DNA of 64,000 bases from a virus, in the IMG/VR virus record IMGVR_UViG_3300030102_004647, positions 9,371 to 73,370 of that record. The stretch is one strand, 5' to 3'. Each line of letters opens with the position of its first letter. Positions within the stretch are counted from its first letter, which is position 1. The notes under the pieces are model-generated. The model saw only the letters and a list, made by a program, of their open reading frames with translations, was not told where the DNA came from and ran no database searches. Both the position numbers and the translations under genes were made by a program. Below, in pieces: positions 1 through 64,000 of the stretch.

Positions 1-248
1 CGACTCAGAGAAACAGTCTCATCAATAATCCTGAACCCCTGGGTTAGCCACTTCTGCTGCATCCCCCATCGACGAGGAACTCCGATCCAGGTTTCCTCGT
101 CCAGGTTTTTAGTTTCCCACAAAGTTAGTTTTTTAGGACGACCTGCGTAGTCGCTCTTAGTGACTAACGTGGTCTCGTCTTTTATTTTTTTGTCGTCTAC
201 CAACCGAATTGGTAACCACAACATTCGATCAAGTCGTGCAATCTTCAC
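1..248 (-). CDS. 5' part of a gene of unknown function, cut by the window edge
   Basis: An open frame of about 82 codons runs from a GTG at 248 off the left edge. The GTG overlaps the TGA of the DNA polymerase gene (GTGA), a coupling typical of this operon; an in-frame ATG lies at 224. The visible protein is basic, with many lysines and tryptophans (for example ARLDRMLWLP and GVPRRWGMQQKWL). It follows polA in the replication operon, so a helicase or nuclease is plausible from position, but no catalytic motif lies in the part visible. The function is not recognised. Confidence 0.6.
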   Translation of the reverse strand, partial: MKIARLDRMLWLPIRLVDDKKIKDETTLVTKSDYAGRPKKLTLWETKNLDEETWIGVPRRWGMQQKWLTQGFRIIDETVSLS

Positions 249-2164
249 TCTTCTTCTACCCATCTAGTTGACACGTCGATGTCGGCCCGCACAGGAACAC
301 GCAATTGTACACAGTTCTCCATGTGCTTCCTAGTTATATCTACTGCCTCACCGACTATGTCGGGATCTACTTCTAGCACCACCTCGTCATGCACCATGTT
401 GGTTGGAAAGACTTGCGTCATCCACCACCCCTTGTCAATAAACTCTTGACGAAGCTTCGACATCGACAACAACATCATTCCACATGCACTAGATTGAGGG
501 GCAAAGTTAATCAGTTGGTTCAGGGCATGCTTTGTGTGGTTCTTAACTGAATGCATCGGGATCCGTCTACGCCTGCCGAAAATGTCTTGACACTCGGCAG
601 TTCTCCACAACACATCTTGCATTTGCAGATGCCACCGATGGACTCCGATGTAGCCTGTGTTCTTGTCAAAGTACTGATCAATTACCTGCTGCCACTTCTC
701 CTTGCTGAACTCTGGATACTCGTATGCCAAGCGGAACGCAGTCGCAAAATAAACCAGAGCAAAGTTTGCAGTCTTCCCCTTCTGGCGGTCTCCTCTCAGG
801 GCCGGAACGAGATCCGTAGTCTGCTGATGAATGTCCTCCCCGTGCCAAAATCCTTTGTGTTCGTCCTCGAACACTCCACACTTCGGGCAGTTGTGCAGAA
901 TGACGTTGTGACTTCCAGACTCCCCGCAACTTTTGCAATGCCAAGAGTTGTATGCATGAAGGAACTTCTCGTCTTCTGCAATGTGAGCCACTAGCCTCAA
1001 CTCGATCTGTGAGAAGTCAGCAATGATCAGCTTCCGGTTGTTCTGTGCGATCACGTTGCCGCGAAGAGACAAATGCTTGAACTCTTTCTTTTTGGTCAAC
1101 CACTTGGGAATGTTTTGGAAGTTGGGCTTCTCGCATCGAGTGCGGCCCGTAGCAGATACCAACCAGTAGGTGGGATGTACTCGGCCATGCGGATCTGCGA
1201 GGTGCATCCTGGTCAGCGGTTCGATGTAAGTGTTGATCATCTTGGTCGCTGTCCGATAGGTTCGGATCTTCTCACACACTGGATACCTAGCTGCCAGGGT
1301 GTTCATCGCTGCTGTGTCAACTGAGTAACGCTTCCCGCTCTTGGTCATCTCGATCCCCTTGGTCGAATAGCCTAGCTCGTTGAACAGGCGAGTTGCTATC
1401 TGATCACCAGAGTCGATGTTCAGTTCTCCGATGTCTGCATAGATCTCTTTCTCTGTTTTGCGTCTGAGTACCTGGAACCCTCGAAGTAATCGACGGGCAC
1501 CATCAAGATCCCAACCGATCCCTGCCCGCTCCATGTCCGAGAAGACCAGTGCCGCAGGCATCAAGATCTTCTCGAACAGTTTGATTAGTCCTTGCTCCTC
1601 CAGTTCGGGCTTCATTTTTTTCCAGTGCCGCAACTCCCAAACTGCATCCTCAATGGCGTAGGTTGCGAACTGCTCGCTGTCCGGCCCCGCTGAGATAGAG
1701 TCTTGGAAGCTAGCCATCTTGTGACCGAACACATCCAAGGTCGAGGGTTTGAGTCCTAGCTCATGCGGACTGAGGTTGTCGTCAAGAAGATTGCGTCCGA
1801 CCATCGGATCCACAAACCGCTTCGGGTATTTTGTGAAACCAGCTGCGTGAATGCACTTGATGTCGTATTTGCCATTCCAGGCGATGGCTTCAATATCTTC
1901 AGGGAACAAAACGTCCAGGTATCCGAACGCTTTATCGATGTCCCGCTCATAGAACGAGATGTCCCCCGCTGCGAAAGAGATTCCATAGAGTTCAAAGTTT
2001 TCAGCGTGCGGGCCGATGTCGGGATTGTGTTCGATGTCCCAGGCGAACATGCCTTCGGCGCGGGCCGTATCTACAAAGTTTTGCATCCGTGACTTTCGAG
2101 AAAATAAAGGTGGGCCGGTTCGGAGGTCTATTCCAAAAACACCGACCGACCCACCCTTCAACAA
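245..2164 (-). CDS. polA: Family A DNA polymerase with 3'-5' exonuclease and a zinc-ribbon-like insertion
   Basis: Replicative phage DNA polymerase. The exonuclease domain shows Exo I AWDIEHN (about residues 41-47), Exo II NGKYD (97-101) and Exo III YAIED (169-173), so proofreading looks intact. The polymerase domain shows motif A DFSQIELR (383-390), motif B RQKGKTANFALVYF (460-473, Phe at the position of E. coli F762) and motif C VHDEV (591-595). Between motifs A and B, where most family A enzymes have a short loop, about 40 residues carry CKSC...CPKC (410-429), a likely zinc ribbon. The long frame opens with TTG at 2164 and has no good ribosome binding site; the first ATG is at 2086. The conserved look of residues 10-26 favours the upstream start. 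It follows the SSB gene by 8 bp. Confidence 0.95.
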   Translation of the reverse strand: MLKGGSVGVFGIDLRTGPPLFSRKSRMQNFVDTARAEGMFAWDIEHNPDIGPHAENFELYGISFAAGDISFYERDIDKAFGYLDVLFPEDIEAIAWNGKYDIKCIHAAGFTKYPKRFVDPMVGRNLLDDNLSPHELGLKPSTLDVFGHKMASFQDSISAGPDSEQFATYAIEDAVWELRHWKKMKPELEEQGLIKLFEKILMPAALVFSDMERAGIGWDLDGARRLLRGFQVLRRKTEKEIYADIGELNIDSGDQIATRLFNELGYSTKGIEMTKSGKRYSVDTAAMNTLAARYPVCEKIRTYRTATKMINTYIEPLTRMHLADPHGRVHPTYWLVSATGRTRCEKPNFQNIPKWLTKKKEFKHLSLRGNVIAQNNRKLIIADFSQIELRLVAHIAEDEKFLHAYNSWHCKSCGESGSHNVILHNCPKCGVFEDEHKGFWHGEDIHQQTTDLVPALRGDRQKGKTANFALVYFATAFRLAYEYPEFSKEKWQQVIDQYFDKNTGYIGVHRWHLQMQDVLWRTAECQDIFGRRRRIPMHSVKNHTKHALNQLINFAPQSSACGMMLLSMSKLRQEFIDKGWWMTQVFPTNMVHDEVVLEVDPDIVGEAVDITRKHMENCVQLRVPVRADIDVSTRWVEEE

Positions 2165-2172
2165 GGAGGAGT

Positions 2173-2853
2173 CTAGTATTCGACTTTGGCAGAGGTGCCT
2201 TCGGGATTTTTATCTCCCGATGACAAGCCCATCTCCCTACGGAGTTGAGCGACTACCTCGGCCTGCCTCTCGGCATTCGGAGCAAAGACTTCGCTCCAAT
2301 CGAATTCCTCTGTGTCCTCAAAGCCAGAAAGATCCACCATCTTCTCGAACTCAAACTGTTCACCGACTGCTGCCGATTTGTCGGAGTTAGTTCGATAGAC
2401 ATTAAACATTGCACCACGAAGCCCCTCGTCATTATCGAGACGCTTTTGATACAAACGCTTGAGGATCTCGGCTGTGTCACGCTTGGCAATCATGATCTTC
2501 TTGAGATTGCTTCGCTTGTTGCCCTGTCGATCAGTGAACTCATGTGTGTCAATGATCGTGAACGCATAACCAGTGTAACGCTTGAACTGGTTGGTCTCTT
2601 CGCTGAACTCTTTCAGCGGGTCGGGTGAGATGCCCAACCATTCCAAAGACGGAAACCAGTTCCTCCAGTCTCCACTTAGTCGGACTTGATGCTCCCAGAT
2701 GATGGGGGCTTTGTTGCCTTCGGTCAGAAAGATAATTTTTCTTTCTTCCCCCTTCGGCATCCAGTAGCGAAGGTTCGATGACCCTCTAGAACTTTTGTTG
2801 TCTGAACCGAGGCCGGTGTTTAGCCCGCCCTCAGATTCCCAAGGCTTACTCAT
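2173..2853 (-). CDS. Probable single-stranded DNA-binding protein
   Basis: A 226-residue acidic protein lying between primase and DNA polymerase, where many phages place their SSB. The N-terminal part (RYWMPKGEERKIIFLTEG, about residues 30-47) resembles the start of phage SSB proteins, in which a strand-rich DNA-binding core is followed by an acidic tail. The C-terminus here is acidic through about residue 195 (FEDTEEFDWSE). The start overlaps the primase stop by 4 bp (ATGA). The assignment rests mainly on position and general build; no diagnostic catalytic motif exists for this family. Confidence 0.6.
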   Translation of the reverse strand: MSKPWESEGGLNTGLGSDNKSSRGSSNLRYWMPKGEERKIIFLTEGNKAPIIWEHQVRLSGDWRNWFPSLEWLGISPDPLKEFSEETNQFKRYTGYAFTIIDTHEFTDRQGNKRSNLKKIMIAKRDTAEILKRLYQKRLDNDEGLRGAMFNVYRTNSDKSAAVGEQFEFEKMVDLSGFEDTEEFDWSEVFAPNAERQAEVVAQLRREMGLSSGDKNPEGTSAKVEY

Positions 2854-3842
2854 AACAGATCTCCTTTTAGAGATTTAAAAATGGAAACGATCTTTTCTTC
2901 CGGCATTTCGCCTACATCAAGATCACGGTCTCCCCAGGTTGCTCGTCGCAATCCATAGGTATTAGCTAGTTGCTGCTGGGCCATTTTGTAGCCCGCTTCA
3001 CCAGCTGAATCTTGATCGTACCAGCACTGTATATTCTTGTCCAGGCCCGCCAGGATCCCCGCTTGAATCTTTGTCATCTCGGCCCGCCATGTACACACCA
3101 CGCTAGCACCTAGCTGCTGCATCGTCGGCCACGCCCGCAGCATGTCGAAGAATCCTTCGACGACCACCACGGTCGAGTCCTCGGGACGAACTTTGTGAAC
3201 GCCCCCCAGGGTATTGCCCGCAGGGAATCCCAGATAATTCCAGTACCTCGGCTCGCCCTGCTTCAGCAATCTGCCCACCGCACCGACTAAGCTTCCGCTC
3301 TTCTGCCGGACTGGACACAGCACTCTGTCGGCCCGACCGTCATAGCGAAGATCGAACTCCGTGCAGACCTCCTCGGACACCTTGCGAAGTTGAAGGTAAT
3401 CCCTTGCTCTGTCCGATGCCCACGCCGGAGTCCATCGATCAAGGATCTCTTCGTTGAGGACCGTGAGCATGCCGCCCTTGCTTTCAGAAAACCAGTCGTC
3501 CATCCCGTGGATGCTGTCGATCTGGCTGGTCAGGGTGGGCTTGTCGTCTACCGCCAGCTTGTTAGCTAGCTGCTTGATCTCCTCGTTGCCCTCGAAGTGT
3601 CCCAGCATGTCCACAAGTTGCCACAGCCTGCCCTGGTTCTTGCAGGCGAAGCATTTGAACACCGTCCACTTCCCAGGATCCCCGTAGCGGATCGAGAGAC
3701 TTGGGTGGCTGTCTGACCCCGACTTGTGCGTATGTCCGGCCAGGATGCATGGGATCAGGATCTGGTTCGGCCTGCTGGCTGAGATCCCGCTGGTGTCCAC
3801 ACCCATCTTGTCCAAGACGACCATCAGATCGTTAAATGTCAT
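2850..3842 (-). CDS. DnaG-type primase: zinc-binding and Toprim domains
   Basis: Synthesises RNA primers for replication. The N-terminal 75 residues hold a CHC2-like zinc site (CILAGHTH...FKCFACKNQG). The Toprim fold shows the glutamate motif VVVVEGFFDML and the downstream aspartate motif WYDQDSAGEAG. At 330 residues it is shorter than bacterial DnaG and has no helicase domain; the helicase is encoded separately at 5.2-6.5 kb. It overlaps the preceding small gene by 4 bp and the SSB gene by 4 bp, so the three are translationally coupled. Confidence 0.88.
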   Translation of the reverse strand: MTFNDLMVVLDKMGVDTSGISASRPNQILIPCILAGHTHKSGSDSHPSLSIRYGDPGKWTVFKCFACKNQGRLWQLVDMLGHFEGNEEIKQLANKLAVDDKPTLTSQIDSIHGMDDWFSESKGGMLTVLNEEILDRWTPAWASDRARDYLQLRKVSEEVCTEFDLRYDGRADRVLCPVRQKSGSLVGAVGRLLKQGEPRYWNYLGFPAGNTLGGVHKVRPEDSTVVVVEGFFDMLRAWPTMQQLGASVVCTWRAEMTKIQAGILAGLDKNIQCWYDQDSAGEAGYKMAQQQLANTYGLRRATWGDRDLDVGEMPEEKIVSIFKSLKGDLL

Positions 3843-4000
3843 TTCTTCGTCAGCTTAATTTTTAGGAACCTAGCAAGGCCACGCATGTCCTCGCCTGCTT
3901 CCCCCTTTGTACTGTACGGCCCGACCCAGCGGAACCGGCTGTCCTTCTTCTCAAAGGGTCCAACGTAGTATCCTCGCTTACCTTTCTTAATCTTCAGCAT
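3839..4000 (-). CDS. Small basic protein of unknown function
   Basis: A 53-residue protein starting at the ATG at 4000 (MLKIKKGKRGYYVGPF). Lysine- and arginine-rich, with a repeated G-P-F/Y pattern (YYVGPFEKK, RWVGPYSTKG) typical of small SH3-like or DNA-contacting folds, though nothing diagnostic is present. It overlaps the gene before it by 14 bp and the primase by 4 bp, inside the replication operon. An upstream in-frame start at 4057 would run deep into the previous gene and is less likely. Confidence 0.6.
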   Translation of the reverse strand: MLKIKKGKRGYYVGPFEKKDSRFRWVGPYSTKGEAGEDMRGLARFLKIKLTKK

Positions 4001-4274
4001 AAACTGATTCCTTGTTGTAATAGCCCCCCTCAACAATCTCCGTCTCGTACTGGGCATTGATGATGTTCTGACGAAGCTCCTCCAGAACTTCTTTGAATAG
4101 TTTGTCGCATCTCTGTTTGGCTAGCTTGAACTCTTTGCTGTTCTCGCCGTACTGCATGTCGGCCCGACACACGCCCTTGCTGCACTCCCGCCATTCGTCA
4201 AATCTCTGGGGCATCTCCACCTGGAGAGCGGCCCCCTTCTTAGTTGCGAACAATAGTAATTGCTTATCACTCAT
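3987..4274 (-). CDS. Small protein of unknown function in the replication operon
   Basis: 95 residues from the ATG at 4274 (MSDKQLLLFATKKG), which overlaps the stop of the upstream gene by 8 bp. Mixed charge and probably helical; two cysteines (ECSKGVCRAD) fall near residue 30. An in-frame start further upstream at 4376 lies wholly inside the previous gene and was not used. I do not recognise the family. Confidence 0.65.
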   Translation of the reverse strand: MSDKQLLLFATKKGAALQVEMPQRFDEWRECSKGVCRADMQYGENSKEFKLAKQRCDKLFKEVLEELRQNIINAQYETEIVEGGYYNKESVYAED

Positions 4275-4674
4275 CTCCCCATGCCTCCATGACTTTCTTG
4301 TCAAAGCGATCATTGTCCTCCATCGGATCAATGCTTCCCCAGGAGAACGGACCCCCTTGGAAATCGTGCCTCTCAATGTCCCCGCTCTTGCGGTCCACTA
4401 CAAAGCAGAGCCATTCGATGTTGCCCTTCGAGTCCGTGAACTTGACATCGATATGGATGTCATCCGTTCCTTCGTCGTCAAGGAGAACGACATCGTCCAT
4501 GACGATCTTTCGCCTCGTTGCCAACAGGAGGAAAGGCATCGCAACTCGGAAGAGAACTCCGATGCGGAGTTGGTCTTCCGTAGGATTATCTGAAAAGACT
4601 TTGATGCCTCCCATGTCCGTCATCAGTTCCGTTCGGACGCGACCCTCTTTCATTAGCGAAATGTTGTTAATCAT
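4267..4674 (-). CDS. Unknown protein, first gene of the primase-SSB-polymerase operon
   Basis: 135 residues starting MINNISLMKEG. It is the first gene behind the consensus promoter at 4718-4745; its leader carries ACAAGGA about 11 nt before the ATG. The protein has an acidic strand-like middle (VVLLDDEGTDDIHIDVKF) and an acidic C-terminus. No family recognised. Position suggests an early function linked to replication. Confidence 0.7.
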   Translation of the reverse strand: MINNISLMKEGRVRTELMTDMGGIKVFSDNPTEDQLRIGVLFRVAMPFLLLATRRKIVMDDVVLLDDEGTDDIHIDVKFTDSKGNIEWLCFVVDRKSGDIERHDFQGGPFSWGSIDPMEDNDRFDKKVMEAWGDE

Positions 4675-4717
4675 AGCTTAGGTTCCTTGTTTCAAAGTTT
4701 TCGTTTTGTCTGCTCTT

Positions 4718-4745
4718 ATTATACCGCTATCGGAAATCTTGTCAA
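4718..4745 (-). promoter_or_regulatory. Sigma70-type promoter P1 with CCGATA spacer element
   Basis: On the minus strand TTGACA (4745-4740) and TATAAT (4723-4718), both perfect consensus, are separated by 16 bp. The spacer ends in CCGATAGCGG directly before the -10. Upstream of the -35 lies an A/T tract (AAAAAAAACTTTTGAGATTT), and before it the hairpin CTCCCTTTTAAGGGAG near 4783-4798. Downstream, the leader holds AAACTTTGAAACAAGGAACC ahead of the gene starting at 4674. One of six promoters of this design in the window. Confidence 0.9.
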
Positions 4746-4778
4746 GTAAAATCTCAAAAGTTTTTTTTCCCGCCTCCC

Positions 4779-5114
4779 TTAAAAGGGAGGATCGGGGGCA
4801 TCCAACAATTGCTGTCGTCGCATATCTTCCTCGAATGCCGCACGGCACTCGTCGCAGAGTTCTTGATGACAAACAGGAGTCTCGGGGCAATCGCAACTCG
4901 GTGGCTCCTCACCCATACGCTCCCAGCACTCGTCTTCGGGATGCGGTACAGGGGGTCCGGTGTAACTTGAATTCTTGTGCCACACATCTCGGTCAGTAAG
5001 AATCCACGGTTGCTCGGGATGCAACTGACCTAGCTCGCGGGCTTCTTCACGATCCCAATCGCCAGGAGTCGCATAGGTGAAATCTCGGTGTTCTTGTTCG
5101 GCTGGAGAAAGCAT
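4779..5114 (-). CDS. Acidic Cys-rich protein of unknown function
   Basis: 111 residues (MLSPAEQEHRDF...). It forms a single-gene unit between promoters P2 (5162-5189) and P1. The C-terminal half has a cysteine cluster (CDCPETPVCHQELCDECR) that could bind zinc, and there are many Trp, Pro and Asp/Glu residues. Its leader is nearly the same as that of the next operon (ACAAGGAACAAACC before the ATG). Likely an early phage protein made in quantity; function unknown. Confidence 0.75.
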   Translation of the reverse strand: MLSPAEQEHRDFTYATPGDWDREEARELGQLHPEQPWILTDRDVWHKNSSYTGPPVPHPEDECWERMGEEPPSCDCPETPVCHQELCDECRAAFEEDMRRQQLLDAPDPPF

Positions 5115-5161
5115 TGGTTTGTTCCTTGTTTCAAAGTTTGTTGCTCGCTTGTATGTCTCTT

Positions 5162-5189
5162 ATTGTACCTTTATCGGTTACATTGTCAA
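5162..5189 (-). promoter_or_regulatory. Sigma70-type promoter P2 with CCGATA spacer element
   Basis: Minus strand: TTGACA (5189-5184), 16-bp spacer ending CCGATAAAGG, TACAAT (5167-5162). An A/T tract (AAAAAAACTTTTGATTTTTT) precedes the -35, as at P1, and follows a CCCTTGTTTTATAGG-like element at 5222-5237 just past the helicase gene. The leader contains AAACTTTGAAACAAGGAACA, almost the same as P1's. Confidence 0.88.
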
Positions 5190-5237
5190 GTGAGATTTAG
5201 AAAAAATCAAAAGTTTTTTTACCCCTTGTTTTATAGG

Positions 5238-6521
5238 CTAAAACGAGACAGCCGGACTGGACGCAGGGCTTGAGGTAGAAGGTGCAGACATCGGCACTTC
5301 GGAGAAATCCATCTCCGTTGTGTTCCAGTTGATCTTCAACTCACCGGCATGATCACCAGCGTTGTCTCTCATTTTGAGGACGTGAATTTCCATCTGGTTG
5401 ATAAGCCTGAGATCCTCATTCGCGTAGAGTCCGAGAACCACGTCTGGGTCAATGACCCATTCTTTTCCGTAGCGGACACCCCAGGCTCGCATGTGCGGAC
5501 CTCGCTTTTTTTCTCGGCCAGTCTCATTGGCATCCCCTTGTTGGGTCGAGACGATCCACGGTATGTCGGTTGCTTCCGCTGAAATCTGCAAGTGGCGAAC
5601 GATCTCGACTTGCTGTTCCCACGAACCTTTTTTTCCGACAACTTCAAATCGGTAGCCGCCGTCGATGAAGAGGATGTCGGGCCGGTGTTCGAGTACAAAG
5701 TTTGTTGCGTCATCCACCGATTTAATGAGCATCTTGTCGGCAAGTAAGATGTCTCCAGATCCTTTAGTATCTCGTCTAACTTTCGACTTCCAATCTGCTT
5801 CGGCTGCAACATCTAAATCTCCATCTCGAAGTTTACGGAATGGTATCTGATATTGTACCGCATCGAGTCGTCTGGCGATACGTTCTGCTGACATCTCCAA
5901 AGTTATGAATCCGACACGCTTCCCCAAACTTAGTGCGTTGTTTGCACACTTAGCTAACCACCAAGTCTTGCCTGTGTTCTGCATTGCCGTGACTACATTG
6001 AACGTACCATTCACCCACCCCTGGATGCAGTTGTCTAATCCTTCCCACGGAGTCGGGACGCCTCGATATCCTCCAAAGGATTTCAAAGAGTCGTAGGTGT
6101 CGATCCGGCGTTCACCGTCCTCTCGATAACTAACCACCGAACTTCTGCGGACTTGCTTTCGCTTGATCTGCATCGTGGCTTCCGACACGATCTTCAAAGC
6201 TTCGTCGGGATCTCGATCTTCTAACTTCTCTGCGGCCCGCCTTAGCTGGGCCTGCATCATCTTGCCCATCGACCGCTTGCGAACCACATCACAAATGTAC
6301 TTGGGATTGTCTACCTCGTCGGGCAGATCCACCATGCAGTTCTCCTCAACCGACTTCCTAGAGGGCCAGTCGCCGGTATCCTTGATGTACTGCTTGATCC
6401 ACTCAAAGGCTTTGCCTGCCTCCTCGAACAGATCGTCCCTGGTCAGGTGGTAGTCGGCCAGGATCCCCATGTCCTGGGCCTCGATCAGGGTGTTGATTAG
6501 TCGCAGACCTACGCTATCCAT
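5238..6521 (-). CDS. DnaB-like replicative helicase
   Basis: 427 residues from the ATG at 6521, whose A is shared with the helicase loader stop (TGATG). The N-terminal 140 residues are helical, as in the DnaB collar. The RecA-like core shows Walker A (AMQNTGKTWW), followed by GKRVGFITLEMSAERIARR, Walker B (HRPDILFIDGG) and the QQ-containing sensor (IVSTQQGDANETGREKKRG). The last 20 residues are a Ser/Ala/Pro tail. An open frame continues upstream to 6668 but lies inside the loader gene. Works with the primase encoded downstream. Confidence 0.9.
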   Translation of the reverse strand: MDSVGLRLINTLIEAQDMGILADYHLTRDDLFEEAGKAFEWIKQYIKDTGDWPSRKSVEENCMVDLPDEVDNPKYICDVVRKRSMGKMMQAQLRRAAEKLEDRDPDEALKIVSEATMQIKRKQVRRSSVVSYREDGERRIDTYDSLKSFGGYRGVPTPWEGLDNCIQGWVNGTFNVVTAMQNTGKTWWLAKCANNALSLGKRVGFITLEMSAERIARRLDAVQYQIPFRKLRDGDLDVAAEADWKSKVRRDTKGSGDILLADKMLIKSVDDATNFVLEHRPDILFIDGGYRFEVVGKKGSWEQQVEIVRHLQISAEATDIPWIVSTQQGDANETGREKKRGPHMRAWGVRYGKEWVIDPDVVLGLYANEDLRLINQMEIHVLKMRDNAGDHAGELKINWNTTEMDFSEVPMSAPSTSSPASSPAVSF

Positions 6522-7114
6522 CAGATATTCATGTCCTTTCCGATATCCTTGCGGAAGTCGTGTCCCAGTACTTTGATCGGATAAGTGGCCTGATGTAACG
6601 CTGCTCCCATCGCGGGCCGGTTCCTCTCGATGTCCTGGGGGGTGTGGTTTGTTGTGATGATCGTACATTTCTCCTCGTCGATCCTGGCACGGACCAAGGC
6701 ATCAACGGCATCCTCTGTCCACTTCATCTCTGCCCGCATGTAGTACTCGTCGATGACCAACAGGGGAGATGTCCTGGCTCGCTCGTAGCAAGTTAGCTCG
6801 TCGTCAAACATCTCCTTCTCGATCTGATACCTGGGAAGATCTCCGGCTGATATCCAGTACCCGATGACCCCCTGGGCTGCTGCCGCTTTCAGGCAAATGG
6901 ATCCGATGGCAGACTTGCCGCTGCTGTACTCTCCGAACAGGAGGAGACCTGTCGGCTCCCAGACCTTGTTCACGATGTCGTCGCAGTACCGGACAATAGT
7001 GGACTTGTGACGGCAGGACTCTGGGATCCTGTCCAGTTCGGCCCGCCAGTGGCACTTTGGAATCCTGATACGCCTCAGATGTTCTTCAGTTAGTTGCATC
7101 TCCCCAACCTTCAT
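6521..7114 (-). CDS. DnaC-like AAA+ helicase loader
   Basis: 197 residues. The start is set at the ATG at 7114 because GGAGG stands 6 nt ahead of it; an upstream in-frame start at 7198 has no such site. Walker A is GEYSSGKS and Walker B is LLVIDEYYM, followed by a TTNHTPQDIERN sensor-like stretch, the usual order in DnaC/IstB-type ATPases. It lies directly before the DnaB-like helicase and overlaps the preceding DNA-binding protein gene by 29 bp, as expected for loader-helicase pairs. Confidence 0.88.
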   Translation of the reverse strand: MKVGEMQLTEEHLRRIRIPKCHWRAELDRIPESCRHKSTIVRYCDDIVNKVWEPTGLLLFGEYSSGKSAIGSICLKAAAAQGVIGYWISAGDLPRYQIEKEMFDDELTCYERARTSPLLVIDEYYMRAEMKWTEDAVDALVRARIDEEKCTIITTNHTPQDIERNRPAMGAALHQATYPIKVLGHDFRKDIGKDMNI

Positions 7115-7940
7115 CGGGTGCCTCCTCAATGCTTTGCGAGTCGGCTCTGGTAGCCAGTCCGCTTCGGTCAACTTTTTCTGTGGGAATCCCCTTGGCAATG
7201 TAGTTGCTTAGTCGATCACAAATCGATTTTGTAGCAAACAGTTGCAGCTGGGGATAGTCCATGTCTAACTTCAAGGGTTTCTTAATGCTGTCCCAGTTCT
7301 CGAACGTCCAGGTGACAACTTCTTTAGCAGAGTCCAGATCTCCGCAGTACTTTATAAATCTATTCGCGTATACAAACTTTATCCTGCGGTCGTCAAAGGT
7401 GGGACGAGTCTTATACAATCGCTGAGTTTCATTGACTATGTGATTGACAATAGTCGTGCTGGCTTTTTCATCTGAGACCAAACCACCTATGGTGTCATCG
7501 ACTAATTTTCTTTTTGCTTTCGACGAAATCCGTACACGCTTGACCTTGCTTTGTTCCGACTTTTCCTGTGCCAATGCACGGATCTGATCTAAGGTGCCCT
7601 GTGGTTTTTCTTTAACAGGAGGAGGCTCGGGGATGTCAGAGTACCAAGTTATCTCGATGCCGTCTTTTGTGCCCAACTGTAGTGTGTCATCCGAGGATCG
7701 AATCCACTTGAGATCGGACAGCTTCCGTAAATGGGAAGCAACAGTTAGCTCGGGGATGTTGAGCCGTTCCGCAATCGTTGCGCAAGATAGCCCGCTGCAC
7801 AACGCACCGGATGCTTTAGCCATGCGAGCGGTCACTGTCTCGTTTCGGACAATGTCGCTACGCATGCAAAGGTATACACAAATTTGCTCGGCTGTCAGAG
7901 GCAAAGGTTGAGCAAACAACTCAGCGGTGAATTTATCCAT
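7086..7940 (-). CDS. Winged-helix protein, probable replication initiator
   Basis: 284 residues. The N-terminal third contains a helix-turn-helix with wing (SCATIAERLNIPELTVASHLRKLSDLKWI, about residues 52-80). A basic linker follows (KVKRVRISSKAKRKL), then a helical C-terminal domain ending in an acidic tail. The arrangement, DNA-binding N-terminus and position just ahead of a DnaC-like loader and DnaB helicase, matches phage initiators of the DnaD/O-protein type. It starts 3 bp after the last tail gene, so it may depend on late read-through or on a promoter I could not find. Confidence 0.65.
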   Translation of the reverse strand: MDKFTAELFAQPLPLTAEQICVYLCMRSDIVRNETVTARMAKASGALCSGLSCATIAERLNIPELTVASHLRKLSDLKWIRSSDDTLQLGTKDGIEITWYSDIPEPPPVKEKPQGTLDQIRALAQEKSEQSKVKRVRISSKAKRKLVDDTIGGLVSDEKASTTIVNHIVNETQRLYKTRPTFDDRRIKFVYANRFIKYCGDLDSAKEVVTWTFENWDSIKKPLKLDMDYPQLQLFATKSICDRLSNYIAKGIPTEKVDRSGLATRADSQSIEEAPDEGWGDATN

Positions 7941-7943
7941 GTG

Positions 7944-10900
7944 TTAAATCGTGGTCTCGGTGAATAGCCTTACGTTAGAGATCTGTATTCTGTTTCCGAC
8001 TCCTGTAGAGATGCCGCCCGTTCTCGAAGTTTTAAATCTAATCTTGTATTTCTTTGCTTCTGCAATTACAAATGTTGAACTGATGTTACTTCGCTGCTTC
8101 ATTGTTGAAGGGGCACGGGTATCACTGTTCAAATCATTGTGCGTCCAGGTATCTACCAATCCGATGGTTAGCCCTCCAGTAGACGAATCGACATGGAGTT
8201 CTAGGTTGTCGAAGCCGCCGGAAATCATATCGTCCCGTGCATTAAATAGCAAGCGATAAAATCCAGCTTGCAGTTTTATCTCTTGCCAAATCTCTGCGGT
8301 CCCCCCAGGATAATCACCTCGCGGACGATTGTAGCCGTAGTCGGCCTGACCATCGTCTCCTGCAAGTCTGTCTAGAACATGACCTCGATAAGTAGAGTCA
8401 AAAGTTTGTAGGGTAATGTATCCGTCATCTATACGTGCCTCTTGCTTCTTTTGATACGGAATGTTGACACTGTATATGTTGATTCCGTCGATAGCGTCAT
8501 TGGTATCGTGATCATTGGCTGAAGTAAGTTCTCCCGTATCGTTCAGCCTCCAGGTAATGTTGTTAGCTGTCACCGTGTGAATACACTTGTCACTATTGTT
8601 GTATCGACTAGTCGATCCCTCAACAGATACCCATTGCTTTGGTATGAATCCAGCGGCCAGGAAATCCGTAGATGTTGAATTGATTCCATTCTCTAAGAAC
8701 GTGAGATCTGTAGCGGACAGAACTCTTGCTTGTGCGGCTTCGGTAGCTTCGCTCTTCCAATTCTTGCCATCTAGCTGACGAAGTGCAGGGTTGCCAAGAA
8801 TGTTAGACGAAGCCGATGTCTTGCCTAGATCTTCAAACGATTCGACGGTAATCGACATCGTTGCAGCCGGACTCTTGTCGTAGGCAATTGATATAGAGAC
8901 AACACGGCCCGTCACTTCTTCGGCACTGTAGGGAGTGTTGAACCTCACAACCCTGTTCAGTCCGACCTTCGGTGAGTACATCATGTCGATAGAATATCGA
9001 CGCCTGTTCATTTTGGCTTCTTGTAATACTCGGGCCGCGATCTTCGTAGCTTGGTAACGGTGTGCAATGAACTCGTTTGTGAACTCCTGACCTACATACC
9101 CAAACTGGTCCCGAAGGAAACTGTCATGGGCTGTTCCTTGGATCTTGGTAGGATGTTCTTGTGTTTGTAGACCCACATCTTTTTCATGACCTCCTCGTTG
9201 CCCGCTGCCGCTTCCTGGTTGAATGATGCCACCGGACTCTCGTAAAGCTTGACGGGTCTTCTGGAGTGCTTCCTCCGCAGTCACCTGTGGCACCGCAGAT
9301 TGACCTGTACCCCCGCCGCCTTTGCTGCCTCCTGCCTTTTCTGATTCTGCCGCTTTTTTCTCTTCCTCGACTTTATCTTCAAGAGCTTTCAGCTGCTCGG
9401 CCAGTTCATTCTGCTTGGACAAGATCTCGCTCATGTTCCGAATCGTCCAAGCATCTCGCCCTGTGATTACTTTTTGACGGGGAGCGGTTTCTTCCATTCT
9501 TACTCTACTGGAATCAAACCCTCCTGGTACTTTTATGTCGAACTTAATCTTGCGGATCTCGTCTTCTGCGACTTCTTCGGGATCGTCGCAAAAGAACTTG
9601 GGAGAAGAAAAAGCAGTCGGACTGAAGTAGTTATTCGGGAACCCTGCCCCGTCTCCTTCCATTCCGTCACCTCTTGCAACTCGCGGAGAGTTAGCCTGAC
9701 GACACATCGCCTTGACACGCACAGGGTCAAACTCCAAGCCTCCCTCCCGTGTGGGCAGGAATCCCGATCCGTCTGATACATAGTCAGCGTTCTCCACGCT
9801 GGGGTAGTCTGAAGCCCGCCCTCCATGGGCTTCGTTGCACAGCCATTCACTACTGTCGTATTCTCGACCATGCTCAACTTCGATCAGCTTCTGAGCTTTC
9901 CAATGGGCATTGATAGCGTCCACGACCTCGATGACTTGGCACCATCCCGTATAGTAAACGTCCACTTGCTGTCCGATTACATCCACAAAGCATCCAGTGG
10001 TCTGGTTGTTTACATTTGCGTAGTGATTGAGAAACTCTGTTCCTCCCGATCCAGTCACCGGATCGAATGGTAAGTAGTGCAACTGTACGCAGTTCTTCAT
10101 TCCATTTGCATATCGATTGTTGCCGCCGAATCCTTCAAATCTTTCGTTGGCTTTTATTACTATGGTGCCGTTAAGCCTCCATGGTTGGTTGTACGGCTGG
10201 ATCGCCATACCAGGATGAATATCATCTCGACCCTTGTACTTATGACCGACCGGCAAGTGAACAGTGTTCGCAGTATTATCTAGAACAAGTCTGTTCCCCC
10301 CAGAAGGAAACGGTAAATTATCATCATTGCATTCGACGACACTCCCATGCCCTGGGTGATCTTCCTCATCCCCAGGTTCCGCTGACACAAACTTGCTGGG
10401 ATCATTCTGGTTCATGAGTTCCAACATGCAGTGATCCCAAACTCTGAGAAACGCACCAGGATCTCCTGCCGCAGCACCTTGAGAATTTCCTACCGTGCCG
10501 CAGTTTGGTGTGCAACCGTACTGATATGCATACAAAAGATTTTCATACTCAATGACTTTCCTGTCCGCGATTGCAACAGTTTTTTGAGGTATTTCTCGGA
10601 CAGGGATGATCATTTTTTTGTGACCACCTCCAGCACCTGCACCTCGACCTACCGCCTCAAACGGATTGGTGTGCATGACCGGAACACCGACAGCCTCGTC
10701 CAGATACGGACCATTTTGTAGCGTACTCATGTAAGAGAGTAAGCTGTCTCGGTCGCTGATCGTAAACTGTTCGACAGCAGAGTTACCTTTTAGGGTCACC
10801 TCTCCCACGCCTGAATCGTTTGCGTCACCCTGATCTGTGTTAGAGTCGTCTCCACTACCGCCGCAATTTTGTTCCTGCTCCGAGTCGGAGTTTGCACTTT

Positions 10901-11744
10901 GATCCGTGGCGTCTGTACTTTCTGCGGGTCCGTCTGCCTCTTCTCTATCTTTGCCCGATACCGTCACAACAGAAGGAGCGTCACCAATAGGAATCTCTTT
11001 GCTAACTGTGCGAATCAAAGCATCAGGGATGACATAATCAACAGAACTGGTGTGATCTTTCCACGGTTCTACAACCAAGATCCCAAACTCATTTGTGAAT
11101 ACGTCTGCACCTGCCACCTGGGCAAGCTTCCGCACGCACTCGATGATATTATCGCCATCGATAAAGCCGACAAATTCTTCGGTAGGACATGCAGAAGTGT
11201 CCCACAAAGAAGTGTGCAATGTAGCGATGTCATCGAGAACTTGCTCGATAGCAACTTTTACTGTAGACCCTGTGGTAACAAAATCCGTAAGATCTTTCTT
11301 TCTTAGACGAGATGTGAAGGACACGATGTCCAGTGATAGCTCGTTGCTTCTATCGTTCTCGGCCCGCCCGTGAGACTCGACCAAACCAAAGACATGTCGC
11401 CGTGCCCCACCTGCCTGAAGTTTAGCGTCTGGAATTGTAGATGGGGGAGCATTGGTGCTTGCAGTTTGCAAATCTGTACTGACTAACGAAGTGATGCCGC
11501 CCGCATTACTAACATCAATAAGTTTGACATCAAGAAAAGCTTCGACCGGAGACCAATTGATCGCACACGCTCGTTGAAGCAAGTGGTTGTCGCTGCTAAA
11601 AATCGCAGGGATTAGAGAAGCGTCATACTGCCCCTCTTCATTAGATAAAGAAAAACTTGCAGAGTAGTCACCATCAATGGAGGCAGACACCTCCCAACTG
11701 ATGATGTTGTTGTGCAAACTACTAGCGAACAACCCGTCCGACAT
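7944..11744 (-). CDS. Large tail tip or tail-associated protein
   Basis: 1,266 residues, starting at the ATG at 11744 that overlaps the previous stop (TAATG). The N-terminus (ISWEVSASIDGDYSASFSLSN) resembles hub or tail-associated proteins that follow the tape measure. Around residues 285-330 is a very acidic Ser/Asp/Asn linker, and near residue 770 a coiled coil (ILSKQNELAEQLKALEDKVE) followed by a Gly-rich hinge. The C-terminal 250 residues look like a beta-sandwich, possibly carbohydrate-binding (FYRLLFNARDDMISGGFDNLELHV). Likely in the tail tip and involved in host recognition. Confidence 0.7.
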   Translation of the reverse strand: MSDGLFASSLHNNIISWEVSASIDGDYSASFSLSNEEGQYDASLIPAIFSSDNHLLQRACAINWSPVEAFLDVKLIDVSNAGGITSLVSTDLQTASTNAPPSTIPDAKLQAGGARRHVFGLVESHGRAENDRSNELSLDIVSFTSRLRKKDLTDFVTTGSTVKVAIEQVLDDIATLHTSLWDTSACPTEEFVGFIDGDNIIECVRKLAQVAGADVFTNEFGILVVEPWKDHTSSVDYVIPDALIRTVSKEIPIGDAPSVVTVSGKDREEADGPAESTDATDQSANSDSEQEQNCGGSGDDSNTDQGDANDSGVGEVTLKGNSAVEQFTISDRDSLLSYMSTLQNGPYLDEAVGVPVMHTNPFEAVGRGAGAGGGHKKMIIPVREIPQKTVAIADRKVIEYENLLYAYQYGCTPNCGTVGNSQGAAAGDPGAFLRVWDHCMLELMNQNDPSKFVSAEPGDEEDHPGHGSVVECNDDNLPFPSGGNRLVLDNTANTVHLPVGHKYKGRDDIHPGMAIQPYNQPWRLNGTIVIKANERFEGFGGNNRYANGMKNCVQLHYLPFDPVTGSGGTEFLNHYANVNNQTTGCFVDVIGQQVDVYYTGWCQVIEVVDAINAHWKAQKLIEVEHGREYDSSEWLCNEAHGGRASDYPSVENADYVSDGSGFLPTREGGLEFDPVRVKAMCRQANSPRVARGDGMEGDGAGFPNNYFSPTAFSSPKFFCDDPEEVAEDEIRKIKFDIKVPGGFDSSRVRMEETAPRQKVITGRDAWTIRNMSEILSKQNELAEQLKALEDKVEEEKKAAESEKAGGSKGGGGTGQSAVPQVTAEEALQKTRQALRESGGIIQPGSGSGQRGGHEKDVGLQTQEHPTKIQGTAHDSFLRDQFGYVGQEFTNEFIAHRYQATKIAARVLQEAKMNRRRYSIDMMYSPKVGLNRVVRFNTPYSAEEVTGRVVSISIAYDKSPAATMSITVESFEDLGKTSASSNILGNPALRQLDGKNWKSEATEAAQARVLSATDLTFLENGINSTSTDFLAAGFIPKQWVSVEGSTSRYNNSDKCIHTVTANNITWRLNDTGELTSANDHDTNDAIDGINIYSVNIPYQKKQEARIDDGYITLQTFDSTYRGHVLDRLAGDDGQADYGYNRPRGDYPGGTAEIWQEIKLQAGFYRLLFNARDDMISGGFDNLELHVDSSTGGLTIGLVDTWTHNDLNSDTRAPSTMKQRSNISSTFVIAEAKKYKIRFKTSRTGGISTGVGNRIQISNVRLFTETTI

Positions 11745-13504
11745 TATTGGAATCCTTCCGGTAGCGTGGTCTCGGCATTCTCTCCAAAGTTCCAAATCTC
11801 ATGGGACATGTCTTTGGAAACAAGTTTCTCCTTGGCAATGTACTCAAGGTCGTGCCGTCGAACTCCCCCCAAATCCTTCAAGAGGGTCTCTATATCTCCA
11901 GGCTCATTATACTGGGTTTCTCGCTTGTACACAGTCTTATTTCGGATGATCAGCCATTCGTGATTCTGGATCTTGGTAGCCGCCGTGACTACGTCATCCC
12001 AATCCCAATATGTGAATGTGTCATTGACCACGATGATGTCCGCTTTCGGCCATGATTTGTCCACCGGCTGCTGAAGAATTAGCTGCCTAGCCTGTTCGTG
12101 GCTTCGAGCGTGAGCTTCAAGATCCGGCTCCAAGCCTTTGATATTGATGCCCCTCACCTGACAATCATTCACGAATCTGCCGTCTTGTGACCCCACCTCG
12201 AAGACGAGAGGCTGACTCTTGTCGTCAACCAGTTCCTTCAGCATCGTGATCAAGTGGTGACTTTGATAGTCGATCCAGAGTTGATGATTGTACCCTCGCC
12301 AGTGCTTGTACCATCTATCTTTGTACGAAAGGATCCGATTCCGACCGAACAGGTCACACCATTTGTCGATGATCAGCGATGACGAGTATCTCCCTCGGGC
12401 ATGCTCCTCGTTTACATCTAGAATGCCATCCCGCTGCTCGTCGGTCAGAGTAAACAGAAAATGACAGACTCGGTTCGCCATCTCCTTCACATCAGGAACG
12501 TGATACAGCACATGTCGAGGTGCCTCGGTCATCGCGGGGGTAACCCTGCACGGACTGTCCTCGGGAAACAACTCCGGCATTGTGGTCGTATCGTTGACGA
12601 CCTGGAGACACCCACTGAATGCAGCCTCGACAGTCGGGATGCCAAACCCTTCGCCCTGAGAACAAGAGACACGAATATCACATCCTTTGTACAACTCACA
12701 CAACTCTTCTCGGGTCATCGGGTTGATCCAATCAAAGTCGGTAAACACAATGGTCCCCGGCTTTAGCCCGTACACCACCTCTAGCTCGGGAATGTTGTAG
12801 CCATTGATAGGAGCGGGGGCGTCTTCTTTCTTTCGACAGTGAGCCAGTAGCTTGACTCTTTTTGTAGTTTTTTCCTGAACTCTGCGAACTAAGTCGATAG
12901 TAGCATCCCACCGCTTGTGCCAAATGTTTCGATCTACGCTCAAGATGACAATGTCGTCTTCGTAGATAACCCCTGAAAACTTCTCGGACCATCTCTTTCT
13001 GACAGCGGCCCGATCAATTGGTTCTCGATTAAAGATCTCGGGATCTACACCGTGAGGTATGACCACCGTAGTGTCTGTGTAATTACGCCATAGATCATTC
13101 GCGTACTCGGACAGGTGAACTATTCGATTAGTTTCAACCTTAGCAAAACAATCCTTCAAATCGTTGGGAATGCTGCTGCCCTCCCACGGTAGCCAGTAGT
13201 AAGACTGTGCATTTGCAGGAGACCACTGAGAGGCTGCGGCCCGCTGCACGCCTGCGGTATGCCAGAAGTTGATCACAATGTCCGGCTGAAGTTGATGCAG
13301 AGTTCTGTCGACGACATCGACATCCATGATGTCTGGAACTCGCCACTCTGCTATTTCGTGCTGCAAGTTGTTCAACGGGTGGTTGACCGATATGCAGTTG
13401 ACCTCATGCCCTCTTTTCTGGAATCCTTCCGCAAGCATCCGCACCTGCTGCCCGAACCCAGACGGGTTGTTCGGACTTTCCCCTACGATAACAATCTTGT
13501 ACAT
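11744..13504 (-). CDS. GT4-type glycosyltransferase fused to a methyltransferase-like domain
   Basis: 586 residues. Residues 1-390 have the GT-B build of family 4: the N-terminal VIVGESPNNPSGFGQQVR and the C-terminal donor-site motif EGFGIPTVEA (E-x7-E). The last 150 residues contain a Rossmann-type start (PLVFEVGSQDGRFV) and a later acidic strand (ADIIVVNDTFTYWD), as in SAM-dependent methyltransferases, though the glycine motif is weak. A fusion of sugar transfer and methylation is inferred. It lies between tail genes and is coupled to the large tail gene downstream (TAATG). Confidence 0.82.
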   Translation of the reverse strand: MYKIVIVGESPNNPSGFGQQVRMLAEGFQKRGHEVNCISVNHPLNNLQHEIAEWRVPDIMDVDVVDRTLHQLQPDIVINFWHTAGVQRAAASQWSPANAQSYYWLPWEGSSIPNDLKDCFAKVETNRIVHLSEYANDLWRNYTDTTVVIPHGVDPEIFNREPIDRAAVRKRWSEKFSGVIYEDDIVILSVDRNIWHKRWDATIDLVRRVQEKTTKRVKLLAHCRKKEDAPAPINGYNIPELEVVYGLKPGTIVFTDFDWINPMTREELCELYKGCDIRVSCSQGEGFGIPTVEAAFSGCLQVVNDTTTMPELFPEDSPCRVTPAMTEAPRHVLYHVPDVKEMANRVCHFLFTLTDEQRDGILDVNEEHARGRYSSSLIIDKWCDLFGRNRILSYKDRWYKHWRGYNHQLWIDYQSHHLITMLKELVDDKSQPLVFEVGSQDGRFVNDCQVRGINIKGLEPDLEAHARSHEQARQLILQQPVDKSWPKADIIVVNDTFTYWDWDDVVTAATKIQNHEWLIIRNKTVYKRETQYNEPGDIETLLKDLGGVRRHDLEYIAKEKLVSKDMSHEIWNFGENAETTLPEGFQ

Positions 13505-13505
13505 C

Positions 13506-13790
13506 TCACACTCCGTTTGCTTTCCATCTACTTCCGTCCGGGTGCTTACATCCGTACCCGGCTGTCTCCTCGTACCTTGCTAGGTTTTGGAGACCTTTTT
13601 CTTTTATCTTGCATCCACATATCCCGCACACCATCTGCTCGCCTTCCATCTCGACAAGCTCGCAAGTTGCACATATCTCCAGTCGTTTAGCCAGTCGATC
13701 CTTCGATACGTCCTCTCCCGTCAGCAGTGCGGAGGCGAAGCTCATGGTCGCCTTCATGACTGCTTTGGGATTCGTCCAATCTATCCCCAT
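13506..13790 (-). CDS. Zinc-ribbon protein of unknown function
   Basis: 94 residues. CATC and CGICGC, spaced 16 residues apart, followed by a distal Cys in YGCKHPDGSRW, give a likely four-cysteine zinc site. Small zinc-ribbon proteins of this kind sit beside glycosyltransferases in several phages; a structural or regulatory partner role is only a guess. It lies between two glycosyltransferase genes with 1-9 bp gaps. Confidence 0.7.
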   Translation of the reverse strand: MGIDWTNPKAVMKATMSFASALLTGEDVSKDRLAKRLEICATCELVEMEGEQMVCGICGCKIKEKGLQNLARYEETAGYGCKHPDGSRWKANGV

Positions 13791-13799
13791 GACAGTCTC

Positions 13800-14840
13800 C
13801 TATGTTTTTATAGATCGCATTCCTTCAAACTCTTCATCCTCCTCTTCGGGAGGAGGCAAGTGATTCGTAGAAAACGAGGTCAAAGATTTATCCTCTTCAA
13901 ACTGGTGAAGCAGAATCTCGTCAAATCTATCATTGATGAACCAGCTTGGGTTCATGTGTATCCCCATTCGTCCAATGTACTGCCCTCGGTTGACTACCGG
14001 GGCCAGTCGCAACCATCCTCCATTGTGCATTCCCAACATAGTGGCTGCGTCCTGTCCGGTCGCGGGAGCATTCCAAAACTTCTCCTGTGCTTCTTCCCAT
14101 GCCTCACCTGGGGCAAGTGCATTCAATCTCAGAGGAAAGTCGAAAAGTTCTTTTTTTAGCCAGTCCGCAATCGGCTGATGTGGTCGAGCATTGTACTCCC
14201 ATCCCAACCATTTTCGTTCGTATCTGTACAAACCTTCTCGCATGGACGCCCAACAAGATCTGTGCATCAGGTAGCCCCACCAGTTCGTCATAGTCGGCAA
14301 AACTTCGGACAGCCTTTCTTTTTTTTGGGCTTCGGTCAGGAAGCATTTGTTCCAGCCTTGCACAACTCCGATGTTCGACCATTTAGACTGTGCCCACTCC
14401 ATCATGTTCATACACAGTTGCAGATAGTTGTCACTGAGAAGCATGTCGTCTTCAATGATGAAAACTTTCTCATACTCCAGGTGATCGAACAGCTGCCTCC
14501 GTGCATCGATTATGTTCCGACCACATCCAAAGTTTACCTTGCGACATATCACATGGGCATCAGGGAAGTGCGTCAGTGTTTCCGCAACCATCGCCTCCTG
14601 ATCCTCGTCCGGCGTGGTGGAATAAGGGGGGTAGTCTAAAAACGCATAGACAGGCAGCTGATGGGCTAGCTTATTTTTTGCAAGAGTTCTCAGGGTTCTC
14701 TTGTAGTAGGTTAGCCTGTCAGCCCCGATGACAGCGATGGCAGTGCATACGTCTGCACGCTTCTCACAGAAATGACTGATGTCTATTTCGTATTGTGACC
14801 AATCGCATTGTGGGGGAGTGAGATCATCATATCCGTACAT
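13800..14840 (-). CDS. GT-A-type glycosyltransferase
   Basis: 346 residues. The DXD-type metal/nucleotide-sugar motif is VFIIEDDMLLSDNYL near residue 137, in the setting seen in GNT-I/GT13-like enzymes (TAIAVIGADRLTYYKRTLRTL at the N-terminus; YLQLCMNMMEWAQSK after the motif). The C-terminus is a disordered acidic tail (PPPEEEDEEFEG). It sits between tail genes, so a virion substrate is plausible. A copy of the GTGCATACGTCTGCAC palindrome lies inside it at 14743-14758. Confidence 0.75.
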   Translation of the reverse strand: MYGYDDLTPPQCDWSQYEIDISHFCEKRADVCTAIAVIGADRLTYYKRTLRTLAKNKLAHQLPVYAFLDYPPYSTTPDEDQEAMVAETLTHFPDAHVICRKVNFGCGRNIIDARRQLFDHLEYEKVFIIEDDMLLSDNYLQLCMNMMEWAQSKWSNIGVVQGWNKCFLTEAQKKERLSEVLPTMTNWWGYLMHRSCWASMREGLYRYERKWLGWEYNARPHQPIADWLKKELFDFPLRLNALAPGEAWEEAQEKFWNAPATGQDAATMLGMHNGGWLRLAPVVNRGQYIGRMGIHMNPSWFINDRFDEILLHQFEEDKSLTSFSTNHLPPPEEEDEEFEGMRSIKT

Positions 14841-14849
14841 ATCCGTTTC

Positions 14850-17006
14850 CTAATAGTTTACGCTTGATATCGGCTCCAAAGTTATGAAGGTGTTCGTTCC
14901 TTTGATCGTCGGACTCATCCATTGATCATTGAAAGATCCACCCGTACCGGAGAGTGCATACGTTCCTGTCCGTTTTCTTACAACAAGTCCCAACACATCT
15001 CCTCTTTCCAAGTGCATAAGTATCTTCTTGGACGAAGTAATCCGCTGAGTCTCTCTTGTTGTTCCTGTAAATGCTTTCGTCAAAACTTGTGACTCAAGCT
15101 GTGCAATTCCATTCTTCGTAATGTGTGCCTCGTATCCGATCTTACAATCTTGTCCAGACATCGGGCCGGTAAAATTACCAATGGTATGCTGCCCTTCAGC
15201 CTCGATGTTTGCGGTGACCCAGTATCGCCCTGGCTGCTTGATTGTCAATGCACCTGCGTGCATTCCAACATCGCCAAGGTTTAACGTGTAACTGAAATAA
15301 CTACCATCAAGAAATTGATTGACTCCCGTCTCCCAACCTCCTGAAGTATTTACTTGATCCAGATACAAGTCATTCGTCAAAAATGACTTCAACGCTCGAA
15401 CGGGTGGCCCCCAAGTTACTCCGTAAGTAGATTCCCACTGTGTCTCTGTAGGCTTCATTACAATTGCAGACCGCATACCGCGAAGTCTCTGAACTGTATC
15501 TGGCCCTAAAAATTCACCGGCTATTCCTAAAGTTCGGATATTCGCCGGACCCTCTCCAGATGCCGCTGGAGATGAAGGTCGAGAAGATCCATCAACAGCT
15601 TGAGGGACTGGGTCGTGCTGGAAGTCCAACATAAACGCACCGCCAAACTTAGTCACTTGGTAGTTAGCCCAGTAATTACTAAAGTATCCATATCCAGAGT
15701 ATCCATAGAAGTTAGTACCTGCCCACGGATCATATCGATAACCTGTGTAAATACTAGGAGCAGATCCAAACCTGTTCAGGGGGCTGGTAAATCCAAAAGA
15801 TTTGCCGCCTGGACCCATGCTGCTGTAGCTCTCTTCACCTAGCTGTAAGTCTCCCCGCATCAACTGGGCACACAAAGATTTCCAGATCGTCAAACAACTT
15901 GGATGTAGCTGACGAAGTTGATGCAGCTGAGAGTTCTGACCCAGCCAAGGCTTCTTCTCGATGTTTGAAGATTTACAGTCCAGCGTAATCTCTTTCATGG
16001 CACCACAGCTGAACTCTTCATTTGTGGTTGTATTTTTTATTTTAGTGCTGAATGAAAGAAAAAACTTTTTAGGCTTCCCACCATCTTCTGGTTCGTATCC
16101 TGTGTCTTCCCCAGGACGCATCGGTGACGGTCGGCCCGCTTTACCGATACCAACAATGCTACAAGACTCGCCTTTATTTGCCCCCCCGCCCCGCCGAACT
16201 TGAGCAGCCTCCCTGACAGGATCCAGACCACTGTCAAATTTGGCCTTACCTTCGTTAAGATTTAGATACCACCGAGTGCTGTCTGCTACTAATTCAAACT
16301 TATCTTGTCCGTCACCGCCGCCACCGCCGCCTCCCTTCATAGAAATCTTAGCCTGATACGTCTCAGGGTTGCAGCAGCAATCAATAGTGTCTGGTCCCTC
16401 AAGCTGTGCCTCCACGCCTGCCGCTTCGCAACACTTTGCGTCGAGGTCAGCCTCTTGTTCAAAGTTGTCAACTTGAACAGGGCACACGCCCAAACACTTG
16501 CATTCTCCGCTGGAGGTCTGCCCCTCCTGACCAATGGCAGTGACTCGATAACAAATCTGTTCGCCAGGAACAACGTCAACACCAATCTTCAGGGCGTAGC
16601 TCGTCTGACCTGGGCCGACTGAAGTAGCACGAGTACCTCGCCCACGACAACTCGGAGATCGAGACCACTGAACAATGTATCTCTTTACATCTGGAACTGC
16701 GTTCCAATTAAGTTGAACAGTACCTTCACCGTGTCGAACTTTTTGACCACAAGGAGGACATTTTGTCGGACCTCTTCCGTCACCCCCGCCGCCTCCTCCT
16801 TCGCCGCCGCCTCCAGAAGGCTCCTCTTTACCGCACTTCTGACTGTCACCTGGACTACCTGTGGGCTCGTAGACATTAAAGTCTGCAAGATGAAAATCAT
16901 AGTTTGTAAAGAGAGTGTCTTTTCGCCACTCAAGAACTGGGAACTGCATGTATGTATACAGAACCTGACTAACAAACGAACCGCCTAGTCCACTCGGCAC
17001 ACTCAT
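14850..17006 (-). CDS. Tail protein with fibronectin type III domain and glycine-rich linker
   Basis: 718 residues. After a 55-residue N-terminal segment comes a poly-Gly linker (GGGGEGGGGGGDG), then a fibronectin III module (VQLNWNAVPDVKRYIVQWSRS...QICYRVTAIGQ, about residues 93-165). A Cys-rich stretch follows (CKCLGVCPVQ...CCEAAG...CCCNPE), a second Gly run, and a C-terminal region with Tyr/Gly repeats (FYGYSGYGYFSNYW) and a beta-rich end. The pattern fits an exposed tail fibre or tip protein. It lies between the distal tail genes and the glycosyltransferases. Confidence 0.65.
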   Translation of the reverse strand: MSVPSGLGGSFVSQVLYTYMQFPVLEWRKDTLFTNYDFHLADFNVYEPTGSPGDSQKCGKEEPSGGGGEGGGGGGDGRGPTKCPPCGQKVRHGEGTVQLNWNAVPDVKRYIVQWSRSPSCRGRGTRATSVGPGQTSYALKIGVDVVPGEQICYRVTAIGQEGQTSSGECKCLGVCPVQVDNFEQEADLDAKCCEAAGVEAQLEGPDTIDCCCNPETYQAKISMKGGGGGGGDGQDKFELVADSTRWYLNLNEGKAKFDSGLDPVREAAQVRRGGGANKGESCSIVGIGKAGRPSPMRPGEDTGYEPEDGGKPKKFFLSFSTKIKNTTTNEEFSCGAMKEITLDCKSSNIEKKPWLGQNSQLHQLRQLHPSCLTIWKSLCAQLMRGDLQLGEESYSSMGPGGKSFGFTSPLNRFGSAPSIYTGYRYDPWAGTNFYGYSGYGYFSNYWANYQVTKFGGAFMLDFQHDPVPQAVDGSSRPSSPAASGEGPANIRTLGIAGEFLGPDTVQRLRGMRSAIVMKPTETQWESTYGVTWGPPVRALKSFLTNDLYLDQVNTSGGWETGVNQFLDGSYFSYTLNLGDVGMHAGALTIKQPGRYWVTANIEAEGQHTIGNFTGPMSGQDCKIGYEAHITKNGIAQLESQVLTKAFTGTTRETQRITSSKKILMHLERGDVLGLVVRKRTGTYALSGTGGSFNDQWMSPTIKGTNTFITLEPISSVNY

Positions 17007-17009
17007 AGT

Positions 17010-17423
17010 TTAACAAGTCAGTCCCGAAGGTAACGAATTCACTTTCATGATCCGAAAAGTACCTTGGAAATCAAACGACCTGCCTCTCACAGTTGGGGGA
17101 GATAAGCTCGTAAAATAAACACTGTAGTCATCGTTCCAGTACCCCACAAACCTATACAAAACAGGAGTGGTTGTAAAGAACCGATCACTGAAACTCTGAT
17201 ACTCGGAAGGAAATGCGGCTTCAATAGTGAACTGAATCACATCGTCGCCTGCAATGTATTGCGGGTTGGAAGACTGTACGAACACAGCGTTTGCTGTAGG
17301 GGTCACAGTCATTCGTTTCCCAGGGACATAGGGATTGTATGACAACTGAGGTGGGCAGGTAATCAAAGTACTCGATCCACCCGAATCTTTTAGCAACGCT
17401 CTTTGTTCATGTATTGTAGACAT
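17010..17423 (-). CDS. Minor tail protein, unknown
   Basis: 137 residues, immediately after the tape measure gene in the usual place of a distal tail protein. The sequence is beta-rich with aromatic residues (PVLYRFVGYWNDDYSVYFTS) and no recognisable enzymatic motif. The role as a tail component is inferred from position. Confidence 0.5.
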   Translation of the reverse strand: MSTIHEQRALLKDSGGSSTLITCPPQLSYNPYVPGKRMTVTPTANAVFVQSSNPQYIAGDDVIQFTIEAAFPSEYQSFSDRFFTTTPVLYRFVGYWNDDYSVYFTSLSPPTVRGRSFDFQGTFRIMKVNSLPSGLTC

Positions 17424-17434
17424 ATCAAATTGGC

Positions 17435-20400
17435 CTATGGTCGGGCCGGTCCTCCCCCACCTGCTCCGGCACCTCCTCCGAAGTTGTTAGATATAAATGT
17501 GGTGTTACTATACCCGCCCGATGAACTCGTCGCAGCATTTGCTTGATTCACAGCGGCCACTATTCTCTGAAGATCTTGCTCTATGGCAGTAGCTAAGTTT
17601 TCAAAAATCAATGCGAATCCGTCTGCCCAGTTCTGCACACTTGGAGTCCATGCGTTCAGGGCTGCGTTGATCTGCTCCCTACTCCCGACAAACTTGGCAG
17701 CAAAGCCACTATCTCCTCCCCCTCCGTCATAGATAGCGGTTGCCATACGACCACCCGCATCTCCGAACACCGCAACAAACTCGTCGAGTCTTGTTTGAAG
17801 TCCTGCTTTCAGTGCGAGGATGTCGTCGAGAGTTTGTTGGATCTTTGCTTTTTGTGATTCTAGCTGATCGAGCTTCTCCTGTTGAATCTCAACACCCGCA
17901 TCCGCTGCAAGTCTGTCGGCCCGCCCTCGCTCGAAAGCAAGATCGGACTCTCGCTCGTTCAACAGTTTCTGTAGACGCTGTCTTTCTTTTGGATCTGTTT
18001 CTTTCTCTAGTTTTTCGCGGATTGCGGCCACGCTGTTCTCGGCCTGCACTGCCTTGTCTTGGGCGTCCTTCAATCGTTGGAATCGCTTGTCCTCGATTGC
18101 CATCCGTGCCTGCTCAAGCTGAAGCAGGGTCTGCACCGTTCGGGCTTGCTTGGCTTTTTCTCCGAAGATCGCCTGTTCGTGTTTAATCTGCTCGCGGGCT
18201 TTGTCTGCTCGGTTGTCTTGCTGTTGAGCCTGATCCTGCACATTAGCTTCGTTACCGGCTTGCTTCGCTGCTTCAATCTTAGCGTCCCGCTCTGCTCGAA
18301 GATTTGCCATCGCCGTGGCATGTGCAGCTGCTTGCTCGGCATCCTCAAGATCGTACAACTCGTCGATCTTCTTTTTCTTCTCATCAAACTCGGCCTGTGC
18401 TTGGAGTCTAGCGGCTTCAACTTTATCGCCTCGTCGGTTCGCTGCGTCAATCTTCTGCTGATTTTCAAATGCTTTTTGATCTGCGGCTCGGGCGTCATTT
18501 ACCCCGTCAATCTGAGATTGTGCGTACTCGTCGTTCTTTTCAATCGCTGCGTCTGTTCGTTCTATAACTTTGTTAAGACGGTCAATTTCTTTTTGATTGA
18601 TAGTTTCTTTAGCTTTAGCATGCTCCAGTTCAATTACAAACTGCTCCCGCATTTTCTCCAGCAACACGCGACGAGCTTCTTGTTCTTCTTCAATTACGCG
18701 AATTCTCTCGTCGTATTTGTTTGCAAGGGTTTGATCTCCCGCCATTTCTTTTTCGAGTTCGGCAAGCTTTGACAAGTTGTCCTGATGTGCAGATAGAGCG
18801 GCTTTTGTTTTTTCTAACTGCTCGGCTTCCTTTGCTCTTTTGTCAGTAACCGCTTGAATCGAAGTAGCACTTGCGGTCAGCATGTTGTTTTCGTTTTTCA
18901 ACGATTCGTTATATTGATCCTCCGTTGCTTTCAAAGTTCTAAGTTGATCATTAAGGGTTTTCAACTGCCTCTCATATTGTTGCCGCTGGGCTGCTGTAAG
19001 ATTTCCGTTTGCAAGCATTGCCTCATGAGCTTGAATCTGCCCTTCAATTGCTTGTTTGTTCTCTTGAATTGCATTATTGATGTCGCCATACTTCTCTGCC
19101 AACCTTGATGCCTGTTGCATCTCGGCACTTGACGCTTCTGTGGTATCGGACAGAGTATCGACAAGAATTCCTAACTCGGTTCCTTGCTCTTTAACTTTGT
19201 CCTGCATTTTATCGAAGCCGTCAATTTGTTTTTGAATCTCCGGCTCCAAAGCTTTGAACTCATCTTTCAGTCGTTTCTGCTGTTCTGCAAAAGTTTCCGT
19301 GTCTTCGCTAACAAGTCCGAGCTTTTTACCGTAAAAGATGAAAGTGTCTACTACACTCGTAATCATTTCGGCAACTGCGGTCGCCCCTTGTCGAACTAAT
19401 TCAAAGGTTCCGACAAGAATGTCGAGGCCAATGTCAGCAATAGTCTTGCCTAGATTCTTGAACGAGTCTCCAAGCATGTCCGACACAACGCCCGCAACGT
19501 ATTCAATAGCCTGTCCTATTTGTTCAAATGCCGCTCCGGCTGCATCCATGACCGGGCCAAGCTCTTGCCCCAGCCTACTGAACCCTTCAATAAACCCTTC
19601 GATAAATTTTCCAATAGTTGCGTCATACAATGTTCCGATTGCACGGGCTACATTGTCGAACATCGTTCGGGCAGATATCAGAGTGGCAATCAATACGCCT
19701 GCGATTACTGCAACAAGTGCAGCGATCAAAGCCTTGACAGCGGTCAGGCCCGCTAAAAACGTGGTTATGGCTATGCCTACCGGCTTCAGCACCACGCCAA
19801 TCTTTGCAATAGTTCCTACTAAAGTCCCAAAGATCGAAGACGCTGCCCCTATTGCCATCGACATAGCACCAGCGATAAGTAGAAACGAACCTAACCCACC
19901 CACCATCTTGGTGATGCTGGCTGTCAACCCTTGATTCCGTTGAGTCCAGGCTTCGGCAGATCCGGCAAGTTCTCTGAAGAACTTGACCATATTTGCAAGA
20001 TCGTCGGCTACGGATTCAAACACACTCAGAGATAGTCCTTGGACTGCCGACACGAACAGTTTGAACTCTCCTCCAAGAGTTGCCAACTTGTCGGCTTGGA
20101 CACTTGCTGCCTTTCCAAATCCGTTCATCACTTCATCGGAAATCTCGCCAAACTTGTCCATGTTGTCCATGAGCAGGCTCATACTAGTTCCTGCCCTAGC
20201 TCCAAACATGGCAAAGATATCTTGTGTAGTGACTCCTGCCCTTGCTAATGCTTCAAGAGATCCCTGTAATCCAACAATACTAGGATCAATCTGCGCATAG
20301 GTTAGTCCGTAAGATTGAAGGATCGCCGTCCCTTTGTCGGTTACCTCATTAAGTTTGATCAAAGACATCCGCAAGCTAGTACCCGCTTGACTGCCTTTGA

Positions 20401-21796
20401 TGCCCGCACTTCCAAGAGTACCCAACGCCGCAGATATTTCCTCCAGCGGGATTCCAAATCCTTTAGCAACACCTGCTACATATTTGAGCGACTCTCCCAT
20501 CTGCTCCAGAGTCATGTTTGACGCTAACGAGGCAGCGGTCATGGTGTCTACAATGCGACCCATGTCTCCGGCTTCAAGTCCGAACGCTGTCATCATGTCT
20601 GTGGCAAGATCAGAAGCACGGGCTAGATCCATACTTCCTGCTGTAGCTAACGCAAGGACTGAAGGTGTAGCTTTTATAATCTCATTGGTGTTCATGCCCG
20701 CCTGACCCATGAACTTGAAGGCTTGGCCTACTTGGGTGGCAGTGAACTCTGTAGTCTTTCCTAAGTTCTTGGCGGTGTCCTCCAGACGAGTCATGTTAGA
20801 CACGCCCTTGTCTATATCTTTGGAGTCTCCAATCACAGCAAAAGAGTCAGCCATCGACTGCTGAAATTTTGCCCCTGTCGCAATAATTGGAGATAGGGCT
20901 GCAAGAATAACACCGCCCGCCATCATTGCAGCCATGCCGCCCGCTTTCATAGCGGCACCCGCTGCTTTGGCTTTAGCTCCCAAAGATACAAAAGCGGCTC
21001 CTGCGCCTTTCAAGCTAGTAATCAGCTTGAGATACATCGGGTTGGTCTTGATCGCATTCATGCCTGCCTTCAGGATCGCGCCTCCCGAAGACTTTGCTTT
21101 CGCGGCCAGAGATATGAAACCATTGCCAAACTTTGACAAGTTAGCTCGGGTGATGCCCACCTTGGCACCCATTGCCGAAATCTTAGCTCCAAATTCTGTG
21201 AACGATGCCTTCGCCCTGTTCAACGCTCCTGTGAGTTTAGTACTCACTGCATTGAATCCTTTGATAGACATCTGTGCGGCTTTTGTTTTAGCCGCCGACT
21301 GCACGGCAGAGGTTGCCATAGATTTAAGTTGTGTACCCGCTGCAACCGCAGATGCACCGGCTCGCTTCATAGATGCAGACAGCTTCTTGAGTGCGGCCTC
21401 TCCTTGTTTTACTTTGGCACTCAGTGCGGCAGCGGTTACGCCATACGCTTGAATTGCTTCTCTACCGAATGAGGTGTCCGCAGCAAACTTTTTGAAACGA
21501 TTTCCAAACTGATTGACTGCGGCACTAACTGGCTTCAGTGCGCTGGCGACACGAGTAGATGCCGCTGCCATTTTGTTGAGAGAGTTTTGAGCAACTTGAG
21601 ATGAAGTTGTAATCTTAGAAACAGAAGTAGCTGACTTGCCTGTCGATGCAATCGCAGCACTAGCTTGTGTAGCTGCTGCTCCTGCCGCAGTCGTCTGCCC
21701 AGAAAACCGCTTGACCGCCGCACCCGCTTTTTGAAGGTTCGCAATCAAGCGACCTACATTCGCGGACACTCTTAGTACAAGATCGTTCGCTGCCAT
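17435..21796 (-). CDS. Tail tape measure protein
   Basis: 1,453 residues, the longest gene in the window; its length sets tail length. Residues about 1-280 are Ala/Lys/Ser-rich helical repeats. Residues about 325-520 match the phage minor tail/TP901-type core (LGKTTEFTATQVGQAFKFMGQAG...LASNMTLEQMGESLKYVAGVAK...GSAGIKGSQAGTSLRMSL). Several hydrophobic stretches (about 285-310 and 640-790) precede a long coiled coil (about 880-1360). The C-terminus is Gly-rich. It directly follows the frameshifted chaperone genes, as in lambda-like tails. Confidence 0.95.
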   Translation of the reverse strand: MAANDLVLRVSANVGRLIANLQKAGAAVKRFSGQTTAAGAAATQASAAIASTGKSATSVSKITTSSQVAQNSLNKMAAASTRVASALKPVSAAVNQFGNRFKKFAADTSFGREAIQAYGVTAAALSAKVKQGEAALKKLSASMKRAGASAVAAGTQLKSMATSAVQSAAKTKAAQMSIKGFNAVSTKLTGALNRAKASFTEFGAKISAMGAKVGITRANLSKFGNGFISLAAKAKSSGGAILKAGMNAIKTNPMYLKLITSLKGAGAAFVSLGAKAKAAGAAMKAGGMAAMMAGGVILAALSPIIATGAKFQQSMADSFAVIGDSKDIDKGVSNMTRLEDTAKNLGKTTEFTATQVGQAFKFMGQAGMNTNEIIKATPSVLALATAGSMDLARASDLATDMMTAFGLEAGDMGRIVDTMTAASLASNMTLEQMGESLKYVAGVAKGFGIPLEEISAALGTLGSAGIKGSQAGTSLRMSLIKLNEVTDKGTAILQSYGLTYAQIDPSIVGLQGSLEALARAGVTTQDIFAMFGARAGTSMSLLMDNMDKFGEISDEVMNGFGKAASVQADKLATLGGEFKLFVSAVQGLSLSVFESVADDLANMVKFFRELAGSAEAWTQRNQGLTASITKMVGGLGSFLLIAGAMSMAIGAASSIFGTLVGTIAKIGVVLKPVGIAITTFLAGLTAVKALIAALVAVIAGVLIATLISARTMFDNVARAIGTLYDATIGKFIEGFIEGFSRLGQELGPVMDAAGAAFEQIGQAIEYVAGVVSDMLGDSFKNLGKTIADIGLDILVGTFELVRQGATAVAEMITSVVDTFIFYGKKLGLVSEDTETFAEQQKRLKDEFKALEPEIQKQIDGFDKMQDKVKEQGTELGILVDTLSDTTEASSAEMQQASRLAEKYGDINNAIQENKQAIEGQIQAHEAMLANGNLTAAQRQQYERQLKTLNDQLRTLKATEDQYNESLKNENNMLTASATSIQAVTDKRAKEAEQLEKTKAALSAHQDNLSKLAELEKEMAGDQTLANKYDERIRVIEEEQEARRVLLEKMREQFVIELEHAKAKETINQKEIDRLNKVIERTDAAIEKNDEYAQSQIDGVNDARAADQKAFENQQKIDAANRRGDKVEAARLQAQAEFDEKKKKIDELYDLEDAEQAAAHATAMANLRAERDAKIEAAKQAGNEANVQDQAQQQDNRADKAREQIKHEQAIFGEKAKQARTVQTLLQLEQARMAIEDKRFQRLKDAQDKAVQAENSVAAIREKLEKETDPKERQRLQKLLNERESDLAFERGRADRLAADAGVEIQQEKLDQLESQKAKIQQTLDDILALKAGLQTRLDEFVAVFGDAGGRMATAIYDGGGGDSGFAAKFVGSREQINAALNAWTPSVQNWADGFALIFENLATAIEQDLQRIVAAVNQANAATSSSGGYSNTTFISNNFGGGAGAGGGGPARP

Positions 21797-21805
21797 CCTT
21801 GACCT

Positions 21806-22174
21806 TTATTTCGGTTTTTCGACATGAACAAATCCATCGGGTGTTCCTAGTGATGGACTTGATCTTCCTTGTCTTTGATTATCTTCTCTCGGTCGCAAGT
21901 TAGACAGAAAAGACTTGATATCTTTTTGCTGTCCGTGATTTGCAACTCGGTGCATTCCCAACTCTAAATTTATAGTGGTGTATAGTCTTTCGTGTTGCTC
22001 CTTTACTAATTCCTGAATCTGATACAACGTGAGCTTCAAGACCTTTTCGGGGGTCCATCCGTACTCGCTTCCAAACTTGTCGAAGATTCTAATGACGAAG
22101 TTTCTCCCCCCATCAAGCTGTCCATTGCTCCTTTCGGAACCAGTTGAAAAAAAAGCTGGCGAAGTTCCTCCCAA
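21806..22174 (-). CDS. Tail assembly chaperone, T part, made by -1 frameshift (gpGT-like)
   Basis: This frame lies -1 relative to the gene at 22036-22530 and overlaps it by 139 bp. It probably has no independent start: ribosomes slip from the upstream frame at a run of eight T or at GGGGGGA and continue into ...RNFVIRIFDKFGSEYGWTPEKVLKLTLYQIQELVKEQHERL. The fused G-T product would bind tape measure protein during tail assembly, as lambda gpGT does. The unique part ends just before the tape measure gene. Confidence is high for the overlap and frame, moderate for slippage. Confidence 0.75.
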   Translation of the reverse strand: MGGTSPAFFSTGSERSNGQLDGGRNFVIRIFDKFGSEYGWTPEKVLKLTLYQIQELVKEQHERLYTTINLELGMHRVANHGQQKDIKSFLSNLRPREDNQRQGRSSPSLGTPDGFVHVEKPK

Positions 22175-22530
22175 TCATTGACTGCCTTGAAGGCAACTGC
22201 CCACTTTAGCCAGTCCGTAGCACCCATTCCTGTAAAGTCGTCGGGTTTCTTGCGAGTGCTGCCCGCCGCTACTGTCTTCAGGGCATGCATCGTGATGGGA
22301 TTTGACAAAAGAATAACCAACGCCCCCAGACCGTCTTCTTCTGTGAGGGTGGCACTTTGTTCCTGAAAAACGATAAGAAGATCCTTGAGTTCTTTACTAA
22401 GTCCAAGAATGTCTTCCAGGCTTAACTCGTAAACTTTTACTTCGTCGGGGTGAAACTTTTTGAGAGCGAGCGATATTCCAATGTTTGCCGCCCGTGAGGT
22501 GTCGTCGATCATTTCTTCAGTTTCGGTCAC
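22036..22530 (-). CDS. Tail assembly chaperone, G part
   Basis: 164 residues, mostly helical and acidic, with the ending expected of a lambda gpG analogue: a frameshift zone near its 3' end followed by a short low-complexity tail (ESSTSLEASTDGPP). It lies between minor tail genes and the tape measure gene. It overlaps the upstream gene by 4 bp. Confidence 0.75.
   Translation of the reverse strand: MTETEEMIDDTSRAANIGISLALKKFHPDEVKVYELSLEDILGLSKELKDLLIVFQEQSATLTEEDGLGALVILLSNPITMHALKTVAAGSTRKKPDDFTGMGATDWLKWAVAFKAVNDWEELRQLFFQLVPKGAMDSLMGGETSSLESSTSLEASTDGPPKRS
22105..22154 (-). other. Programmed -1 ribosomal frameshift region with two candidate slippery sites
   Basis: Reading on the minus strand in the G frame, CTT TTT TTT CAA (T-run at 22154-22147) offers T TTT TTT, and ATG GGG GGA GAA (22111-22105) offers G GGG GGA. 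Both fit the X XXY YYZ rule and both lead into the T frame. The second lies nearer the G stop, as in lambda. Which one is used cannot be decided from sequence alone. Confidence 0.7.
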
Positions 22531-22859
22531 TTTTTCTTTCCTTTAGCTCGAAGGCTGTCGTGTAACATGTCACGCAGAGTTTCCTGCTGCTGACAATACT
22601 TCTTAGGCTCCACGGAAGTGTCGCCGTTTGCGTAATCGATAATTAACTTGGCGAGATCCCTCTCGTCCAGAGGAAGAACGAACACAAAGAAGATAGTCGT
22701 GCCACGCCCTGTCTTGCCTTCCAGGCGATCCAGCTTGGCACCTTCCTGGCACCATATGAATGCGGCTTGATCTATATCTTTAGTTCTAAACTGAGAAGAT
22801 CCCTCAGTTACTTCGTCCACCAAATTAGTAGGGTCTGCGATTTCTTGCGTCTTGTCCAT
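22527..22859 (-). CDS. DUF5659-like protein
   Basis: 110 residues. The pattern FRTKDIDQAAFIWCQEGAKLDRLEGKTGRGTTIFFVF, followed by LAKLIIDYANGDTSVEPKKYCQQQETLRDML, matches the DUF5659 layout as I know it: a short helix with a T-D-x-x-x-A-A motif, a hairpin strand, then a helix ending the domain. Function unknown; proteins of this type occur in phages and mobile elements. It overlaps the G chaperone by 4 bp. Confidence 0.6.
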   Translation of the reverse strand: MDKTQEIADPTNLVDEVTEGSSQFRTKDIDQAAFIWCQEGAKLDRLEGKTGRGTTIFFVFVLPLDERDLAKLIIDYANGDTSVEPKKYCQQQETLRDMLHDSLRAKGKKK

Positions 22860-22885
22860 ACTCTCTCAACCTTCCATGGATAGGA

Positions 22886-23278
22886 TTACGTCACATCTGC
22901 ATACGGGATGTCAATCGCCGTGCCGCTCGTGTACGTTCCACTGGTCGAAACACCAGAGGTGCTGTTCAAGGTCACTTCGGCTTTCTTGCCGGAGTAAGTG
23001 AACGTGAACTTGCTGAATCCACCACCTACGGGAGCGGCTCCACCAGCACTGTACTCGTCCGAACCTTTGACATCGGCGTCAGCAACTTTGCCAGCGACCG
23101 AATCAAGAGCGGTACGATTTGCGGCAATCCACGTATCAATGGCTTTGCCCAGCACCGAACGAAGAAGCTTGGTAGTTGAGAGATGATTGCTGTCATCGGT
23201 GACAACGAATCGAATCACAGTCGTACCAGGATTTGAGTAAGTTACAGTGAACTTACCAATGGGATATGTGTTACCCAT
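22886..23278 (-). CDS. Putative minor tail or tail tube accessory protein
   Basis: 130 residues, with a central helix (LLRSVLGKAIDTWIAANRTALD) between two beta-rich parts, the second ending in Thr/Ser/Gly-rich strands. A strong AGGAG ribosome binding site precedes the ATG, and a 16-bp palindrome plus a run of nine T lie just upstream (23291-23322). Position between tail tube and tape measure genes suggests a virion role; the family is not recognised. Confidence 0.6.
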   Translation of the reverse strand: MGNTYPIGKFTVTYSNPGTTVIRFVVTDDSNHLSTTKLLRSVLGKAIDTWIAANRTALDSVAGKVADADVKGSDEYSAGGAAPVGGGFSKFTFTYSGKKAEVTLNSTSGVSTSGTYTSGTAIDIPYADVT

Positions 23279-23306
23279 AATGTAAATCTCCTAAAAAAAA
23301 ATTTAC

Positions 23307-23322
23307 GTGCAGACATCTGCAC
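23307..23322. promoter_or_regulatory. Copy of the dispersed 16-bp palindrome
   Basis: GTGCAGACATCTGCAC, 29 bp before the start at 23278. On the minus strand it can fold as a 6-bp stem with a 4-nt loop and is followed within a few bases by nine T, so at this copy it could also act as a terminator or attenuator. Confidence 0.6.
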
Positions 23323-23326
23323 TTGT

Positions 23327-23590
23327 TTACAACTGCCCCTCGCGGAGCAACCTTAACGTGTCGTGACGAATTCGCTTCCTCGATACCCACACAGGCACCT
23401 TGGGAGCAGCACTGCTAAATGCAGCCGCCACATTATCGTGGACCGTTTGAAAGTTGTTTGCAGTTGTACCCGACTTGTTACTGGCCTGACGACGAGGCAA
23501 CGCACGAAACGTCTTAACCTTCGCGTCAGTGTCAATACTAAGCGAGTTCAACTGTGCATCGATCTTAGATCCATAGTAGGAACTAGCCAT
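23327..23590 (-). CDS. Small basic protein of unknown function in the tail region
   Basis: 87 residues, Arg/Ser/Ala-rich, with no cysteines and a basic C-terminal half (VWVSRKRIRHDTLRLLREGQL). It lies between the tail tube gene and the protein gene at 22886. Unrecognised; probably a minor virion or assembly protein by position. Confidence 0.6.
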   Translation of the reverse strand: MASSYYGSKIDAQLNSLSIDTDAKVKTFRALPRRQASNKSGTTANNFQTVHDNVAAAFSSAAPKVPVWVSRKRIRHDTLRLLREGQL

Positions 23591-23606
23591 CGACCACCCA
23601 CCTTTC

Positions 23607-24116
23607 TTACGAGTCTACGATAGTACCAAAACGACCATTCTGTCCGGCGACCTGGGTCTTCAGACACTCGAACTCTACCTCGAAGGCAGTCTCTTCTTCA
23701 CGGGTCATGTTGTACTCTTTTTCGTTAAGAGTCGTGACTCGCTCAAAAGTAAATGTTCGCGTACCGCAACCAGGGCCAACACCTACCAGAACCATCTTAA
23801 ACTCTTCGGTCCAACACGCATTGTTGTACCCAAGATACAGAGTGCTTGTGCCACTGCTATAGTTAGCAGCGGGCAACATAAACGCACGACGAAGTTGAAC
23901 AAGTGTGACTTCGAGCATTGTCGTAGTTACAAACATCCGCTCGGATGTTCTTGCTTTACGAACAACACCAACAGCTTGATCGGCATACACTTCTCGAACT
24001 TCCGGCTCGTATCGAACCGTAGTTCCACCGATTGTGTACCCGATGTCCACTGCACCACCACCGCCATCGAGAGAGATCGCTGCCGATCCCACGATGATAT
24101 TTGATGCATTTGGCAT
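23607..24116 (-). CDS. Probable major tail tube protein
   Basis: 169 residues, almost entirely beta-strand by eye (SAAISLDGGGGAVDIGYTIGGTTVRYEPEV...), with strands alternating with Thr/Gly turns and a conserved-looking TMLEVTLVQLRRAFMLP helix in the middle, as in phage tail tube proteins. It follows the tail terminator and tail completion genes and precedes the chaperones, the standard place for the tube gene. Confidence 0.72.
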   Translation of the reverse strand: MPNASNIIVGSAAISLDGGGGAVDIGYTIGGTTVRYEPEVREVYADQAVGVVRKARTSERMFVTTTMLEVTLVQLRRAFMLPAANYSSGTSTLYLGYNNACWTEEFKMVLVGVGPGCGTRTFTFERVTTLNEKEYNMTREEETAFEVEFECLKTQVAGQNGRFGTIVDS

Positions 24117-24143
24117 TATCAGGGTCTCCTAGAACTTTGGAAA

Positions 24144-24623
24144 TTACAACGCACAAGGTTGAGTTGACCAGATACAGTCTGCCTCAACCACGATCTTCCA
24201 TACTTCTGTTTTTCCGTCAAAATCCGGTGCATTCCGTTCTCGGAGTCTATGATCTAAGACTCTCACTTCTCCATAACTCGACCCTGAAAAATCGTAATAA
24301 GTATGGTTTGCACCATCCTCATTATCCAACAATTGCTCGATTCTATCTGCTATGTCAAAAGCGGTCAATTCATTTCTGCTAATGGCACAGTAATGTATCC
24401 TTGCCTTTTGCAGTTGAGTAACCACGTTGTTCAGTGGAATCGAGTTTGTAATCTCTACCCCTAGATACGGAGTATGATCCTTTCGGGGTTGCATATACCT
24501 CCCAATTCGGATCCTATCATTTCGATGACTGGTCAGAGTGATCAAACTGTCGGATGATCCGCTGTCTGTTCTTAACTTGTCGATCAGCTGCTTCAACAGC
24601 TGCTTGTTCTTGGGCATTGCCAT
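24144..24623 (-). CDS. Probable tail terminator protein
   Basis: 159 residues. The layout (N-terminal helix KQLLKQLIDKLRTDS, strands GRYMQPRKDHTPYLGVEI, a helix FDIADRIEQLLDN, closing strands) fits the DUF3168/gpU-like terminator fold. It lies between the HK97 gp10-like gene and the tail tube gene. Overlaps the upstream gene by 1 bp. Confidence 0.6.
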   Translation of the reverse strand: MAMPKNKQLLKQLIDKLRTDSGSSDSLITLTSHRNDRIRIGRYMQPRKDHTPYLGVEITNSIPLNNVVTQLQKARIHYCAISRNELTAFDIADRIEQLLDNEDGANHTYYDFSGSSYGEVRVLDHRLRERNAPDFDGKTEVWKIVVEADCIWSTQPCAL

Positions 24624-25165
24624 TACAGACCACCCCCTAACATTTTGCGGTAGTGAAAAAATAAATGCCGCATGATTCGGCCCCGTGAACGCACCAAAAA
24701 CTCGGGTCCGGCTGCGGCCAACGCAGGCTTCAAGAACGGGTGAGCTTTTACGCCTTCCGTTTCAATTGTTTTGATTATGGCATGAGCAACTCGAACAGCG
24801 TCTGAACCACTCAGTCCGTTCTTCTTTGATGCGTAGTCGATGATCTGCCTTTTCTCCGCATCGCCTACTTTGCGAGGCTTGCCGCCATTCTCAACTTCCT
24901 GGGCGTAGGCTACACCCATCGCACCAACGACAACGCCGGGAACCGGCCCGGTCAAGTCTTCTGTTTTTATGCGTTGAAACAACGCTCCTCTAAAAATTGA
25001 TTTGTTCTCTCGCAACTTTGTTCGGATTGCAGGAACTAGCACCTGGATGGCAGTTGTATGCAAAGACGCTCGGACAATGAGGTTTGCCTCTCGCCCTAGC
25101 TGTGTGTACACCTCACCGGATCTCAGCTTCGCCGGTCCAGTCAATTTAAAAAGTAAAGTCTGCAT
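24623..25165 (-). CDS. HK97 gp10-like tail completion protein
   Basis: 180 residues from the ATG at 25165, which shares its A with the upstream TGA; GGAG stands 5 nt ahead. The motif VKAHPFLKPALAAAGPEF near the C-terminus, after an all-helical N-terminus, is the signature of this family, which joins the tail to the neck. A GTG start at 25168 is the alternative. Confidence 0.72.
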   Translation of the reverse strand: MQTLLFKLTGPAKLRSGEVYTQLGREANLIVRASLHTTAIQVLVPAIRTKLRENKSIFRGALFQRIKTEDLTGPVPGVVVGAMGVAYAQEVENGGKPRKVGDAEKRQIIDYASKKNGLSGSDAVRVAHAIIKTIETEGVKAHPFLKPALAAAGPEFLVRSRGRIMRHLFFHYRKMLGGGL

Positions 25166-25896
25166 CACATCTCCAAGTCGTCATCGGTTTCTTCCTCTTC
25201 CATCATCAGTGCTGTATGGTGCATTGCTCCATGGATATCCACTGTATGGCGAACATGCTGAATCCGATACTCTTTGGTTGCCCCTGATTGACCAACAACT
25301 GAATACGGGTACGTTGTTCCCCCTCCGGTGTGAAACGGAATCGTCGCCCAATCCAGATTGAAAATGTTCCAGTGCTGCTCGTACCCTTCAAAGGTATAAT
25401 TAACTGGAGCGACAGTATCCTTAAATTGCCAAGCGGAACCCGTCCACATAACGTGATAGTTTTTTGCTGGGTCGCCAGAGACCGAGTTTTTATTGGAGTA
25501 GTACCCTGTCCCTCCGAAGTCGTCGGTGTCCGCAGGAAACCAAAACATAGTTTTGTTTCCGAACGGTGTGGTAATTTCGACTTGTGGCGGTAGCACCCCA
25601 TCAATACCTCCGGCAACTTCTACGTTTGGATATGTTCCCCAAGGCACAGATACAAAATCATTTTTTTGAACTGCCCTGGATAGCTCAAGAACTACCTTCC
25701 AGTGGGTGCCGCTAGCTACACCATACACATCCTGTTCGTCCTTGTCGTTCATGACTGTGATACGACATCGACGATTTGAATAAATAGGCACAGTAGTAGT
25801 CAGGGTGACACCACCAAATCCGTCAACCTTTTCAATCTTGCGGATGATGTTTACTTCTTGACCTAATCCATACAGTGGAAGTGTGGAATTTTTCAT
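25165..25896 (-). CDS. Probable head-tail stopper with an extra domain
   Basis: 243 residues. The N-terminal 110 residues resemble head closure proteins (YGLGQEVNIIRKIEKVDGFGGVTLTTTV... VYGVASGTHWKVVL). A middle insertion rich in Tyr, Trp, Gly and Asn (about residues 115-185) would make it longer than usual stoppers. The C-terminus is acidic and closes with a His-rich segment (HVRHTVDIHGAMHHTAL). Gene order (adaptor, this gene, gp10-like) supports the role. Confidence 0.5.
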   Translation of the reverse strand: MKNSTLPLYGLGQEVNIIRKIEKVDGFGGVTLTTTVPIYSNRRCRITVMNDKDEQDVYGVASGTHWKVVLELSRAVQKNDFVSVPWGTYPNVEVAGGIDGVLPPQVEITTPFGNKTMFWFPADTDDFGGTGYYSNKNSVSGDPAKNYHVMWTGSAWQFKDTVAPVNYTFEGYEQHWNIFNLDWATIPFHTGGGTTYPYSVVGQSGATKEYRIQHVRHTVDIHGAMHHTALMMEEEETDDDLEM

Positions 25897-26600
25897 CCTT
25901 CGTACTTGTCCTCGTAATCTTCACGTTCCGTCGATGAAGTAAGAAACAGATCGACATCGTTATAGTGTCGCATCAACATCCGATCTATCTCTACAAAACC
26001 AGTGTTGTGTCCTCCGACTACGCTGCCGCCCGTCTTGAAGGTGATCTGAAAATCATTCCAACCCGTTTGCATTATGTTGCTCGGGGTTTGTTGAGTAGAC
26101 CCTGGCTTCAAGCTTTCCAAGGTCAGAAGAATCGTGGCTCTCTTAATATCTGCGGGAGTCGTGGTGTGCCCCCAGCTGGCAGCTACTTGAATGTTGTTTT
26201 GACCTTTCGGCCACACTCCCCCTGACCCAAACCTACGCCGAGGCGAGTCACCCGAGAACGCTCTCGAAGTTTCAAGATAAAACGGATACGCTTTGTAGTC
26301 GTCGTTCGCTACAAAAGTATCCAGAACAGTACTGCCATCAAGATCCAATTCTTTGAGTGACGTGACTGATATGAGTCGGTTTTTTGTTTTTGGAAAAAAG
26401 AATAGCTTTGTTCTTCCGTTCCCGTTGAAATACAGCGTCTCTGTTTTGGCATAAAAAATATCCTCGCAGATTCCTTCAATTATTTCTTCAACAATTGCAA
26501 TCTCGGCTGTAATCTCTGAACTGGTAAACTGCGAAAGATCTATTGTCTTCCCGTTTATCTTGTGACCTGTAACATCGGCATTCGCAGCGTAGTTCCCCAT
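25893..26600 (-). CDS. Head-tail connector (adaptor) protein
   Basis: 235 residues. The N-terminal helices (SSEITAEIAIVEEIIEGICEDIF), a beta stretch with TETLYFNGNGRTKLFFFP, and the later helix TPADIKRATILLTLESLKPG match gp6/gp15-type adaptors that sit under the portal. It precedes the stopper and overlaps it by 4 bp. Separated from the capsid genes by the glycosyltransferase and beta-helix insert (26.6-31.1 kb). Confidence 0.7.
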   Translation of the reverse strand: MGNYAANADVTGHKINGKTIDLSQFTSSEITAEIAIVEEIIEGICEDIFYAKTETLYFNGNGRTKLFFFPKTKNRLISVTSLKELDLDGSTVLDTFVANDDYKAYPFYLETSRAFSGDSPRRRFGSGGVWPKGQNNIQVAASWGHTTTPADIKRATILLTLESLKPGSTQQTPSNIMQTGWNDFQITFKTGGSVVGGHNTGFVEIDRMLMRHYNDVDLFLTSSTEREDYEDKYEG

Positions 26601-27286
26601 TATCTCTCTCCTCGATAAGCTTCAGCAATGTGGCCGGTGGACTTTGGAGATACATCCGCAGTAACTCCCTCGATAGCTGCTAACAAAGTAAGTATCGACT
26701 GATCGAAGCAATGCGCTTTGATCTCTGGGCATGGACCGACTGGCAAAAGTGCGTCTGGATTACAGCACCATTCTAACCACTTAGTAACAAAATCTATGGA
26801 TTGATCTCCGGCTCTCCATAAGTGATACCCCGCTAACAACATGGTAAGTCTATAAAAAGACTCATGCTCTACTCCCATCGCCTTAAACGTACACGGATAC
26901 GTGCAATTCCAAGCTTGATCTCCCCATTCGTGAAATAAAAATATGTCTCTATCTTTACCTTCGCGAGCGTCAAACCTCTCGAAAATTCTTGTGGGAGACT
27001 TATCGAATCGATGGTCTGCATCAACATAGAAAACTACGTCACCCTCAGACGCAACATTTTCTAGAACGTGCTTAACTAGATACGGCTTCCATATCCACAA
27101 CCCTGCACCATTCTGGTATTCAAGAATGTCGGAGTTCGCGGCCCGAAACTCGCTGCTCAGAATGGTCTCGTCAAACGTCAAGATGTGGTCGAATCCTCCG
27201 ACCTCTTGAGCAGTTTCTACTTGAATCTGCTGCCGCTGAATATACTTCTCGGCACCCGATGCGTAGTTGATTAAATAGGTTGACAT
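26600..27286 (-). CDS. Glycosyltransferase-like protein (GT-A fold)
   Basis: 228 residues. The layout NYASGAEKYIQRQQIQ...LEYQNGAGLWIWKPYLVKHVLENVASEGDVVFYVDADHRFD, with the DAD motif near residue 94, belongs to a small GT-A-like family found in polysaccharide clusters (G-Y-W-I-W-K-P motif). A late conserved stretch (HCFDQSILTLLAA) also fits. Overlaps the preceding GT gene by 16 bp. Confidence 0.72.
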   Translation of the reverse strand: MSTYLINYASGAEKYIQRQQIQVETAQEVGGFDHILTFDETILSSEFRAANSDILEYQNGAGLWIWKPYLVKHVLENVASEGDVVFYVDADHRFDKSPTRIFERFDAREGKDRDIFLFHEWGDQAWNCTYPCTFKAMGVEHESFYRLTMLLAGYHLWRAGDQSIDFVTKWLEWCCNPDALLPVGPCPEIKAHCFDQSILTLLAAIEGVTADVSPKSTGHIAEAYRGER

Positions 27287-27912
27287 CTGCCTTTTACCCT
27301 CTCAAACCATTCGTGTTTGTCAAACTGGACCCCGCCCGCACAATGTGCAATCACCGTGTGATCGGGAGAAGGGGCAGGTCGAAGTGTTTCATAACCTATG
27401 TAGTTGTATTTGTCGGGTAGGAGTGCAACTGGAACATCTAAGTTATGCACCGCCTGATTAAAATAAGATTGCTCATACACAAAACTAGACAAATAAGGTG
27501 CCTCGGACACCAGTCGTTTAGCTTCTTTGAATACCTTTTCATGATGTGTACGATTAAGAATCATCACCCCGGTGTTAAAATATCGCCCTGGTTTAATTTC
27601 GGGGCAGTTGACTAAGTGTTCCGCAAAATACACCTCTGATAAAATATCAGACACTGCAATGATCGAAGGAAGGTTCTTATAAACTGACACGTCCCACTTC
27701 CGAAACATCACAATGTCCGCATCAAAAAAGAAGACATTCTCTGCGTCCGTGTGATCCCAAATATCCAACTTCAAAAAAGGTGCGGATGCCGGAACCACTG
27801 TGTTGTTCTTAATGCATATCGAATCGAGTCCTGTATATTTTTTAACATTGTCCATTGCTCTCCGTGCGAATTCTTCATACTTACTTCCTGCGCCAACTGT
27901 TACTCCTATCAT
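27271..27912 (-). CDS. GT8-like glycosyltransferase
   Basis: 213 residues. The DXD motif lies in NVFFFDADIVMFRKW near residue 65, followed by YFNTGVMILNRTHH and YEQSYFNQAVHN, the order of conserved blocks in family 8 and related GT-A enzymes that use nucleotide sugars. Small for the family, probably a minimal catalytic domain. Lies between virion genes. Confidence 0.75.
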   Translation of the reverse strand: MIGVTVGAGSKYEEFARRAMDNVKKYTGLDSICIKNNTVVPASAPFLKLDIWDHTDAENVFFFDADIVMFRKWDVSVYKNLPSIIAVSDILSEVYFAEHLVNCPEIKPGRYFNTGVMILNRTHHEKVFKEAKRLVSEAPYLSSFVYEQSYFNQAVHNLDVPVALLPDKYNYIGYETLRPAPSPDHTVIAHCAGGVQFDKHEWFERVKGRCQPI

Positions 27913-28995
27913 TTAGTCTCCCATTAAAGCACTTCCGTCAGATAACCGCTGTGACGCTTTGTTTACATGTGTTGAATCACCCTGCGGAAGATATTCAAAC
28001 GCTCCGCAATCAAATGCGGCTTTTCGTTTTCTACCAAGTATGTCGGTGTCAAATCCAAACGCCAGCTGACCAGACACAAAATTCCCTGTGTCAATGGCTG
28101 CGGAACCTACCTTCAACGTAAGGTCGTTCGTCCCTGAATTAGTGAACAAACTGCTGGCAGTTTTACTGTCTTGTGCGCCGCTTGTAGATGCCCCTGGACC
28201 CGCTGAGCTTGCAGTCGCATCACTTGCAATGTTGTTGTGATGGCCTTCACTAGTTACAGTGTGTGCTGCCCTAGACGATGCAGAGCTTATTTCGTTATAG
28301 TCGCTACCGCCAGACCCCACCACAATGTTATTGTTTATGTGCAAGTTGATAGTAGGGGTCGATGCAGTACCTGTGAAGCTCCATGCAATACCATTCCCCG
28401 AACTATCTTTGACAGTGTTGTGATATATTTCCCACTTCCTCAAGGTTACGCTTCCAGCAGTAGTCCCGCATACCGCACCAATACCTTCTCCGCAGTTGAC
28501 AATGATATTGTTGAAAACTTTACACGCTATGTTTTGAGCCAAATTGAAGTTTGTATACAGACCCATTCCGCTAAGAGCCTGGGTGCCTGCCGAGGGACCA
28601 ACTATCAAACACTTGCTAAATGAAGATGCAACTAACCCGGCCCCTACGATTCCAAAAGTTTGCGCCCCCGCACTACAAGCTAGACCCTCGACCTCGACAT
28701 AGTGGATTCCCGCGCTAATTACGATCCCCGCCTGGAACGAGCCAGTTGCAGTGATATATGCACCCGTATTCGGAGTGACGCCGTCATGCATATTGCCTTG
28801 AGCGACTGAAATTCTTAGCGGCTCGGAAGCACTAGTGGTGAACGAAGGGGCTGAAGTAATTGCAAGCATGCCTAAATCAGATCCCGAATAGCAGACAGCT
28901 TGTGCAACATCGGTGCCGCCGCTTTTGGCTGACCACCATGCTGCTAGAGTTGAATAATCTTTTCCTGGTCCGACAGTACTTACAGTGATAGCCAT
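27913..28995 (-). CDS. Right-handed beta-helix virion protein
   Basis: 360 residues. Repeated short strands with Asn/Gly/Ser turns and ladders (KVFNNIIVNCGEGIG..., YHNTVKDSSGNGIAWSFTG..., LHINNNIVVGSGG) form a pectate-lyase-like beta-helix. The C-terminal TDILGRKRKAAFDCGAFEY matches the motif that closes many bacterial and phage beta-helix repeats. Likely a surface fibre or decoration with glycan binding or cleavage activity; no catalytic residues are clear. Confidence 0.7.
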   Translation of the reverse strand: MAITVSTVGPGKDYSTLAAWWSAKSGGTDVAQAVCYSGSDLGMLAITSAPSFTTSASEPLRISVAQGNMHDGVTPNTGAYITATGSFQAGIVISAGIHYVEVEGLACSAGAQTFGIVGAGLVASSFSKCLIVGPSAGTQALSGMGLYTNFNLAQNIACKVFNNIIVNCGEGIGAVCGTTAGSVTLRKWEIYHNTVKDSSGNGIAWSFTGTASTPTINLHINNNIVVGSGGSDYNEISSASSRAAHTVTSEGHHNNIASDATASSAGPGASTSGAQDSKTASSLFTNSGTNDLTLKVGSAAIDTGNFVSGQLAFGFDTDILGRKRKAAFDCGAFEYLPQGDSTHVNKASQRLSDGSALMGD

Positions 28996-29376
28996 TTATC
29001 GATCCTTGAGAGTGCATTCACTTTCAGTGAGTTTGTTGACGGGAGTTGTTCGGTCTCTAACTAAAATCTGTCGGTTGTCATCCAACAATGAAATATCAAC
29101 GTGCTTGGTAGAAACCGCTCGTACAATTGGTGCAGCGTTTCCTTCTTCTATCTCATAATCTGCGTATGGATAGCTCAGGACAGGGTAAGCGTCCCCGTTT
29201 GCCTGCTTCGTCAACAGTAGACTTTCCATTTCTGGATCTTCTACTTCACACACCGCATGCACACGTTTGTCTTCGGTGCCCCACGGATGATTGGGTAAGG
29301 CAACAACAATGACATCGCCGTCACGGTATAAACCTTCGGATTCGTTTAAAGTACAGAATCGTAGTGCCTCAATCAT
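28996..29376 (-). CDS. Small unknown protein in the virion block
   Basis: 126 residues, acidic, with strand-rich segments (GDVIVVALPNHPWG, VHAVCEVEDPEMESLLL). It abuts the beta-helix gene. No family recognised. Confidence 0.6.
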   Translation of the reverse strand: MIEALRFCTLNESEGLYRDGDVIVVALPNHPWGTEDKRVHAVCEVEDPEMESLLLTKQANGDAYPVLSYPYADYEIEEGNAAPIVRAVSTKHVDISLLDDNRQILVRDRTTPVNKLTESECTLKDR

Positions 29377-29664
29377 TTAACCCTCCGACCAAGTAATGCC
29401 AACAACTCCGTAAATTACATCGGCGTCACCCGAATCGCCTTTGACAAATACTTCTTTGATTCCCATGTGATTTAACCGGAACACATACTCGGTTCCTGGC
29501 TGCACGGTAAAGAACTCAGCAGAGTCGTGAAGTCCTGGGATATTCACCAGAGCATTGTACGATGAGCTTGACTTGCAGATAACTATGAAAGAAGTGCAAC
29601 CGTTTGCATCCTCATAGACATTCTTGCCCGTAGAGTTGATTGTTTCGTTGCCAGCGGTCGCCAT
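29377..29664 (-). CDS. Small beta-rich protein, possible decoration or spike
   Basis: 95 residues, Gly/Ser/Asn-rich strands (SSSYNALVNIPGLHDSAEFFTVQPGTEYVFRL) like a compact beta-sandwich. It follows capsid-related genes in the same operon, so a head decoration role is plausible by position only. Confidence 0.6.
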   Translation of the reverse strand: MATAGNETINSTGKNVYEDANGCTSFIVICKSSSSYNALVNIPGLHDSAEFFTVQPGTEYVFRLNHMGIKEVFVKGDSGDADVIYGVVGITWSEG

Positions 29665-29665
29665 G

Positions 29666-29929
29666 TTATTTGTCTCCGTCTGATTTTTTTAGTTGATTGA
29701 CAATCCATTTCACATCGTTCGAGATCTTTATCAGGAGATTCTCGTTATCGTTCACATCCGTCTCTACCTCTTTGACTGTTGTATTCAAGTCTTGGAGGTC
29801 GTCTTCGTGTTTATCGAGTCGATGTTGACTTATCCCATACGTTGCACTGATCGACGCCAGAACAATTAGCACTGTAAAAATAAACGCACATAGCTCGGGG
29901 GTAAAAAATTTCCATTCTTTAGAAGCCAT
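29666..29929 (-). CDS. Membrane-anchored coiled-coil protein
   Basis: 87 residues. One transmembrane segment (LCAFIFTVLIVLASISATYGI, about 13-33) is followed by a heptad-patterned coiled coil (DLQDLNTTVKEVETDVNDNENLL) and a C-terminal helix. Small membrane proteins of this build often act with holins or as lysis regulators, but the gene lies among virion genes, not in the lysis cassette. Function unknown. Confidence 0.6.
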   Translation of the reverse strand: MASKEWKFFTPELCAFIFTVLIVLASISATYGISQHRLDKHEDDLQDLNTTVKEVETDVNDNENLLIKISNDVKWIVNQLKKSDGDK

Positions 29930-29932
29930 GTC

Positions 29933-31114
29933 TCAATCCTTGTTCAAAACTTCCCGTATGGCCCTGCGAACATTCTCAGGGTGAACAATTGCTACCTGCA
30001 CGGTAACACCTGATCGGGCGGTGATCTTCGCCACCCAATCCTCGTCGTCTACCTGTATACCTACGTCAAAGGCCCGTCCATTGCTCGGCAACTCTTCGAC
30101 AATCTCTACGTCATAGTGTTGAGCTAGAAAACTAGCCAATTCGTCTGTGGCTAGCGTCTGTCCGACTATGCCTATGGTCAAACGAGTCGCTGGCTTTATA
30201 TCTCTTTCCATAACTTCTTTCTCGATTATATCCAGTCCACACGCAGAAAGAACATCATTCGTTGTCAGGAGATTGGAACTATGCTGTGCAACTGTGTCGT
30301 GCGAATCCAGAGAACGAGTGGGAGACACACCTAACTTGTCAAAGCAATCCACACCCTTGAGATCTGGATACCTTCCGATGACATCTTTTTCATGCGTAGC
30401 AAAAAATAAGATGCAGCCTGGGATGTTCAAAATACCTGCAATATGTGCGAACCCTGAATCATTACCAATTAAAAAAGAACCGTGTTCGGCAAGGTGCTTG
30501 ACCTGCCAGACAAAGTCTTCATTCTCATCGCTTAACTTAGTGATGCCCGTGTCATTGAATCCGAACTCGTCTTTTGTTCCCAACCAAAAAACATGCAGTT
30601 TGCGATCCCTAATCTCGTAGGCTAGTTCTTTCCAGCTGCTATCTTTCCATCGACGATTCGGATTACTCGCACCAGGATGAAGATAGATTGCTGACCGACC
30701 TTCATATCTTGGAATAGGGTTTCGATATATGTTTGCAAAATTACCAAGTCCAATAGGAAAACCGAACCACTTCTCAACAAGAGAGTAGTAAGATCCCTCC
30801 CGTATGTGGGCTTGGGTTGCAACCACTCCTTCAAAATCTAGAAGGACATCGAAGTTTTTTCTGTACAGGTCTGCATCCCTGCACGCAATGACATGATCCA
30901 CCCCTTCAAGCTCTTTGACCAACGAGATTTGATGTGGCTTGACAGCAATAGTGACTTCGCAATTTACAGATTTCAAAGTCTTCAGTCCGGCTGAAACAAT
31001 GATAACATCGCCCAGTCCGGTATCACACAACAAGCATATCTTCATCCCTTCCCAGTTACTCGGAAGTGAGTACATAGGCTCTTGTCGATCATTGATGTTT
31101 TCAAATCCATCCAT
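29933..31114 (-). CDS. GT9-type (heptosyltransferase-like) glycosyltransferase
   Basis: 393 residues from the ATG at 31114. Conserved blocks of family 9 appear in order: N-terminal MKICLLCDTGLGDVIIV, donor-site LHPGASNPNRRWKD and FLIGNDSGFAHIAG. The last 90 residues form an extra domain (IGIVGQTLATDELASFLAQHY...). Alternative starts at 31075 and 31045 begin nearer the conserved region; none has a strong ribosome binding site. The gene follows directly on the capsid terminator at 31118-31153, so its expression should be lower than the capsid's. Confidence 0.8.
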   Translation of the reverse strand: MDGFENINDRQEPMYSLPSNWEGMKICLLCDTGLGDVIIVSAGLKTLKSVNCEVTIAVKPHQISLVKELEGVDHVIACRDADLYRKNFDVLLDFEGVVATQAHIREGSYYSLVEKWFGFPIGLGNFANIYRNPIPRYEGRSAIYLHPGASNPNRRWKDSSWKELAYEIRDRKLHVFWLGTKDEFGFNDTGITKLSDENEDFVWQVKHLAEHGSFLIGNDSGFAHIAGILNIPGCILFFATHEKDVIGRYPDLKGVDCFDKLGVSPTRSLDSHDTVAQHSSNLLTTNDVLSACGLDIIEKEVMERDIKPATRLTIGIVGQTLATDELASFLAQHYDVEIVEELPSNGRAFDVGIQVDDEDWVAKITARSGVTVQVAIVHPENVRRAIREVLNKD

Positions 31115-31117
31115 AAT

Positions 31118-31153
31118 AAAAAAGGACCGGACGGGCAAAACGCCCGCCCGATC
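31118..31153 (-). terminator. Rho-independent terminator after the major capsid gene
   Basis: On the minus strand GATCGGGCGGGC pairs with GCCCGTCCGGTC (12 bp with two G-U pairs) around a short loop and is followed by CTTTTTT. A strong stem with a T-run, 32 bp past the capsid stop. Limits read-through into the glycosyltransferase and fibre genes. Confidence 0.9.
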
Positions 31154-31185
31154 CATATCTTTAGCGGACTGGGTACACGTAAAAA

Positions 31186-32181
31186 CTAACCAGTGTAATC
31201 GTTTCCGCTCATTGAAACGTCATTGGCAATCACGACGAGATCGCTATTCTCGACCTCGAAGTCCACTCGGAAGTGGATCGTGATTTCCCACACGTCTTGT
31301 CGGGGCTGACGGTCGAACTCAATCGTGATGTCACGCTGGACAAAGTAGATCAAGTTGTTCAGTGGGGTACACCAGATCTGGGATCGGTCGCCCGAACCAC
31401 CAGCACCGTCTTCCGGCATCAGCGGAACTTCCAACAGCGGAATTCCCCAAGGTCCGGGGGCCAACCCGCTGCTGAGTGCAGCATCACCACCGGCAGTCTC
31501 GCGGTCACTCCAATCAAGCTTCCACTTATCCGCAGGACCGGACGGAACAATCCAGACGTAGTCTGGCTTGGCGGCACGGTAACGGGAAGGAATCGCACGC
31601 TTCATCTGGTAGTACAGGATCTTGGAAGGAGCCTTGTCGCCAGCATCAATCTGCTGTGCGGCAGGTACACGATCCTTGAGGATCTGTGCCCATCCATCGT
31701 TCACACCAAGAAGATTATTCTCGGCAGTCTGTCCGTCACCGACTGCTTTGCTGTCGTCACCTTCGATGGCGGCAAGCTCGGTGTCGATGGCGATACGCTT
31801 CGAGAACATGCTCAGGAGCGTGTCACGAATTCCGGCCCGCTCAAGGTTGTCTTCCATGAAGTCAGTCTTGAGATCGAAAGCACTGCGATACTTCTCGCAG
31901 TCGTAAGTTACGACCGACTCGGTCGGAACGCGAGTCGAGGCTTTACTAGTCGTGTGGGCACCTTCGGTGACAATCGTTCCAAGATCCAACTTGTTGATTT
32001 CACCTTTGTTGCGGTTGACTCGCACCGTGCGAGTACGTTGGAGAAGCACCGACTCGTTTACAACGAGATCGATGAAACGATTCGCCTGCTCTCGGTTCAA
32101 TACCGAATTCGGCAGGCTGGAGGAATCGATGGCACTCTTGCTCATCAACTCCTTCAACGGCAGCTTGATATTCGCTTCCAT
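31186..32181 (-). CDS. Major capsid protein
   Basis: 331 residues. The N-terminal arm (SAIDSSSLPNSVLNREQANRFIDLVVNESVLLQ) and the later blocks (TVRVNRNKGEINKLDLG..., FEVENSDLVVIANDVSMSG) match the HK97-type capsid build seen in many marine phages. It directly follows the prohead protease gene, has an AAGGA site 8 nt before the ATG, and is followed by a strong terminator. Should be among the most abundant products. The N-terminal peptide recurs in the protein at 38421-39035. Confidence 0.9.
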   Translation of the reverse strand: MEANIKLPLKELMSKSAIDSSSLPNSVLNREQANRFIDLVVNESVLLQRTRTVRVNRNKGEINKLDLGTIVTEGAHTTSKASTRVPTESVVTYDCEKYRSAFDLKTDFMEDNLERAGIRDTLLSMFSKRIAIDTELAAIEGDDSKAVGDGQTAENNLLGVNDGWAQILKDRVPAAQQIDAGDKAPSKILYYQMKRAIPSRYRAAKPDYVWIVPSGPADKWKLDWSDRETAGGDAALSSGLAPGPWGIPLLEVPLMPEDGAGGSGDRSQIWCTPLNNLIYFVQRDITIEFDRQPRQDVWEITIHFRVDFEVENSDLVVIANDVSMSGNDYTG

Positions 32182-32216
32182 GAAAAAAATCCTTATTCAA
32201 ACGGAAATTGAAAAAA

Positions 32217-32879
32217 TTACTCGACGTTGCCAAGGAACGGGAAAGTCGAATCGAACACGGAGTTCAGATCACCTTCTGCACCTTTTTCGACATCAATCTT
32301 CTCGTCGCGGTTTACTCCTTCGGGCATGGCTTTGCCAATACCTTCGGCGGTTTTCGCAACTTCTACTACCTGCTCCTGGGTCTGCTTGAGGTTCGAGGCA
32401 AGTGCGTTCAGTACGCCCATCACCTGATCAAAGTCTCCAGCGGACTTGGCAACTTCAGCTTCTTCGTTTTCCGTTTCCGTTTCTTCGGCGTTTTTCTTCT
32501 TCGCCTTTTTCATCTTGTCACCATAACCGGCACCCTGACGAGCTTCCTCTTTCTCTTCGTCCTCGTCTTTGGCACCTGCGGCACCACCGCCGCCACCGCC
32601 GCCACCGTATGCTCCGGTGTTCTTCTTGTAGGCAGCTTTTTCGGCCAACTCAGTGATTCCGTTCGTAAACGATTGAGTCATCGTCTCAAACATGGGGCCA
32701 AGTGCAGCAGCAACACCAGCGGCTGTCTTTTCGGCAACCGTACCGGCAAACGCTTCCATCTGCTCAAGGCTTTGATTCTCCACCTCTTGATCCTCAACGA
32801 TCTCTTCGGTGGCTGTTGCAGTGGTCTCGTCCTGAGACTCTACAACTTCATCGTCAACTTTCTTCGCATCGTCAGACAT
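32217..32879 (-). CDS. Internal in-frame scaffold protein, 220 residues
   Basis: Starts at MSDDAKKVDDE, 315 codons into the protease gene. AGAGGAGACTGAA stands immediately before the ATG, a better ribosome binding site than at most genes here. The product would be the acidic coiled-coil, poly-Gly and scaffold-like part alone, as in phages that make protease and scaffold from nested frames (lambda C/Nu3). Both products from one gene is an inference. Confidence 0.6.
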   Translation of the reverse strand: MSDDAKKVDDEVVESQDETTATATEEIVEDQEVENQSLEQMEAFAGTVAEKTAAGVAAALGPMFETMTQSFTNGITELAEKAAYKKNTGAYGGGGGGGGAAGAKDEDEEKEEARQGAGYGDKMKKAKKKNAEETETENEEAEVAKSAGDFDQVMGVLNALASNLKQTQEQVVEVAKTAEGIGKAMPEGVNRDEKIDVEKGAEGDLNSVFDSTFPFLGNVE

Positions 32880-33824
32880 TTCAGTCTCCTCTGAAGTGTG
32901 GTCTAAGGTAGCGAGCTTTTCAGCTTCTTCACTACCAAGTGATTGAGTAACCCAAGTGAATGATCCATCCTCGGACTCCGGCTTCAGCGGGCCTGCAATA
33001 ATATGGACACCGTCTGCCATTTTTACTGTGACAAGTTGGTTGGCATCGAAGTCACTCTGCTTCCGTTGAAATCCATAGAAAGAATCATTTTCGTCTTTCA
33101 CAGCATCGCACTGCAAATTGTGAGTCTTGAAGTATGCTTCCGCTAACTCTTTTGACTCATACTTACTTTTCTCCAACCGCACAGCGTACACGCTAAGTGG
33201 CAGTCTGCGATCTACTCCATCTGCTGATTTTACGACGACAGCTTGGGCCGATGTCTGATCCGGTATGTGGGTCAGACTTACTTCGTAGAGATCAATGTCT
33301 CTCAAAACTCGTTCGGTTGTTCCTCTGTCGTTCACTCGATAATCCACAGAGACAAGTCCTCGCCATGAGAAGGTCGAGAGTTCTCCCGACTTCACCATCT
33401 TGGCAACGTCATCTACTGTGACATCAGCAACCACAAACAACCCTCGATCTCCAGGCCGCAGTCGAGGGATTTGTGCTTTGGGAAAAGTGTTGACTTGCTC
33501 TTTAGTCGTTAAGTCAATCACTCCCCACTCTTTGTCATCTCCAATGTCAGCGATCTTCACCGCATGCATCTCTGTCGGTCGTCCGACTGCGATCCCATTA
33601 CCGTTGTGGTCAAGCCAGAATTTGTGATTGACCAACAAAGTTGGTGCAACCATAAACTTCTCGATGTCAAACTCATCGGGTGGGACTACGTCACCGCTTC
33701 GATCCGATTCGGAGTTTTCTACAGAAGCAAAACCCTTCACAACCGTAGTGGTATCGTCGCTGTCTTGCGGGGCAAGAGCGACTGGAGCAGTAAGATGTAA
33801 CAGTTCCCGTCCTGGGCGAGGCAT
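32217..33824 (-). CDS. HK97-type prohead protease fused to a scaffold-like domain
   Basis: 535 residues. The first 200 form an S78 protease: His in LLVNHKFWLDHNG and Ser in LSTFSWRGLVSVDY, then VSLTHIPDQTSAQAVVV. Residues 315-490 are acidic, low-complexity and coiled, with a poly-Gly stretch near residue 410, typical of scaffolds. An internal ATG with a strong GAGGAG site at 32879 would make a separate scaffold. It has its own promoter (33858-33886). Processing of capsid and self-release is inferred from the family. Confidence 0.88.
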   Translation of the reverse strand: MPRPGRELLHLTAPVALAPQDSDDTTTVVKGFASVENSESDRSGDVVPPDEFDIEKFMVAPTLLVNHKFWLDHNGNGIAVGRPTEMHAVKIADIGDDKEWGVIDLTTKEQVNTFPKAQIPRLRPGDRGLFVVADVTVDDVAKMVKSGELSTFSWRGLVSVDYRVNDRGTTERVLRDIDLYEVSLTHIPDQTSAQAVVVKSADGVDRRLPLSVYAVRLEKSKYESKELAEAYFKTHNLQCDAVKDENDSFYGFQRKQSDFDANQLVTVKMADGVHIIAGPLKPESEDGSFTWVTQSLGSEEAEKLATLDHTSEETEMSDDAKKVDDEVVESQDETTATATEEIVEDQEVENQSLEQMEAFAGTVAEKTAAGVAAALGPMFETMTQSFTNGITELAEKAAYKKNTGAYGGGGGGGGAAGAKDEDEEKEEARQGAGYGDKMKKAKKKNAEETETENEEAEVAKSAGDFDQVMGVLNALASNLKQTQEQVVEVAKTAEGIGKAMPEGVNRDEKIDVEKGAEGDLNSVFDSTFPFLGNVE

Positions 33825-33857
33825 GTAAGTATCTCCTGATATGGAAATTTTGAGCTA

Positions 33858-33886
33858 ATTCTAAGGCGTTTCTTGATTTGCGTCAA
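33858..33886 (-). promoter_or_regulatory. Sigma70-type promoter before the prohead protease and capsid genes
   Basis: TTGACG (33886-33881), 17-bp spacer, TAGAAT (33863-33858) on the minus strand, 34 bp before the start of the protease gene. No CCGATA element. A palindrome copy lies 47 bp further upstream at 33933-33948. Confidence 0.7.
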
Positions 33887-33932
33887 TTGGATCCTAAATG
33901 TCTCCGTAAACGGGTCAGGTGTATCTGTTTAG

Positions 33933-33948
33933 ATGCACACGTCTGCAC
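33933..33948. promoter_or_regulatory. Copy of the dispersed 16-bp palindrome
   Basis: ATGCACACGTCTGCAC, 5 bp past the stop at 33953 and upstream of the protease promoter. Two mismatches to perfect dyad symmetry. Confidence 0.45.
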
Positions 33949-33952
33949 CCGC

Positions 33953-34222
33953 TTAGTTCTTTTGTCCTGGTATTGCAGAGGGTTCTGTGTCTTCAATCAC
34001 GTCAAATTCAAACTGTTTGGCATGCTCATCTAAAAAACTCAAGGCTCTCTGATTGAGAGTGTAAAAGTTCAGTTCGCTGATATTTCGTCCTTTCAAATAT
34101 CCCTTGGCTGCTATCCATGCGTTCCAAGTGTCAACTAACGGTTGATAGGCTTCGGACTCGGTAGAGATCTTACCTTCGTCAATGACGTACACGTTATCTG
34201 TTTTATCTTTTAATTTTATCAT
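33953..34222 (-). CDS. Small unknown protein in the head gene block
   Basis: 89 residues, probably alpha/beta (NVYVIDEGKISTESEAYQPLVDTWNAWIAAKGYL), with an acidic end. It overlaps the MuF gene by 4 bp. Proteins of this size between MuF and the protease are common, but I do not recognise it. Confidence 0.65.
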   Translation of the reverse strand: MIKLKDKTDNVYVIDEGKISTESEAYQPLVDTWNAWIAAKGYLKGRNISELNFYTLNQRALSFLDEHAKQFEFDVIEDTEPSAIPGQKN

Positions 34223-36597
34223 AGTCCTGGTATCCCTGGAGCAGTTGCAAAATCATCATGAGCTAACAACCAGTTTTGCCGCTCTTTTGGTAATAATTTG
34301 AACCACGTTTGTTGTTCTAACGGAACTCCGTTCATGCTTTCCATAATATAAACGAATCCCTCGGGATCTCTCTGCATCAATAGCAGGGGGTCGCTGTACA
34401 ATTTCTCTAGATACATACTGTGTATCTCGGTGCCTCTAACAGTCCCATCTCCTGCAAGAAATTGACCTCGCACCCGTCTCGATGGGTCTAAATAAATGCG
34501 ACCTTGATAGTAATGTATAAACTCATCGGGGTGATAAATTTCTCCGTTCTTAAATAGGACATCCACGTATTTGTTTGCATTAGGGGCTGCACGATGCTTG
34601 AAGTACGCCCTGGCTGATCGAGAGTGATAGGCATCTTCCAAAGCGTGACCTATCTCATGAATTACAGTGTCCACAGGACTGCTCTTGTGCAGCAAGATGT
34701 AGTCAATCTCGTATTTACCCGACCCACCTGCAACCTTCAAACTACTTTGGTGCGCCCTTACTGTTTTGTTTAACTGCAAGACATTAACGTGCGTACCTAC
34801 CTCCCCATCTATAATCTTCATGAGTTGCAGTTGCTCATCTCTAAGCATCTTTAAATACGCTGTGAAATCTCGTCTTTGTGCCGCGCTCCCCCCGCCACTA
34901 CTAAGCGCGCCATCTACCTTTTGAATTGCGTCATTTACATCATCAAGTTTGGAGAAGGCTTTCCTTTTCATCTCTTCGGTTAGTAACCCCTCACCAGAAG
35001 AAATGTCGTCAATAAAAGCGACCGCATCATCTACCTTACTTTGTGTTGCTTTGGTCACATTTACCGAAGTAGTCTTTCCGTACTCGGCTGTGCGAATGTC
35101 TGACCCGCCTGTCTGGCTATTAGTAGTGACCCTGATACCTTTTCCCGAAGTCTTCAGTCGCGGTCTTATTTTTTTAGAGAGTTGTTGTGCGAGTCTTGTA
35201 GCTTCAGCACCTGCTTCTTCTACTTGGCTCAGTAGCTTTATGACTTCGTTACGAATCGGTGCAAGCTCTTTTCGTAAAGCGATAGACTCTGCCGTATCTC
35301 GGAGCGAACCGTTAGGTCTTCTAAACTTGGCAAGCTTCTCGGCTATCTCGTTAGCTTTTTTGTAGGCTGCACTGTTCTCCAGCGTAGCATTTGCTGCGGC
35401 AACTTTTTCTTGAGCTTTAACATATGCTAGATACGTTGGATCTTTTTCAAGGTCTGCGAGGATCTCGGTCCTTAACTTTTCAAAATCTTGTGCTTCTTTG
35501 GCAGCGGCTGCTTCTTGAGGTGCTGCCTTGGGCTTCTTCTTTGGTTTTCTTTTGGGACGAGGTTTGGGTTTGTGTGTTCCTCGAAGTGCCCGCCGCTCGG
35601 CTGGGGTAATCGTTCGAGGTACAAATCCAGTCGCGTCAGGCAACGCCGTAGGTGTCGATCCCGGCCCGCCTCTCCACGGATCCAGTTGTATATTTTTGTC
35701 GGACAGGTCTGGGGTCACGGTGCATCGACAATTGATTGCTTGCGCACCGTCCCCTGGATGTAGCTGACCGGATGGAAAAACTTCTCCAATCTTAACGGTC
35801 ACCCCGTCATTCAAAGCATGTGCGGGCCGTGTCCGGCGATCTCCGACAGCCCACCACTGATGTGTCTTGACTCCACTTCTGACATACTGATCGTGTGTCG
35901 CGGTAGAGTGTGCGACCTGGGCCTCGGTTCGTGCAATCTTCAAGCTTCTGGCTGGGGTTACCCCGTTCATCTTAGCGATGCGATCCGCTGCAACTTGATA
36001 AGAGTTGCCCTTGATGTAGACCTCTTCTCGAATAATCGCCCTGGCATCTCGGATGGTCTGCTCGGTGATTCCCTGCCCGAACTGGATCCCCCGGTTGTCG
36101 AGCATCCAGATGACCTCTTCGTCGGTTAGCTCGAACACCAGATCGGTGGGGGCTTTGCTAGCGGTGTACCTACGAGAAAAATCCTCCAGCCGCAAAGACT
36201 TCGACTTGACGCCAAAACTTCTTAGGGCTGTCACCGCTCCCATGTCGTACATGAGGGGTGCGTATTTTCTGTAGATAGTCGCAAGTCTGCGAACCTCCTC
36301 ACTGTACTTGAGATCTCGAAATGTGCCTGGGTTCAAGACAGAGTTCAACGTGTCAGAGATGGCGGGCCGTCTTTGTTTGTACGGAAGGCGAGCGATCAGG
36401 CTAGATTGTCGCTGCATCGTCCGAAGAATCCCTGTGGACAGCAGGCGAGCCGACACCGCTTGATCTAAACGAACAAGACCACGTTGCAGTTCCCTAGAAA
36501 ACTGCCTCTCTATTTTTATGCGGAGAGAATCGGATGCGACACGATTGACAAAGATTCTCTTCGATAGATCACTGATCTTGTTCAGTAGGTTCGGCAT
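34219..36597 (-). CDS. MuF-type head protein with C-terminal zinc-metalloprotease-like domain
   Basis: 792 residues from the ATG at 36597. The middle region (about 220-300) has the phage Mu F / SPP1 gp7 signature: AQVAHSTATHDQY..., HALNDGVTVKIGEVFPSG, INCRCTV. Then come a Lys/Pro-rich linker, a coiled coil, and a C-terminal domain with HEIGHALED near residue 647, a HExxH zinc site, in a region otherwise unlike head proteins. This matches the layout of MuF polymorphic toxins, injected or packaged with the virion. Whether this one is a toxin, or a capsid or host-factor protease, is unknown. Overlaps the portal by 29 bp. Confidence 0.8.
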   Translation of the reverse strand: MPNLLNKISDLSKRIFVNRVASDSLRIKIERQFSRELQRGLVRLDQAVSARLLSTGILRTMQRQSSLIARLPYKQRRPAISDTLNSVLNPGTFRDLKYSEEVRRLATIYRKYAPLMYDMGAVTALRSFGVKSKSLRLEDFSRRYTASKAPTDLVFELTDEEVIWMLDNRGIQFGQGITEQTIRDARAIIREEVYIKGNSYQVAADRIAKMNGVTPARSLKIARTEAQVAHSTATHDQYVRSGVKTHQWWAVGDRRTRPAHALNDGVTVKIGEVFPSGQLHPGDGAQAINCRCTVTPDLSDKNIQLDPWRGGPGSTPTALPDATGFVPRTITPAERRALRGTHKPKPRPKRKPKKKPKAAPQEAAAAKEAQDFEKLRTEILADLEKDPTYLAYVKAQEKVAAANATLENSAAYKKANEIAEKLAKFRRPNGSLRDTAESIALRKELAPIRNEVIKLLSQVEEAGAEATRLAQQLSKKIRPRLKTSGKGIRVTTNSQTGGSDIRTAEYGKTTSVNVTKATQSKVDDAVAFIDDISSGEGLLTEEMKRKAFSKLDDVNDAIQKVDGALSSGGGSAAQRRDFTAYLKMLRDEQLQLMKIIDGEVGTHVNVLQLNKTVRAHQSSLKVAGGSGKYEIDYILLHKSSPVDTVIHEIGHALEDAYHSRSARAYFKHRAAPNANKYVDVLFKNGEIYHPDEFIHYYQGRIYLDPSRRVRGQFLAGDGTVRGTEIHSMYLEKLYSDPLLLMQRDPEGFVYIMESMNGVPLEQQTWFKLLPKERQNWLLAHDDFATAPGIPGL

Positions 36598-38410
36598 CTT
36601 CACCACTATTTTGTTCAGGCTCTGACGCTTCCTGCGTTTCTTCCTCGGCCTGAGAACGTGCAGACATCTGCATCTTCATGTTCTCGACCTCGTCTTCAAG
36701 TTTCTGCTTCTCGGCACCGGATTGTTCCGTCAACTCGTCAACAAAGATCGGACCTTGTGGTGTGTTGATAAAGTTGCGATCTCCACCGACAACTGGTGCA
36801 AGGCCAAGACGCTTGGCGACTTGATTGATTGTCATGACGCCCTTCTCAAGATAACTGATGTACACGTTTTTCTCGGCTTCTCGATCCCGAATGTCCAGCG
36901 GGTTGAACTTCATTGCAACAAGAGTTGTGCCCAGTCCCAACTTGAGCAGTCGGTTCAGGTGATGCTCCCACACTCTCTGTGACGGAGTCACGATTCGATC
37001 CTTGTAGATCTCGGCCTGGGATAGTCCCTTGCCGGATCCAAGCTCGGAATGTTCCGCAATTCCGATGATCGCGGGGGACACACCGTGGGCCGTCATGATT
37101 CCCTGCGAGTTGTTCTTCCTGGTCTCTTGGAACGATCCTTCTTGGGCGTCTGCTGCAAGCTTCTCGAATCTGAGCTTCACTTCGCCCCGCATCGCCGGAA
37201 CAGGAATGATCAAAGTTTTGTGAGCTTTGCCCTTCACATGCTGCCCGAAGTACTGCATGATCGCGTCCTTCACATCCTTGGCGAGCTTCGCACCTTCGAT
37301 CACCACAGCGTATCGAGGGACCGTGTTATGCTCGAAGAATTGCAGCATGAAGTCGCGGATGTGAACATTGCCCAGGACATCCCCCAGGGCGGGAACAACA
37401 TCGGCATATCCGTAGTAGATCGTGCTGGCGTGATGCTTCGGAATCCAAATCACCTCGTTCGCGGATCGGTTGAAGTTGCTTGTGGGGAGTCCAGTGTCTC
37501 GATCACACATGTTCCAGCTAAGAGACCCAGGCTTCAACTCCCCGTGTTTTTTTGGATCGTAAGGTAGTGGCTCCCCAGTCACAGGGCTTTTTTCATTACT
37601 AACAATCTTGGAACCGAAAGGTTGATAATAGATGTATTTGGAATCGGACAGCACCTCGACGAATCCCTTCCATCCGCGAAGCGGACGAATGCGGGTCGCC
37701 GGAATGTGAGCCAACTTGCGGATCTTCATGTCAGCGGATCGAATCACTTCGATAGCTGCCCATCCAATCGCTTCGTAATCCATGCAAGCACGGAACAGCA
37801 CGCCTTCAAAACCAATCAGTTCGTTGGAGTCTGTGATGAACTCCTTGATCGCATCCACTTCCTGCTCAACTTGGGACTGCGAAACTTTCGGAGGGAAATG
37901 AGCAGAAGACTTGCGATTCCCTTCCTGGCGAGCAAACGCCACAGACTGATCTGCTTCTTCGTCAGACACCACGTTGACAATCGGATCGAGCGAGTACTCT
38001 CGACCAACCGCATCCACGGTCTTTGTCTTTACACAACGGAAGTGAGTAGAGTCTACCTCAAGAAATGCGGACAGCAGTTCCGGCGGGTAAGGAGGCTCGA
38101 CGACCTTGGTGGCAGAGAGTGAGGACATGCCCCCCTCACGCAAGCCTAGCTCCTCGTCGGTCTGGGTAGACCCCTCAACAGTTTTCATAACATCCAAGAG
38201 TGCGGAGTTCTGGGCTTCCTTATGAATTCTGTCCGAATCAAAACAAGCCATGCTTCCTCGGATCAACTCCTTCTGTAAATCCATAGAAGAAGCAATCCGG
38301 TCATCGCCTGTAATGAAAGCCTCCTCGATAATGTTTTCGCCGTCCTCAGATGGCGGGATCGCGTGCTTTTCGAGGATCTCCGCAAGCTGGTCGTCTGTTA
38401 TGTCCGGCAT
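36569..38410 (-). CDS. Portal protein (Mu gp29 / DUF935 type)
   Basis: 613 residues from the ATG at 38410, 10 bp after the upstream stop; an open frame runs up to 38464 but would overlap. Portal features: PEVDSTHFRCVKTKTVDAVG-like entry (FLEVDSTHFRCVKTKTVDA), GFEGVLFRACMDYEAIGWAAIEVI, LSQAEIYKDRIVTPSQRVWEHHLNRL. The C-terminus is acidic and Gln/Glu-rich with a coiled coil. It follows terminase and precedes MuF, the standard order. A palindrome copy sits at 36658-36673 near its 3' end. Confidence 0.88.
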   Translation of the reverse strand: MPDITDDQLAEILEKHAIPPSEDGENIIEEAFITGDDRIASSMDLQKELIRGSMACFDSDRIHKEAQNSALLDVMKTVEGSTQTDEELGLREGGMSSLSATKVVEPPYPPELLSAFLEVDSTHFRCVKTKTVDAVGREYSLDPIVNVVSDEEADQSVAFARQEGNRKSSAHFPPKVSQSQVEQEVDAIKEFITDSNELIGFEGVLFRACMDYEAIGWAAIEVIRSADMKIRKLAHIPATRIRPLRGWKGFVEVLSDSKYIYYQPFGSKIVSNEKSPVTGEPLPYDPKKHGELKPGSLSWNMCDRDTGLPTSNFNRSANEVIWIPKHHASTIYYGYADVVPALGDVLGNVHIRDFMLQFFEHNTVPRYAVVIEGAKLAKDVKDAIMQYFGQHVKGKAHKTLIIPVPAMRGEVKLRFEKLAADAQEGSFQETRKNNSQGIMTAHGVSPAIIGIAEHSELGSGKGLSQAEIYKDRIVTPSQRVWEHHLNRLLKLGLGTTLVAMKFNPLDIRDREAEKNVYISYLEKGVMTINQVAKRLGLAPVVGGDRNFINTPQGPIFVDELTEQSGAEKQKLEDEVENMKMQMSARSQAEEETQEASEPEQNSGEDAEPTEQDQ

Positions 38411-38420
38411 AAGGTTCTTT

Positions 38421-39035
38421 CTATTTTTTTGATTTTTTTGGATGACCTGCGGGAAGCAGATCATTGTCGGTCGTGTACTTGGAGTTCTTAGGACTGCCTG
38501 TTCTCAACAAATGAAGAAACGCATTGACTCTGGCGTTTGCCCACTGCCCTCGGGCCATGCCTGGACGGTGTGAAGTTGAAAACGCTCCCGCACCTCGTCG
38601 ATACACTGCTTTGAGTTTTCCAAGAGTGGCTCGACTCCACGAAGGCTTGCCTGCTTTTTTCATCGACTCGTTGTGAGTCTTGACCTTGTTGCGAAGAGTC
38701 TTCTCGGTTGCCGCCGATACAGAGATGCCGCCCGACTGATTCTTGGCAGATCCCGGCTTGTTCTTTTTAGAACCTCGGACCTGATCTTTTTTTGGTGCAG
38801 GAGTAGACGCACCACCTGGGGCTTTAGACACAGCACCTTGTTCTCGGTTCGCCGTTGAGTTCGGCAAAGAAGACGAATCAATCGCGGACTTGAGAATCTC
38901 AAAGCCTTTGGTAGCGGCTTCTTTGTATCGTGCTTGAAGAGATCCACAAATTTTCTGAGCAGCCTCGGCAGACCGCCCTCTATTTTTTTGCTCGGAGACG
39001 CACTCTCCAAAATTCTCGTATCCTGCAAATGGCAT
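38421..39035 (-). CDS. Basic structural protein with DUF5824-like domain and a capsid-like peptide
   Basis: 204 residues. The C-terminal half (KPSWSRATLGKLKAVYRRGAGAFSTSHRPGMARGQWANARVNAFLHLL) matches a basic domain common in large phages. Residues 49-66 (KSAIDSSSLPNSTANREQ) repeat the N-terminal peptide of the major capsid protein. Between them lies a Lys/Gly/Ser-rich linker. The role is unknown; capsid-associated function is suggested by the shared peptide. Confidence 0.7.
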   Translation of the reverse strand: MPFAGYENFGECVSEQKNRGRSAEAAQKICGSLQARYKEAATKGFEILKSAIDSSSLPNSTANREQGAVSKAPGGASTPAPKKDQVRGSKKNKPGSAKNQSGGISVSAATEKTLRNKVKTHNESMKKAGKPSWSRATLGKLKAVYRRGAGAFSTSHRPGMARGQWANARVNAFLHLLRTGSPKNSKYTTDNDLLPAGHPKKSKK

Positions 39036-39036
39036 C

Positions 39037-39333
39037 TTACTTACCTTTAAGTATCTGATCGAGAATCATCTCAAAACCTTCCGCAGATTTTTGAGTATCG
39101 ATCTCAGGGTGGAAGTTAAACTTCACAACTTTAGCGTCTTTCGTTATGGACTTCCCGTCGATAATTATCTCAATCGGGTAGGGCACTTTGTCATTTATCC
39201 AGTACGCTACCTCGTAACTTCCATCTTTGTTGTTAGCCACCAGAAGACCTCGGTTGCCTTCCTGTCGTACTAACACATGCGTGGAATCGGGTCGGAGTTT
39301 CAAATCGACTTGGTCTTTTTTTGGGGCGTCCAT
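39037..39333 (-). CDS. Unknown small protein in the head block
   Basis: 98 residues from the ATG at 39333 that overlaps the previous stop (TAATG); a GTG at 39339 is possible. It begins MDAPKKDQVDLKLRP and has strand-like segments (VAYWINDKVPYPIEIIIDGKSI). The peptide APKKDQV also occurs in the neighbouring 204-residue protein. Not recognised. Confidence 0.65.
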   Translation of the reverse strand: MDAPKKDQVDLKLRPDSTHVLVRQEGNRGLLVANNKDGSYEVAYWINDKVPYPIEIIIDGKSITKDAKVVKFNFHPEIDTQKSAEGFEMILDQILKGK

Positions 39334-39653
39334 TACCACTTCACCTTGTCGGCCCAGTATGCAGCACTGAGTCGTCCTCTTTTAATGTTTTTCTTGTGAC
39401 GGGCTTTGAACGATCTTCGTCTTGCTCTCTCCGCTGCGGTCCTTGGCTTCTTACCCGCACCTCGAACACCCTGCTGTCCGAATCGAATAAGTTTGATAGT
39501 CCCCCCTTCTCTTGCGAGAACAGCGTGAGATTTGCTGGGATGCTTTGGAGTTCGCTTCGGCTTGTTATAACCAGCAAAAGTCTCGCCACGATAAGTGACA
39601 GACTTTGTGACTATATCTTTGAACTTTTCGTACCCGTCAGCCGCCTTGCTCAT
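39333..39653 (-). CDS. DUF6321-like small basic virion-region protein
   Basis: 106 residues, strongly basic. The block TFAGYNKPKRTPKHPSKSHAVLAREG...IKLIRFGQQGVRGAGKKP...RRRSFKARH is a pattern seen in many large phages next to the terminase and portal genes. Function not established. Possibly nucleic acid-contacting by charge. Confidence 0.75.
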   Translation of the reverse strand: MSKAADGYEKFKDIVTKSVTYRGETFAGYNKPKRTPKHPSKSHAVLAREGGTIKLIRFGQQGVRGAGKKPRTAAERARRRSFKARHKKNIKRGRLSAAYWADKVKW

Positions 39654-39655
39654 CT

Positions 39656-41338
39656 CTATCCTATAGCGAAGTCGTCGATGGTCGTTTCGGTCATAATAAA
39701 ACTAGCGAGCATGTCATAAGTGTCGGTGTGTCGCTGGTGATCCTTCCCCTTGCTCCACTCATACCGCTGATTCCCGCCCGAATCTTCAACTAAAGATCGA
39801 ATGGGCATGCACATCTCGTCAGTATACGAACCTCCAAGTATAGCAGCATAGTTGGTAGGCAGTAAATTCTTTTTGAGACGGATCTGAGCAAAAGACCTGT
39901 CAAGGACTTCGGTCCTGTCCGCATTTATCATCCGATTGACCAGATCGTAAGTTCTTCGCTTATCTGAACCTTCCTTGGCATACCGGCAAAGCCAGACCTC
40001 ACAGCCGTACTGCATAGCTCCTTCTTGAAAGTCGGCTGCTAGAGTTATCTCGGGCATCGAGTCCATGACGCACTTCTCGACATTGTAGAGTTGGATCAGG
40101 TCGTACAGATCCTCAACGGATCGAACCTTACCGATGAAGACTGCCTGACGCTCCCCTCTGGACCGAAGGTAGCTGATACGAACATCGAGAGTCGCCCCAA
40201 CATCTACGCCCATACTACACGGGCCAGGATGTGAATGCGTTTTGATGTGAGCAATGTCTGAGTGAATTGTGAACGAATACGCATCGTCTCCCTCCCCGAT
40301 GCAATTGTCCAGCATCGTAGGAGTGACCTTGTTTCCGATAGCGTCAAACGGAAGACCCAGGTCAGAGTTGAAGAATCTCTGCATCAGGCCAGGGTCGTTG
40401 ATCGCCCTGGTGAACCTTTCCCACATCCCAGCGATGGGATTGATCATGTTGCACAGCATAGAAAGGTGGTAGCCCTCAATCTGAGAGTCGGGATTTTGGG
40501 CTATCCACTTTCCATCCGTACTAGTTCTATCTAAAGCTCCTCCGCAGTCGGGACAGATCATGTTCACATCCCGTCTGCATCCCGGCTCCCATTCATCGTC
40601 CCGAAGTTTCCAATCGATCACATTGCCTTCGTGATCAACGATCTCTTTTACGACTGTCTTGAACCAGTCAGTCTCTTGGAACTCTCCACACTGGGTGCAG
40701 GGAACAAACCATTCTCTTTGATCACTACGAAGGAAGTATTCATGTATGCCGCGATTTTTTATCCTGGGGTTTGCAAGATATCTTTTAAACTGGTACTTGG
40801 ATGCTCGAAGACGGTCAATGGCGTATTCGATATTGTCCAAGTTGCATTCATCGACTTCTTCAACGACAATTACGTCAGCGGGAAACTCCTTGAAGTCGCT
40901 TACTACGTTACTCCCAACGTACTTGATCACCCCCTTTCCAAATGACTTGATTGCCATCGAGTCAAAAAACCCCGCTCCCATGATTCTTTTATACTCGTTC
41001 ACGTTTTGCACGCAACGATCAACACGGTTCTGGACGTAAGTGTTTCGCATTTCATACTTAGGAACTACAAAAAACACAGACAATCCTACATACGCACAAG
41101 CTAAGTGATCAATCACGATGAACTCACTCTTGAAACTTTGTACGCTTCCCATTAGCACCATTTCTCGGGCCGTCGAGTTGTACAAAGAACGAACATGAGG
41201 AAAGTGATCGAAGTCCATCGGCTCATCGTGAGTATTCCGATGGTAGTTCAGTGCAAAGTTTAGCCGTGCCTGCTTTAGCTCCAGCAATTTCTGAAGCACT
41301 AACAAGTCACGGTCTTTGATCGCGTCAAGTTGTTTCAA
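39656..41338 (-). CDS. Terminase large subunit (GpA family)
   Basis: 560 residues. The ATPase domain has the GpA-type P-loop GSVQSFKS (64-71) and Walker B DVIVVEEVDEC (about 150-160). Two CxxC pairs (CTQCG and CPDCG, about 220 and 262) form the zinc site that marks this family. The nuclease domain has MGVDVGATLDVRI (about 378) and DSMPEI. It translocates DNA into the prohead and cuts it. Overlaps the small subunit by 4 bp. Confidence 0.92.
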   Translation of the reverse strand: MKQLDAIKDRDLLVLQKLLELKQARLNFALNYHRNTHDEPMDFDHFPHVRSLYNSTAREMVLMGSVQSFKSEFIVIDHLACAYVGLSVFFVVPKYEMRNTYVQNRVDRCVQNVNEYKRIMGAGFFDSMAIKSFGKGVIKYVGSNVVSDFKEFPADVIVVEEVDECNLDNIEYAIDRLRASKYQFKRYLANPRIKNRGIHEYFLRSDQREWFVPCTQCGEFQETDWFKTVVKEIVDHEGNVIDWKLRDDEWEPGCRRDVNMICPDCGGALDRTSTDGKWIAQNPDSQIEGYHLSMLCNMINPIAGMWERFTRAINDPGLMQRFFNSDLGLPFDAIGNKVTPTMLDNCIGEGDDAYSFTIHSDIAHIKTHSHPGPCSMGVDVGATLDVRISYLRSRGERQAVFIGKVRSVEDLYDLIQLYNVEKCVMDSMPEITLAADFQEGAMQYGCEVWLCRYAKEGSDKRRTYDLVNRMINADRTEVLDRSFAQIRLKKNLLPTNYAAILGGSYTDEMCMPIRSLVEDSGGNQRYEWSKGKDHQRHTDTYDMLASFIMTETTIDDFAIG

Positions 41339-41982
41339 AGTGACAAACCTTTTTTGATTAGCTTTTCGATTGCGTCTTCAATCTCTTCTCTTGTCTTGGT
41401 CTTGCCTGGATCCTCCTTCTCAGTTTTTGGCATCTCGTCCTGCATCTTGTGATAGATGCGGTCTGGCTCGACAGGGAGAACATTAGCTTTCTGAAGGATG
41501 TCGATCTTTAACTTTCTGGCACTAAGTGCGGCCTGAAGCCACTTCACCCTCTCGGACTGTGACCTGGGGTTCTGGTTTTGAGTTACCACGCCGGTCGCGG
41601 GGTCAATCGATGTGTCGTCGTTCTGGCTGTTGTGTATCTCGTACAGACACACCCGTTCCAGTTCGGACAGCCAGACCAGCTGCTCGGCTATGTTGTCGGC
41701 ACCCGACCGTTGCTCCATCTCTGTGCGGAACTCGGCGTACACATCGTGAAACCATCGACGAATGGTCTTCTCGCTAACATCGAAGATCTTAGCTATGCCG
41801 GACACAGGATGTCCTGCCATAGACCACTGGAAAGCCTGGGCTTTTTTTTCGTCGGGAGTTAGAGAGTTAGCCCTGAACTTCGGGTCGTTCTCGTCAACGT
41901 CTTCGCAGATCTCCTCCGCATCTACGGGAGTGGAATCCAGATCTTCGAGTGCTTCGACGATTGATTTGTGCTTCTTAGCCAT
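41335..41982 (-). CDS. Terminase small subunit
   Basis: 215 residues from the ATG at 41982, which has GGAGG six nt ahead. A helix-turn-helix (AFQWSMAGHPVSGIAKIFDVSEKTIRRWF, about 50-78) binds the packaging site; the C-terminal part is helical and acidic, with the large-subunit-binding segment likely at the end. It is the first gene behind the promoter at 41999-42028 and overlaps the large subunit gene by 4 bp. Confidence 0.8.
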   Translation of the reverse strand: MAKKHKSIVEALEDLDSTPVDAEEICEDVDENDPKFRANSLTPDEKKAQAFQWSMAGHPVSGIAKIFDVSEKTIRRWFHDVYAEFRTEMEQRSGADNIAEQLVWLSELERVCLYEIHNSQNDDTSIDPATGVVTQNQNPRSQSERVKWLQAALSARKLKIDILQKANVLPVEPDRIYHKMQDEMPKTEKEDPGKTKTREEIEDAIEKLIKKGLSL

Positions 41983-41998
41983 AAAATACCTCCGCACC

Positions 41999-42028
41999 AC
42001 TATAGAACCATTGGGGGAGGGCGGTCAA
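41999..42028 (-). promoter_or_regulatory. Promoter before the terminase and head gene operon
   Basis: TTGACC (42028-42023), 18-bp spacer, TATAGT (42004-41999) on the minus strand, 17 bp before the terminase start. The -35 overlaps the 3' end of the ParB-like gene. No CCGATA element, so it may belong to a different (late) class. Confidence 0.6.
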
Positions 42029-42750
42029 GTTAATTTCTCCGCAATCGCCTCTTTTATAAAGGTAGCCGCATCCTGTCCGCTGTCTTTCAGGTGTGCGACC
42101 ATCCTCTCGACAGTTTCCCAGGTGTCGTCCTCGCACATAATAGCCATCTGCGTTTTACCTTTAACCGTAAAAAATAAATAACTTTGATCGACAGTAACTG
42201 CTCCGTTTGCATCTTTGAAGATACTGGCGACTATGCTCATCAACGACTCCGTGCCTTTGACCTCGGCCTTCGGCTCTTTCATGTCATCAACAAACTTGTC
42301 ACCTTTTGCCGACTCCTTGATCAGGTGCTTTTGCATTTCCTTCTTGTCCTCGAAACCCATCATGACTGGCATGTCATCCATCTCCATGCCTGTCTGGGTC
42401 AAGTCGTTGACAAGATCGGTAAACTTTCGAGCGTTTAAATTACCGGACAGTAAGTTCCTTCTGACCGTCTTCAACTTCTGCGTCTCCATGTCCCAATCGT
42501 CATGGATCACACACGGAACTTCTTCCATGCCCAGAAGCATAGCTGCCCGCCAACGATGCTCTCCTCCAATGATCGTGTAATCACCCTCGACCTCGGAGTG
42601 CGGCACGACAACAAGAGGATGCTCAAACCCATCTTCTTCGATCTCCTTCAGTAATTGATTGAAGACTTCTTCGCTTTGTTCGTTTGGATTCCATTCGTTA
42701 GGAACGAGTCGGTCAATCCCAACGAGAGTTGGTTCTTTGATATCCGGCAT
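42025..42750 (-). CDS. ParB/Srx-domain protein
   Basis: 241 residues. N-terminal ParB/sulfiredoxin fold: VGIDRLVPNEWNPNEQSEE...LLKEIEEDGFEHPLVVVPHSE, the GGEHRWRAAMLLG motif and VPCVIHDDWDME. No helix-turn-helix DNA-binding half as in chromosomal ParB follows; instead there are acidic helices and a C-terminal domain with FTVKGKTQMAIM. Phage proteins of this build include nucleases and DNA-binding regulators. It precedes the terminase genes. Confidence 0.82.
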   Translation of the reverse strand: MPDIKEPTLVGIDRLVPNEWNPNEQSEEVFNQLLKEIEEDGFEHPLVVVPHSEVEGDYTIIGGEHRWRAAMLLGMEEVPCVIHDDWDMETQKLKTVRRNLLSGNLNARKFTDLVNDLTQTGMEMDDMPVMMGFEDKKEMQKHLIKESAKGDKFVDDMKEPKAEVKGTESLMSIVASIFKDANGAVTVDQSYLFFTVKGKTQMAIMCEDDTWETVERMVAHLKDSGQDAATFIKEAIAEKLT

Positions 42751-42759
42751 GGGTACTCC

Positions 42760-43401
42760 CTACAAAATTATTAAATTCTTTTTTGGACTCTCGGAGTCAG
42801 TTAGTATTCTGACAGCCTCCGCTTCGGCAGTATCTGAATCCGCATTTTTTTTGTCGGGCATCGCAACGTACAAAATTTCCAAGTCGGGCATGATACGCTT
42901 GTATGCCTCAACTGTGGGAAGGGTTGCAGCTTTAGCTGTGCAGTACGCAATCTCTTCTTCTGGAAGCTTGCTGGTTCGCTGATCAAGAAGGAAGATGCAC
43001 CTTGCTCCTTTGTTGAAACGATATGCCTGATACAAGTACATCGTGAGAATAAGCGGCCCGATCAAATTTACCTGGAACGCTTCCCGCATCTCATGAACAC
43101 TGATTAGCAGAGGATCTTGCGGGTCGTGGTGTGCAGCTGCATGCACAATCCCGTCAAGTTTGACTTCGTTACTGACCATCCAGTTTGCAACTTGAACAAT
43201 GGGCTTTCCTTCTAAAAAATCACAGGCCACCCAGTGATCCGTTTCAATAACCGGACTAAACGTCTCGGACAAGAACGCTTTTGCATGTCGTTGGATGTCG
43301 TACACAGTGTGTCGAGCATTTCGTAGCTCGGCCACAATCCCAGCACCGTACGATTTACTGGCACCCGTAACTGCATAAGTTCGTCGAATGGATTGGATCA
43401 T
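42760..43401 (-). CDS. Short-chain dehydrogenase-like protein
   Basis: 213 residues. NAD(P)-binding TGASKSYGAGI at residues 13-23, GIVHAAAHHD for the N-A-A-G-like region, and YCTAKAA for the YxxxK catalytic pair. Short for the family. Substrate unknown; nucleotide-sugar or sugar modification is possible given the many glycosyltransferases. Overlaps the upstream gene by 4 bp. Confidence 0.8.
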   Translation of the reverse strand: MIQSIRRTYAVTGASKSYGAGIVAELRNARHTVYDIQRHAKAFLSETFSPVIETDHWVACDFLEGKPIVQVANWMVSNEVKLDGIVHAAAHHDPQDPLLISVHEMREAFQVNLIGPLILTMYLYQAYRFNKGARCIFLLDQRTSKLPEEEIAYCTAKAATLPTVEAYKRIMPDLEILYVAMPDKKNADSDTAEAEAVRILTDSESPKKNLIIL

Positions 43402-43766
43402 GCACCGGCTCCTCCTTTAGGTACAACAATCTTTGGCTGTCGATCCTGTTCGACACGCTTATCTGCAATCTCTTTCAAGTGTTCAACCTTCGCATCGATA
43501 TCAACAGAAAAGATATCGAGCATCTGATCGACCTGCTCGTCCGGCAAAAATGCAACGAGTGCCTTGATCAATGAAGTGGTGACCCCTAGCTGCTGCTGTA
43601 GTTGCAGCTGAGACTCCTTCATGCCCATCAACACGTTGATCAGGCTCTGGGGATGGACACTGCCCTCTACCGTCATGCCCAACTTGACGCTGCCCTCTAC
43701 CTTTTTGATCGCCTCCATCAAACGGTTTTGACCGTCGATGAACTTCTCTTGATCGAACAATTCCAT
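43398..43766 (-). CDS. Unknown helical protein
   Basis: 122 residues, mostly helix (LINVLMGMKESQLQLQQQLGVTTSLIKALVAFL), with a basic tail ending GGAGA. It begins inside the 3' end of the alpha-CTD-like gene (49-bp overlap), and a copy of the palindrome (43783-43798) lies 17 bp before its start. Unrecognised. Confidence 0.6.
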   Translation of the reverse strand: MELFDQEKFIDGQNRLMEAIKKVEGSVKLGMTVEGSVHPQSLINVLMGMKESQLQLQQQLGVTTSLIKALVAFLPDEQVDQMLDIFSVDIDAKVEHLKEIADKRVEQDRQPKIVVPKGGAGA

Positions 43767-44038
43767 TGAGTGGCTCCTTCCAGTGCATATGTATGCACTT
43801 TCTTGACATGTATTTGTTTGTGTATACCTGCGTCAGCGAGTGCTGACATTAGCTGCCTATGAGTTGCAATGTCGTACCCGCTGACATTGAACAACTCGGT
43901 GGAGGTCTTGCTTAAAACTGCTCCGATAGTATCCAAGCCTGCACGCTCCAGTGCGTTTTGGGCGCGTGTCCCCAGGCCGGACTTCTCAAGATATGAGACG
44001 GGCTGCTGAATTAGAACTTCTAGCCGTCGAGTTATCAT
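43718..44038 (-). CDS. Free-standing RNA polymerase alpha-subunit C-terminal-domain-like protein
   Basis: 106 residues from the ATG at 44038 (MITRRLEVLIQQPVSYLE). Residues 13-72 (PVSYLE...SGLGTRAQNALERAGLDTIGAVLSKT...) line up with the alpha-CTD: PVxxLE, then a segment matching E. coli VRSANCLK as TRAQNALE, keeping the counterparts of R265 (R25) and N268 (N28) that bind UP-element DNA, then the helix-hairpin-helix and ASRGL-like end (ADAGI). The K298-region loop differs. The last ~30 residues are Ser/Lys-rich and untypical. There is no N-terminal alpha domain, so it may add to or replace host alpha at promoters with A/T tracts. Next to csrA-like gene. Confidence 0.8.
   Translation of the reverse strand: MITRRLEVLIQQPVSYLEKSGLGTRAQNALERAGLDTIGAVLSKTSTELFNVSGYDIATHRQLMSALADAGIHKQIHVKKVHTYALEGATQWNCSIKRSSSTVKTV
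43783..43798. promoter_or_regulatory. Copy of the dispersed 16-bp palindrome
   Basis: GTGCATATGTATGCAC, a perfect dyad, 17 bp before the start at 43766 and inside the 3' end of the alpha-CTD-like gene. Confidence 0.6.
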
Positions 44039-44084
44039 GCGGCATCTCCATACGCTCACAATGTATCGGGTCAGCGGAGTTGTG

Positions 44085-44378
44085 CTAGGAGGGTTGCGTT
44101 TCCGCAATCCTGGGGAACTCTTCGTTTAGCCTCTCCCACAACTCGCTTCGATGAATTTTGATCAGTTCATGAGCTTGAAACGCCAACCGACCTCGGTCTT
44201 TTGTTTCGCCCAAGTAAGTGACCTCAATAGTGCCTCCCAAAACTCCTTGGAGTTCTGAGCAGATATCCTCGATGCCCTGACCGCAATGTGCTTTTTCATA
44301 AGCGAATGCAATCACCTCTTTAAGAAAGGACAAAGATATCACCACTTTTTCTTCTGGCTTCCGTGACAGTACTAGCAT
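44085..44378 (-). CDS. csrA: CsrA-like translational regulator with helical insertion
   Basis: 97 residues; typical CsrA is about 60. The start MLVLSRKPEEKVVIS (1-15) and the end TIEVTYLGETKDRGRLAFQAH ELIKIHRSELWERLNEE (about 50-86) cover strands 1-2 and strands 3-5 plus the C-terminal helix. RNA-contacting residues L4, R6 and the Arg of IHRSE (E. coli R44 site) are kept. Between them (16-49) are about 34 extra residues, helical by eye. RsmN/RsmF also has a helix inserted between strands 2 and 3 but lacks the C-terminal helix; this protein seems to have both. It lies beside the alpha-CTD-like gene, and several phage leaders contain ACAAGGA. Confidence 0.85.
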   Translation of the reverse strand: MLVLSRKPEEKVVISLSFLKEVIAFAYEKAHCGQGIEDICSELQGVLGGTIEVTYLGETKDRGRLAFQAHELIKIHRSELWERLNEEFPRIAETQPS

Positions 44379-44389
44379 CCTGCTACTCC

Positions 44390-44650
44390 TTAATATAAAG
44401 ATTTGGCCTTCAACGCTCTTCGTTTAGGTAAAGGGTTTCCAAACACATGGGTGTAATCGTCGGGTCCGGCATTTGCTTTGCAATACTTTATGATCTCTCT
44501 CTTGACACTAAGTATATCACCATCAAATCTAAACCCTCCGGTGGGCAGATTGACCTCCCACAGTTCTCCTGGGCCTGACTTAGTTGCTTCGCCTTCGCCC
44601 AAGTTAGTGTCGATGTAAAAGTGCCAAGTCGTGTTTTTAAAAACTCCCAT
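44390..44650 (-). CDS. Unknown small protein upstream of csrA
   Basis: 86 residues from the ATG at 44650 with GGAGGAAGAG before it, overlapping the membrane protein gene by 14 bp. Mixed strand and helix (TTWHFYIDTNLGEGEATKSGPGELWEVNLPTGGF), with a basic C-terminus (LPKRRALKAKSLY). Not recognised. Confidence 0.65.
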   Translation of the reverse strand: MGVFKNTTWHFYIDTNLGEGEATKSGPGELWEVNLPTGGFRFDGDILSVKREIIKYCKANAGPDDYTHVFGNPLPKRRALKAKSLY

Positions 44651-44795
44651 CTCTTCCTCCAAACCACTTCTCAACTTCTCGAAGCAGCATCATAGTTCCA
44701 AAAATTAGTCCAGCCTCTAATGGGCATGCGAGCATCATACCAAACCAAATACAAAAAGGTAGGGCGATGATTGCAAATAAAAGATCTACTTTCAT
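44637..44795 (-). CDS. Small two-helix membrane protein
   Basis: 52 residues starting MKVDLLFAIIALPFC at the ATG at 44795, with AGGAGG six nt upstream. Two hydrophobic segments (residues 4-22 and 28-38) are followed by a charged end (LREVEKWFGGRDGSF). It directly follows a terminator, so it is reached by read-through or has a promoter not seen. Could modify the host membrane or act as a small holin; no evidence decides. Confidence 0.7.
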   Translation of the reverse strand: MKVDLLFAIIALPFCIWFGMMLACPLEAGLIFGTMMLLREVEKWFGGRDGSF

Positions 44796-44806
44796 AGCTG
44801 CCTCCT

Positions 44807-44834
44807 AAAAAAACTCACGAGGGGTTCGTGGCGG
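44807..44834 (-). terminator. Rho-independent terminator
   Basis: Minus strand: CACGA-ACCCC-TCGTG, then AGTTTTTTT. It follows the gene at 44879-45259 by about 45 bp and stands just before the AGGAGG of the small membrane protein gene. Confidence 0.75.
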
Positions 44835-44878
44835 GGTTATTTACCACTCCCCCCTCGCAAGCCTTCAACAAGGATATT

Positions 44879-45259
44879 TCATTGTGCGGTTTGCGGCTCG
44901 ACGTTTGCTTTGTAAATATCGCGGGCCATCCAATAACGATCTTCACGTTTGGTCTGCTCCCACTCCCACGCTTGTCGCATCGTCATCTTAGCAAATCCCA
45001 TCGGACACACAATCCACAGCGTGTCGTCCTGCCCTTCGACGGAAACCCAAACGGTGTCGCCAACGCTCAGGGAGTAAAACTCATCTCCCCAGTACTTGCT
45101 GCCTTCAAGGTTGTTGCCCTGAAGACCAAACGTCACCTCCAAGACATCTTCAATATTCTCCCCCACAACTGTCTTCGCAACGGTGTGGTTAGAGGTGTTG
45201 TCCAGTCCGCTCTTAGGATAGCAGGTCGCGAACACGATTTGTACTTTTGCGGAAATCAT
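44879..45259 (-). CDS. Unknown protein, single-gene unit behind promoter P3
   Basis: 126 residues (MISAKVQIVFATCYPKSG...). Beta-rich with aromatic residues (GDTVWVSVEGQDDTLWIVCPMG). It is flanked by promoter P3 (45302-45329) and the terminator at 44807-44834. The leader has TCAACAAGGAACAAACC before the ATG. Unknown function, likely early. Confidence 0.75.
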   Translation of the reverse strand: MISAKVQIVFATCYPKSGLDNTSNHTVAKTVVGENIEDVLEVTFGLQGNNLEGSKYWGDEFYSLSVGDTVWVSVEGQDDTLWIVCPMGFAKMTMRQAWEWEQTKREDRYWMARDIYKANVEPQTAQ

Positions 45260-45301
45260 AGGTTTGTTCCTTGTTGAAAGGTTGTTGTTTTGTATGTCTT
45301 A

Positions 45302-45329
45302 ATTATACATCCGTTATCGGCCACGTCAA
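45302..45329 (-). promoter_or_regulatory. Sigma70-type promoter P3 with CCGATA spacer element
   Basis: TTGACG (45329-45324), 16-bp spacer containing CCGATAACGG, TATAAT (45307-45302). The T-run of the preceding terminator (45341-45348) lies 12 bp upstream of the -35 and doubles as an A/T tract. The leader carries ACAACCTTTCAACAAGGAAC. Confidence 0.88.
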
Positions 45330-45340
45330 GAATAATCTTT

Positions 45341-45370
45341 AAAAAAAACCCCTCGCCCTTAGCGGGCGAG
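45341..45370 (-). terminator. Rho-independent terminator overlapping the end of a small gene
   Basis: Minus strand CTCGCCC-GCTAA-GGGCGAG, a 7-bp perfect stem, followed by GGGTTTTTTTT. The loop holds the TAA stop (45361-45359) of the 45-residue gene. Confidence 0.92.
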
Positions 45371-45496
45371 TAGGTTCTTGAGGTCAGCGATGCTTCCCTC
45401 TGCCTCTTTCTCGACAGCGTCGAGAACCAAGGGGTCCACCCAGGATTGGGTGCCTTCGCACCAAACCATCCCAGCGGAATTAGTTTCCTTTTCCAT
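45359..45496 (-). CDS. 45-residue protein in its own transcription unit
   Basis: Starts MEKETNSAGM at the ATG at 45496 behind CAACAAGGAAAGGAGGTAAAA, one of the best ribosome binding sites here; ends ...ADLKNLLAR. It is acidic and Trp/Cys-containing (MVWCEGTQSWVDP). Promoter P4 lies upstream and the terminator overlaps the stop codon. No family recognised. The complete promoter-leader-gene-terminator unit argues that it is real and made in quantity. Confidence 0.75.
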   Translation of the reverse strand: MEKETNSAGMVWCEGTQSWVDPLVLDAVEKEAEGSIADLKNLLAR

Positions 45497-45543
45497 TTTT
45501 TACCTCCTTTCCTTGTTGAAGTATCGTTGTTTGTTATGTCCTC

Positions 45544-45571
45544 ATTCTACTAACTTATATCGGCAATGCAA
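45544..45571 (-). promoter_or_regulatory. Promoter P4 with CCGATA spacer element
   Basis: TTGCAT (45571-45566), 16-bp spacer starting TGCCGATATAAG, TAGAAT (45549-45544). A second CCGATTGCGG-like element lies directly upstream (45581-45572), and a CCCTATTTTTATAGGG stem at 45604-45619 precedes it. Weaker -35 than P1-P3. Confidence 0.75.
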
Positions 45572-45603
45572 CCGCAATCGGCCAACAAAATCAAATTATT
45601 TCA

Positions 45604-45620
45604 CCCTATAAAAATAGGGG
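45604..45620 (-). terminator. Possible terminator or insulator hairpin upstream of P4
   Basis: Minus strand CCCTAT-TTTT-ATAGGG (6-bp stem), followed by A/T-rich sequence without a clean T-run. Located between the glycosyltransferase gene and promoter P4. Similar CCCTTGTTTTATAGGG elements precede P2 (5222-5237, partial) and the ncRNA promoter (56330-56345). Confidence 0.45.
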
Positions 45621-45647
45621 TTTCCGAACAAATCGTGTTTTTTATTT

Positions 45648-46454
45648 TTACGGGACTAGTTTCAGACACCCTTCGGGGGCCGATCCCATCGATTGAAATA
45701 TCTCACACCGAAGATCCTGTCGGATCCTACCGAAGTGTTTCTTGTAGACATGAGTGAGGTGACCTTGTTCTCCGAAGTCATCGTCCCAGAGTTTGGTCAT
45801 GATCAGATCGTCGGTAATCTCGCGGAGAAAATCGGTGCGGGCAATCCACAAACCTGAGTTCAAAAATCTCCAAGGGACACTTCCTTGCTGTGCAACTTCG
45901 ATCAGCATCTCCCAGTGTTCTTGCCAATCATCATAGAACTTTTTTAGAGAGAACGGGTGGACCGTTGCACTGGCGTTGAACAACCAATCACATTCCATGT
46001 ACTCGAACCGCCGGACAACTTCGTTCGGATGTTCGGTGAAGAAAGTATCAACATCCCACCCGATCACGTATTTCGTTGTGATCGAGTGGAGATGTTGAAT
46101 CAACAGGTGAGGTTTCATCGCCACCGGCTTCTCGTACTGGGTCCAGTCCCACCCTTCACAAAGATTCACTCCTTCGATTCCCCAAGATACGAGATTCGAT
46201 AGAAGCAACTCTTTTGTTAGAACTCTGTCGCACATGATTTGATCTTGCATGACATACGTGTCAGGTACGTCTTTGGAATCAAACCACATGTACAGGATCG
46301 TTACATCATTAAGCGGTTGGGGGTTGTGGCTAGAATATAAGTCACGAAAAAACTCTGGCGTGAATACGCTCGTTGCATCCTTGCAAGATTCCCAAGTACC
46401 ATTCAAGTGGAACCCGATAGGATACCCACCTGTCCAAGTGTTCAGTACACGCAT
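45648..46454 (-). CDS. GT-A-type glycosyltransferase-like protein
   Basis: 268 residues. The metal-binding region is VIGWDVDTFFTEHPN (about residue 134), followed by WRFLNSGLWIARTDFL (about 200), a block common in PLOD-like and related GT-A enzymes, and a C-terminal DQGHLTHVYKKHF-like segment (GEQGHLTHVYKKHFGRIRQD). The promoter at 46556-46584 and a palindrome copy (46477-46492) precede it. Confidence 0.75.
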   Translation of the reverse strand: MRVLNTWTGGYPIGFHLNGTWESCKDATSVFTPEFFRDLYSSHNPQPLNDVTILYMWFDSKDVPDTYVMQDQIMCDRVLTKELLLSNLVSWGIEGVNLCEGWDWTQYEKPVAMKPHLLIQHLHSITTKYVIGWDVDTFFTEHPNEVVRRFEYMECDWLFNASATVHPFSLKKFYDDWQEHWEMLIEVAQQGSVPWRFLNSGLWIARTDFLREITDDLIMTKLWDDDFGEQGHLTHVYKKHFGRIRQDLRCEIFQSMGSAPEGCLKLVP

Positions 46455-46476
46455 CCGTTCGATTCTTTTCAGGTTT

Positions 46477-46492
46477 GTGCAGACATCTGCAC
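46477..46492. promoter_or_regulatory. Copy of the dispersed 16-bp palindrome
   Basis: GTGCAGACATCTGCAC, between the promoter at 46556-46584 and the start at 46454, 22 bp before the ATG: an operator-like or leader position. Confidence 0.65.
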
Positions 46493-46555
46493 TGTCTCAT
46501 AGATTAGTTTTGTGTTTCTTGGTTGGTGTATATCAACGACCCAAAGGGGTCTTCG

Positions 46556-46584
46556 ATTATCCAAACCAACTAGCAAGTCGTCAA
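46556..46584 (-). promoter_or_regulatory. Promoter before the glycosyltransferase at 45648-46454
   Basis: TTGACG (46584-46579), 17-bp spacer, GATAAT (46561-46556), overlapping the stop of the preceding gene. The leader then holds a GACCC-CTTT-GGGTC hairpin and the 16-bp palindrome. No CCGATA element. Confidence 0.72.
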
Positions 46585-47048
46585 GGTAGTGCGGAGAAAA
46601 TATCTACAAGTTGAGGGAACATTTTTTGAATGTCGATCTTTTTGTCGGTAAATACATCACTATGATGCTCCACAATTTTTTCGACCTCTCCTTCGCACTG
46701 CTTAACTTTGTCATTCAACTTCTGCCATCGAGTCATTAGTCCCTGATCTCTTTTGAACAGTTCGTCGATCTTCTCTTGAATAGCCGCAACCTTTCGCTCG
46801 TGGATCTCCAGCTGAGTCCGAAGTGCTTTCAGTTCGACCGTGACATCCTTGCCTGGGCGGGCCGCACTCTTGAGCAATGCCTGTGCTTTACTTAGCTCAA
46901 ACAAGGTCAGACAGACCTGGGAGACTTCCATCTCAGCGTCTGGGAACTCATGAATTGCAAGATCTCCTTCGAGCCGGAGTTCCTTGTTCTTCATCTTTTC
47001 CATGCGGCTGCGGATCTCTTCGATATCTTCTGGTAGTTTTCTAATCAT
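46581..47048 (-). CDS. Coiled-coil protein of unknown function
   Basis: 155 residues, almost wholly helical with heptad patterns (IRSRMEKMKNKELRLEGDL, LKALRTQLEIHERKVAAIQEKIDELF), and an acidic C-terminus. It overlaps the upstream gene by 4 bp. Could be structural or regulatory; not recognised. Confidence 0.65.
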   Translation of the reverse strand: MIRKLPEDIEEIRSRMEKMKNKELRLEGDLAIHEFPDAEMEVSQVCLTLFELSKAQALLKSAARPGKDVTVELKALRTQLEIHERKVAAIQEKIDELFKRDQGLMTRWQKLNDKVKQCEGEVEKIVEHHSDVFTDKKIDIQKMFPQLVDIFSALP

Positions 47049-47479
47049 GTCAGGGTTACTGTCTCAGGGGTTACTTGTACACAGTTTCGTTCCTCGGCCC
47101 ACTTAACCCACACCCTGCCGTCTGGGTGCTTTTCGAGATACTCTTGCGTGGGATCCTCCCAGGGCAACGGGGTTAGGTTGTTATAATCCAGCTGGGTGAT
47201 GTATCCGTAGCTCATGAAGTTGTGACGCTGCAACAGCGGGGTGTCATCCTCTTCCTTTGGCTGGATTAACACGCCCTTGATGTGCAGCTCGTCCCGATAA
47301 AAGAACACGCCCAGGTCGTACAAGTACCCTCGACCCCTGGCAGCAATCTCCTCGTTGCGATCATACGGATCTCCAGGTAGCTCAAAGTCTCGCCGTAGTA
47401 CTTCGTCCAGCGGTCGGACAGAATAAAACCCTGCGGTTAGTACGCCCCTCAAAGTTGTCTTGGTTCTTGCATACGCCAT
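47045..47479 (-). CDS. Unknown protein
   Basis: 144 residues. Strand-rich with many Tyr, Asp and Arg residues (GRGYLYDLGVFFYRDELHIKGVLI). It begins MAYARTKTTLRG after a gap of 10 bp. No family recognised. Confidence 0.65.
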   Translation of the reverse strand: MAYARTKTTLRGVLTAGFYSVRPLDEVLRRDFELPGDPYDRNEEIAARGRGYLYDLGVFFYRDELHIKGVLIQPKEEDDTPLLQRHNFMSYGYITQLDYNNLTPLPWEDPTQEYLEKHPDGRVWVKWAEERNCVQVTPETVTLT

Positions 47480-47489
47480 TGTTTGTCTC

Positions 47490-47855
47490 CTAGAACATGT
47501 TTGGGAGTTCAGTAATTAGAGCGGTGCCACGTTCGTTGTGACGTACCACCCGCAATGCCGCGACCGACAGATTGTCGATTCGGCCATCGTTTGAGTCGAT
47601 CAAAATGTCTTGCGAATCCGGCATGATCAAAACCTTCAACGCTTTCTGAGTATCTATGCCGGTCAGATACCATCCCGTGCATTCCGAATCGATGAGTGCG
47701 TTCACATACATCAGCATCTTCGGACAGGGATCCTGATCTTTCCATTTTCTTTCTACGCACACAGGAACAGGGTTTCCGTCTTTTGAAGACAGTAACTCAT
47801 TTGCTTGTGGTTTATTTTTTACAAGCCACTGAAACTTTTCAGTTCGGTCAGACAT
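47490..47855 (-). CDS. Unknown protein
   Basis: 121 residues. Alpha/beta by eye (MLMYVNALIDSECTGWYLTGIDTQKALKVLIMPDSQDILIDS). It overlaps the DUF6165-like gene by 8 bp. Not recognised. Confidence 0.65.
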   Translation of the reverse strand: MSDRTEKFQWLVKNKPQANELLSSKDGNPVPVCVERKWKDQDPCPKMLMYVNALIDSECTGWYLTGIDTQKALKVLIMPDSQDILIDSNDGRIDNLSVAALRVVRHNERGTALITELPNMF

Positions 47856-48348
47856 GGGATTTTACTTCGATAGGTTCTTGGTGAAAATCGTTGTTAAACT
47901 TACTCTTCAGCATGTAACGGGTATCGTTTAAAAAATACACAGATCGGGCACACTGCATCCATTGGAAGTCGGGTGCAAACGCATCTCCGACAGTGTCTCC
48001 TCCTTCTTTGCCAGAAGAGAACTTCTCGGCACACATAATCAAACCTTGTCGAATATTAGCAAGAGAATTATCGCCCTGGAAAATCTCCTTGTCTAGCTCT
48101 CGGATTTTATCTTCGATCTCCCAGAGTCGCTCGTTTACTTGTTTCAATTCTTTGTATGTATCACTTTGAGTAATTGGCAAGCTGTCACCAAGGTGGCCTT
48201 CCAACGACTTGATAAGCCTATTGTACTCCTCGTTGACCTGCTGCTGCTTGTCGGGATCGATAAGTCGCTCCTTCTTGATTGACAGAATGCTTAGTCTGTC
48301 CAGGGCTTCGCCAACACTGATCTCGATCTTCACTCCATTAAACGGCAT
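47848..48348 (-). CDS. DUF6165-like helical protein
   Basis: 166 residues from the ATG at 48348, which has GAGGAGG 9 nt before it. The start VKIEISVGEALDRLSILSIKKERLIDPDKQQQVNEEYNRLIKSL and the end CARSVYFLNDTRYMLKSKFNN match the build of DUF6165, found beside glycosyltransferases in marine bacteria. Function unknown; a role in polysaccharide handling is inferred from context. Confidence 0.7.
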   Translation of the reverse strand: MPFNGVKIEISVGEALDRLSILSIKKERLIDPDKQQQVNEEYNRLIKSLEGHLGDSLPITQSDTYKELKQVNERLWEIEDKIRELDKEIFQGDNSLANIRQGLIMCAEKFSSGKEGGDTVGDAFAPDFQWMQCARSVYFLNDTRYMLKSKFNNDFHQEPIEVKSHV

Positions 48349-48922
48349 AAATCTGTACCTCCTCATGTTCTTCTTCTGAATTAAAGATGTGCTTGAGGAC
48401 TTGCAACGCAAGGTGTGCGTCAGCCATCGCTCGATGGTGTCCCTGGACGGTAATACCTAGCTCTTTGCATACAGATGCCAATCCTAAGCCCTTGGGCTTC
48501 CATCCTCTAGTGGATCCCCACATGTATACCATACTAGCAATGTCAATCGGCATGTCATTGTGAGGGTAGCCTAGCCGGATCGACGAATACGCATGTCTCA
48601 ACTGGTGAATGTCGGTGCCGCCCCAGGAGAACAATCGAAAAGATTTGTACTTTGTAAACTCTGCCCAAGACTTCCACATCTCGTCAAAAGTCGGAGACTC
48701 CTCTAGCATCTCGGGCCGCAGGCCGCTGAGTTGACTAGTGAACTCCGTGACAAAGTCCATGCGTTTGGGACGAATCAGCTGGCTGTATTCATTTAGAACT
48801 TGCCAAGATCTGTTCACTAGAATAGCCCCGATCTCGATTATCTCGGGGGTGCCTCCCAGTACAGCACCGGCATGCGGATCGGTGGTTTCTACGTCAAAGA
48901 TTACAAAGTTCGCATCTATCAT
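48338..48922 (-). CDS. DEDDh 3'-5' exonuclease
   Basis: 194 residues from the ATG at 48922. ExoI motif FVIFDVETTDPHAG (residues 6-19), IEIGAILVN, the ExoII region (FRLFSWGGTDIHQLRHAY) and the ExoIII HRAMADAHLAL motif are present, as in the RNase T/DnaQ superfamily. A second proofreading-like activity beside the polA exonuclease domain; DNA or RNA degradation in takeover is possible. No strong ribosome binding site is seen. Confidence 0.85.
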   Translation of the reverse strand: MIDANFVIFDVETTDPHAGAVLGGTPEIIEIGAILVNRSWQVLNEYSQLIRPKRMDFVTEFTSQLSGLRPEMLEESPTFDEMWKSWAEFTKYKSFRLFSWGGTDIHQLRHAYSSIRLGYPHNDMPIDIASMVYMWGSTRGWKPKGLGLASVCKELGITVQGHHRAMADAHLALQVLKHIFNSEEEHEEVQIYAV

Positions 48923-48930
48923 AATAAAAT

Positions 48931-48982
48931 GCGGGGGGCCGGTTCTCTTATAAGGGGACAATAAGAAAACCCGCCTCCCCGC
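48931..48982 (-). terminator. Possible terminator between the regulator gene and the exonuclease gene
   Basis: Minus strand GCGGGG and CGG pair with CCG and CCCCGC (nested, with mismatches) around a 28-nt loop, followed by ATTTTATT. The last T stretch adjoins the exonuclease start codon. Long and imperfect, so only tentative. Confidence 0.35.
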
Positions 48983-49000
48983 TGCTGCGTTAAGCTTTCC

Positions 49001-49372
49001 CTAGCTAAACAGTCCGCTGTCAGTAAGACCCTTCAACTGCTTCCAGTTGATCAGGCATTTACCTAGCTTCAATCCCTCGGACGAAAAAGTCGCATCACAT
49101 CCCATCTGTGGGACATAACAACTTACCGAAAATGATCGAGCAGCGGTTGGCTTCTTAGCTCGCTTCACTGCGGGCTTCACTGCGGGCTTCCGTGTTTGTG
49201 TTGTCGCATCCTTCGCGTCAGTGCCGTTTAGTTTTTTTCGGATGTTGTAAAAAGTAGCATCCGAAACCTCGAACTTCTCCATGACTTCCTTCTTGGTTGC
49301 CTTCGGATTTTGTTTGAGGTAATCAGTTACAAGGCGAGTTCGCTCGCCTCGTTTCAGAGTTGTGGCAGACAT
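49001..49372 (-). CDS. HTH regulator-like protein
   Basis: 123 residues from the ATG at 49372 (MSATTLKRGERTRL), with GGAGG directly upstream. The helix-turn-helix is ATKKEVMEKFEVSDATFYNIRKKL (about 26-48), followed by a basic linker (RKPAVKPAVKRAKKPTAA) and a C-terminal domain with CYVPQMGCDATF. It has its own promoter and a terminator upstream, so it is an isolated unit and a good candidate for a phage transcription regulator. Confidence 0.78.
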   Translation of the reverse strand: MSATTLKRGERTRLVTDYLKQNPKATKKEVMEKFEVSDATFYNIRKKLNGTDAKDATTQTRKPAVKPAVKRAKKPTAARSFSVSCYVPQMGCDATFSSEGLKLGKCLINWKQLKGLTDSGLFS

Positions 49373-49429
49373 ACCACCTCCATACAAAAGGTTTCACAAA
49401 AGTGACAGCTAGCACTGCCGTACATATCT

Positions 49430-49459
49430 ATACTATTTTTATATTAAGCAACTAGTCAA
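49430..49459 (-). promoter_or_regulatory. Promoter of the HTH regulator
   Basis: TTGACT (49459-49454), 18-bp A/T-rich spacer, TAGTAT (49435-49430) on the minus strand. It follows directly on the terminator at 49472-49506. No CCGATA element. Confidence 0.6.
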
Positions 49460-49471
49460 GGGGTTAGTAAT

Positions 49472-49506
49472 AAAAAACCCGACCCGTGGAGGCGACACGG
49501 ATCGGG
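49472..49506 (-). terminator. Strong Rho-independent terminator after the lysis cassette
   Basis: Minus strand CCCGA-T-CCGTG...CACGG-G-TCGGG: 10 perfect pairs with a 1x1 mismatch and a 7-nt loop, followed by TTTTTT. Ends the transcript from the lysis genes about 100 bp past the holin-like gene. Confidence 0.92.
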
Positions 49507-49598
49507 CAGGAGGATAGGAACCCGTGGCAAGGTTCCAGAAGAGCAATCGCTCATCAGATGTTTGTCTATTCTCCTAGAGTGCAGATCCTCAGTCAACT

Positions 49599-49778
49599 CT
49601 ATTTGTCGCCGTCTTTCGCAAACAACAAACCGATTGCTGCTGTGACAGCTGCCACCGTGGTTGTCCAATCCGGCTGGTCGCCGTTTACCAATGCAAGGGC
49701 AGCATGTGCTACAGCAATCCCCGCAGTGATAAGACCAGCAACCGTAGTCTTGACGTTACTTCTTATATCTTTACCCAT
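49599..49778 (-). CDS. Small two-TM holin-like protein
   Basis: 59 residues from the ATG at 49778 (MGKDIRSNVKTTVAG), with GGAG 8 nt ahead. Two hydrophobic segments (about 10-33 and 38-54) with a short polar turn (NGDQPDW) and a charged tail (AKDGDK). It is the last gene of a cassette with a cysteine protease and other membrane proteins. Size and topology match class II holins; no direct proof. Confidence 0.65.
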   Translation of the reverse strand: MGKDIRSNVKTTVAGLITAGIAVAHAALALVNGDQPDWTTTVAAVTAAIGLLFAKDGDK

Positions 49779-49837
49779 ATTAGAATCTCCTTCGTGGAAA
49801 AAACCACCGTCCAGCCCTGGACGGAACTTGTTTACTT

Positions 49838-50170
49838 TCAGCAGAATGCTCGACATTGAAAGTTGCCCGCTGACTTGTCAGCGGACTCCTTTTCTTTTTG
49901 AGCTTTCAACTTCTTACCTGTGCCATCGCATGTCTGGCACTTAACCATCACACGACCGTCACCGACTTTACCAGTCCCATCGCAGTCCTGGCACACATCT
50001 CCCGTATCAGGTTTAACAGGATTCTGTCGGCCCGATACTGCGCCAGCGGTGGCCTCGATAATTCCTTGCCATTCATTCGCTGTCCATGCCTCCGCATAGC
50101 CAGATAGCAACGCAAATACAAGAAGCAACGACAACACCGAAGAACGCAATGCAATCAATCGGTTCCACAT
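49838..50170 (-). CDS. Secreted CxxCxGxG zinc-finger protein
   Basis: 110 residues. A signal peptide (LRSSVLSLLLVFALLSGYAEA, about 9-29) is followed by a short linker and two CxxCxGxG repeats (CQDCDGTGK and CQTCDGTGK) like the DnaJ zinc centre. A Lys/Glu-rich coil ends in a Cys-containing tail (FQCRAFC). An exported zinc-binding protein; role in lysis or in envelope contact is guessed from its place in the cassette. Confidence 0.7.
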   Translation of the reverse strand: MWNRLIALRSSVLSLLLVFALLSGYAEAWTANEWQGIIEATAGAVSGRQNPVKPDTGDVCQDCDGTGKVGDGRVMVKCQTCDGTGKKLKAQKEKESADKSAGNFQCRAFC

Positions 50171-50179
50171 ACAGGTCTC

Positions 50180-50347
50180 CTATTTGCAAGCTTTGCAATG
50201 ACGAATCGGAATAATTTTTACAACAGCGTGGCAGCTTCCTTCACAACCGCAACAACCATGACGACGATTGTGAATCCTCCAGGCAAGACCACCAAAAAGA
50301 AAACAAGCGATCAACATGGTACACACCGAACTCTTCATAAAATTCAT
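50180..50347 (-). CDS. Small Cys-rich membrane protein
   Basis: 55 residues from the ATG at 50347, which overlaps the protease stop (ATGA). A hydrophobic segment (about 8-22, SVCTMLIACFLFGGLAW) is followed by a short cysteine-rich tail (HGCCGCEGSCH...HCKACK). The Cys cluster could bind metal or act as a lipoprotein-like anchor; a spanin-like role is possible but unproven. Confidence 0.65.
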   Translation of the reverse strand: MNFMKSSVCTMLIACFLFGGLAWRIHNRRHGCCGCEGSCHAVVKIIPIRHCKACK

Positions 50348-51369
50348 AATCTGCTCCAGTAATTAGAACCCCAGTCGGGGAGTTTTTGTGGGGGCCAACC
50401 TTCGGCACCCGACAACGCAATAAAGGACCGCCTCTTCGCATCTGACCAACGAGACCAGAAGGCACCCTTCGGAATTTCAATGTTTGTTCCTATTATTTTT
50501 CTACCGCCGGAGTTCCATCCAGATCCCCAAGAGTTCAGGATACAAACAACCGGCTCGCCCCAGGTATCGTGTGCAATTTGCCGGTCGTCAACGGCAATGA
50601 TAGCCATCGCATGGCTCCAACTGCCGGACCTCTTAGAGAATCCATACACATCTTTTTTACTGCTCCACCCTTCACCTCCGCAGGTCGATATGCCGTATCC
50701 ATTTGCAATCATGTCGCGAACTTCTTCAAAAGATCCGCAACTGGTTGCTTGTTTGATGGCGTGCTTCATCCCTTCCTGTTTGACTGTGTCGGGGGGAGAT
50801 GTTCGTCCCCACTTCCCTGCAAGAGATGCACTGTACTTTGTGAGGTCGAATCCGAAGTCGGGCCGGTAATCTTTACGAACCCACATTCCAGACTCGTTGA
50901 CAGCCACTCGACTTGCATGATGACAGCCCCATCCATCACCACCATGATCCCGCCACCAGTAGATTGCTTCCGTGGAGAGAACGCCATTCCGCTCCCCTAC
51001 TTCTGAAACAGCGGGCGGGCCTTCGATGATGCCGGTGTCTTCGTCCGGCTTACCAGCTACAATCTCGCATGCCAGGGTTAGCAGCTGGGCATTCTTAGTG
51101 GAGTGACTGACACAGTCGCCTCGCCTCTGTGCGGGTCCAGGCATTGCCTCCGGCCAGAGCATCTCGATGCACTTAAAAGGAATCGACAGCTTGCCTTTGG
51201 CAGAGTCGGCCAGTCCGAATGCATGAGCAGCGTCAGATGCGGATGCCCACTGCATCTCATCGTTGAATTTCTCTTCTTGTTCTGGATCTGCAAACACACC
51301 TTCAAAGCCACTCTCATAAGCTTTGACCAGACTGTTGACAGTCCTCACGTTCCTGAGTCGTCTTCTCAT
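50344..51369 (-). CDS. Papain-like (C1 family) cysteine protease in the lysis cassette
   Basis: 341 residues from the ATG at 51369, coupled by ATGA to the upstream stop; an ATG at 51384 is the alternative. Catalytic Cys in RRGDCVSHSTKN (C86), His in SWSHAMAIIAVDD (H253) and Asn in ILNSWGSGWN (N279), with N-S-W-G as in papain. There is no signal peptide, so it would need the holin or another route. It lies among membrane proteins and a holin-like gene, with no lysozyme, amidase or transglycosylase in the window, so it may be the lysis enzyme acting on a protein-rich envelope. Confidence 0.85.
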   Translation of the reverse strand: MRRRLRNVRTVNSLVKAYESGFEGVFADPEQEEKFNDEMQWASASDAAHAFGLADSAKGKLSIPFKCIEMLWPEAMPGPAQRRGDCVSHSTKNAQLLTLACEIVAGKPDEDTGIIEGPPAVSEVGERNGVLSTEAIYWWRDHGGDGWGCHHASRVAVNESGMWVRKDYRPDFGFDLTKYSASLAGKWGRTSPPDTVKQEGMKHAIKQATSCGSFEEVRDMIANGYGISTCGGEGWSSKKDVYGFSKRSGSWSHAMAIIAVDDRQIAHDTWGEPVVCILNSWGSGWNSGGRKIIGTNIEIPKGAFWSRWSDAKRRSFIALSGAEGWPPQKLPDWGSNYWSRL

Positions 51370-51836
51370 TGTCGTGTAGCCCATCCTAGAGATTTAAATA
51401 CATCGACAACCTGGGCACGATTCTCGTCGTTCAGCGGAACAACCTCGTCTCCAATTTGCAGAGTGATGTACCTGTCCACCGCTGTGTTGTAGCCAGGGAT
51501 GAAAGGGATCTGTCCGGCCTGAACTGCTAAAGCACCCGCCTGCTGATGAGTGTTGCGAACGTCTTGAGTGTTTGTCAGGATTTTTCGATCCGACCCGATG
51601 ACAGTCTCCAGTCCGAAAAACAACTTTCCAAGCTCGGGCTTGGCTTCGGGATGTTTAGACAACACCTCGATCACGGGGCCAAGCTCTTGCTGTTGTGCAG
51701 ACGTAGGCACATAGGCTGGATCTGTGTCGGATCCGTCTGGCAGGTTCGACAACAGCGGAACCAGCTTGAATATTAAATACATCACCAACGCAATTACTGG
51801 CGAGTAGCGGACTGCTTTCTTACCGTCCAAACTCAT
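51366..51836 (-). CDS. Membrane-anchored protein of the lysis cassette
   Basis: 156 residues. One N-terminal hydrophobic segment (YSPVIALVMYLIFKLVPLLS, about 11-30), a polar domain rich in Gln and Pro, and a C-terminal domain with DRYITLQIGDEVVPLNDEN. The bulk would be on one side of the inner membrane. It overlaps its neighbours by 4 bp. Unrecognised. Confidence 0.65.
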   Translation of the reverse strand: MSLDGKKAVRYSPVIALVMYLIFKLVPLLSNLPDGSDTDPAYVPTSAQQQELGPVIEVLSKHPEAKPELGKLFFGLETVIGSDRKILTNTQDVRNTHQQAGALAVQAGQIPFIPGYNTAVDRYITLQIGDEVVPLNDENRAQVVDVFKSLGWATRQ

Positions 51837-52135
51837 TTGGATCTCCTTGTGGATCTTGTTTTTGATTCGGGCTGCGACTTATGCGAAGACGGTTGTCGCC
51901 AATGATCCGCAATCACATCACCAGCGGCAACAACTGCCGCATACTCCTCGGGGCATCCTTCACAGGCTCGCATCAACTCGTTGATCAAATCCATGCGAAG
52001 TTGGAAGTCTCGGGGCGTGTGTATTTTTTTAGTCTCGGGGCCAAGTAAGTACTTGATGATGGGCGTCCAAAATATCGAGATGATCGACATTATGACTAAA
52101 CCCACGACAACCCATACCTCAATGCCTATGTTCAC
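51833..52135 (-). CDS. Single-TM protein of the lysis cassette
   Basis: 100 residues. An N-terminal transmembrane helix (VWVVVGLVIMSIISIFW, about 7-23) is followed by a helical region (FQLRMDLINELMRACEGCPEEY) and a basic Ser/Arg/Lys tail (SQPESKTRSTRRSK). Antiholin or holin partner is possible from its build. It is coupled to its neighbours by ATGA overlaps. Confidence 0.65.
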   Translation of the reverse strand: MNIGIEVWVVVGLVIMSIISIFWTPIIKYLLGPETKKIHTPRDFQLRMDLINELMRACEGCPEEYAAVVAAGDVIADHWRQPSSHKSQPESKTRSTRRSK

Positions 52136-52290
52136 AATTCGTCCTCCATGCTCGGAAAAGTGGGAGTCTCGTGTTTTGGAGACTTAAACTTTTTCAGGTT
52201 CCTAAAATTTTCTTGCTGTTCCTTCAAACAAGTAGAACACAAATCTAGTTTGTCATCTTCTCGGATCGCCTCGGTTGAACGCTTAGACAT
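52132..52290 (-). CDS. Small zinc-binding-like protein
   Basis: 52 residues from the ATG at 52290 (MSKRSTEAIREDDK). A CSTC pair sits near residue 19; the rest is basic and acidic with little structure by eye. It overlaps the nuclease-like gene by 8 bp. Unknown function. Confidence 0.5.
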   Translation of the reverse strand: MSKRSTEAIREDDKLDLCSTCLKEQQENFRNLKKFKSPKHETPTFPSMEDEL

Positions 52291-52705
52291 GTCGGTCCAT
52301 TGCCAGTAAACCGTCAGGGCCGATGTCCTCGTCCCGCATGCACAGCAAAAGGTCGTGGTAATTTTCCCCATGCTCTTTCGTCGTATCGACGACCTCCAAA
52401 TAAATGCCTGCCCGCTGACAAATGATTACACTCCGAAGGTAGTAAATTCTATCGAGAGGCTCATCCTTAGCCAACAGAATTATCCCAGGCTTTTTTTGGA
52501 GCAATGCAGAATAGAGTAAAGCCTGACCTGGGGCTTCTTTGTATTTCTTTAGCCATTCGACCTCGAAGGCATAGTCATCGGTGACCACGTCTGCACGCGC
52601 ACCGCAAAACGATTTGACTTCGGCCAGACCGCTTTTTTGTTGAGCAATCCATTTGCTCCAAGTGGTCTCTCTATCCGTCGATTTCGGGCGGGGGATCTGG
52701 GGCAT
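52283..52705 (-). CDS. PD-(D/E)xK nuclease-like protein
   Basis: 140 residues from the ATG at 52705 with AAAGGA before it. The core ARADVVTDDYAFEVEWLKKYKEAPGQALLYSALLQKKPGIILL carries D-(x)-EVEWLKK, followed by Q-A-x-x-Y, the order of a restriction-endonuclease-like fold. A short family widespread in phages and mobile elements; substrate unknown. It overlaps the DUF3310 gene by 35 bp. Confidence 0.65.
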   Translation of the reverse strand: MPQIPRPKSTDRETTWSKWIAQQKSGLAEVKSFCGARADVVTDDYAFEVEWLKKYKEAPGQALLYSALLQKKPGIILLAKDEPLDRIYYLRSVIICQRAGIYLEVVDTTKEHGENYHDLLLCMRDEDIGPDGLLAMDRHV

Positions 52706-53030
52706 TCCAATCCTTTGGTAGCGGACCATTCCACTTCTCAAACATCTTGATCGCTAGCTCTTCCTCAAGCTTGGCGTAGTGTGCAATCTTTTGAAGGTCT
52801 TGAACCTTTTTCTTTAACGCACTGAGTTGGGCAAGTCCTCGGGTCTCTGATCGAGAAGCATACTTGATGATGTTGCCCATATTGTATCCGATGCCGTTCA
52901 GCGTGATGTAAACCACCGGCTCGATTTCATAAGTCTTATAATGATCACCACCTACTTGGTATGTAAGGCTTTCCATATCTTTCGTAACACTTCCATAAGA
53001 CGATACGCCAGATTCTTGACATGTATCCAT
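52671..53030 (-). CDS. DUF3310 protein
   Basis: 119 residues from the ATG at 53030, with AAGGA about 10 nt ahead; an upstream start at 53093 would overlap the previous gene. The signature GGDHYKTYEIEPVVYITLNGIGYNMGNIIKYASR is typical of DUF3310 (SaV-like), small phage proteins often annotated as nucleotide kinase-like without proof. Confidence 0.75.
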   Translation of the reverse strand: MDTCQESGVSSYGSVTKDMESLTYQVGGDHYKTYEIEPVVYITLNGIGYNMGNIIKYASRSETRGLAQLSALKKKVQDLQKIAHYAKLEEELAIKMFEKWNGPLPKDWNAPDPPPEIDG

Positions 53031-53061
53031 GTTAAAGTTTTCCTTTTTTGCTTTCTTTTTT

Positions 53062-53679
53062 TTATACGCATGAGTACGGCCTGATTTTTTCATTGGTTAA
53101 GTATCGCAACCTCTCGTTGCTTACATCCCAAATATCGGGCCGATCATAGTCGTCTAACGCTATGATCTTACCTTGTAAAATATCACTAGGTATTTTTTCT
53201 GTGTCGTGATAGTCAAACACATAGAAGATTTCACAATCTTCACATGGAGAATAGCCCCCCGATTTTCGATGGGTCAGCAGATCTTTGACTAAGTTATGAA
53301 CTGCGATGTCAAAGGCATGATGAAAATCATTGCTGTCGTTGTGCGTGATTACAGAAGAGAATCCGTCTGCCTCTTGCAGCATATTGTGCAATCGTAAGTA
53401 TGCCGGAGATAGTTCGTCCTGGCAGTACGCAAGGTGTTCGTCAATAACCTTGGACCCTTGCGGAAACGATCTTGGATCGTGATAGGTGTAGTTCCAAATA
53501 TGAAAGTTCTCGATCTCCCAGTAGTTCATCGAGCGACGAAAAGATCGACGAAGCTCCACATCCTGCCCGCCGGTCAAGCAGACCACAGTGATGTTTGAGT
53601 CGGTGGCAAACAGTGAACCTCCATACAGCACTTCGTCTCCAGGTCGAGCAACGATCATCAAATGTGTAGCTTCACTCAT
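53062..53679 (-). CDS. LmbE/PIG-L-like deacetylase
   Basis: 205 residues from the ATG at 53679 with AGGA before it. The N-terminal LMIVARPGDEVLYGGS corresponds to the usual A-H-P-D-D-E motif of PIG-L zinc deacetylases, here A-R-P-G-D-E, so one zinc-site residue (His) and one Asp are changed. Later TGG and ITHNDSNDFHHAFDIAVHNLV (H-x-D/N-x-x-x-H) keep the distal histidine region. It may still act on N-acetylated sugars, or bind without catalysis. The GT25 gene overlaps it. Confidence 0.75.
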   Translation of the reverse strand: MSEATHLMIVARPGDEVLYGGSLFATDSNITVVCLTGGQDVELRRSFRRSMNYWEIENFHIWNYTYHDPRSFPQGSKVIDEHLAYCQDELSPAYLRLHNMLQEADGFSSVITHNDSNDFHHAFDIAVHNLVKDLLTHRKSGGYSPCEDCEIFYVFDYHDTEKIPSDILQGKIIALDDYDRPDIWDVSNERLRYLTNEKIRPYSCV

Positions 53680-54553
53680 CAGGTTGGTTCCTAAATCTTT
53701 CGGGATCCCAAGCTCCTTTGACGGCACCTTGGGGATACATCATTCTGCGAAGGTATGTCAGGATGTCGGAGTGTACGGGATCGGCATCGCTTTCGGCTGC
53801 TGGTTTATTTACCCACTCAATAATCTGTTGAATATCCAATTCGTTTTGTTCGTTGTCCAGTCCGAAGATATCCGACAACGCTGTCTGAGTCGTTGCCCAG
53901 TTCCCAGCGGTTCCATAGTCTACATCTTTGCCAAGCAGATCTGAATAGGATGCCCGCTGTGCGACTAGCATCGGCTCGAAAGAATAGAACGGCATTTGAC
54001 ATTGTGCATGCCATAGACCAAGGATTTCGTCTTGAACATAGTAGTCGATGTTGTTCAGGCATTCTCCGATCATCCACGCACCGACCTTCGGACGGAACAT
54101 GTAGCAATGCATGCCAGTCGCCCCCAAGCATTTGCCGATCTTTTCGTTGATCATGATCGGGCCGACCCTGTGAAAACATCCGGCATACGCCAGTCCGTAA
54201 TCGCGGGGGAGCATTTGATAATACTTCACAAAGTCATCGAGGAACGTGTCGGGGTTCAACGGGAACGCATCGTCCTCGAAGATTAGCACTTCGTCGTGTC
54301 CTGAGTTCAACGCTTCACGCATTACGGCAATATGTGAAAGCGAACAGGCAACTGATCCCGCACTGTGCGTCTCGTCTTCTCGATACTGACCAGCTTCAAG
54401 CGGGATCCCATCTTCGGCATCCCATGCTTGAAAGCGGTCAACGTCTGTGTTTAGTAATTCAACCCACACCTCCTCAAACTGCGACCAGCGATCAGGACGC
54501 CGGTCTAGGTTGATGCAATACACTGCATCGAATAGTTCGTTTAATACGTTCAT
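53672..54553 (-). CDS. GT25-type glycosyltransferase
   Basis: 293 residues. AVYCINLDRRPDRWSQFEEV at the N-terminus, AGSVACSLSHIAVMREAL and VLIFEDDAFPLNPDTF (the D-D motif) are the three main blocks of family 25 (LPS or collagen-like galactosyltransferases). The C-terminus is longer than in minimal members. It overlaps the LmbE-like gene by 8 bp, so the two are probably made together. Confidence 0.85.
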   Translation of the reverse strand: MNVLNELFDAVYCINLDRRPDRWSQFEEVWVELLNTDVDRFQAWDAEDGIPLEAGQYREDETHSAGSVACSLSHIAVMREALNSGHDEVLIFEDDAFPLNPDTFLDDFVKYYQMLPRDYGLAYAGCFHRVGPIMINEKIGKCLGATGMHCYMFRPKVGAWMIGECLNNIDYYVQDEILGLWHAQCQMPFYSFEPMLVAQRASYSDLLGKDVDYGTAGNWATTQTALSDIFGLDNEQNELDIQQIIEWVNKPAAESDADPVHSDILTYLRRMMYPQGAVKGAWDPERFRNQPDE

Positions 54554-54625
54554 TTGGTTAACATACTATAGTTTGGTCGAAAAACAACCGCTCCTCTACG
54601 GGCGAATATAAAGCCCCTGGTTGGG

Positions 54626-54871
54626 TCAAAACCCCCTTTCAAAACGGGCTTGAAAATCTTTGTTAGCTTCGATACGAGAATCGAAGTAGTTACCGCCCGC
54701 CCAGTTGGTGTCTCCCACCCCAACCCAACCCGTTACAAATCGAGCTTGAGTGGGGTCGGCGGGATGCAGGTCAACGAGAACGATATGTCCGGCTCGCGTT
54801 CCTTCTTTAGCGGGGATCAGGCTTGAGGCGACGATCATTCCGTCGATCCTTGGTAGGCAGTCTTGTGACAT
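54626..54871 (-). CDS. Small protein of unknown function
   Basis: 81 residues from the ATG at 54871 with AAAGGGAAAG before it, a variant of the leader used by the CCGATA units (ATACTTCAACAAAGGG). The protein begins MSQDCLPRIDGMIVASSL and is beta-rich (AGHIVLVDLHP, ARFVTGWVGVG). It follows a terminator, so it has either a promoter not seen or read-through expression. Unrecognised. Confidence 0.7.
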   Translation of the reverse strand: MSQDCLPRIDGMIVASSLIPAKEGTRAGHIVLVDLHPADPTQARFVTGWVGVGDTNWAGGNYFDSRIEANKDFQARFERGF

Positions 54872-54897
54872 TGTCTTTCCCTTTGTTGAAGTATCGT

Positions 54898-54926
54898 AAA
54901 AAAAGGTTGGGGGTGTTTCCACCCCC
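54898..54926 (-). terminator. Rho-independent terminator
   Basis: Minus strand GGGGGTG-GAAA-CACCCCC (7-bp perfect stem, GNRA-type loop), then AACCTTTTTTT. It stands 7 bp past the stop of the 65-residue gene. Confidence 0.92.
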
Positions 54927-54933
54927 GCACCTC

Positions 54934-55131
54934 TTAGCAAACTCTCTCTGGCGAATTGGGTCGATGACCAACGAATTTCCCCCGCCGTCGAGCGGCACGA
55001 TTGCCACGGCCAGGGATAAAGCTCGACTTCATCTTCTTTCGCTTTAACGCTCCCCAGCACATGCGGAACGAGTCAGACGAAAAACCATACTGTCGGCCAA
55101 TCCGCACAACAAACTGATAATCCTCTAACAT
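54934..55131 (-). CDS. 65-residue basic protein in its own transcription unit
   Basis: Begins MLEDYQFVVRIGRQYGFSSDSF at the ATG at 55131 behind CAACAAGGAGATGAGACA. Strongly basic (ALKRKKMKSSFIPGRGNRAARRRGKF), so nucleic-acid binding is likely. Promoter P5 lies 42 bp upstream and a terminator follows immediately. Its neighbour upstream on the same strand is the large ncRNA, whose terminal T-tract adjoins P5. Confidence 0.78.
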   Translation of the reverse strand: MLEDYQFVVRIGRQYGFSSDSFRMCWGALKRKKMKSSFIPGRGNRAARRRGKFVGHRPNSPERVC

Positions 55132-55172
55132 TGTCTCATCTCCTTGTTGAAGTATTGTTGACTGATGCCCTG

Positions 55173-55200
55173 ATTATACTACCGTTATCGGCAATGTAAA
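55173..55200 (-). promoter_or_regulatory. Promoter P5 with CCGATA spacer element
   Basis: TTTACA (55200-55195), 16-bp spacer containing TTGCCGATAACGGTAG, TATAAT (55178-55173). The T-tracts at the end of the ncRNA (55212-55230) stand directly upstream of the -35 and serve as A/T tract. Confidence 0.85.
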
Positions 55201-55211
55201 TCCCTAATCTT

Positions 55212-56247
55212 AAAAAAAAATAAAAAAAAAGTGGGTTCCTACTTCTGAGCAGGGTGTGAGTGAATATGCCCAGAGATTGCGGCGGCTTGTGCTTTAGGGG
55301 CTACGTTCCACTCAGGATCAATGTCCACTTTTGTGCTGCATCAGGTGGGACCGTATTAAGTTCCCAGCTGAGAGGTCTTATTTCAACCCTTCCCCATGTT
55401 CGCTCTGCATACCCCCTTCCGAACCTCTTACGAACTTAGGATCAACTCCCACGTTTGGACACTGCATAGTTTCGCTCCTCCCCACAACTGGATTGCACTC
55501 TTAGTGCGTGATGCCGAAGCACTCCCGTCACAGTTTGGCCCACTAATTAGCTCCGCACGGCCTGCCAGATTCGCACTGGAGGTCAGCTTCAAAGATCCGT
55601 ACTGGTTTATAGCATGAACCCACTCGATTGAATGACTAAGATCTTGAACCGAAACGGGGAGATTTTTGCTGATCAGGCTTATCAGGAGGCGTGTTCCGCT
55701 TTGTCTATCGCTTTCAACCCTCCTGCGAGATTGTCACACGTTCGCGATGTGCGAGTCCCGTCTGGCCGAATTACACGGCTCAAGATCTTAGCCACTCGGA
55801 GTGTATTGGATGGCTGACTCGTAGGGGAGTTCAACCCCCCGACACTGCATCCGAAAGTGAAACGCTGTAATACGTTTCAGGATGCGGTTGTTCAACATCG
55901 TCATGTCGAACCCCGATTGTCCATTTACTTTCAGAAGTTACATCAGTGCCGCTTGCACAAGCGAGCCATTCAATACACTCCATCGAGTGTGAGAGTAGCA
56001 GACTCAACGCTTCACTTCTCCGGTGCTTGACTGTAAGAGCTACTCCGGTCGAGGATTTTTAATCTTGCGAATCATGCCTCATGTTTTCACACTTTGCAGA
56101 AGCGTTGAGCTTGCTACTCTCGAAGTTTTGTCGTACTGGAAACCAGCCGGTGGGTACTTCTCCTCGACTCAATCGTCGTGACCCGTGAGTGATGTCGCTT
56201 GTTTCATTCCATGTAAGTGAGTCACTCAACTCACACTCAACTCTCAT
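55212..56247 (-). ncRNA. Large (about 1,035 nt) structured noncoding RNA
   Basis: No protein gene fits this stretch. A CCGATA promoter (56255-56282) puts the 5' end near 56247, and T9-A-T9 at 55230-55212 marks the 3' end. A terminal helix closes the molecule: 56229-56243 with 55247-55261 (13 of 15 pairs). Inner helices seen: 56099-56121 with 55991-56013 (21 of 23 pairs with a tandem AG/GA internal loop); 55777-55793 with 55634-55650 (17 pairs, two G-U); 55683-55689 with 55719-55725; hairpins 55975-55990, 55950-55963, 55890-55911, 55847-55885 (two stacked stems), 55824-55840, 55511-55522 (C-UUCG-G loop) and 55495-55507. Not a tRNA, rRNA or tmRNA that I can recognise. Size and build recall the phage-borne giant RNAs GOLLD and ROOL; identity with either is untested. 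Confidence 0.85.
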
Positions 56248-56254
56248 GTTCTTA

Positions 56255-56282
56255 ATATTACCATTATCGGAAGCATTGTCAA
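56255..56282 (-). promoter_or_regulatory. Promoter P6 of the ncRNA, with CCGATA spacer element
   Basis: TTGACA (56282-56277), 16-bp spacer ending CCGATAATGG, TAATAT (56260-56255). A second, inverted copy of the element (CCGATAGCGG on the plus strand, 56315-56324) and A/T-rich sequence lie upstream. There is no leader with ACAAGGA, as expected for an RNA that is not translated. Confidence 0.85.
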
Positions 56283-56283
56283 G

Positions 56284-56428
56284 AGAAATCCAGACAATCT
56301 GAGAAAATAGTTTGCCGATAGCGGTTTAACCCTATAAAACAAGGGAAAACTATTTTCAACTATTTTTAGAAAAGTGCAGATGTCTGCACATCCGTACAGG
56401 TAATTTTTCCGTTTTCGGATGATTGAAA
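56284..56428 (-). promoter_or_regulatory. Upstream control region of the ncRNA promoter
   Basis: 145 bp with no gene. In order on the minus strand: a small TCCG-AAAA-CGGA stem next to the stop of the GT-like gene; the 16-bp palindrome GTGCAGATGTCTGCAC (56374-56389); A/T tracts; the CCCTTGTTTTATAGGG element (56330-56345); and an inverted CCGATAGCGG (56315-56324). Confidence 0.6.
56374..56389. promoter_or_regulatory. Copy of the dispersed 16-bp palindrome
   Basis: GTGCAGATGTCTGCAC on the plus strand, about 90 bp upstream of the ncRNA -35. The minus strand continues with TTTTCT, so it could also act as a weak terminator for the gene at 56429-57283. Confidence 0.6.
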
Positions 56429-57283
56429 TTAGGTTGACACTGTTTCCAAATGATTTAAAAGATCTTGAAGACCTTGTGATCTTTGCGAACCTCTCAACAA
56501 ATTATGTCGATCACCTTCGGGATTGCCGGAGGGTAATCTGCAAATGTATCCGATGAGTTTTACTTCACCATAAAACTTTGAAGGATCTTGAACTGCTTTC
56601 TTTCTCATCTCTGGTGCCCAGTGATCCCACAGCCCTAACAAACCAAGTCGGTACAACAACTCTACTTTGTCGGCGTTGCCATACATGCAATCTTCGTTGA
56701 ACTCTTTGTCGTGATGCTTTGTGAATGCAAGTTGTAACTCTGTCATGCCAATGCTTCGGTGTGTTCCGAAATCATATTCTGATTTTAGAATCGGCGGGTC
56801 GGTCAAAAAAGTATCGATGTTGGCAACTCTCCATGTTGGGAAAGCAAAGTACCCGTCTTCAGGATTGTCTTCTGCTAACATGCGAAACTGCATCCAACCG
56901 TCTTCTCTAAAAAACATCCCGCCGTCTTCGGGGCAACACACATCTGCACCATGATCGAAACTAATATCGAGGCAATGATTGCGTGCCCGATTTACGTTAG
57001 TGATATATTTTAATTTCGCACTGGCAGATGGAAGGCTATCGAACTCCTCACGGAAAAAAGGAATGTGATAAATACATTCTTTGGGAACTCCGTGTTCATG
57101 CAACAAGTTGACGATGTTTATACATTTTCGATTGTCAACGATTCGGTTCAGCAACCACATCTTGCGGGTCATGCCAAACTCTTTTTCATTCTCAAGGATG
57201 TACTTCAAATTCTGAAGCGTCTGCCCCTTCGGATGTCTGGGGGGAAGATCGTTTCCAAGTATTCGCCACAGGTCAAACTTCAT
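56429..57283 (-). CDS. Glycosyltransferase-like protein
   Basis: 284 residues. The N-terminus DLWRILGNDLPPRHPKGQTLQNLKYILENEKEF...MWLLNRIVD is a conserved opening in a family of GT-A-like proteins near polysaccharide genes. Then NRARNHCLDISFDHGADVCCPEDGGMFF takes the place of the G-A-x-x-x-x-x-D-D block of GT2 enzymes. First strand and acidic site are consistent with sugar transfer, but the enzyme class is inferred. Overlaps the next upstream gene by 1 bp. Confidence 0.65.
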   Translation of the reverse strand: MKFDLWRILGNDLPPRHPKGQTLQNLKYILENEKEFGMTRKMWLLNRIVDNRKCINIVNLLHEHGVPKECIYHIPFFREEFDSLPSASAKLKYITNVNRARNHCLDISFDHGADVCCPEDGGMFFREDGWMQFRMLAEDNPEDGYFAFPTWRVANIDTFLTDPPILKSEYDFGTHRSIGMTELQLAFTKHHDKEFNEDCMYGNADKVELLYRLGLLGLWDHWAPEMRKKAVQDPSKFYGEVKLIGYICRLPSGNPEGDRHNLLRGSQRSQGLQDLLNHLETVST

Positions 57284-57888
57284 TAGAGTGCCTCATGCAT
57301 TAAAGGAATGTCGGACAGGACAGATTTGTTCCAAGGCAAAAATACTGACGAGGTTTTACAATCTGCCACAATGTCTGTTTTATTTTTTGTATATTTGCCC
57401 GCCGATGAAAGTATCCACTTCGTATCAAAATAGTTGTCGGTCAAATCCCACTCATAGTCTCGTGCCTCTAGAGCAACCGGACAGATGTGCGTTCTATAAA
57501 TAGCAATGTCGGCGTCTCTCATTCTTAGGCACATATCCCAAGCAGCGTCTGATTTACGAACAATCTGTTCGTCAAACTTCCCGATTCTACACTCTACATC
57601 TCGACGCAGTCCGATCAACCTGTGATCCCCCATGTCCACAAAGCCATATCCAAAATCCAGCAAAGTCACTAGCTCCACCATGTGCTGCCTGCTAGGACGT
57701 GCCCACTGGTCACAGATTATCACATGCTGCCCACTGCTCTTAGAAATGCACTCATTCCACATTGCGGCCTGGGAATCCCACGGACCAAATAATCGCGTCC
57801 TGGGCCATTGTGCGAGCTTGAGACAGGTGACAGCCCTGTCATCGTCTGGCATTATTTTGGTAATGATTGCCGGAGTCGCCTGAGACAT
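57283..57888 (-). CDS. GT2-like protein, divergent
   Basis: 201 residues. GPWDSQAAMWNECISKSSGQHVIICDQWARPSRQHM resembles the N-x-x-x-x-x-x-x-G-x-x-I-x-x-x-D block of family 2 transferases; the rest is divergent, and the usual D-D pair is missing or changed. It lies inside the GT operon with a 50-bp overlap with the upstream GT2 gene. Sugar-related role inferred from context. Confidence 0.55.
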   Translation of the reverse strand: MSQATPAIITKIMPDDDRAVTCLKLAQWPRTRLFGPWDSQAAMWNECISKSSGQHVIICDQWARPSRQHMVELVTLLDFGYGFVDMGDHRLIGLRRDVECRIGKFDEQIVRKSDAAWDMCLRMRDADIAIYRTHICPVALEARDYEWDLTDNYFDTKWILSSAGKYTKNKTDIVADCKTSSVFLPWNKSVLSDIPLMHEAL

Positions 57889-58513
57889 CTAGTACAGCCT
57901 TCCGTAGCTTGTTCTCTATGGATCTGAACTCTGATCGAGTTGCGGATCCTATGGGGTCAAAATAATAGTGATAGAGGACTTTTTCAATTTTATAGAACCT
58001 CTCTACTTTGTCGGCCATCTTCTCGGCCCAGGCTGAGTCTTCCCCGAAGTCCTGGTCAGGGAACGGACAGCCCTCGGTCAATTTACGTCTCCAAACATTA
58101 GTATGTGATCCCTTCGCAATATGAACATCCTCGGTGATATATCCGGCAGTTACTAGTCGAGGATCGTATGTGCAAAGTATATCACGTTGCAAACCTCCAT
58201 GATGAAGCATCAGATCGTACTGTATTACGTCCACCCCTGGATTTGAACCTATAGCTTTCAAAATGGAATCGACGTAGTCGGTCGATATTTGATCATCGTC
58301 GTCTACGAAAGTAATATATTCGCCCGTTGCCATTCCCATCAACAGGTTCCGCTTTGTGCCGACAGTATGCACTCGATTGTCCATCAGTGCGAGGATCTCC
58401 ACATCTTCGCGGCCCGTGGTCTGATCCTGCAATTCTGCGACCATCTCGGGAAAGTGTTTTCCCAGTCGGTCGGGAATGGTCGTGATTAAGATCGAGAGTT
58501 TTCGGGTTCCCAT
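57839..58513 (-). CDS. GT2-type glycosyltransferase
   Basis: 224 residues from the ATG at 58513 (MGTRKLSILITTIPDRLGKHF). The blocks LSILITTIPDR, GTKRNLLMGMATGEYITFVDDDDQI (D-D-D-D near residue 70) and GEDSAWAEKMADKV fit family 2. A start at 58576 would overlap the upstream gene by 91 bp instead of 28. Member of the radical SAM-GT operon. Confidence 0.85.
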   Translation of the reverse strand: MGTRKLSILITTIPDRLGKHFPEMVAELQDQTTGREDVEILALMDNRVHTVGTKRNLLMGMATGEYITFVDDDDQISTDYVDSILKAIGSNPGVDVIQYDLMLHHGGLQRDILCTYDPRLVTAGYITEDVHIAKGSHTNVWRRKLTEGCPFPDQDFGEDSAWAEKMADKVERFYKIEKVLYHYYFDPIGSATRSEFRSIENKLRKAVLDVSGDSGNHYQNNARR

Positions 58514-59364
58514 ATTCCTGGGATCTTGCTTCGCTCCTGCAAGTGTCTGGTGAAGGTGCATGGGTGTTCTTTCCAATTTTTAGGTGTAAGCCAATTGTTG
58601 TATTTCTGAGAGATAGGAGATCCGGCAAACCAGTGGATCCCCACCTGACTCGGAGGAAGTTCATGACTCCACTCCCATATTTGCTCGATGCCTCTCCAGT
58701 TCCAAGGGTAAACATCTTCCCCAGGAGAAGGTGTAAAAAGACGATGGTTGTACCTCTCCATGATCCGTTGAGCCATGAAGTGTCCAGGGGAATGAGGTCG
58801 TATCTTTAAAATCTGACAGATTCGGTTGGTGCCAAAATCTTGATATTGAGAAGGCTCACCCCCGTCTTTACAACTGTTATACATAAGCTCAAAAAACTTT
58901 AGTCCTGGCTTGCATCCCAAGAATCCAATAGTAAAGTCTCCGCAAGGCAAAGGTGCAACAAGATCAGAGGACGCACACTTGTGAAGTAGGTCGTCCATAG
59001 GATGCATGTACAGGATATCCATGTCGCTGTACCAGCCACCGTGTTCGTGTAACACTTTCCACTGGTACATATCGCACTGATGCACAGGATCCAAGTTTTC
59101 TGGAAGATCAACTGCTTTGACTGTTATAGGAAGATTGTATGCATCATGCATCCAGTCCGGCCCGTCATATCCGCAGAAGTCTTGTTGCTCTTCCGATGTC
59201 CACGACTTCTTGGACTTTGAATTTCTCGACACATACAAAGTTGTTTCCCAGCTTGGATTGTGAAGACAAAAAGTTTGCAGTGTCAGATACCGTAGCCACG
59301 ACATCTTCCCGCCCGCCCAAAAAAAACACATTCTCTTGGGTATAGTTGTAACCTTATTTGACAC
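58486..59364 (-). CDS. GT32-type glycosyltransferase (DXD sugar-binding)
   Basis: 292 residues, starting at the GTG at 59364 that overlaps the upstream TAG (TAGTG), with AGGAGG 9 nt ahead; another GTG is at 59370. IPKRMCFFWAGGKMSWLRYLTLQT at the start and HEHGGWYSDMDILYMHPMDDL (the DXD of Gly_transf_sug) define family 32, capsular or mannosyl-type transferases. FDFGTNRICQILKIRPHSPGHF-like segments follow (YQDFGTNRICQIL). Confidence 0.85.
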   Translation of the reverse strand: MSNKVTTIPKRMCFFWAGGKMSWLRYLTLQTFCLHNPSWETTLYVSRNSKSKKSWTSEEQQDFCGYDGPDWMHDAYNLPITVKAVDLPENLDPVHQCDMYQWKVLHEHGGWYSDMDILYMHPMDDLLHKCASSDLVAPLPCGDFTIGFLGCKPGLKFFELMYNSCKDGGEPSQYQDFGTNRICQILKIRPHSPGHFMAQRIMERYNHRLFTPSPGEDVYPWNWRGIEQIWEWSHELPPSQVGIHWFAGSPISQKYNNWLTPKNWKEHPCTFTRHLQERSKIPGIWEPENSRS

Positions 59365-60104
59365 TACCACGGTCCTCCTGACGCCTCCCACTTAATCTCT
59401 CCCGCCTCGGCCTGAGCTTTCTTTCGTTCATACAACTCTTTCGAGGGTATTACTAAACTACTCAGACCTTGAGGTCGATGATGATTCTGGTGGTAGCCGA
59501 CAATTTGAGATGTAAAGACTGGTTTTAATCCCAGCCCATGGATTAAACAATCACCGAACCAATCGTCATCGTATCCCGGTTCGGTGAACTCTTCGTCATT
59601 GCCCCCAACAGCATACAGATCTTTCTTCCACAACGCTCCCAAAAAAAAGAAAGGTCGTCTGTAGCTAGGGCTAGTGTATTCCATCAAAATATTAAACTCT
59701 GGAGGAACCCCTTCGATGTTGAACACAGTTGCAATAACAAATTCTTTCGGGTTCAAAGCGTAGCACAAATCTTGAATAGCATTCCCTCGGTGTATTACGT
59801 CATCGGACTGGGCGATAATTATTTCGCCCTTCGCGTAACGATACGCATGATTTCGAGCAACCGAAGGATTTCGATATCGAGAGTTTTCTAATCGGTGAAG
59901 TTTAAAATTTGCATATCGTTCCCACTGCTTACACATCCACCACGTCTCGTCGTCGGATCCATCATCTACGACAATCACCTCAAACTGTGGCGAATCATTT
60001 ATCTGAGCATAGATAGATTCAAGAACTCGTTTAAGATACTCCTCTTTGTTTTTAGTTGCAATGCATATCGATGCAGTCACACTTCCACATGTTCGGCAAC
60101 TCAT
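59364..60104 (-). CDS. GT2-type glycosyltransferase
   Basis: 246 residues. TASICIATKNKEEYLKRVLESI, FEVIVVDDGSDDETWW, NPSVARNHAYRYAKGEIIIAQSDDVIH and GYDDDWFGDCLIHG give the four GT2 blocks, including the acid pairs for metal and sugar nucleotide. It overlaps the methyltransferase gene by 4 bp and the GT32 gene by 1 bp. It is the best preserved GT2 of the operon. Confidence 0.9.
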   Translation of the reverse strand: MSCRTCGSVTASICIATKNKEEYLKRVLESIYAQINDSPQFEVIVVDDGSDDETWWMCKQWERYANFKLHRLENSRYRNPSVARNHAYRYAKGEIIIAQSDDVIHRGNAIQDLCYALNPKEFVIATVFNIEGVPPEFNILMEYTSPSYRRPFFFLGALWKKDLYAVGGNDEEFTEPGYDDDWFGDCLIHGLGLKPVFTSQIVGYHQNHHRPQGLSSLVIPSKELYERKKAQAEAGEIKWEASGGPW

Positions 60105-60658
60105 TGATCCTCCTTCGGCTCGTCAGAAAAGCCTCCACCGTAAAAGTAAGCACCTACTATGTGCTTGGCAAACAAATGCACAGGAGTGTCGTCGCCCGTG
60201 TCCTTCTGCAATCTAGTCACCTCAAACTCTTGCTGTAGAAGTTCCCATTCTTGAAACCCACATCTATGTTTTTGAAGAGGATTGATGCCGTGACCCAGGT
60301 CATCGTTTTCAGACTGCTCCACAAACCCTTCGGGTGTGTTTATAAAAACATACTTTCTTGCAATTGACTTTGATTTGTTAATTACCTCCAAAGCCTCTTC
60401 TTTTTCTAAATGCTCAAGAACATCGAGAAGTAGTACATGGTCCCACGACTTGTCGGGAAACATATGCACTACCCCTGGCAAAGTTCCAATCATTGTGATC
60501 ATTCGATCCGATAAGTTGTCGAGGTACTTGGTATAAGCATCGATACCTAGATGCCTCGCTCCTATGACTCCAGTCGCGGATACCATACCGCATCCAAAGT
60601 CCAAAACAGAATCACATGGATCTAAATAGTTGAGGATCTCTTTCCCTAGCCAGTTCAT
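60101..60658 (-). CDS. SAM-dependent methyltransferase
   Basis: 185 residues. SVLDFGCGMVSATGVIGARHLGIDAY (motif I, E/D-x-G-x-G with G-C-G), WDHVLLLDVLEHLEKEEAL (motif for the D-V-L-E-H-L block) and KYVFINTPEGF fit class I methyltransferases that modify sugars or small molecules. It lies between radical SAM and GT2 genes with 4-bp overlaps. Confidence 0.85.
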   Translation of the reverse strand: MNWLGKEILNYLDPCDSVLDFGCGMVSATGVIGARHLGIDAYTKYLDNLSDRMITMIGTLPGVVHMFPDKSWDHVLLLDVLEHLEKEEALEVINKSKSIARKYVFINTPEGFVEQSENDDLGHGINPLQKHRCGFQEWELLQQEFEVTRLQKDTGDDTPVHLFAKHIVGAYFYGGGFSDEPKEDQ

Positions 60659-61761
60659 ACAAAGTCAACGTGTCTTGGTTTAGGTTCTAACGCATACAAA
60701 ATAGTTCGATTCTTATTATTAAACATACACCTCGGACAGCCTCGGGCATCAAACTTATTGAAGTTGTGCTTCTTCATGTCCGACTCCCACAGTTCTTTGA
60801 ATCTTTGATCTTTGATAGATCCGATCAGTCCTTTCTCGTTGTAAGCTAACACACAGCACCTGTACACATTCAAGTCCCCACCGATGTACGTGTTGAACTC
60901 TTGATATCCACAATAAGAGTAGTCTGGATTCTTTAGCTCTAGATCCTCTGTCCGATCACCAAAGTTGTTGAACACTTTGAAATTCTTATCGGACAGCTTC
61001 GAGGCTTCTCGAATCAACTCTTTCGCTTCATCATAGAATCCATCAAAGTAGCTGAGACCATCGTCCTGAAATATCGCAGAGATCCTGACGTTGTCCACAC
61101 CTGCTTCCTTAGCTCGGGCCGTACAATCAACAACTTCTTTCCAGTTTTCTTTGGTAACTACAAAACCAATCCCGATGATCAGATCGCAGTCCTCTTTCTC
61201 TTTTTTAGCAGCACACAGGTCGTCGATGTTTCTCCATGTTCGATGGAAATGTTGCTTTCCAATTCGCCGGATATCTGCGTAGGTGTTCTCGTTCCCTGCA
61301 TCGATAGAGAATCGAACCCACTGCCCTCGAAGATACGCTTCGATCAGTCCCTTCCGAAAGACCGCTCCGTTGCTAACAACTCCCAGACCCATACCTCTGT
61401 CCGATATTCCGTTGAATATTTCGATGTGGTCTGGATGTACAGTCGGCTCCCCTCCCCCTGTTACTTGTATCGCTCCGACTCCCATCTCCTGACAGTCGTC
61501 AAGGATCTCGAACACTTTCGGGCCTTCGATCATTCTGTTTGGATTGTTAGTCCCAACCTTGGCAAGTTCGGAGTCGCCAGCAAATAATTGGTTGGATGTG
61601 TAGCCAGACATCCGATACGCACAGAACGAACAATCGTGATTGCACAAGTCGGAAATAATTAGCTGGACTTGGGTTGGGACTATCTGCACACCCGACTTGA
61701 TACTATCTATCCGCTCTCGGTGATGTATCACTTTTAGGGGGCTGTATGGAGATCCTTCCAT
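60655..61761 (-). CDS. Radical SAM protein with SPASM-like C-terminus
   Basis: 368 residues. CNHDCSFC (C40-x3-C44-x2-C47) binds the SAM cluster; GAIQVTGGGEPTVHPDH is the G-G-E-P motif. A C-terminal cysteine set (CGYQEF...YRCCVLAYN...CPRCMFNN) suggests one or two auxiliary clusters, as in SPASM proteins that modify peptides or sugars. First gene of the GT operon. A ribosome binding site GGAAG stands six nt before the ATG at 61761. Confidence 0.88.
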   Translation of the reverse strand: MEGSPYSPLKVIHHRERIDSIKSGVQIVPTQVQLIISDLCNHDCSFCAYRMSGYTSNQLFAGDSELAKVGTNNPNRMIEGPKVFEILDDCQEMGVGAIQVTGGGEPTVHPDHIEIFNGISDRGMGLGVVSNGAVFRKGLIEAYLRGQWVRFSIDAGNENTYADIRRIGKQHFHRTWRNIDDLCAAKKEKEDCDLIIGIGFVVTKENWKEVVDCTARAKEAGVDNVRISAIFQDDGLSYFDGFYDEAKELIREASKLSDKNFKVFNNFGDRTEDLELKNPDYSYCGYQEFNTYIGGDLNVYRCCVLAYNEKGLIGSIKDQRFKELWESDMKKHNFNKFDARGCPRCMFNNKNRTILYALEPKPRHVDFV

Positions 61762-61836
61762 AATCGACTTCCATTTCGGCTAAGGTTTTGAGATAATTCC
61801 TTCATCGTTATATACCCAGGTCACGGAGGCACCGCA
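61762..61836. other. Divergent intergenic region
   Basis: 75 bp between the radical SAM start and the plus-strand gene at 61837. It must hold the promoters for both directions, but no clear -35/-10 pair is visible; the minus strand contains TATATAAC near 61808-61815. Confidence 0.4.
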
Positions 61837-62175
61837 GTGGGGAACAAAGAACGGATTATACAGGTTGCATGGAAAAAGTGGAGGCTTATTTTTGACAAGG
61901 CTCTACCTCGCGACACTGACGGAAGCACCGACCCTCCTACAAAAAAACGTAAATCTATACGGATCAAGGATAATCTAGTAGGCCAGGAATTTCTGGAAAC
62001 CTACCTGCATGAAACCCATCACGCTGGGAATGACTCGATTTGTGAAGATTATGTTGAGCAAATAGCCCACGATCAAGCCGCTTCGTTTTGCTATCGAGAT
62101 TGTATCGAACGATTTTTGGGGTGTCCTCGCATTGTTGCGATGGTTGAGGAAATTCTAGACTCTCGAAAAAAATAA
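61837..62175 (+). CDS. Small HExxH zinc-site protein
   Basis: 112 residues from the GTG at 61837, with GGAGG 7 nt ahead. LETYLHETHHAGND (about residue 55) is a HExxH site, followed by EDYVEQIAHDQAASFCY with a further acidic pair, as in a small phage metalloprotein family of unknown function. It and the next gene are the only rightward genes of the window. Confidence 0.68.
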   Translation: MGNKERIIQVAWKKWRLIFDKALPRDTDGSTDPPTKKRKSIRIKDNLVGQEFLETYLHETHHAGNDSICEDYVEQIAHDQAASFCYRDCIERFLGCPRIVAMVEEILDSRKK

Positions 62176-62226
62176 CAAGCTAACAAGGTGGAACCTTGTA
62201 GCTTCAGTGTAAGGAGACACAAACAA

Positions 62227-63270
62227 ATGGCTAACCATACGCCAGGATTTAGGTGGTCCGAGGAAAAAGAGAAATACATCAAAGAGCTTCTGAGAAAACA
62301 TCCAGACACCTCTTTGCGAGAACTCGCTGACTACTTTGGCATCTCTTCCAATGCAGTCCGCAAAAAAATCAAGAAGATGGGATTCACACTTCGGGGACTT
62401 CGGGCCGGTGAGTTTTTTATCGAGCCGGAGTCCGAACCGCAAGAGGTCGAGATGTCGGAAGTGTGGTCTGCTTACGAAAAGCAAAACGAGATCAAGATTG
62501 CCAAGCATAAGAACGATGGCAGATACATCGCAGAGTTTCCCGAAGAGGTTATCGCGGTGTCTTTTATTAGTGACCAGCACATAGCTGGAAATAACATCGT
62601 AGCTCTCAAACGAATGAGAGAGGATGCGGAGTTGATTGCAAACACTCCCGGCCTGTACGCATGCCTGGGAGGTGATTCTATCGACAACCATATCAAACAT
62701 CGTGCTGCTGTTCTCGCGGCCCGAACTACTCCAGGCGATCAGTACGAACTATTCGATTACTACTTGAGTCTGTTCTCCGACAAGATCCTTGGAGTGATCA
62801 CAGGCAACCATGACGACTGGACTCCCCAGGTCTCCGGTACGGATGTGATCGCATCCATTTGTGCGAAGCACGGGATCTCTTTCAGCAGTGACGAAGCTCG
62901 GATCGCAGCGTATGTCGGTGATCAAGAATATCGACTTGCATGGCGTCACAAGTATCGCTTCGGTAGTCAGATGAACCAAACACACAGCCCGAAACAGTGG
63001 TATAGATTCGGGCCGGAACCATTTGATGTCGGCGTAGTATGCCACCATCATGAAACGGCCATCGAGGCTTGCATAATGCACGGCAAGCAAACCTGGGTCT
63101 GTCGGCCAGGATCCTACCAGATCAATTCATCCTATGGTCGCCAGGGAGGCTTCAACGATTCTCTGCCCGCCTGCCCGACATTCTTACTGTATCCGCACCA
63201 CAGACGAATCATCGGATTCCCAGACGTTCGTGATGCAGTGATTACTCTGAACGCTGAGAGGAATCAGTGA
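62227..63270 (+). CDS. HTH-metallophosphoesterase fusion protein
   Basis: 347 residues from the ATG at 62227 with AAGGAG before it. N-terminal helix-turn-helix (TSLRELADYFGISSNAVRKKIKKMGF, about 27-52), then a calcineurin-type domain: SFISDQHIAGN, LGGDSIDNH, ITGNHDDW and VVCHHHETA give the D-x-H, G-D-x-x-D, G-N-H-D and H-x-H motifs. A DNA-bound phosphoesterase or nuclease, possibly acting on modified DNA or nucleotides. The gene end overlaps the next minus-strand gene by 29 bp. Confidence 0.85.
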   Translation: MANHTPGFRWSEEKEKYIKELLRKHPDTSLRELADYFGISSNAVRKKIKKMGFTLRGLRAGEFFIEPESEPQEVEMSEVWSAYEKQNEIKIAKHKNDGRYIAEFPEEVIAVSFISDQHIAGNNIVALKRMREDAELIANTPGLYACLGGDSIDNHIKHRAAVLAARTTPGDQYELFDYYLSLFSDKILGVITGNHDDWTPQVSGTDVIASICAKHGISFSSDEARIAAYVGDQEYRLAWRHKYRFGSQMNQTHSPKQWYRFGPEPFDVGVVCHHHETAIEACIMHGKQTWVCRPGSYQINSSYGRQGGFNDSLPACPTFLLYPHHRRIIGFPDVRDAVITLNAERNQ

Positions 63271-63493
63271 TCACTTGGTGCTGAGTTTCGATCCAGCATC
63301 GTGCGCCACATGAAAGCGGATCGTCGGGCCGGTACACGACCCGTGCGATCTCGTTGCCTTCTTTGTCCACGATCACTGCTTGATGTGCGTATCGATTCTC
63401 TTTGTAATCTTTCACCGTCAACACAGGCTCGGCCTTCCCATTTTTCTGGTTGGACTTAACCTTGTGTTGATTAACATGAATGATCGTTTTCAT
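63242..63493 (-). CDS. Small conserved phage protein of unknown function
   Basis: 83 residues from the ATG at 63493 (MKTIIHVNQHKVKSNQ...). The sequence KTIIHVNQHKVKSN...EPVLTVKDYKENRYAHQAVI...RVVYRPDDPLSCGARCWIET is a recurrent small protein of tailed phages, function unknown to me. An ATG at 63526 is an alternative start. The 16-bp palindrome lies 27 bp before the chosen start. Confidence 0.7.
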   Translation of the reverse strand: MKTIIHVNQHKVKSNQKNGKAEPVLTVKDYKENRYAHQAVIVDKEGNEIARVVYRPDDPLSCGARCWIETQHQVITDSSQRSE

Positions 63494-63520
63494 CTTGTCC
63501 CAAGATGGAAAGGGAATCTG

Positions 63521-63536
63521 GTGCATACGTCTGCAC
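63521..63536. promoter_or_regulatory. Copy of the dispersed 16-bp palindrome
   Basis: GTGCATACGTCTGCAC between two genes; its last base is the first of the upstream gene's stop codon (63536-63538). Confidence 0.65.
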
Positions 63537-63895
63537 TACTTTGCGAAGACTTCTGTCATCCAAGTTGTTGTCACTTTGATAACTGAAAAGTCTCCCTCCG
63601 CATGTAAATGGTTAGCCACCGCACACGCATCCTGATAAGTGTCTCGAAAGATTGTTCCAATAATCTCTTGAGTAACCAAGTGCAGATGTCCACGGATCTC
63701 CGTAAGTAGAACACCCTTATTTCTCAAATCTTCAACGTCCTTTGGATCGACAGGCCAATAAGTGTTTTCACCTTCGGTCCATGTAACATCTTGGTACATG
63801 TCAAAGATCTTGTCTTTGACCTCTAGGAGTTGATAACCTTCCGTAGTTTTGTTGAGAACCCTATACACGAATCGTACTTCATACTCTTCTGCCAT
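63536..63895 (-). CDS. Unknown small protein
   Basis: 119 residues from the ATG at 63895 (MAEEYEVRFVYRVLNK). Alpha/beta by eye; acidic middle (WPVDPKDVEDLRNKG), His-rich turn (EIRGHLHLVTQEIIG). An open frame extends to 63934 but overlaps the upstream gene. Not recognised. Confidence 0.65.
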   Translation of the reverse strand: MAEEYEVRFVYRVLNKTTEGYQLLEVKDKIFDMYQDVTWTEGENTYWPVDPKDVEDLRNKGVLLTEIRGHLHLVTQEIIGTIFRDTYQDACAVANHLHAEGDFSVIKVTTTWMTEVFAK

Positions 63896-63902
63896 AATGT
63901 TC

Positions 63903-64000
63903 TCACTTCTTTTTTGATCCATAAGGGCGACCAAGCTTTGGCTTGTTCGGTTTGAACTCGATGATTTCGTCCCGTCTAATCAACCAAGTTCTGACACCGT
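63903..64000 (-). CDS. 3' end of a gene cut by the window edge
   Basis: The last 31 codons, ending at TGA at 63905-63903 (...RTWLIRRDEIIEFKPNKPKLGRPYGSKKK). Basic C-terminal tail of the kind seen on DNA-contacting proteins. Seven bases separate it from the next start, which supports it as the real reading frame. Confidence 0.6.
   Translation of the reverse strand, partial: GVRTWLIRRDEIIEFKPNKPKLGRPYGSKKK

Follow-up and report, generated by a model that had tools for sequence, protein, structure and literature searches.

The A/T tracts upstream of the CCGATA-type promoters of this phage fall into blocks that keep a fixed register with the -35 hexamer. They occupy the same position from promoter to promoter, are repeated along the record and recur in relatives. 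Because their A/T maxima coincide with the positions of α-CTD subsites, the tracts are probably UP elements for a host σ70-type RNA polymerase, set in a promoter cassette that the phage re-uses; we infer from this register that α-CTD binds them and that they raise promoter strength. Sequence alone thus suggests that an entire family of promoters keeps the α-CTD register in an uncultured phage lineage, an observation that implies standard σ70/α-CTD recognition in the phage's host. The promoter set, with UP blocks and a putative operator in the spacer, is clean and testable.

Promoter set and relatives

The window, that is the whole stretch of DNA analyzed, is 64,000 nt long and corresponds to positions 9371-73370 of a 78,953-bp IMG/VR virus record. 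All coordinates are window coordinates; negative ones refer to L001 and those >64000 to L002. The genes in the window lie mostly on the minus strand. No close relative of the phage was found among 50,697 named phages, with replication proteins at <30% identity. Related contigs were retrieved using the DnaB-like and α-CTD-like proteins as queries, and the whole records were then read. G001 and G002 are apparently one close relative split in two, with G001 covering the genes to ~21.8 kb and G002 the rest.

CCGATA, the left half of a palindrome described below, was the search key for promoters. The scan of the phage record and related contigs yielded 37 promoters whose spacer contains a CCGATA-type element and whose -35/-10 hexamers are near consensus. 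The phage record has 11 of this type as well as a variant promoter (-7780), and every one of them is on the minus strand; the names P1-P6 of the initial annotation were assigned from the order of the sites. A search with a fixed 17-bp-spacer pattern matched no promoters, because the spacers are 16 bp. In genome contigs, the promoter-pattern matches listed were scattered, mostly in unrelated bacteria, and matches in viruses outside the family were mixed.

A duplicated cassette at P1 and P2

The elements of the first two promoters are as follows.

4747-4768, minus strand: P1 UP-like tract AAAAAAAACTTTTGAGATTTTA, 22 nt at -59 to -38, read from the sequence; 97% identical in G001
4740-4745, minus strand: P1 -35 hexamer TTGACA
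4724-4733, minus strand: P1 spacer palindrome CCGATAGCGG, putative operator; CCGATAACGG in the relative G001
4718-4723, minus strand: P1 -10 hexamer TATAAT, 16-bp spacer
4682-4700, minus strand: P1 leader/RBS segment AAACTTTGAAACAAGGAAC, 100% identical to the P2 leader
5190-5220, minus strand: P2 UP-like tract A7-CTTTTGATTTTTTCTAAATCTCAC, 9 nt further outward than in P1
5184-5189, minus strand: P2 -35 hexamer TTGACA
5168-5177, minus strand: P2 spacer element CCGATAAAGG, putative operator; core identical in G001
5162-5167, minus strand: P2 -10 hexamer TACAAT
5121-5139, minus strand: P2 leader/RBS segment, same as the P1 leader (repeat search)

On the minus strand, P1 reads A8-CTTTTGAGATTTTAC-TTGACA-16-TATAAT (tract 4746-4768; T8 on the plus strand at 4761-4768) and P2 reads A7-CTTTTGATTTTTTCTAAATCTCAC-TTGACA-16-TACAAT (T7 at 5214-5220). 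The initial annotation described the two tracts as nearly the same, and they do match at 88% over 24 nt (4748-4771 and 5201-5224). According to the repeat search, the likeness extends past the tract to a 47-nt core (74%) and a 19-nt leader (100%). Since core and leader are repeated besides the tract, the whole regulatory cassette is duplicated. Start-to-start spacings between P1 and P2 are 453 for the tract, 444 for the core and 439 for the leader, and the distance from tract to -35 hexamer is 9 nt greater in P2, about one helical turn. The promoter at -6057 has TTTTTTGATTTTTTCTAAAT..TTGACAATGTAACCGATA in common with P2 and represents another partial copy of the cassette. Compared with mobile promoter-stem-loop cassettes, tract, core and leader are common to P1 and P2, and the stem-loop is inconsistent. 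Scored against a full UP consensus of 15 positions, P1 matches at 10/15 and P2 at 9/15, whereas control offsets average 4.98.

Phasing of the A/T blocks

Thirty non-redundant promoters were aligned on the -35 hexamer, with its first base as -36. A/T maxima are found at -41 to -43, -51 to -53 and ~-60 to -63, and minima at ~-46 to -48 and directly upstream of the hexamer. The peak minus trough value is 0.272, against 0.001 ± 0.051 in dinucleotide shuffles (0/1000). Taken by group, the shuffle test gives 0/1000 for the window's clade and 1/1000 for the distant relatives. This statistic was defined once the first A/T profile had been seen, and its positions are the published α-CTD ones. A stricter rotation test, with near-duplicates removed and each upstream stretch rotated so that the tracts were left whole, gives 0.225 for 22 de-duplicated promoters (2/5000); by group, the result is modest for the near set, the window's clade (117/5000), and 43/5000 for the far set. 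The A/T profiles of the two groups correlate at 0.47 (68/5000).

The phasing is absent (0.016) from 827 chance -35/-10 matches without a CCGATA element in the same records, for which the largest value among 2000 subsamples of 30 is 0.170. A/T-tract coverage is 0.45 at the promoters and 0.11 at the chance promoter-like sites.

Subsites for α-CTD have been described as centred at -42 and -52, with “phased AT-tracts” (PMC4496709), and the UP range is given as -40 to -60 (PMC2613000). The phage tracts are A/T-rich over ~-40 to -60, with maxima near -42 and -52 and a third near -62, so the earlier suggestion that they are possible α-CTD sites is supported at the sequence level. A different reading, which we consider unlikely, is that intrinsic bending of the DNA, or a nucleoid protein of H-NS/HU type, mediates the action of the tracts rather than α-CTD. 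Textbook phased A-tracts do occur among them (A8CCA8GGA8 at 69503 in L002, period 10), but the A/T maxima coincide with α-CTD subsites close to the hexamer, and many tracts are short or mixed, with little bend expected. Moreover, UP function does not require bending (PMC4496709).

Over seven orthologous promoter pairs, identity is 97% in the core, 93% in the leader, 85% in the tract and 86% further upstream. The tract is therefore no more identical between relatives than its flank, yet it has far fewer gaps, with 4 gap columns against 67 further upstream. The tract of P4 is only 50% identical to its G002 counterpart because the upstream sequence differs, and both are A/T-rich. Thus the letters vary while A/T character and spacing are kept, as would be expected of an element read by its shape.

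The promoters P3 to P6 comprise the following elements.

45572-45581, minus strand: P3 extra palindrome copy CCGATTGCGG
45566-45571, minus strand: P3 -35 hexamer TTGCAT
45554-45563, minus strand: P3 spacer element CCGATATAAG
45544-45549, minus strand: P3 -10 hexamer TAGAAT
45302-45329, minus strand: P4, with TTGACG, CCGATAACGG (45311-45320) and TATAAT
55173-55230, minus strand: P5, with TTTACA (55195-55200), CCGATAACGG (55182-55191) and TATAAT (55173-55178); T9AT9 upstream
56255-56345, minus strand: P6, with TTGACA (56277-56282), CCGATAATGG (56261-56270) and TAATAT; weak A/T tract
56315-56324, minus strand: P6 second palindrome CCGCTATCGG

A/T runs had also been reported at P3, P5 and P6. Those at P3 and P5 are borne out, and P4 has one as well; the run at P6 is weak. 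Little or no tract is seen at P6 and at both G005 promoters.

CCC...GGG elements upstream of the promoters

The initial annotation placed a CCC...GGG element beside P1, P2, P4 and P6 and raised intrinsic termination as its role. The elements found are listed here.

4773-4790, minus strand: P1 CCC...GGG element CCTCCCTTTTAAGGGAGG, overlapping the stop codon of 4779-5114; then CGGG-A8, no U-run
5222-5238, minus strand: P2 CCC...GGG element GCCTATAAAACAAGGGG, stem ~3 bp
45604-45619, minus strand: P3 hairpin CCCTATTTTTATAGGG, no U-run
45341-45370, minus strand: intrinsic terminator CTCGCCCGCTAAGGGCGAG-GGG-T8 upstream of P4, hairpin at 45352-45370
56330-56345, minus strand: P6 CCC...GGG element CCCTTGTTTTATAGGG, marginal stem

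Clean hairpins are formed at P1 and P4, and at P3 too, with only 3-4 bp at P2 and P6. The P1 element is kept in G001, where it has a 7-bp stem. As intrinsic terminators, the elements hold up at P4 only, where CTCGCCCGCTAAGGGCGAGGGG-T8 combines a 7-bp stem, GGG and T8; P1, P2, P3 and P6 are without a U-run, and the hairpins of P1 and P3 are followed by A-rich rather than T-rich sequence. A pattern scan for minus-strand terminators in 1500-8500 returned none. Stems that reach 5 bp or more and include 3 G-C pairs occur in 58% of random 110-nt windows of G000, and hairpins upstream of promoters in general show no clear excess over random windows. The CCCTATAAAA(A/C)A(A)GGG-like motif recurs 32-51 nt from these promoters in several records. 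It occurs in either orientation, and its behaviour is not that of a terminator working one way. The CCC...GGG elements are probably the separate 3' ends of the preceding genes, with a standard intrinsic terminator at P4 only.

At L025 (G002 50437, minus strand, and 50529, plus strand), divergent CCGATA promoters have one CCCTATAAAATAAGG element between them, common to both. The transcript from 50529 starts with ACATGAGAGTTG, as in the P6 RNA discussed below, and continues into coding-like sequence.

These elements bear on the possibility that the tracts mostly derive from the U-tracts of terminators upstream, or reflect the A/T richness of intergenic DNA in general, and have no role in initiation. 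The T8 at P4, which belongs to a true terminator, also occupies the A/T position in the -50s, and the preceding unit ends in T-runs both before P5 and before the -7780 variant promoter. Against this, A/T content at -60 to -38 is 0.77 in G000, compared with 0.55 in other non-coding sequence, and it is phased with the -35 hexamer; the majority of tracts consist of A-runs on the coding strand, with no hairpin before them. We therefore regard such an origin as improbable and retain the UP-element reading.

The phage α-CTD-like protein

43718-44038, minus strand: α-CTD-like protein, 106 aa (Pfam PF03118, fold comparison)

Profile and structural model assign this protein an α-CTD fold. Pfam PF03118 (RNA_pol_A_CTD) matches with an E-value of 3e-5, at 24.1 bits against a cut-off of 23.8. 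The AlphaFold2 model, built with four homologues, has pLDDT ~80 over residues 11-70. Its best alignments are with α-CTDs, with Z 11.3 and an rmsd of 1.4 across 65 residues for 1z3e_B; HhH domains of the RAD51 type rank lower. For comparison we used the DNA-contact residues of α-CTD, R265, N268, G296, K298 and S299. Read by eye, SGLGTRAQNALERAG with R265- and N268-like residues is invariant in the four homologues, and the second, GKKS-type DNA-contact motif is replaced by GYDxATH.

Among the relatives, orthologues are present only in G002 and G003/G004; in the latter the α-CTD-like ORF and the next gene product form one fused ORF of 271 aa. In the window the ORF overlaps the next one (43398-43766), the two together spanning 43398-44038 on the minus strand. 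Directly before it lies a CsrA-like gene (44085-44378, minus strand; Pfam E-value 5e-11), and ACAAGGA, the end shared by the leaders, is similar to the CsrA consensus ACARGGA.

The initial annotation paired the tracts with this protein. It might bind them, compete with or replace the host α-CTD, and so boost or shut off the promoter set. The fold, the Pfam match above cut-off, the invariant SGLGTRAQNALERAG and the adjoining CsrA-like gene speak for such a role, and T4 is known to target α-CTD R265 (PMC2988021). However, the promoters of G006 and G009 have the same phasing (0.338 together) with no detectable α-CTD-like gene, although the neighbouring genes are present on these IMG/VR contigs, which are of unproven completeness and maybe fragments. 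The tracts therefore seem not to need the protein, and the pairing finds no support. The GYDxATH replacement also weighs against it, as does G003/G004, where the protein is fused and just one CCGATA promoter was found. Taken together, a role at the tracts has little probability, and the function of the protein is narrowed, since it appears dispensable for keeping them. Slightly less probable still is a scheme in which the free phage α-CTD binds the phased tracts of a dozen promoters and, with a repressor of the spacer palindrome, selects promoters for host polymerase; if true, the phage would supply its own α arm in trans.

The spacer palindrome

The palindrome CCGATANCGG, of which CCGATA is one half, lies inside the promoter spacer. 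Similar forms in G000 include CCGATAGCGG, CCGATAACGG, CCGATAAAGG, CCGATATAGG and others; in relatives they are GCCGATACCGGC or CCGATACCGGC (six G009 promoters), CCGGTATCGG (G005) and CCGAAATCGG (G006). Allowing up to one mismatch, the window has 20 copies where shuffles have 7.9 ± 3.4, and extra copies are found upstream of P3 and P6. As CCGATA was the search key, only the right half (nnGG) is independent evidence for the palindrome. The hexanucleotide had been taken as a promoter element; an operator is the better reading, because the sequence is palindromic and its offset within the 16-17 bp spacer is variable, 2 to 6 nt from the -35 hexamer in the window. The CCGATANCGG-type palindrome is most likely a repressor operator, to which a repressor would bind.

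A 298-aa protein (L001:1674-2570, minus strand) is conserved in G006, G007 and G009 and belongs to phrog_17202, of unknown function. It has an HTH-like stretch, by eye, and Pfam and PHROGs searches gave it no name; as a candidate binder of CCGATANCGG it is our guess. Dispersed palindromes also occur in relatives, with GCAAACGTTTGC at five places in G005 (L032-L033) and GCAAACGATTGC in G006 (L034-L037).

A possible anti-leader motif and the P6 RNA

The 12-mer TCCTTGTTGAAG is present in three copies on the minus strand (2156-2167, 44863-44874 and L001 ~1661-1672, or -7698), each of them lying between a stop codon, which it closely follows, and a hairpin resembling a terminator. Both G001 and G002 retain it, and G002 has another copy, TCCTTGTTGA, before a terminator at 49623. 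The leaders of P3, P5 and the -6057 promoter contain CTTCAACAAGGA, to which TCCTTGTTGAAG is perfectly complementary. When pairing of TCCTTGTTGAAG with ten leaders was predicted, the mean duplex energies were -15.4 to -17.7 kcal/mol, compared with -6.7 for random 20-mers (0/2000). The motif is possibly a 3'-UTR anti-leader or an sRNA. In Staphylococcus aureus, icaR shows 5'-3' UTR pairing, in which part of the 3' UTR is complementary to the Shine-Dalgarno region (PMC3868564). Unlike that of icaR, the phage motif recurs before three terminators and matches the leaders of several units, and so could act in trans.

The region driven by P6 (55230-56254, minus strand) is ~1 kb long, has no long ORF and is highly structured. 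Over the first 456 nt, the P6 RNA and its G002 counterpart covary, folding into 123 pairs of which nine are compensatory, changed on both sides, and none is broken. The relative L024 has a P6 RNA with two insertions; L069 and L076, considered as homologues, were rejected, both being mRNAs. An Rfam search of the window and of the P6 RNA gave no match.

Proposed model and comparison with known systems

We propose that the α-CTDs of the host polymerase would bind A/T blocks one helical turn apart, at ~-42, -52 and -62, and that this grip would make the phage promoters strong. The cassette, comprising A/T tract, TTGACA, a 16-17 bp spacer with the CCGATANCGG-type palindrome, TATAAT and a short RBS leader, appears to have been copied to about a dozen sites across the phage genome, and a repressor at the spacer palindrome could turn the whole set off.

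Arbiol et al. reportedly described mobile regulatory cassettes (PeSLs) of T4-type phages in 2010. Like these, the promoter cassettes here are re-used before unrelated genes, some of them beside stem-loops; PeSLs are mobile, whereas our cassettes are recognized by their repetition. The tracts resemble rrnB P1-type UP elements in their phased A/T blocks upstream of -35 with maxima at -42 and -52 (PMC4496709, PMC2613000). They differ in the spacer palindrome and, often, a third block near -62.

The combination of strong σ70 hexamers with UP elements is of a known kind among phage promoters, as in the T4 early promoters, which likewise have near-consensus hexamers, serve many units and use host polymerase (PMC2988021). 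The T4 early promoters carry an extended -10, while those described here contain CCGATANCGG in a spacer of 16-17 bp. T4 modifies R265 of the host α subunit, whereas this phage encodes an α-CTD-like protein.

Follow-up and report, generated by a model that had tools for sequence, protein, structure and literature searches.

Our analysis indicates that the minus strand of the window, the 64,000-nt stretch of viral DNA that was analysed, probably carries a stand-alone gene for a trans-acting structured RNA. The best reading of the sequence evidence is a new class of large, modular structured phage RNA. The first-pass annotation had proposed a large noncoding RNA with its own promoter in this place. 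This proposal is supported by a homologue with compensated base pairs, an insertion that respects a junction of the fold, insertions and deletions that break reading frames, and the insulation of the unit by its promoter and terminators.

The window comes from a 78,953-bp IMG/VR record (G000), possibly partial, of an uncultured bacterial virus. G000 encodes a family-A DNA polymerase, a Toprim primase-like protein, a DnaB helicase, portal, head and terminase proteins, and a glycosyltransferase cluster. A search for a close cultured phage relative found none, and no tRNA gene was found in the 64-kb window. The RNA unit (56282-55212, minus strand) is poor in ORFs and lies between two protein genes. 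It had been described as the sole stretch over 300 bp without a protein gene; when only ORFs of at least 75 aa are taken as genes, 55061-56428 is indeed the sole gap in the window that exceeds 250 bp.

On the upstream side, the preceding gene ends in an intrinsic terminator, GTGCAGACATCTGCAC-TTTTC (56394-56374, minus strand), which insulates the RNA unit; the same hairpin is present in the homologue described below. The promoter noticed earlier was found at 56282-56255 (minus strand) as TTGACA-N16-TAATAT with a CCGATAATGG-containing spacer, and the predicted start is at about 56247-56249. The phage promoter family is defined by TTGACA, CCGATA inside the spacer and then GG-TA. The RNA promoter matches this family with no mismatch (0.01 matches expected). 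The strict form occurs three times in the window against 0.01 expected, and the other two occurrences, at 5189 and 4745, lie ahead of the genes for the primase and DNA polymerase. Promoters with the CCGATA spacer are located at window positions 4745, 5189, 55200 and 56282 and at positions 73604 and 74925 of the G000 record; none appeared in the head/terminase gene region. The CCGATA element is possibly the operator of a regulator. Since promoters of this family head replication genes and none lies in the head/terminase region, we infer that the RNA would be expressed early or in the replication phase. The predicted 3′ end is the T9-A-T9 tract, which is present at 55230-55212 as the annotation had stated. 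A compact terminator hairpin is absent just before this tract. The predicted structured noncoding RNA spans about 1.03 kb (56249-55212, minus strand).

The sole homologue found was in IMG/VR record IMGVR_UViG_3300029787_000068 (G003), which was reached through its terminase and carries the RNA at the same locus. A homologue with compensatory changes had been named beforehand as something to look for, and this is the one that was found. The G003 version is about 1,600 nt long, compared with about 1,000 nt in the window. It differs from the window by indels of 1, 1, 19, 6, 1 and 1, 237, 2 nt, and besides the 237-nt one most of these (1, 1, 19, 6, 1; 1, 2) disrupt reading frames. The G003 RNA also extends 390 nt past the 3′ end of the window version (z -9.3 against shuffles); a 24-bp terminator helix comes last, directly followed by a T9-A-T8 tract equivalent to that of the window. 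In two relatives with an 85% identical terminase, the RNA was absent at this locus, and a homologue of the upstream 284-aa gene is followed directly by reading frames. Phage and plasmid records gave no match to the RNA. When viral contigs were scanned for exact patterns taken from four pieces of the RNA, only G003 was detected; two pieces were scanned against genome contigs and gave no homologue, and scans with neighbouring proteins detected no additional carriers. Other exact-pattern matches were rejected as homologues, since they are mostly inside coding frames and their similarity ends at the seed.

For the covariation analysis, the structure was folded from the window alone and then applied to G003, with one hypervariable block excluded. 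Twelve pairs were changed on both sides in G003, and 10 of the 12 still pair; as the family has two members (G000 and G003), the covariation rests on about 10 pairs. When one strand was slid by 1-3 bases as a control, only 1-4 double changes were obtained, of which 0-2 pair. A long hairpin arm with a hypervariable tip (55991-56121, minus strand) is closed by the helix 56121-56099/56013-55991. This helix had been described as a 23-nt helix with a tandem AG/GA loop: 22 of 23 positions pair, the exception being an A.C mismatch, whereas the tandem AG/GA loop was not found. It holds four of these compensated pairs, with one G-U/G-C change and no broken pair in G003. The junction domain (55621-55989, minus strand) is closed by 55989-55982/55628-55621 (CACUCGAU/AUCGAGUG) and contains arms of 24 bp (55981-55956/55823-55798) and 22 bp (55797-55776/55651-55630), both on the minus strand; the 17-bp helix reported earlier is contained in the latter. 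Compensatory pairs in this domain are 55968:55811 and 55905:55896. The extra 237 nt of G003 form one closed multi-helix arm, GAGAGUAACCUGGGAG...CUCCCAGGUUACUCUC, which sits exactly where the two long arms meet, leaves both intact, and makes a third arm of the junction domain. The hairpin singled out for its UUCG loop is there, but the loop is UUUU in G003 and is therefore not conserved. The fold energy of the whole RNA is 6 SD below that of dinucleotide shuffles, compared with 3.8 SD for the opposite strand. The stability is carried by the 5′ 600 nt, where 400-nt tiles reach z of about -4.3 to -4.7; the 3′ 400-nt tiles (z +1.3 to +2.2) are not stabler than shuffles. Since similar values (-4.2 to -4.8) are also attained by four tiles from other parts of the window, energy alone is weak evidence.

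The 5′ end is predicted to form an H-type pseudoknot (56186-56234, minus strand), which covaries in G003. Here a local hairpin, GUGAGU-UGAGUG-ACUCAC, has a loop that can pair with CACUCA, located 31 nt downstream of that loop, so that stem 1 is 56234-56229/56222-56217 (GUGAGU/ACUCAC) and stem 2 is 56228-56223/56191-56186 (UGAGUG/CACUCA). In the G003 RNA, the loop reads UGUGUG and is matched by CACACA as its partner. The same promoter type and pseudoknot module were also detected in an mRNA leader of G003 (50563-50735, plus strand) ahead of a 272-aa gene. This non-orthologous transcript keeps the flanking letters of the RNA, ACATGAGAGTTG ... TTACATGCG, and builds the pseudoknot from different letters: GGGAU/AUCCC makes the stem, and AACCAA, at a matching distance, is the pairing partner of the UUGGUU loop. 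Thus, the pseudoknot covaries across three sequences, and within G003 the module occurs on two transcripts. The first-pass annotation had instead paired the two ends of the RNA (56229-56243 with 55247-55261). This helix is doubtful because it competes with the better-supported pseudoknot; in G003 one of its pairs is broken and another goes from G-C to G-U. The concerted changes of the module favour the pseudoknot; the two structures may alternate. Another leader of G003 (L009; 52978, minus strand) starts with ACATGAGAGTT and has a hairpin loop that holds TGCTCTTTAAA, which we take to resemble the rrn boxA antitermination signal. After this hairpin there are two copies of a GCGGTTG..GGAACCGTAGAA.ATCC element.

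Covariance models of GOLLD, ROOL, OLE and HEARO, whose use had been suggested with the annotation, gave no match. Among all Rfam families, which include introns, ribozymes, riboswitches and sRNAs, none reached its gathering score with the window RNA, and at E<=10 only two chance-level matches appeared (E 3.9 and 8.2). A separate search of the whole G000 record with the GOLLD model (RF02032) found it absent, and the G003 version gave nothing at E<=5. The annotation had left the choice between a new class and a distant member of one of the four families; with no Rfam model matching, the evidence favours a new class.

ROOL RNAs are about 600 nt long. Like them, the RNA described here is large, multi-helix and phage encoded with no known protein partner; it differs in being longer, in lacking an Rfam match and in having no tRNA island. 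GOLLD is also phage or prophage encoded, and many of its members exceed 800 nt. Its conserved 3′ region and variable 5′ region (PMC12286853) may have a counterpart here, a pattern drawn from two sequences only. An unrecognisably distant relative of GOLLD or ROOL would explain this pattern together with the size and the phage location, yet we consider it improbable: neither model matched at E<=10 in the window or at E<=5 in G003, and no tRNAs were found in the window, while GOLLD and ROOL are often, not always, near tRNA islands (PMC12286853). Further differences from GOLLD are the 5′ pseudoknot module common to an mRNA leader, and the promoter type, which suggests early rather than late expression. 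Another comparison is the ~800-nt noncoding RNA between ORF139 and ORF140 of ICP1, the most abundant ICP1 transcript (PMC7567579). It resembles the present case as a ~1-kb ORF-less space, in ICP1's case in a lytic phage without tRNAs, and it likewise has no Rfam family match above threshold. However, it shows no sequence similarity to the RNA described here.

The inverted repeats might instead work as DNA, for example as a replication origin or a recombination or packaging site. The opposite strand is also compensated in 8 of the 12 pairs, as expected for inverted repeats, so that the strand assignment leans on the promoter, the T tract and the energy; moreover, the promoters of the nearest kind head replication genes. 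However, the transcribed strand gives the better alignment fold (-320.8, against -270.3 for the opposite strand). The promoter and T tract bracket exactly the structured part, the pseudoknot at the transcript start is of an RNA type and recurs on an mRNA leader, and the G003 insertion is a multi-helix arm at a junction. A DNA-level element is thus a decidedly poor candidate.

A very long regulatory leader would be suggested by the next gene, which is on the same strand and begins about 80 bp past the T tract. This gene (65 aa, 54934-55131) has its own promoter at 55200-55173 (minus strand; TTTACA/TATAAT with a CCGATAACGG spacer), and therefore the RNA is not its leader. Furthermore, G003 has no adjacent 65-aa gene, yet it retains the RNA, a T tract and a promoter that serves a different gene. 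The chance that the region is a leader seems very small.

The 3′ part contains a conserved core of about 215 nt (55240-55455, minus strand), which is 98% identical in G003 and falls in the top 0.5% of windows compared between G000 and G003. The core is not unusually stable by energy; conservation marks it instead. A compact pseudoknotted core or a partner-binding surface would fit. Two like segments (GTGGRVRTTGATCCTRAG) within it were considered as a repeat and rejected, since an equally good direct repeat appears in more than half of the shuffles. That the region encodes one or more small proteins, such as a 35-codon frame at 55485 in which GGGGAGGAG precedes an internal ATG, is the least credible reading. 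The ATG has a good Shine-Dalgarno sequence and 25 codons are identical in G003, but in G003 this ATG is lost together with most of its Shine-Dalgarno. The conservation continues beyond the stop codon without any synonymous change, every change in the next small frame replaces an amino acid, and the longer minus-strand frames are broken by indels. The small frames in the core were therefore rejected as genes.

Returning to the stand-alone RNA gene, the sequences support the following model. A phage promoter of the replication-gene kind would start the transcript, and the nascent 5′ end would fold into the H-type pseudoknot, a module also carried by at least one phage mRNA. In the ~600 nt that follow, long helices would make up a branched scaffold whose junctions can accept further arms. 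The nearly invariant core would occupy the final ~215 nt, and transcription is predicted to stop at the T tract.

As for function, the RNA may be made early alongside the replication genes. The promoter-proximal pseudoknot could shield the 5′ end, or could aid RNA polymerase through a long untranslated structured template. The latter role would be similar to that of put, which is used on two early HK022 transcripts. The put RNA counteracts pausing and termination in early genes (PMC9378689). Both are structured elements at the very start of phage transcripts, but the module here is a predicted H-type pseudoknot whereas put is an antiterminator of early genes, and we regard a put-like role as doubtful. 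The variable scaffold would present the invariant core, which may make a specific contact with a protein, a nucleic acid or its own copy. GOLLD and ROOL form RNA-only cages (PMC12286853). By analogy with these RNAs and the ICP1 RNA, action as an abundant architectural particle appears the likeliest mode, and self-assembly is a step that we propose tentatively. The full combination, a new giant (1.0-1.6 kb) phage RNA class that self-assembles via its 3′ core, is made early, is read through with the aid of the pseudoknot and shares this module with an mRNA, is unlikely to be right in every part.

Very few bacterial or phage RNAs are known to reach such a size, and what GOLLD and ROOL do is not yet settled. 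If a phage with no detected tRNAs carries an unrelated class built on the same plan, a variable scaffold with an invariant 3′ core, this would point to more than one origin of large architectural RNAs among phages. The G000/G003 pair offers helices and a core that are already delimited, as well as a naturally occurring domain insertion. The shared 5′ pseudoknot poses a separate, small question.

The RNA gene is flanked on both sides by a run of glycosyltransferase genes and a radical SAM/SPASM protein (window 53672-61761). Beyond this run, two putative frames, of which perhaps only one is real, overlap on opposite strands, at 62155-62700 (minus) and 62188-63270 (plus). The plus frame has a weak HTH match, and the stretch 62473-63261 shows 72% identity to G001; for the minus frame, identity in G003 is 54%.
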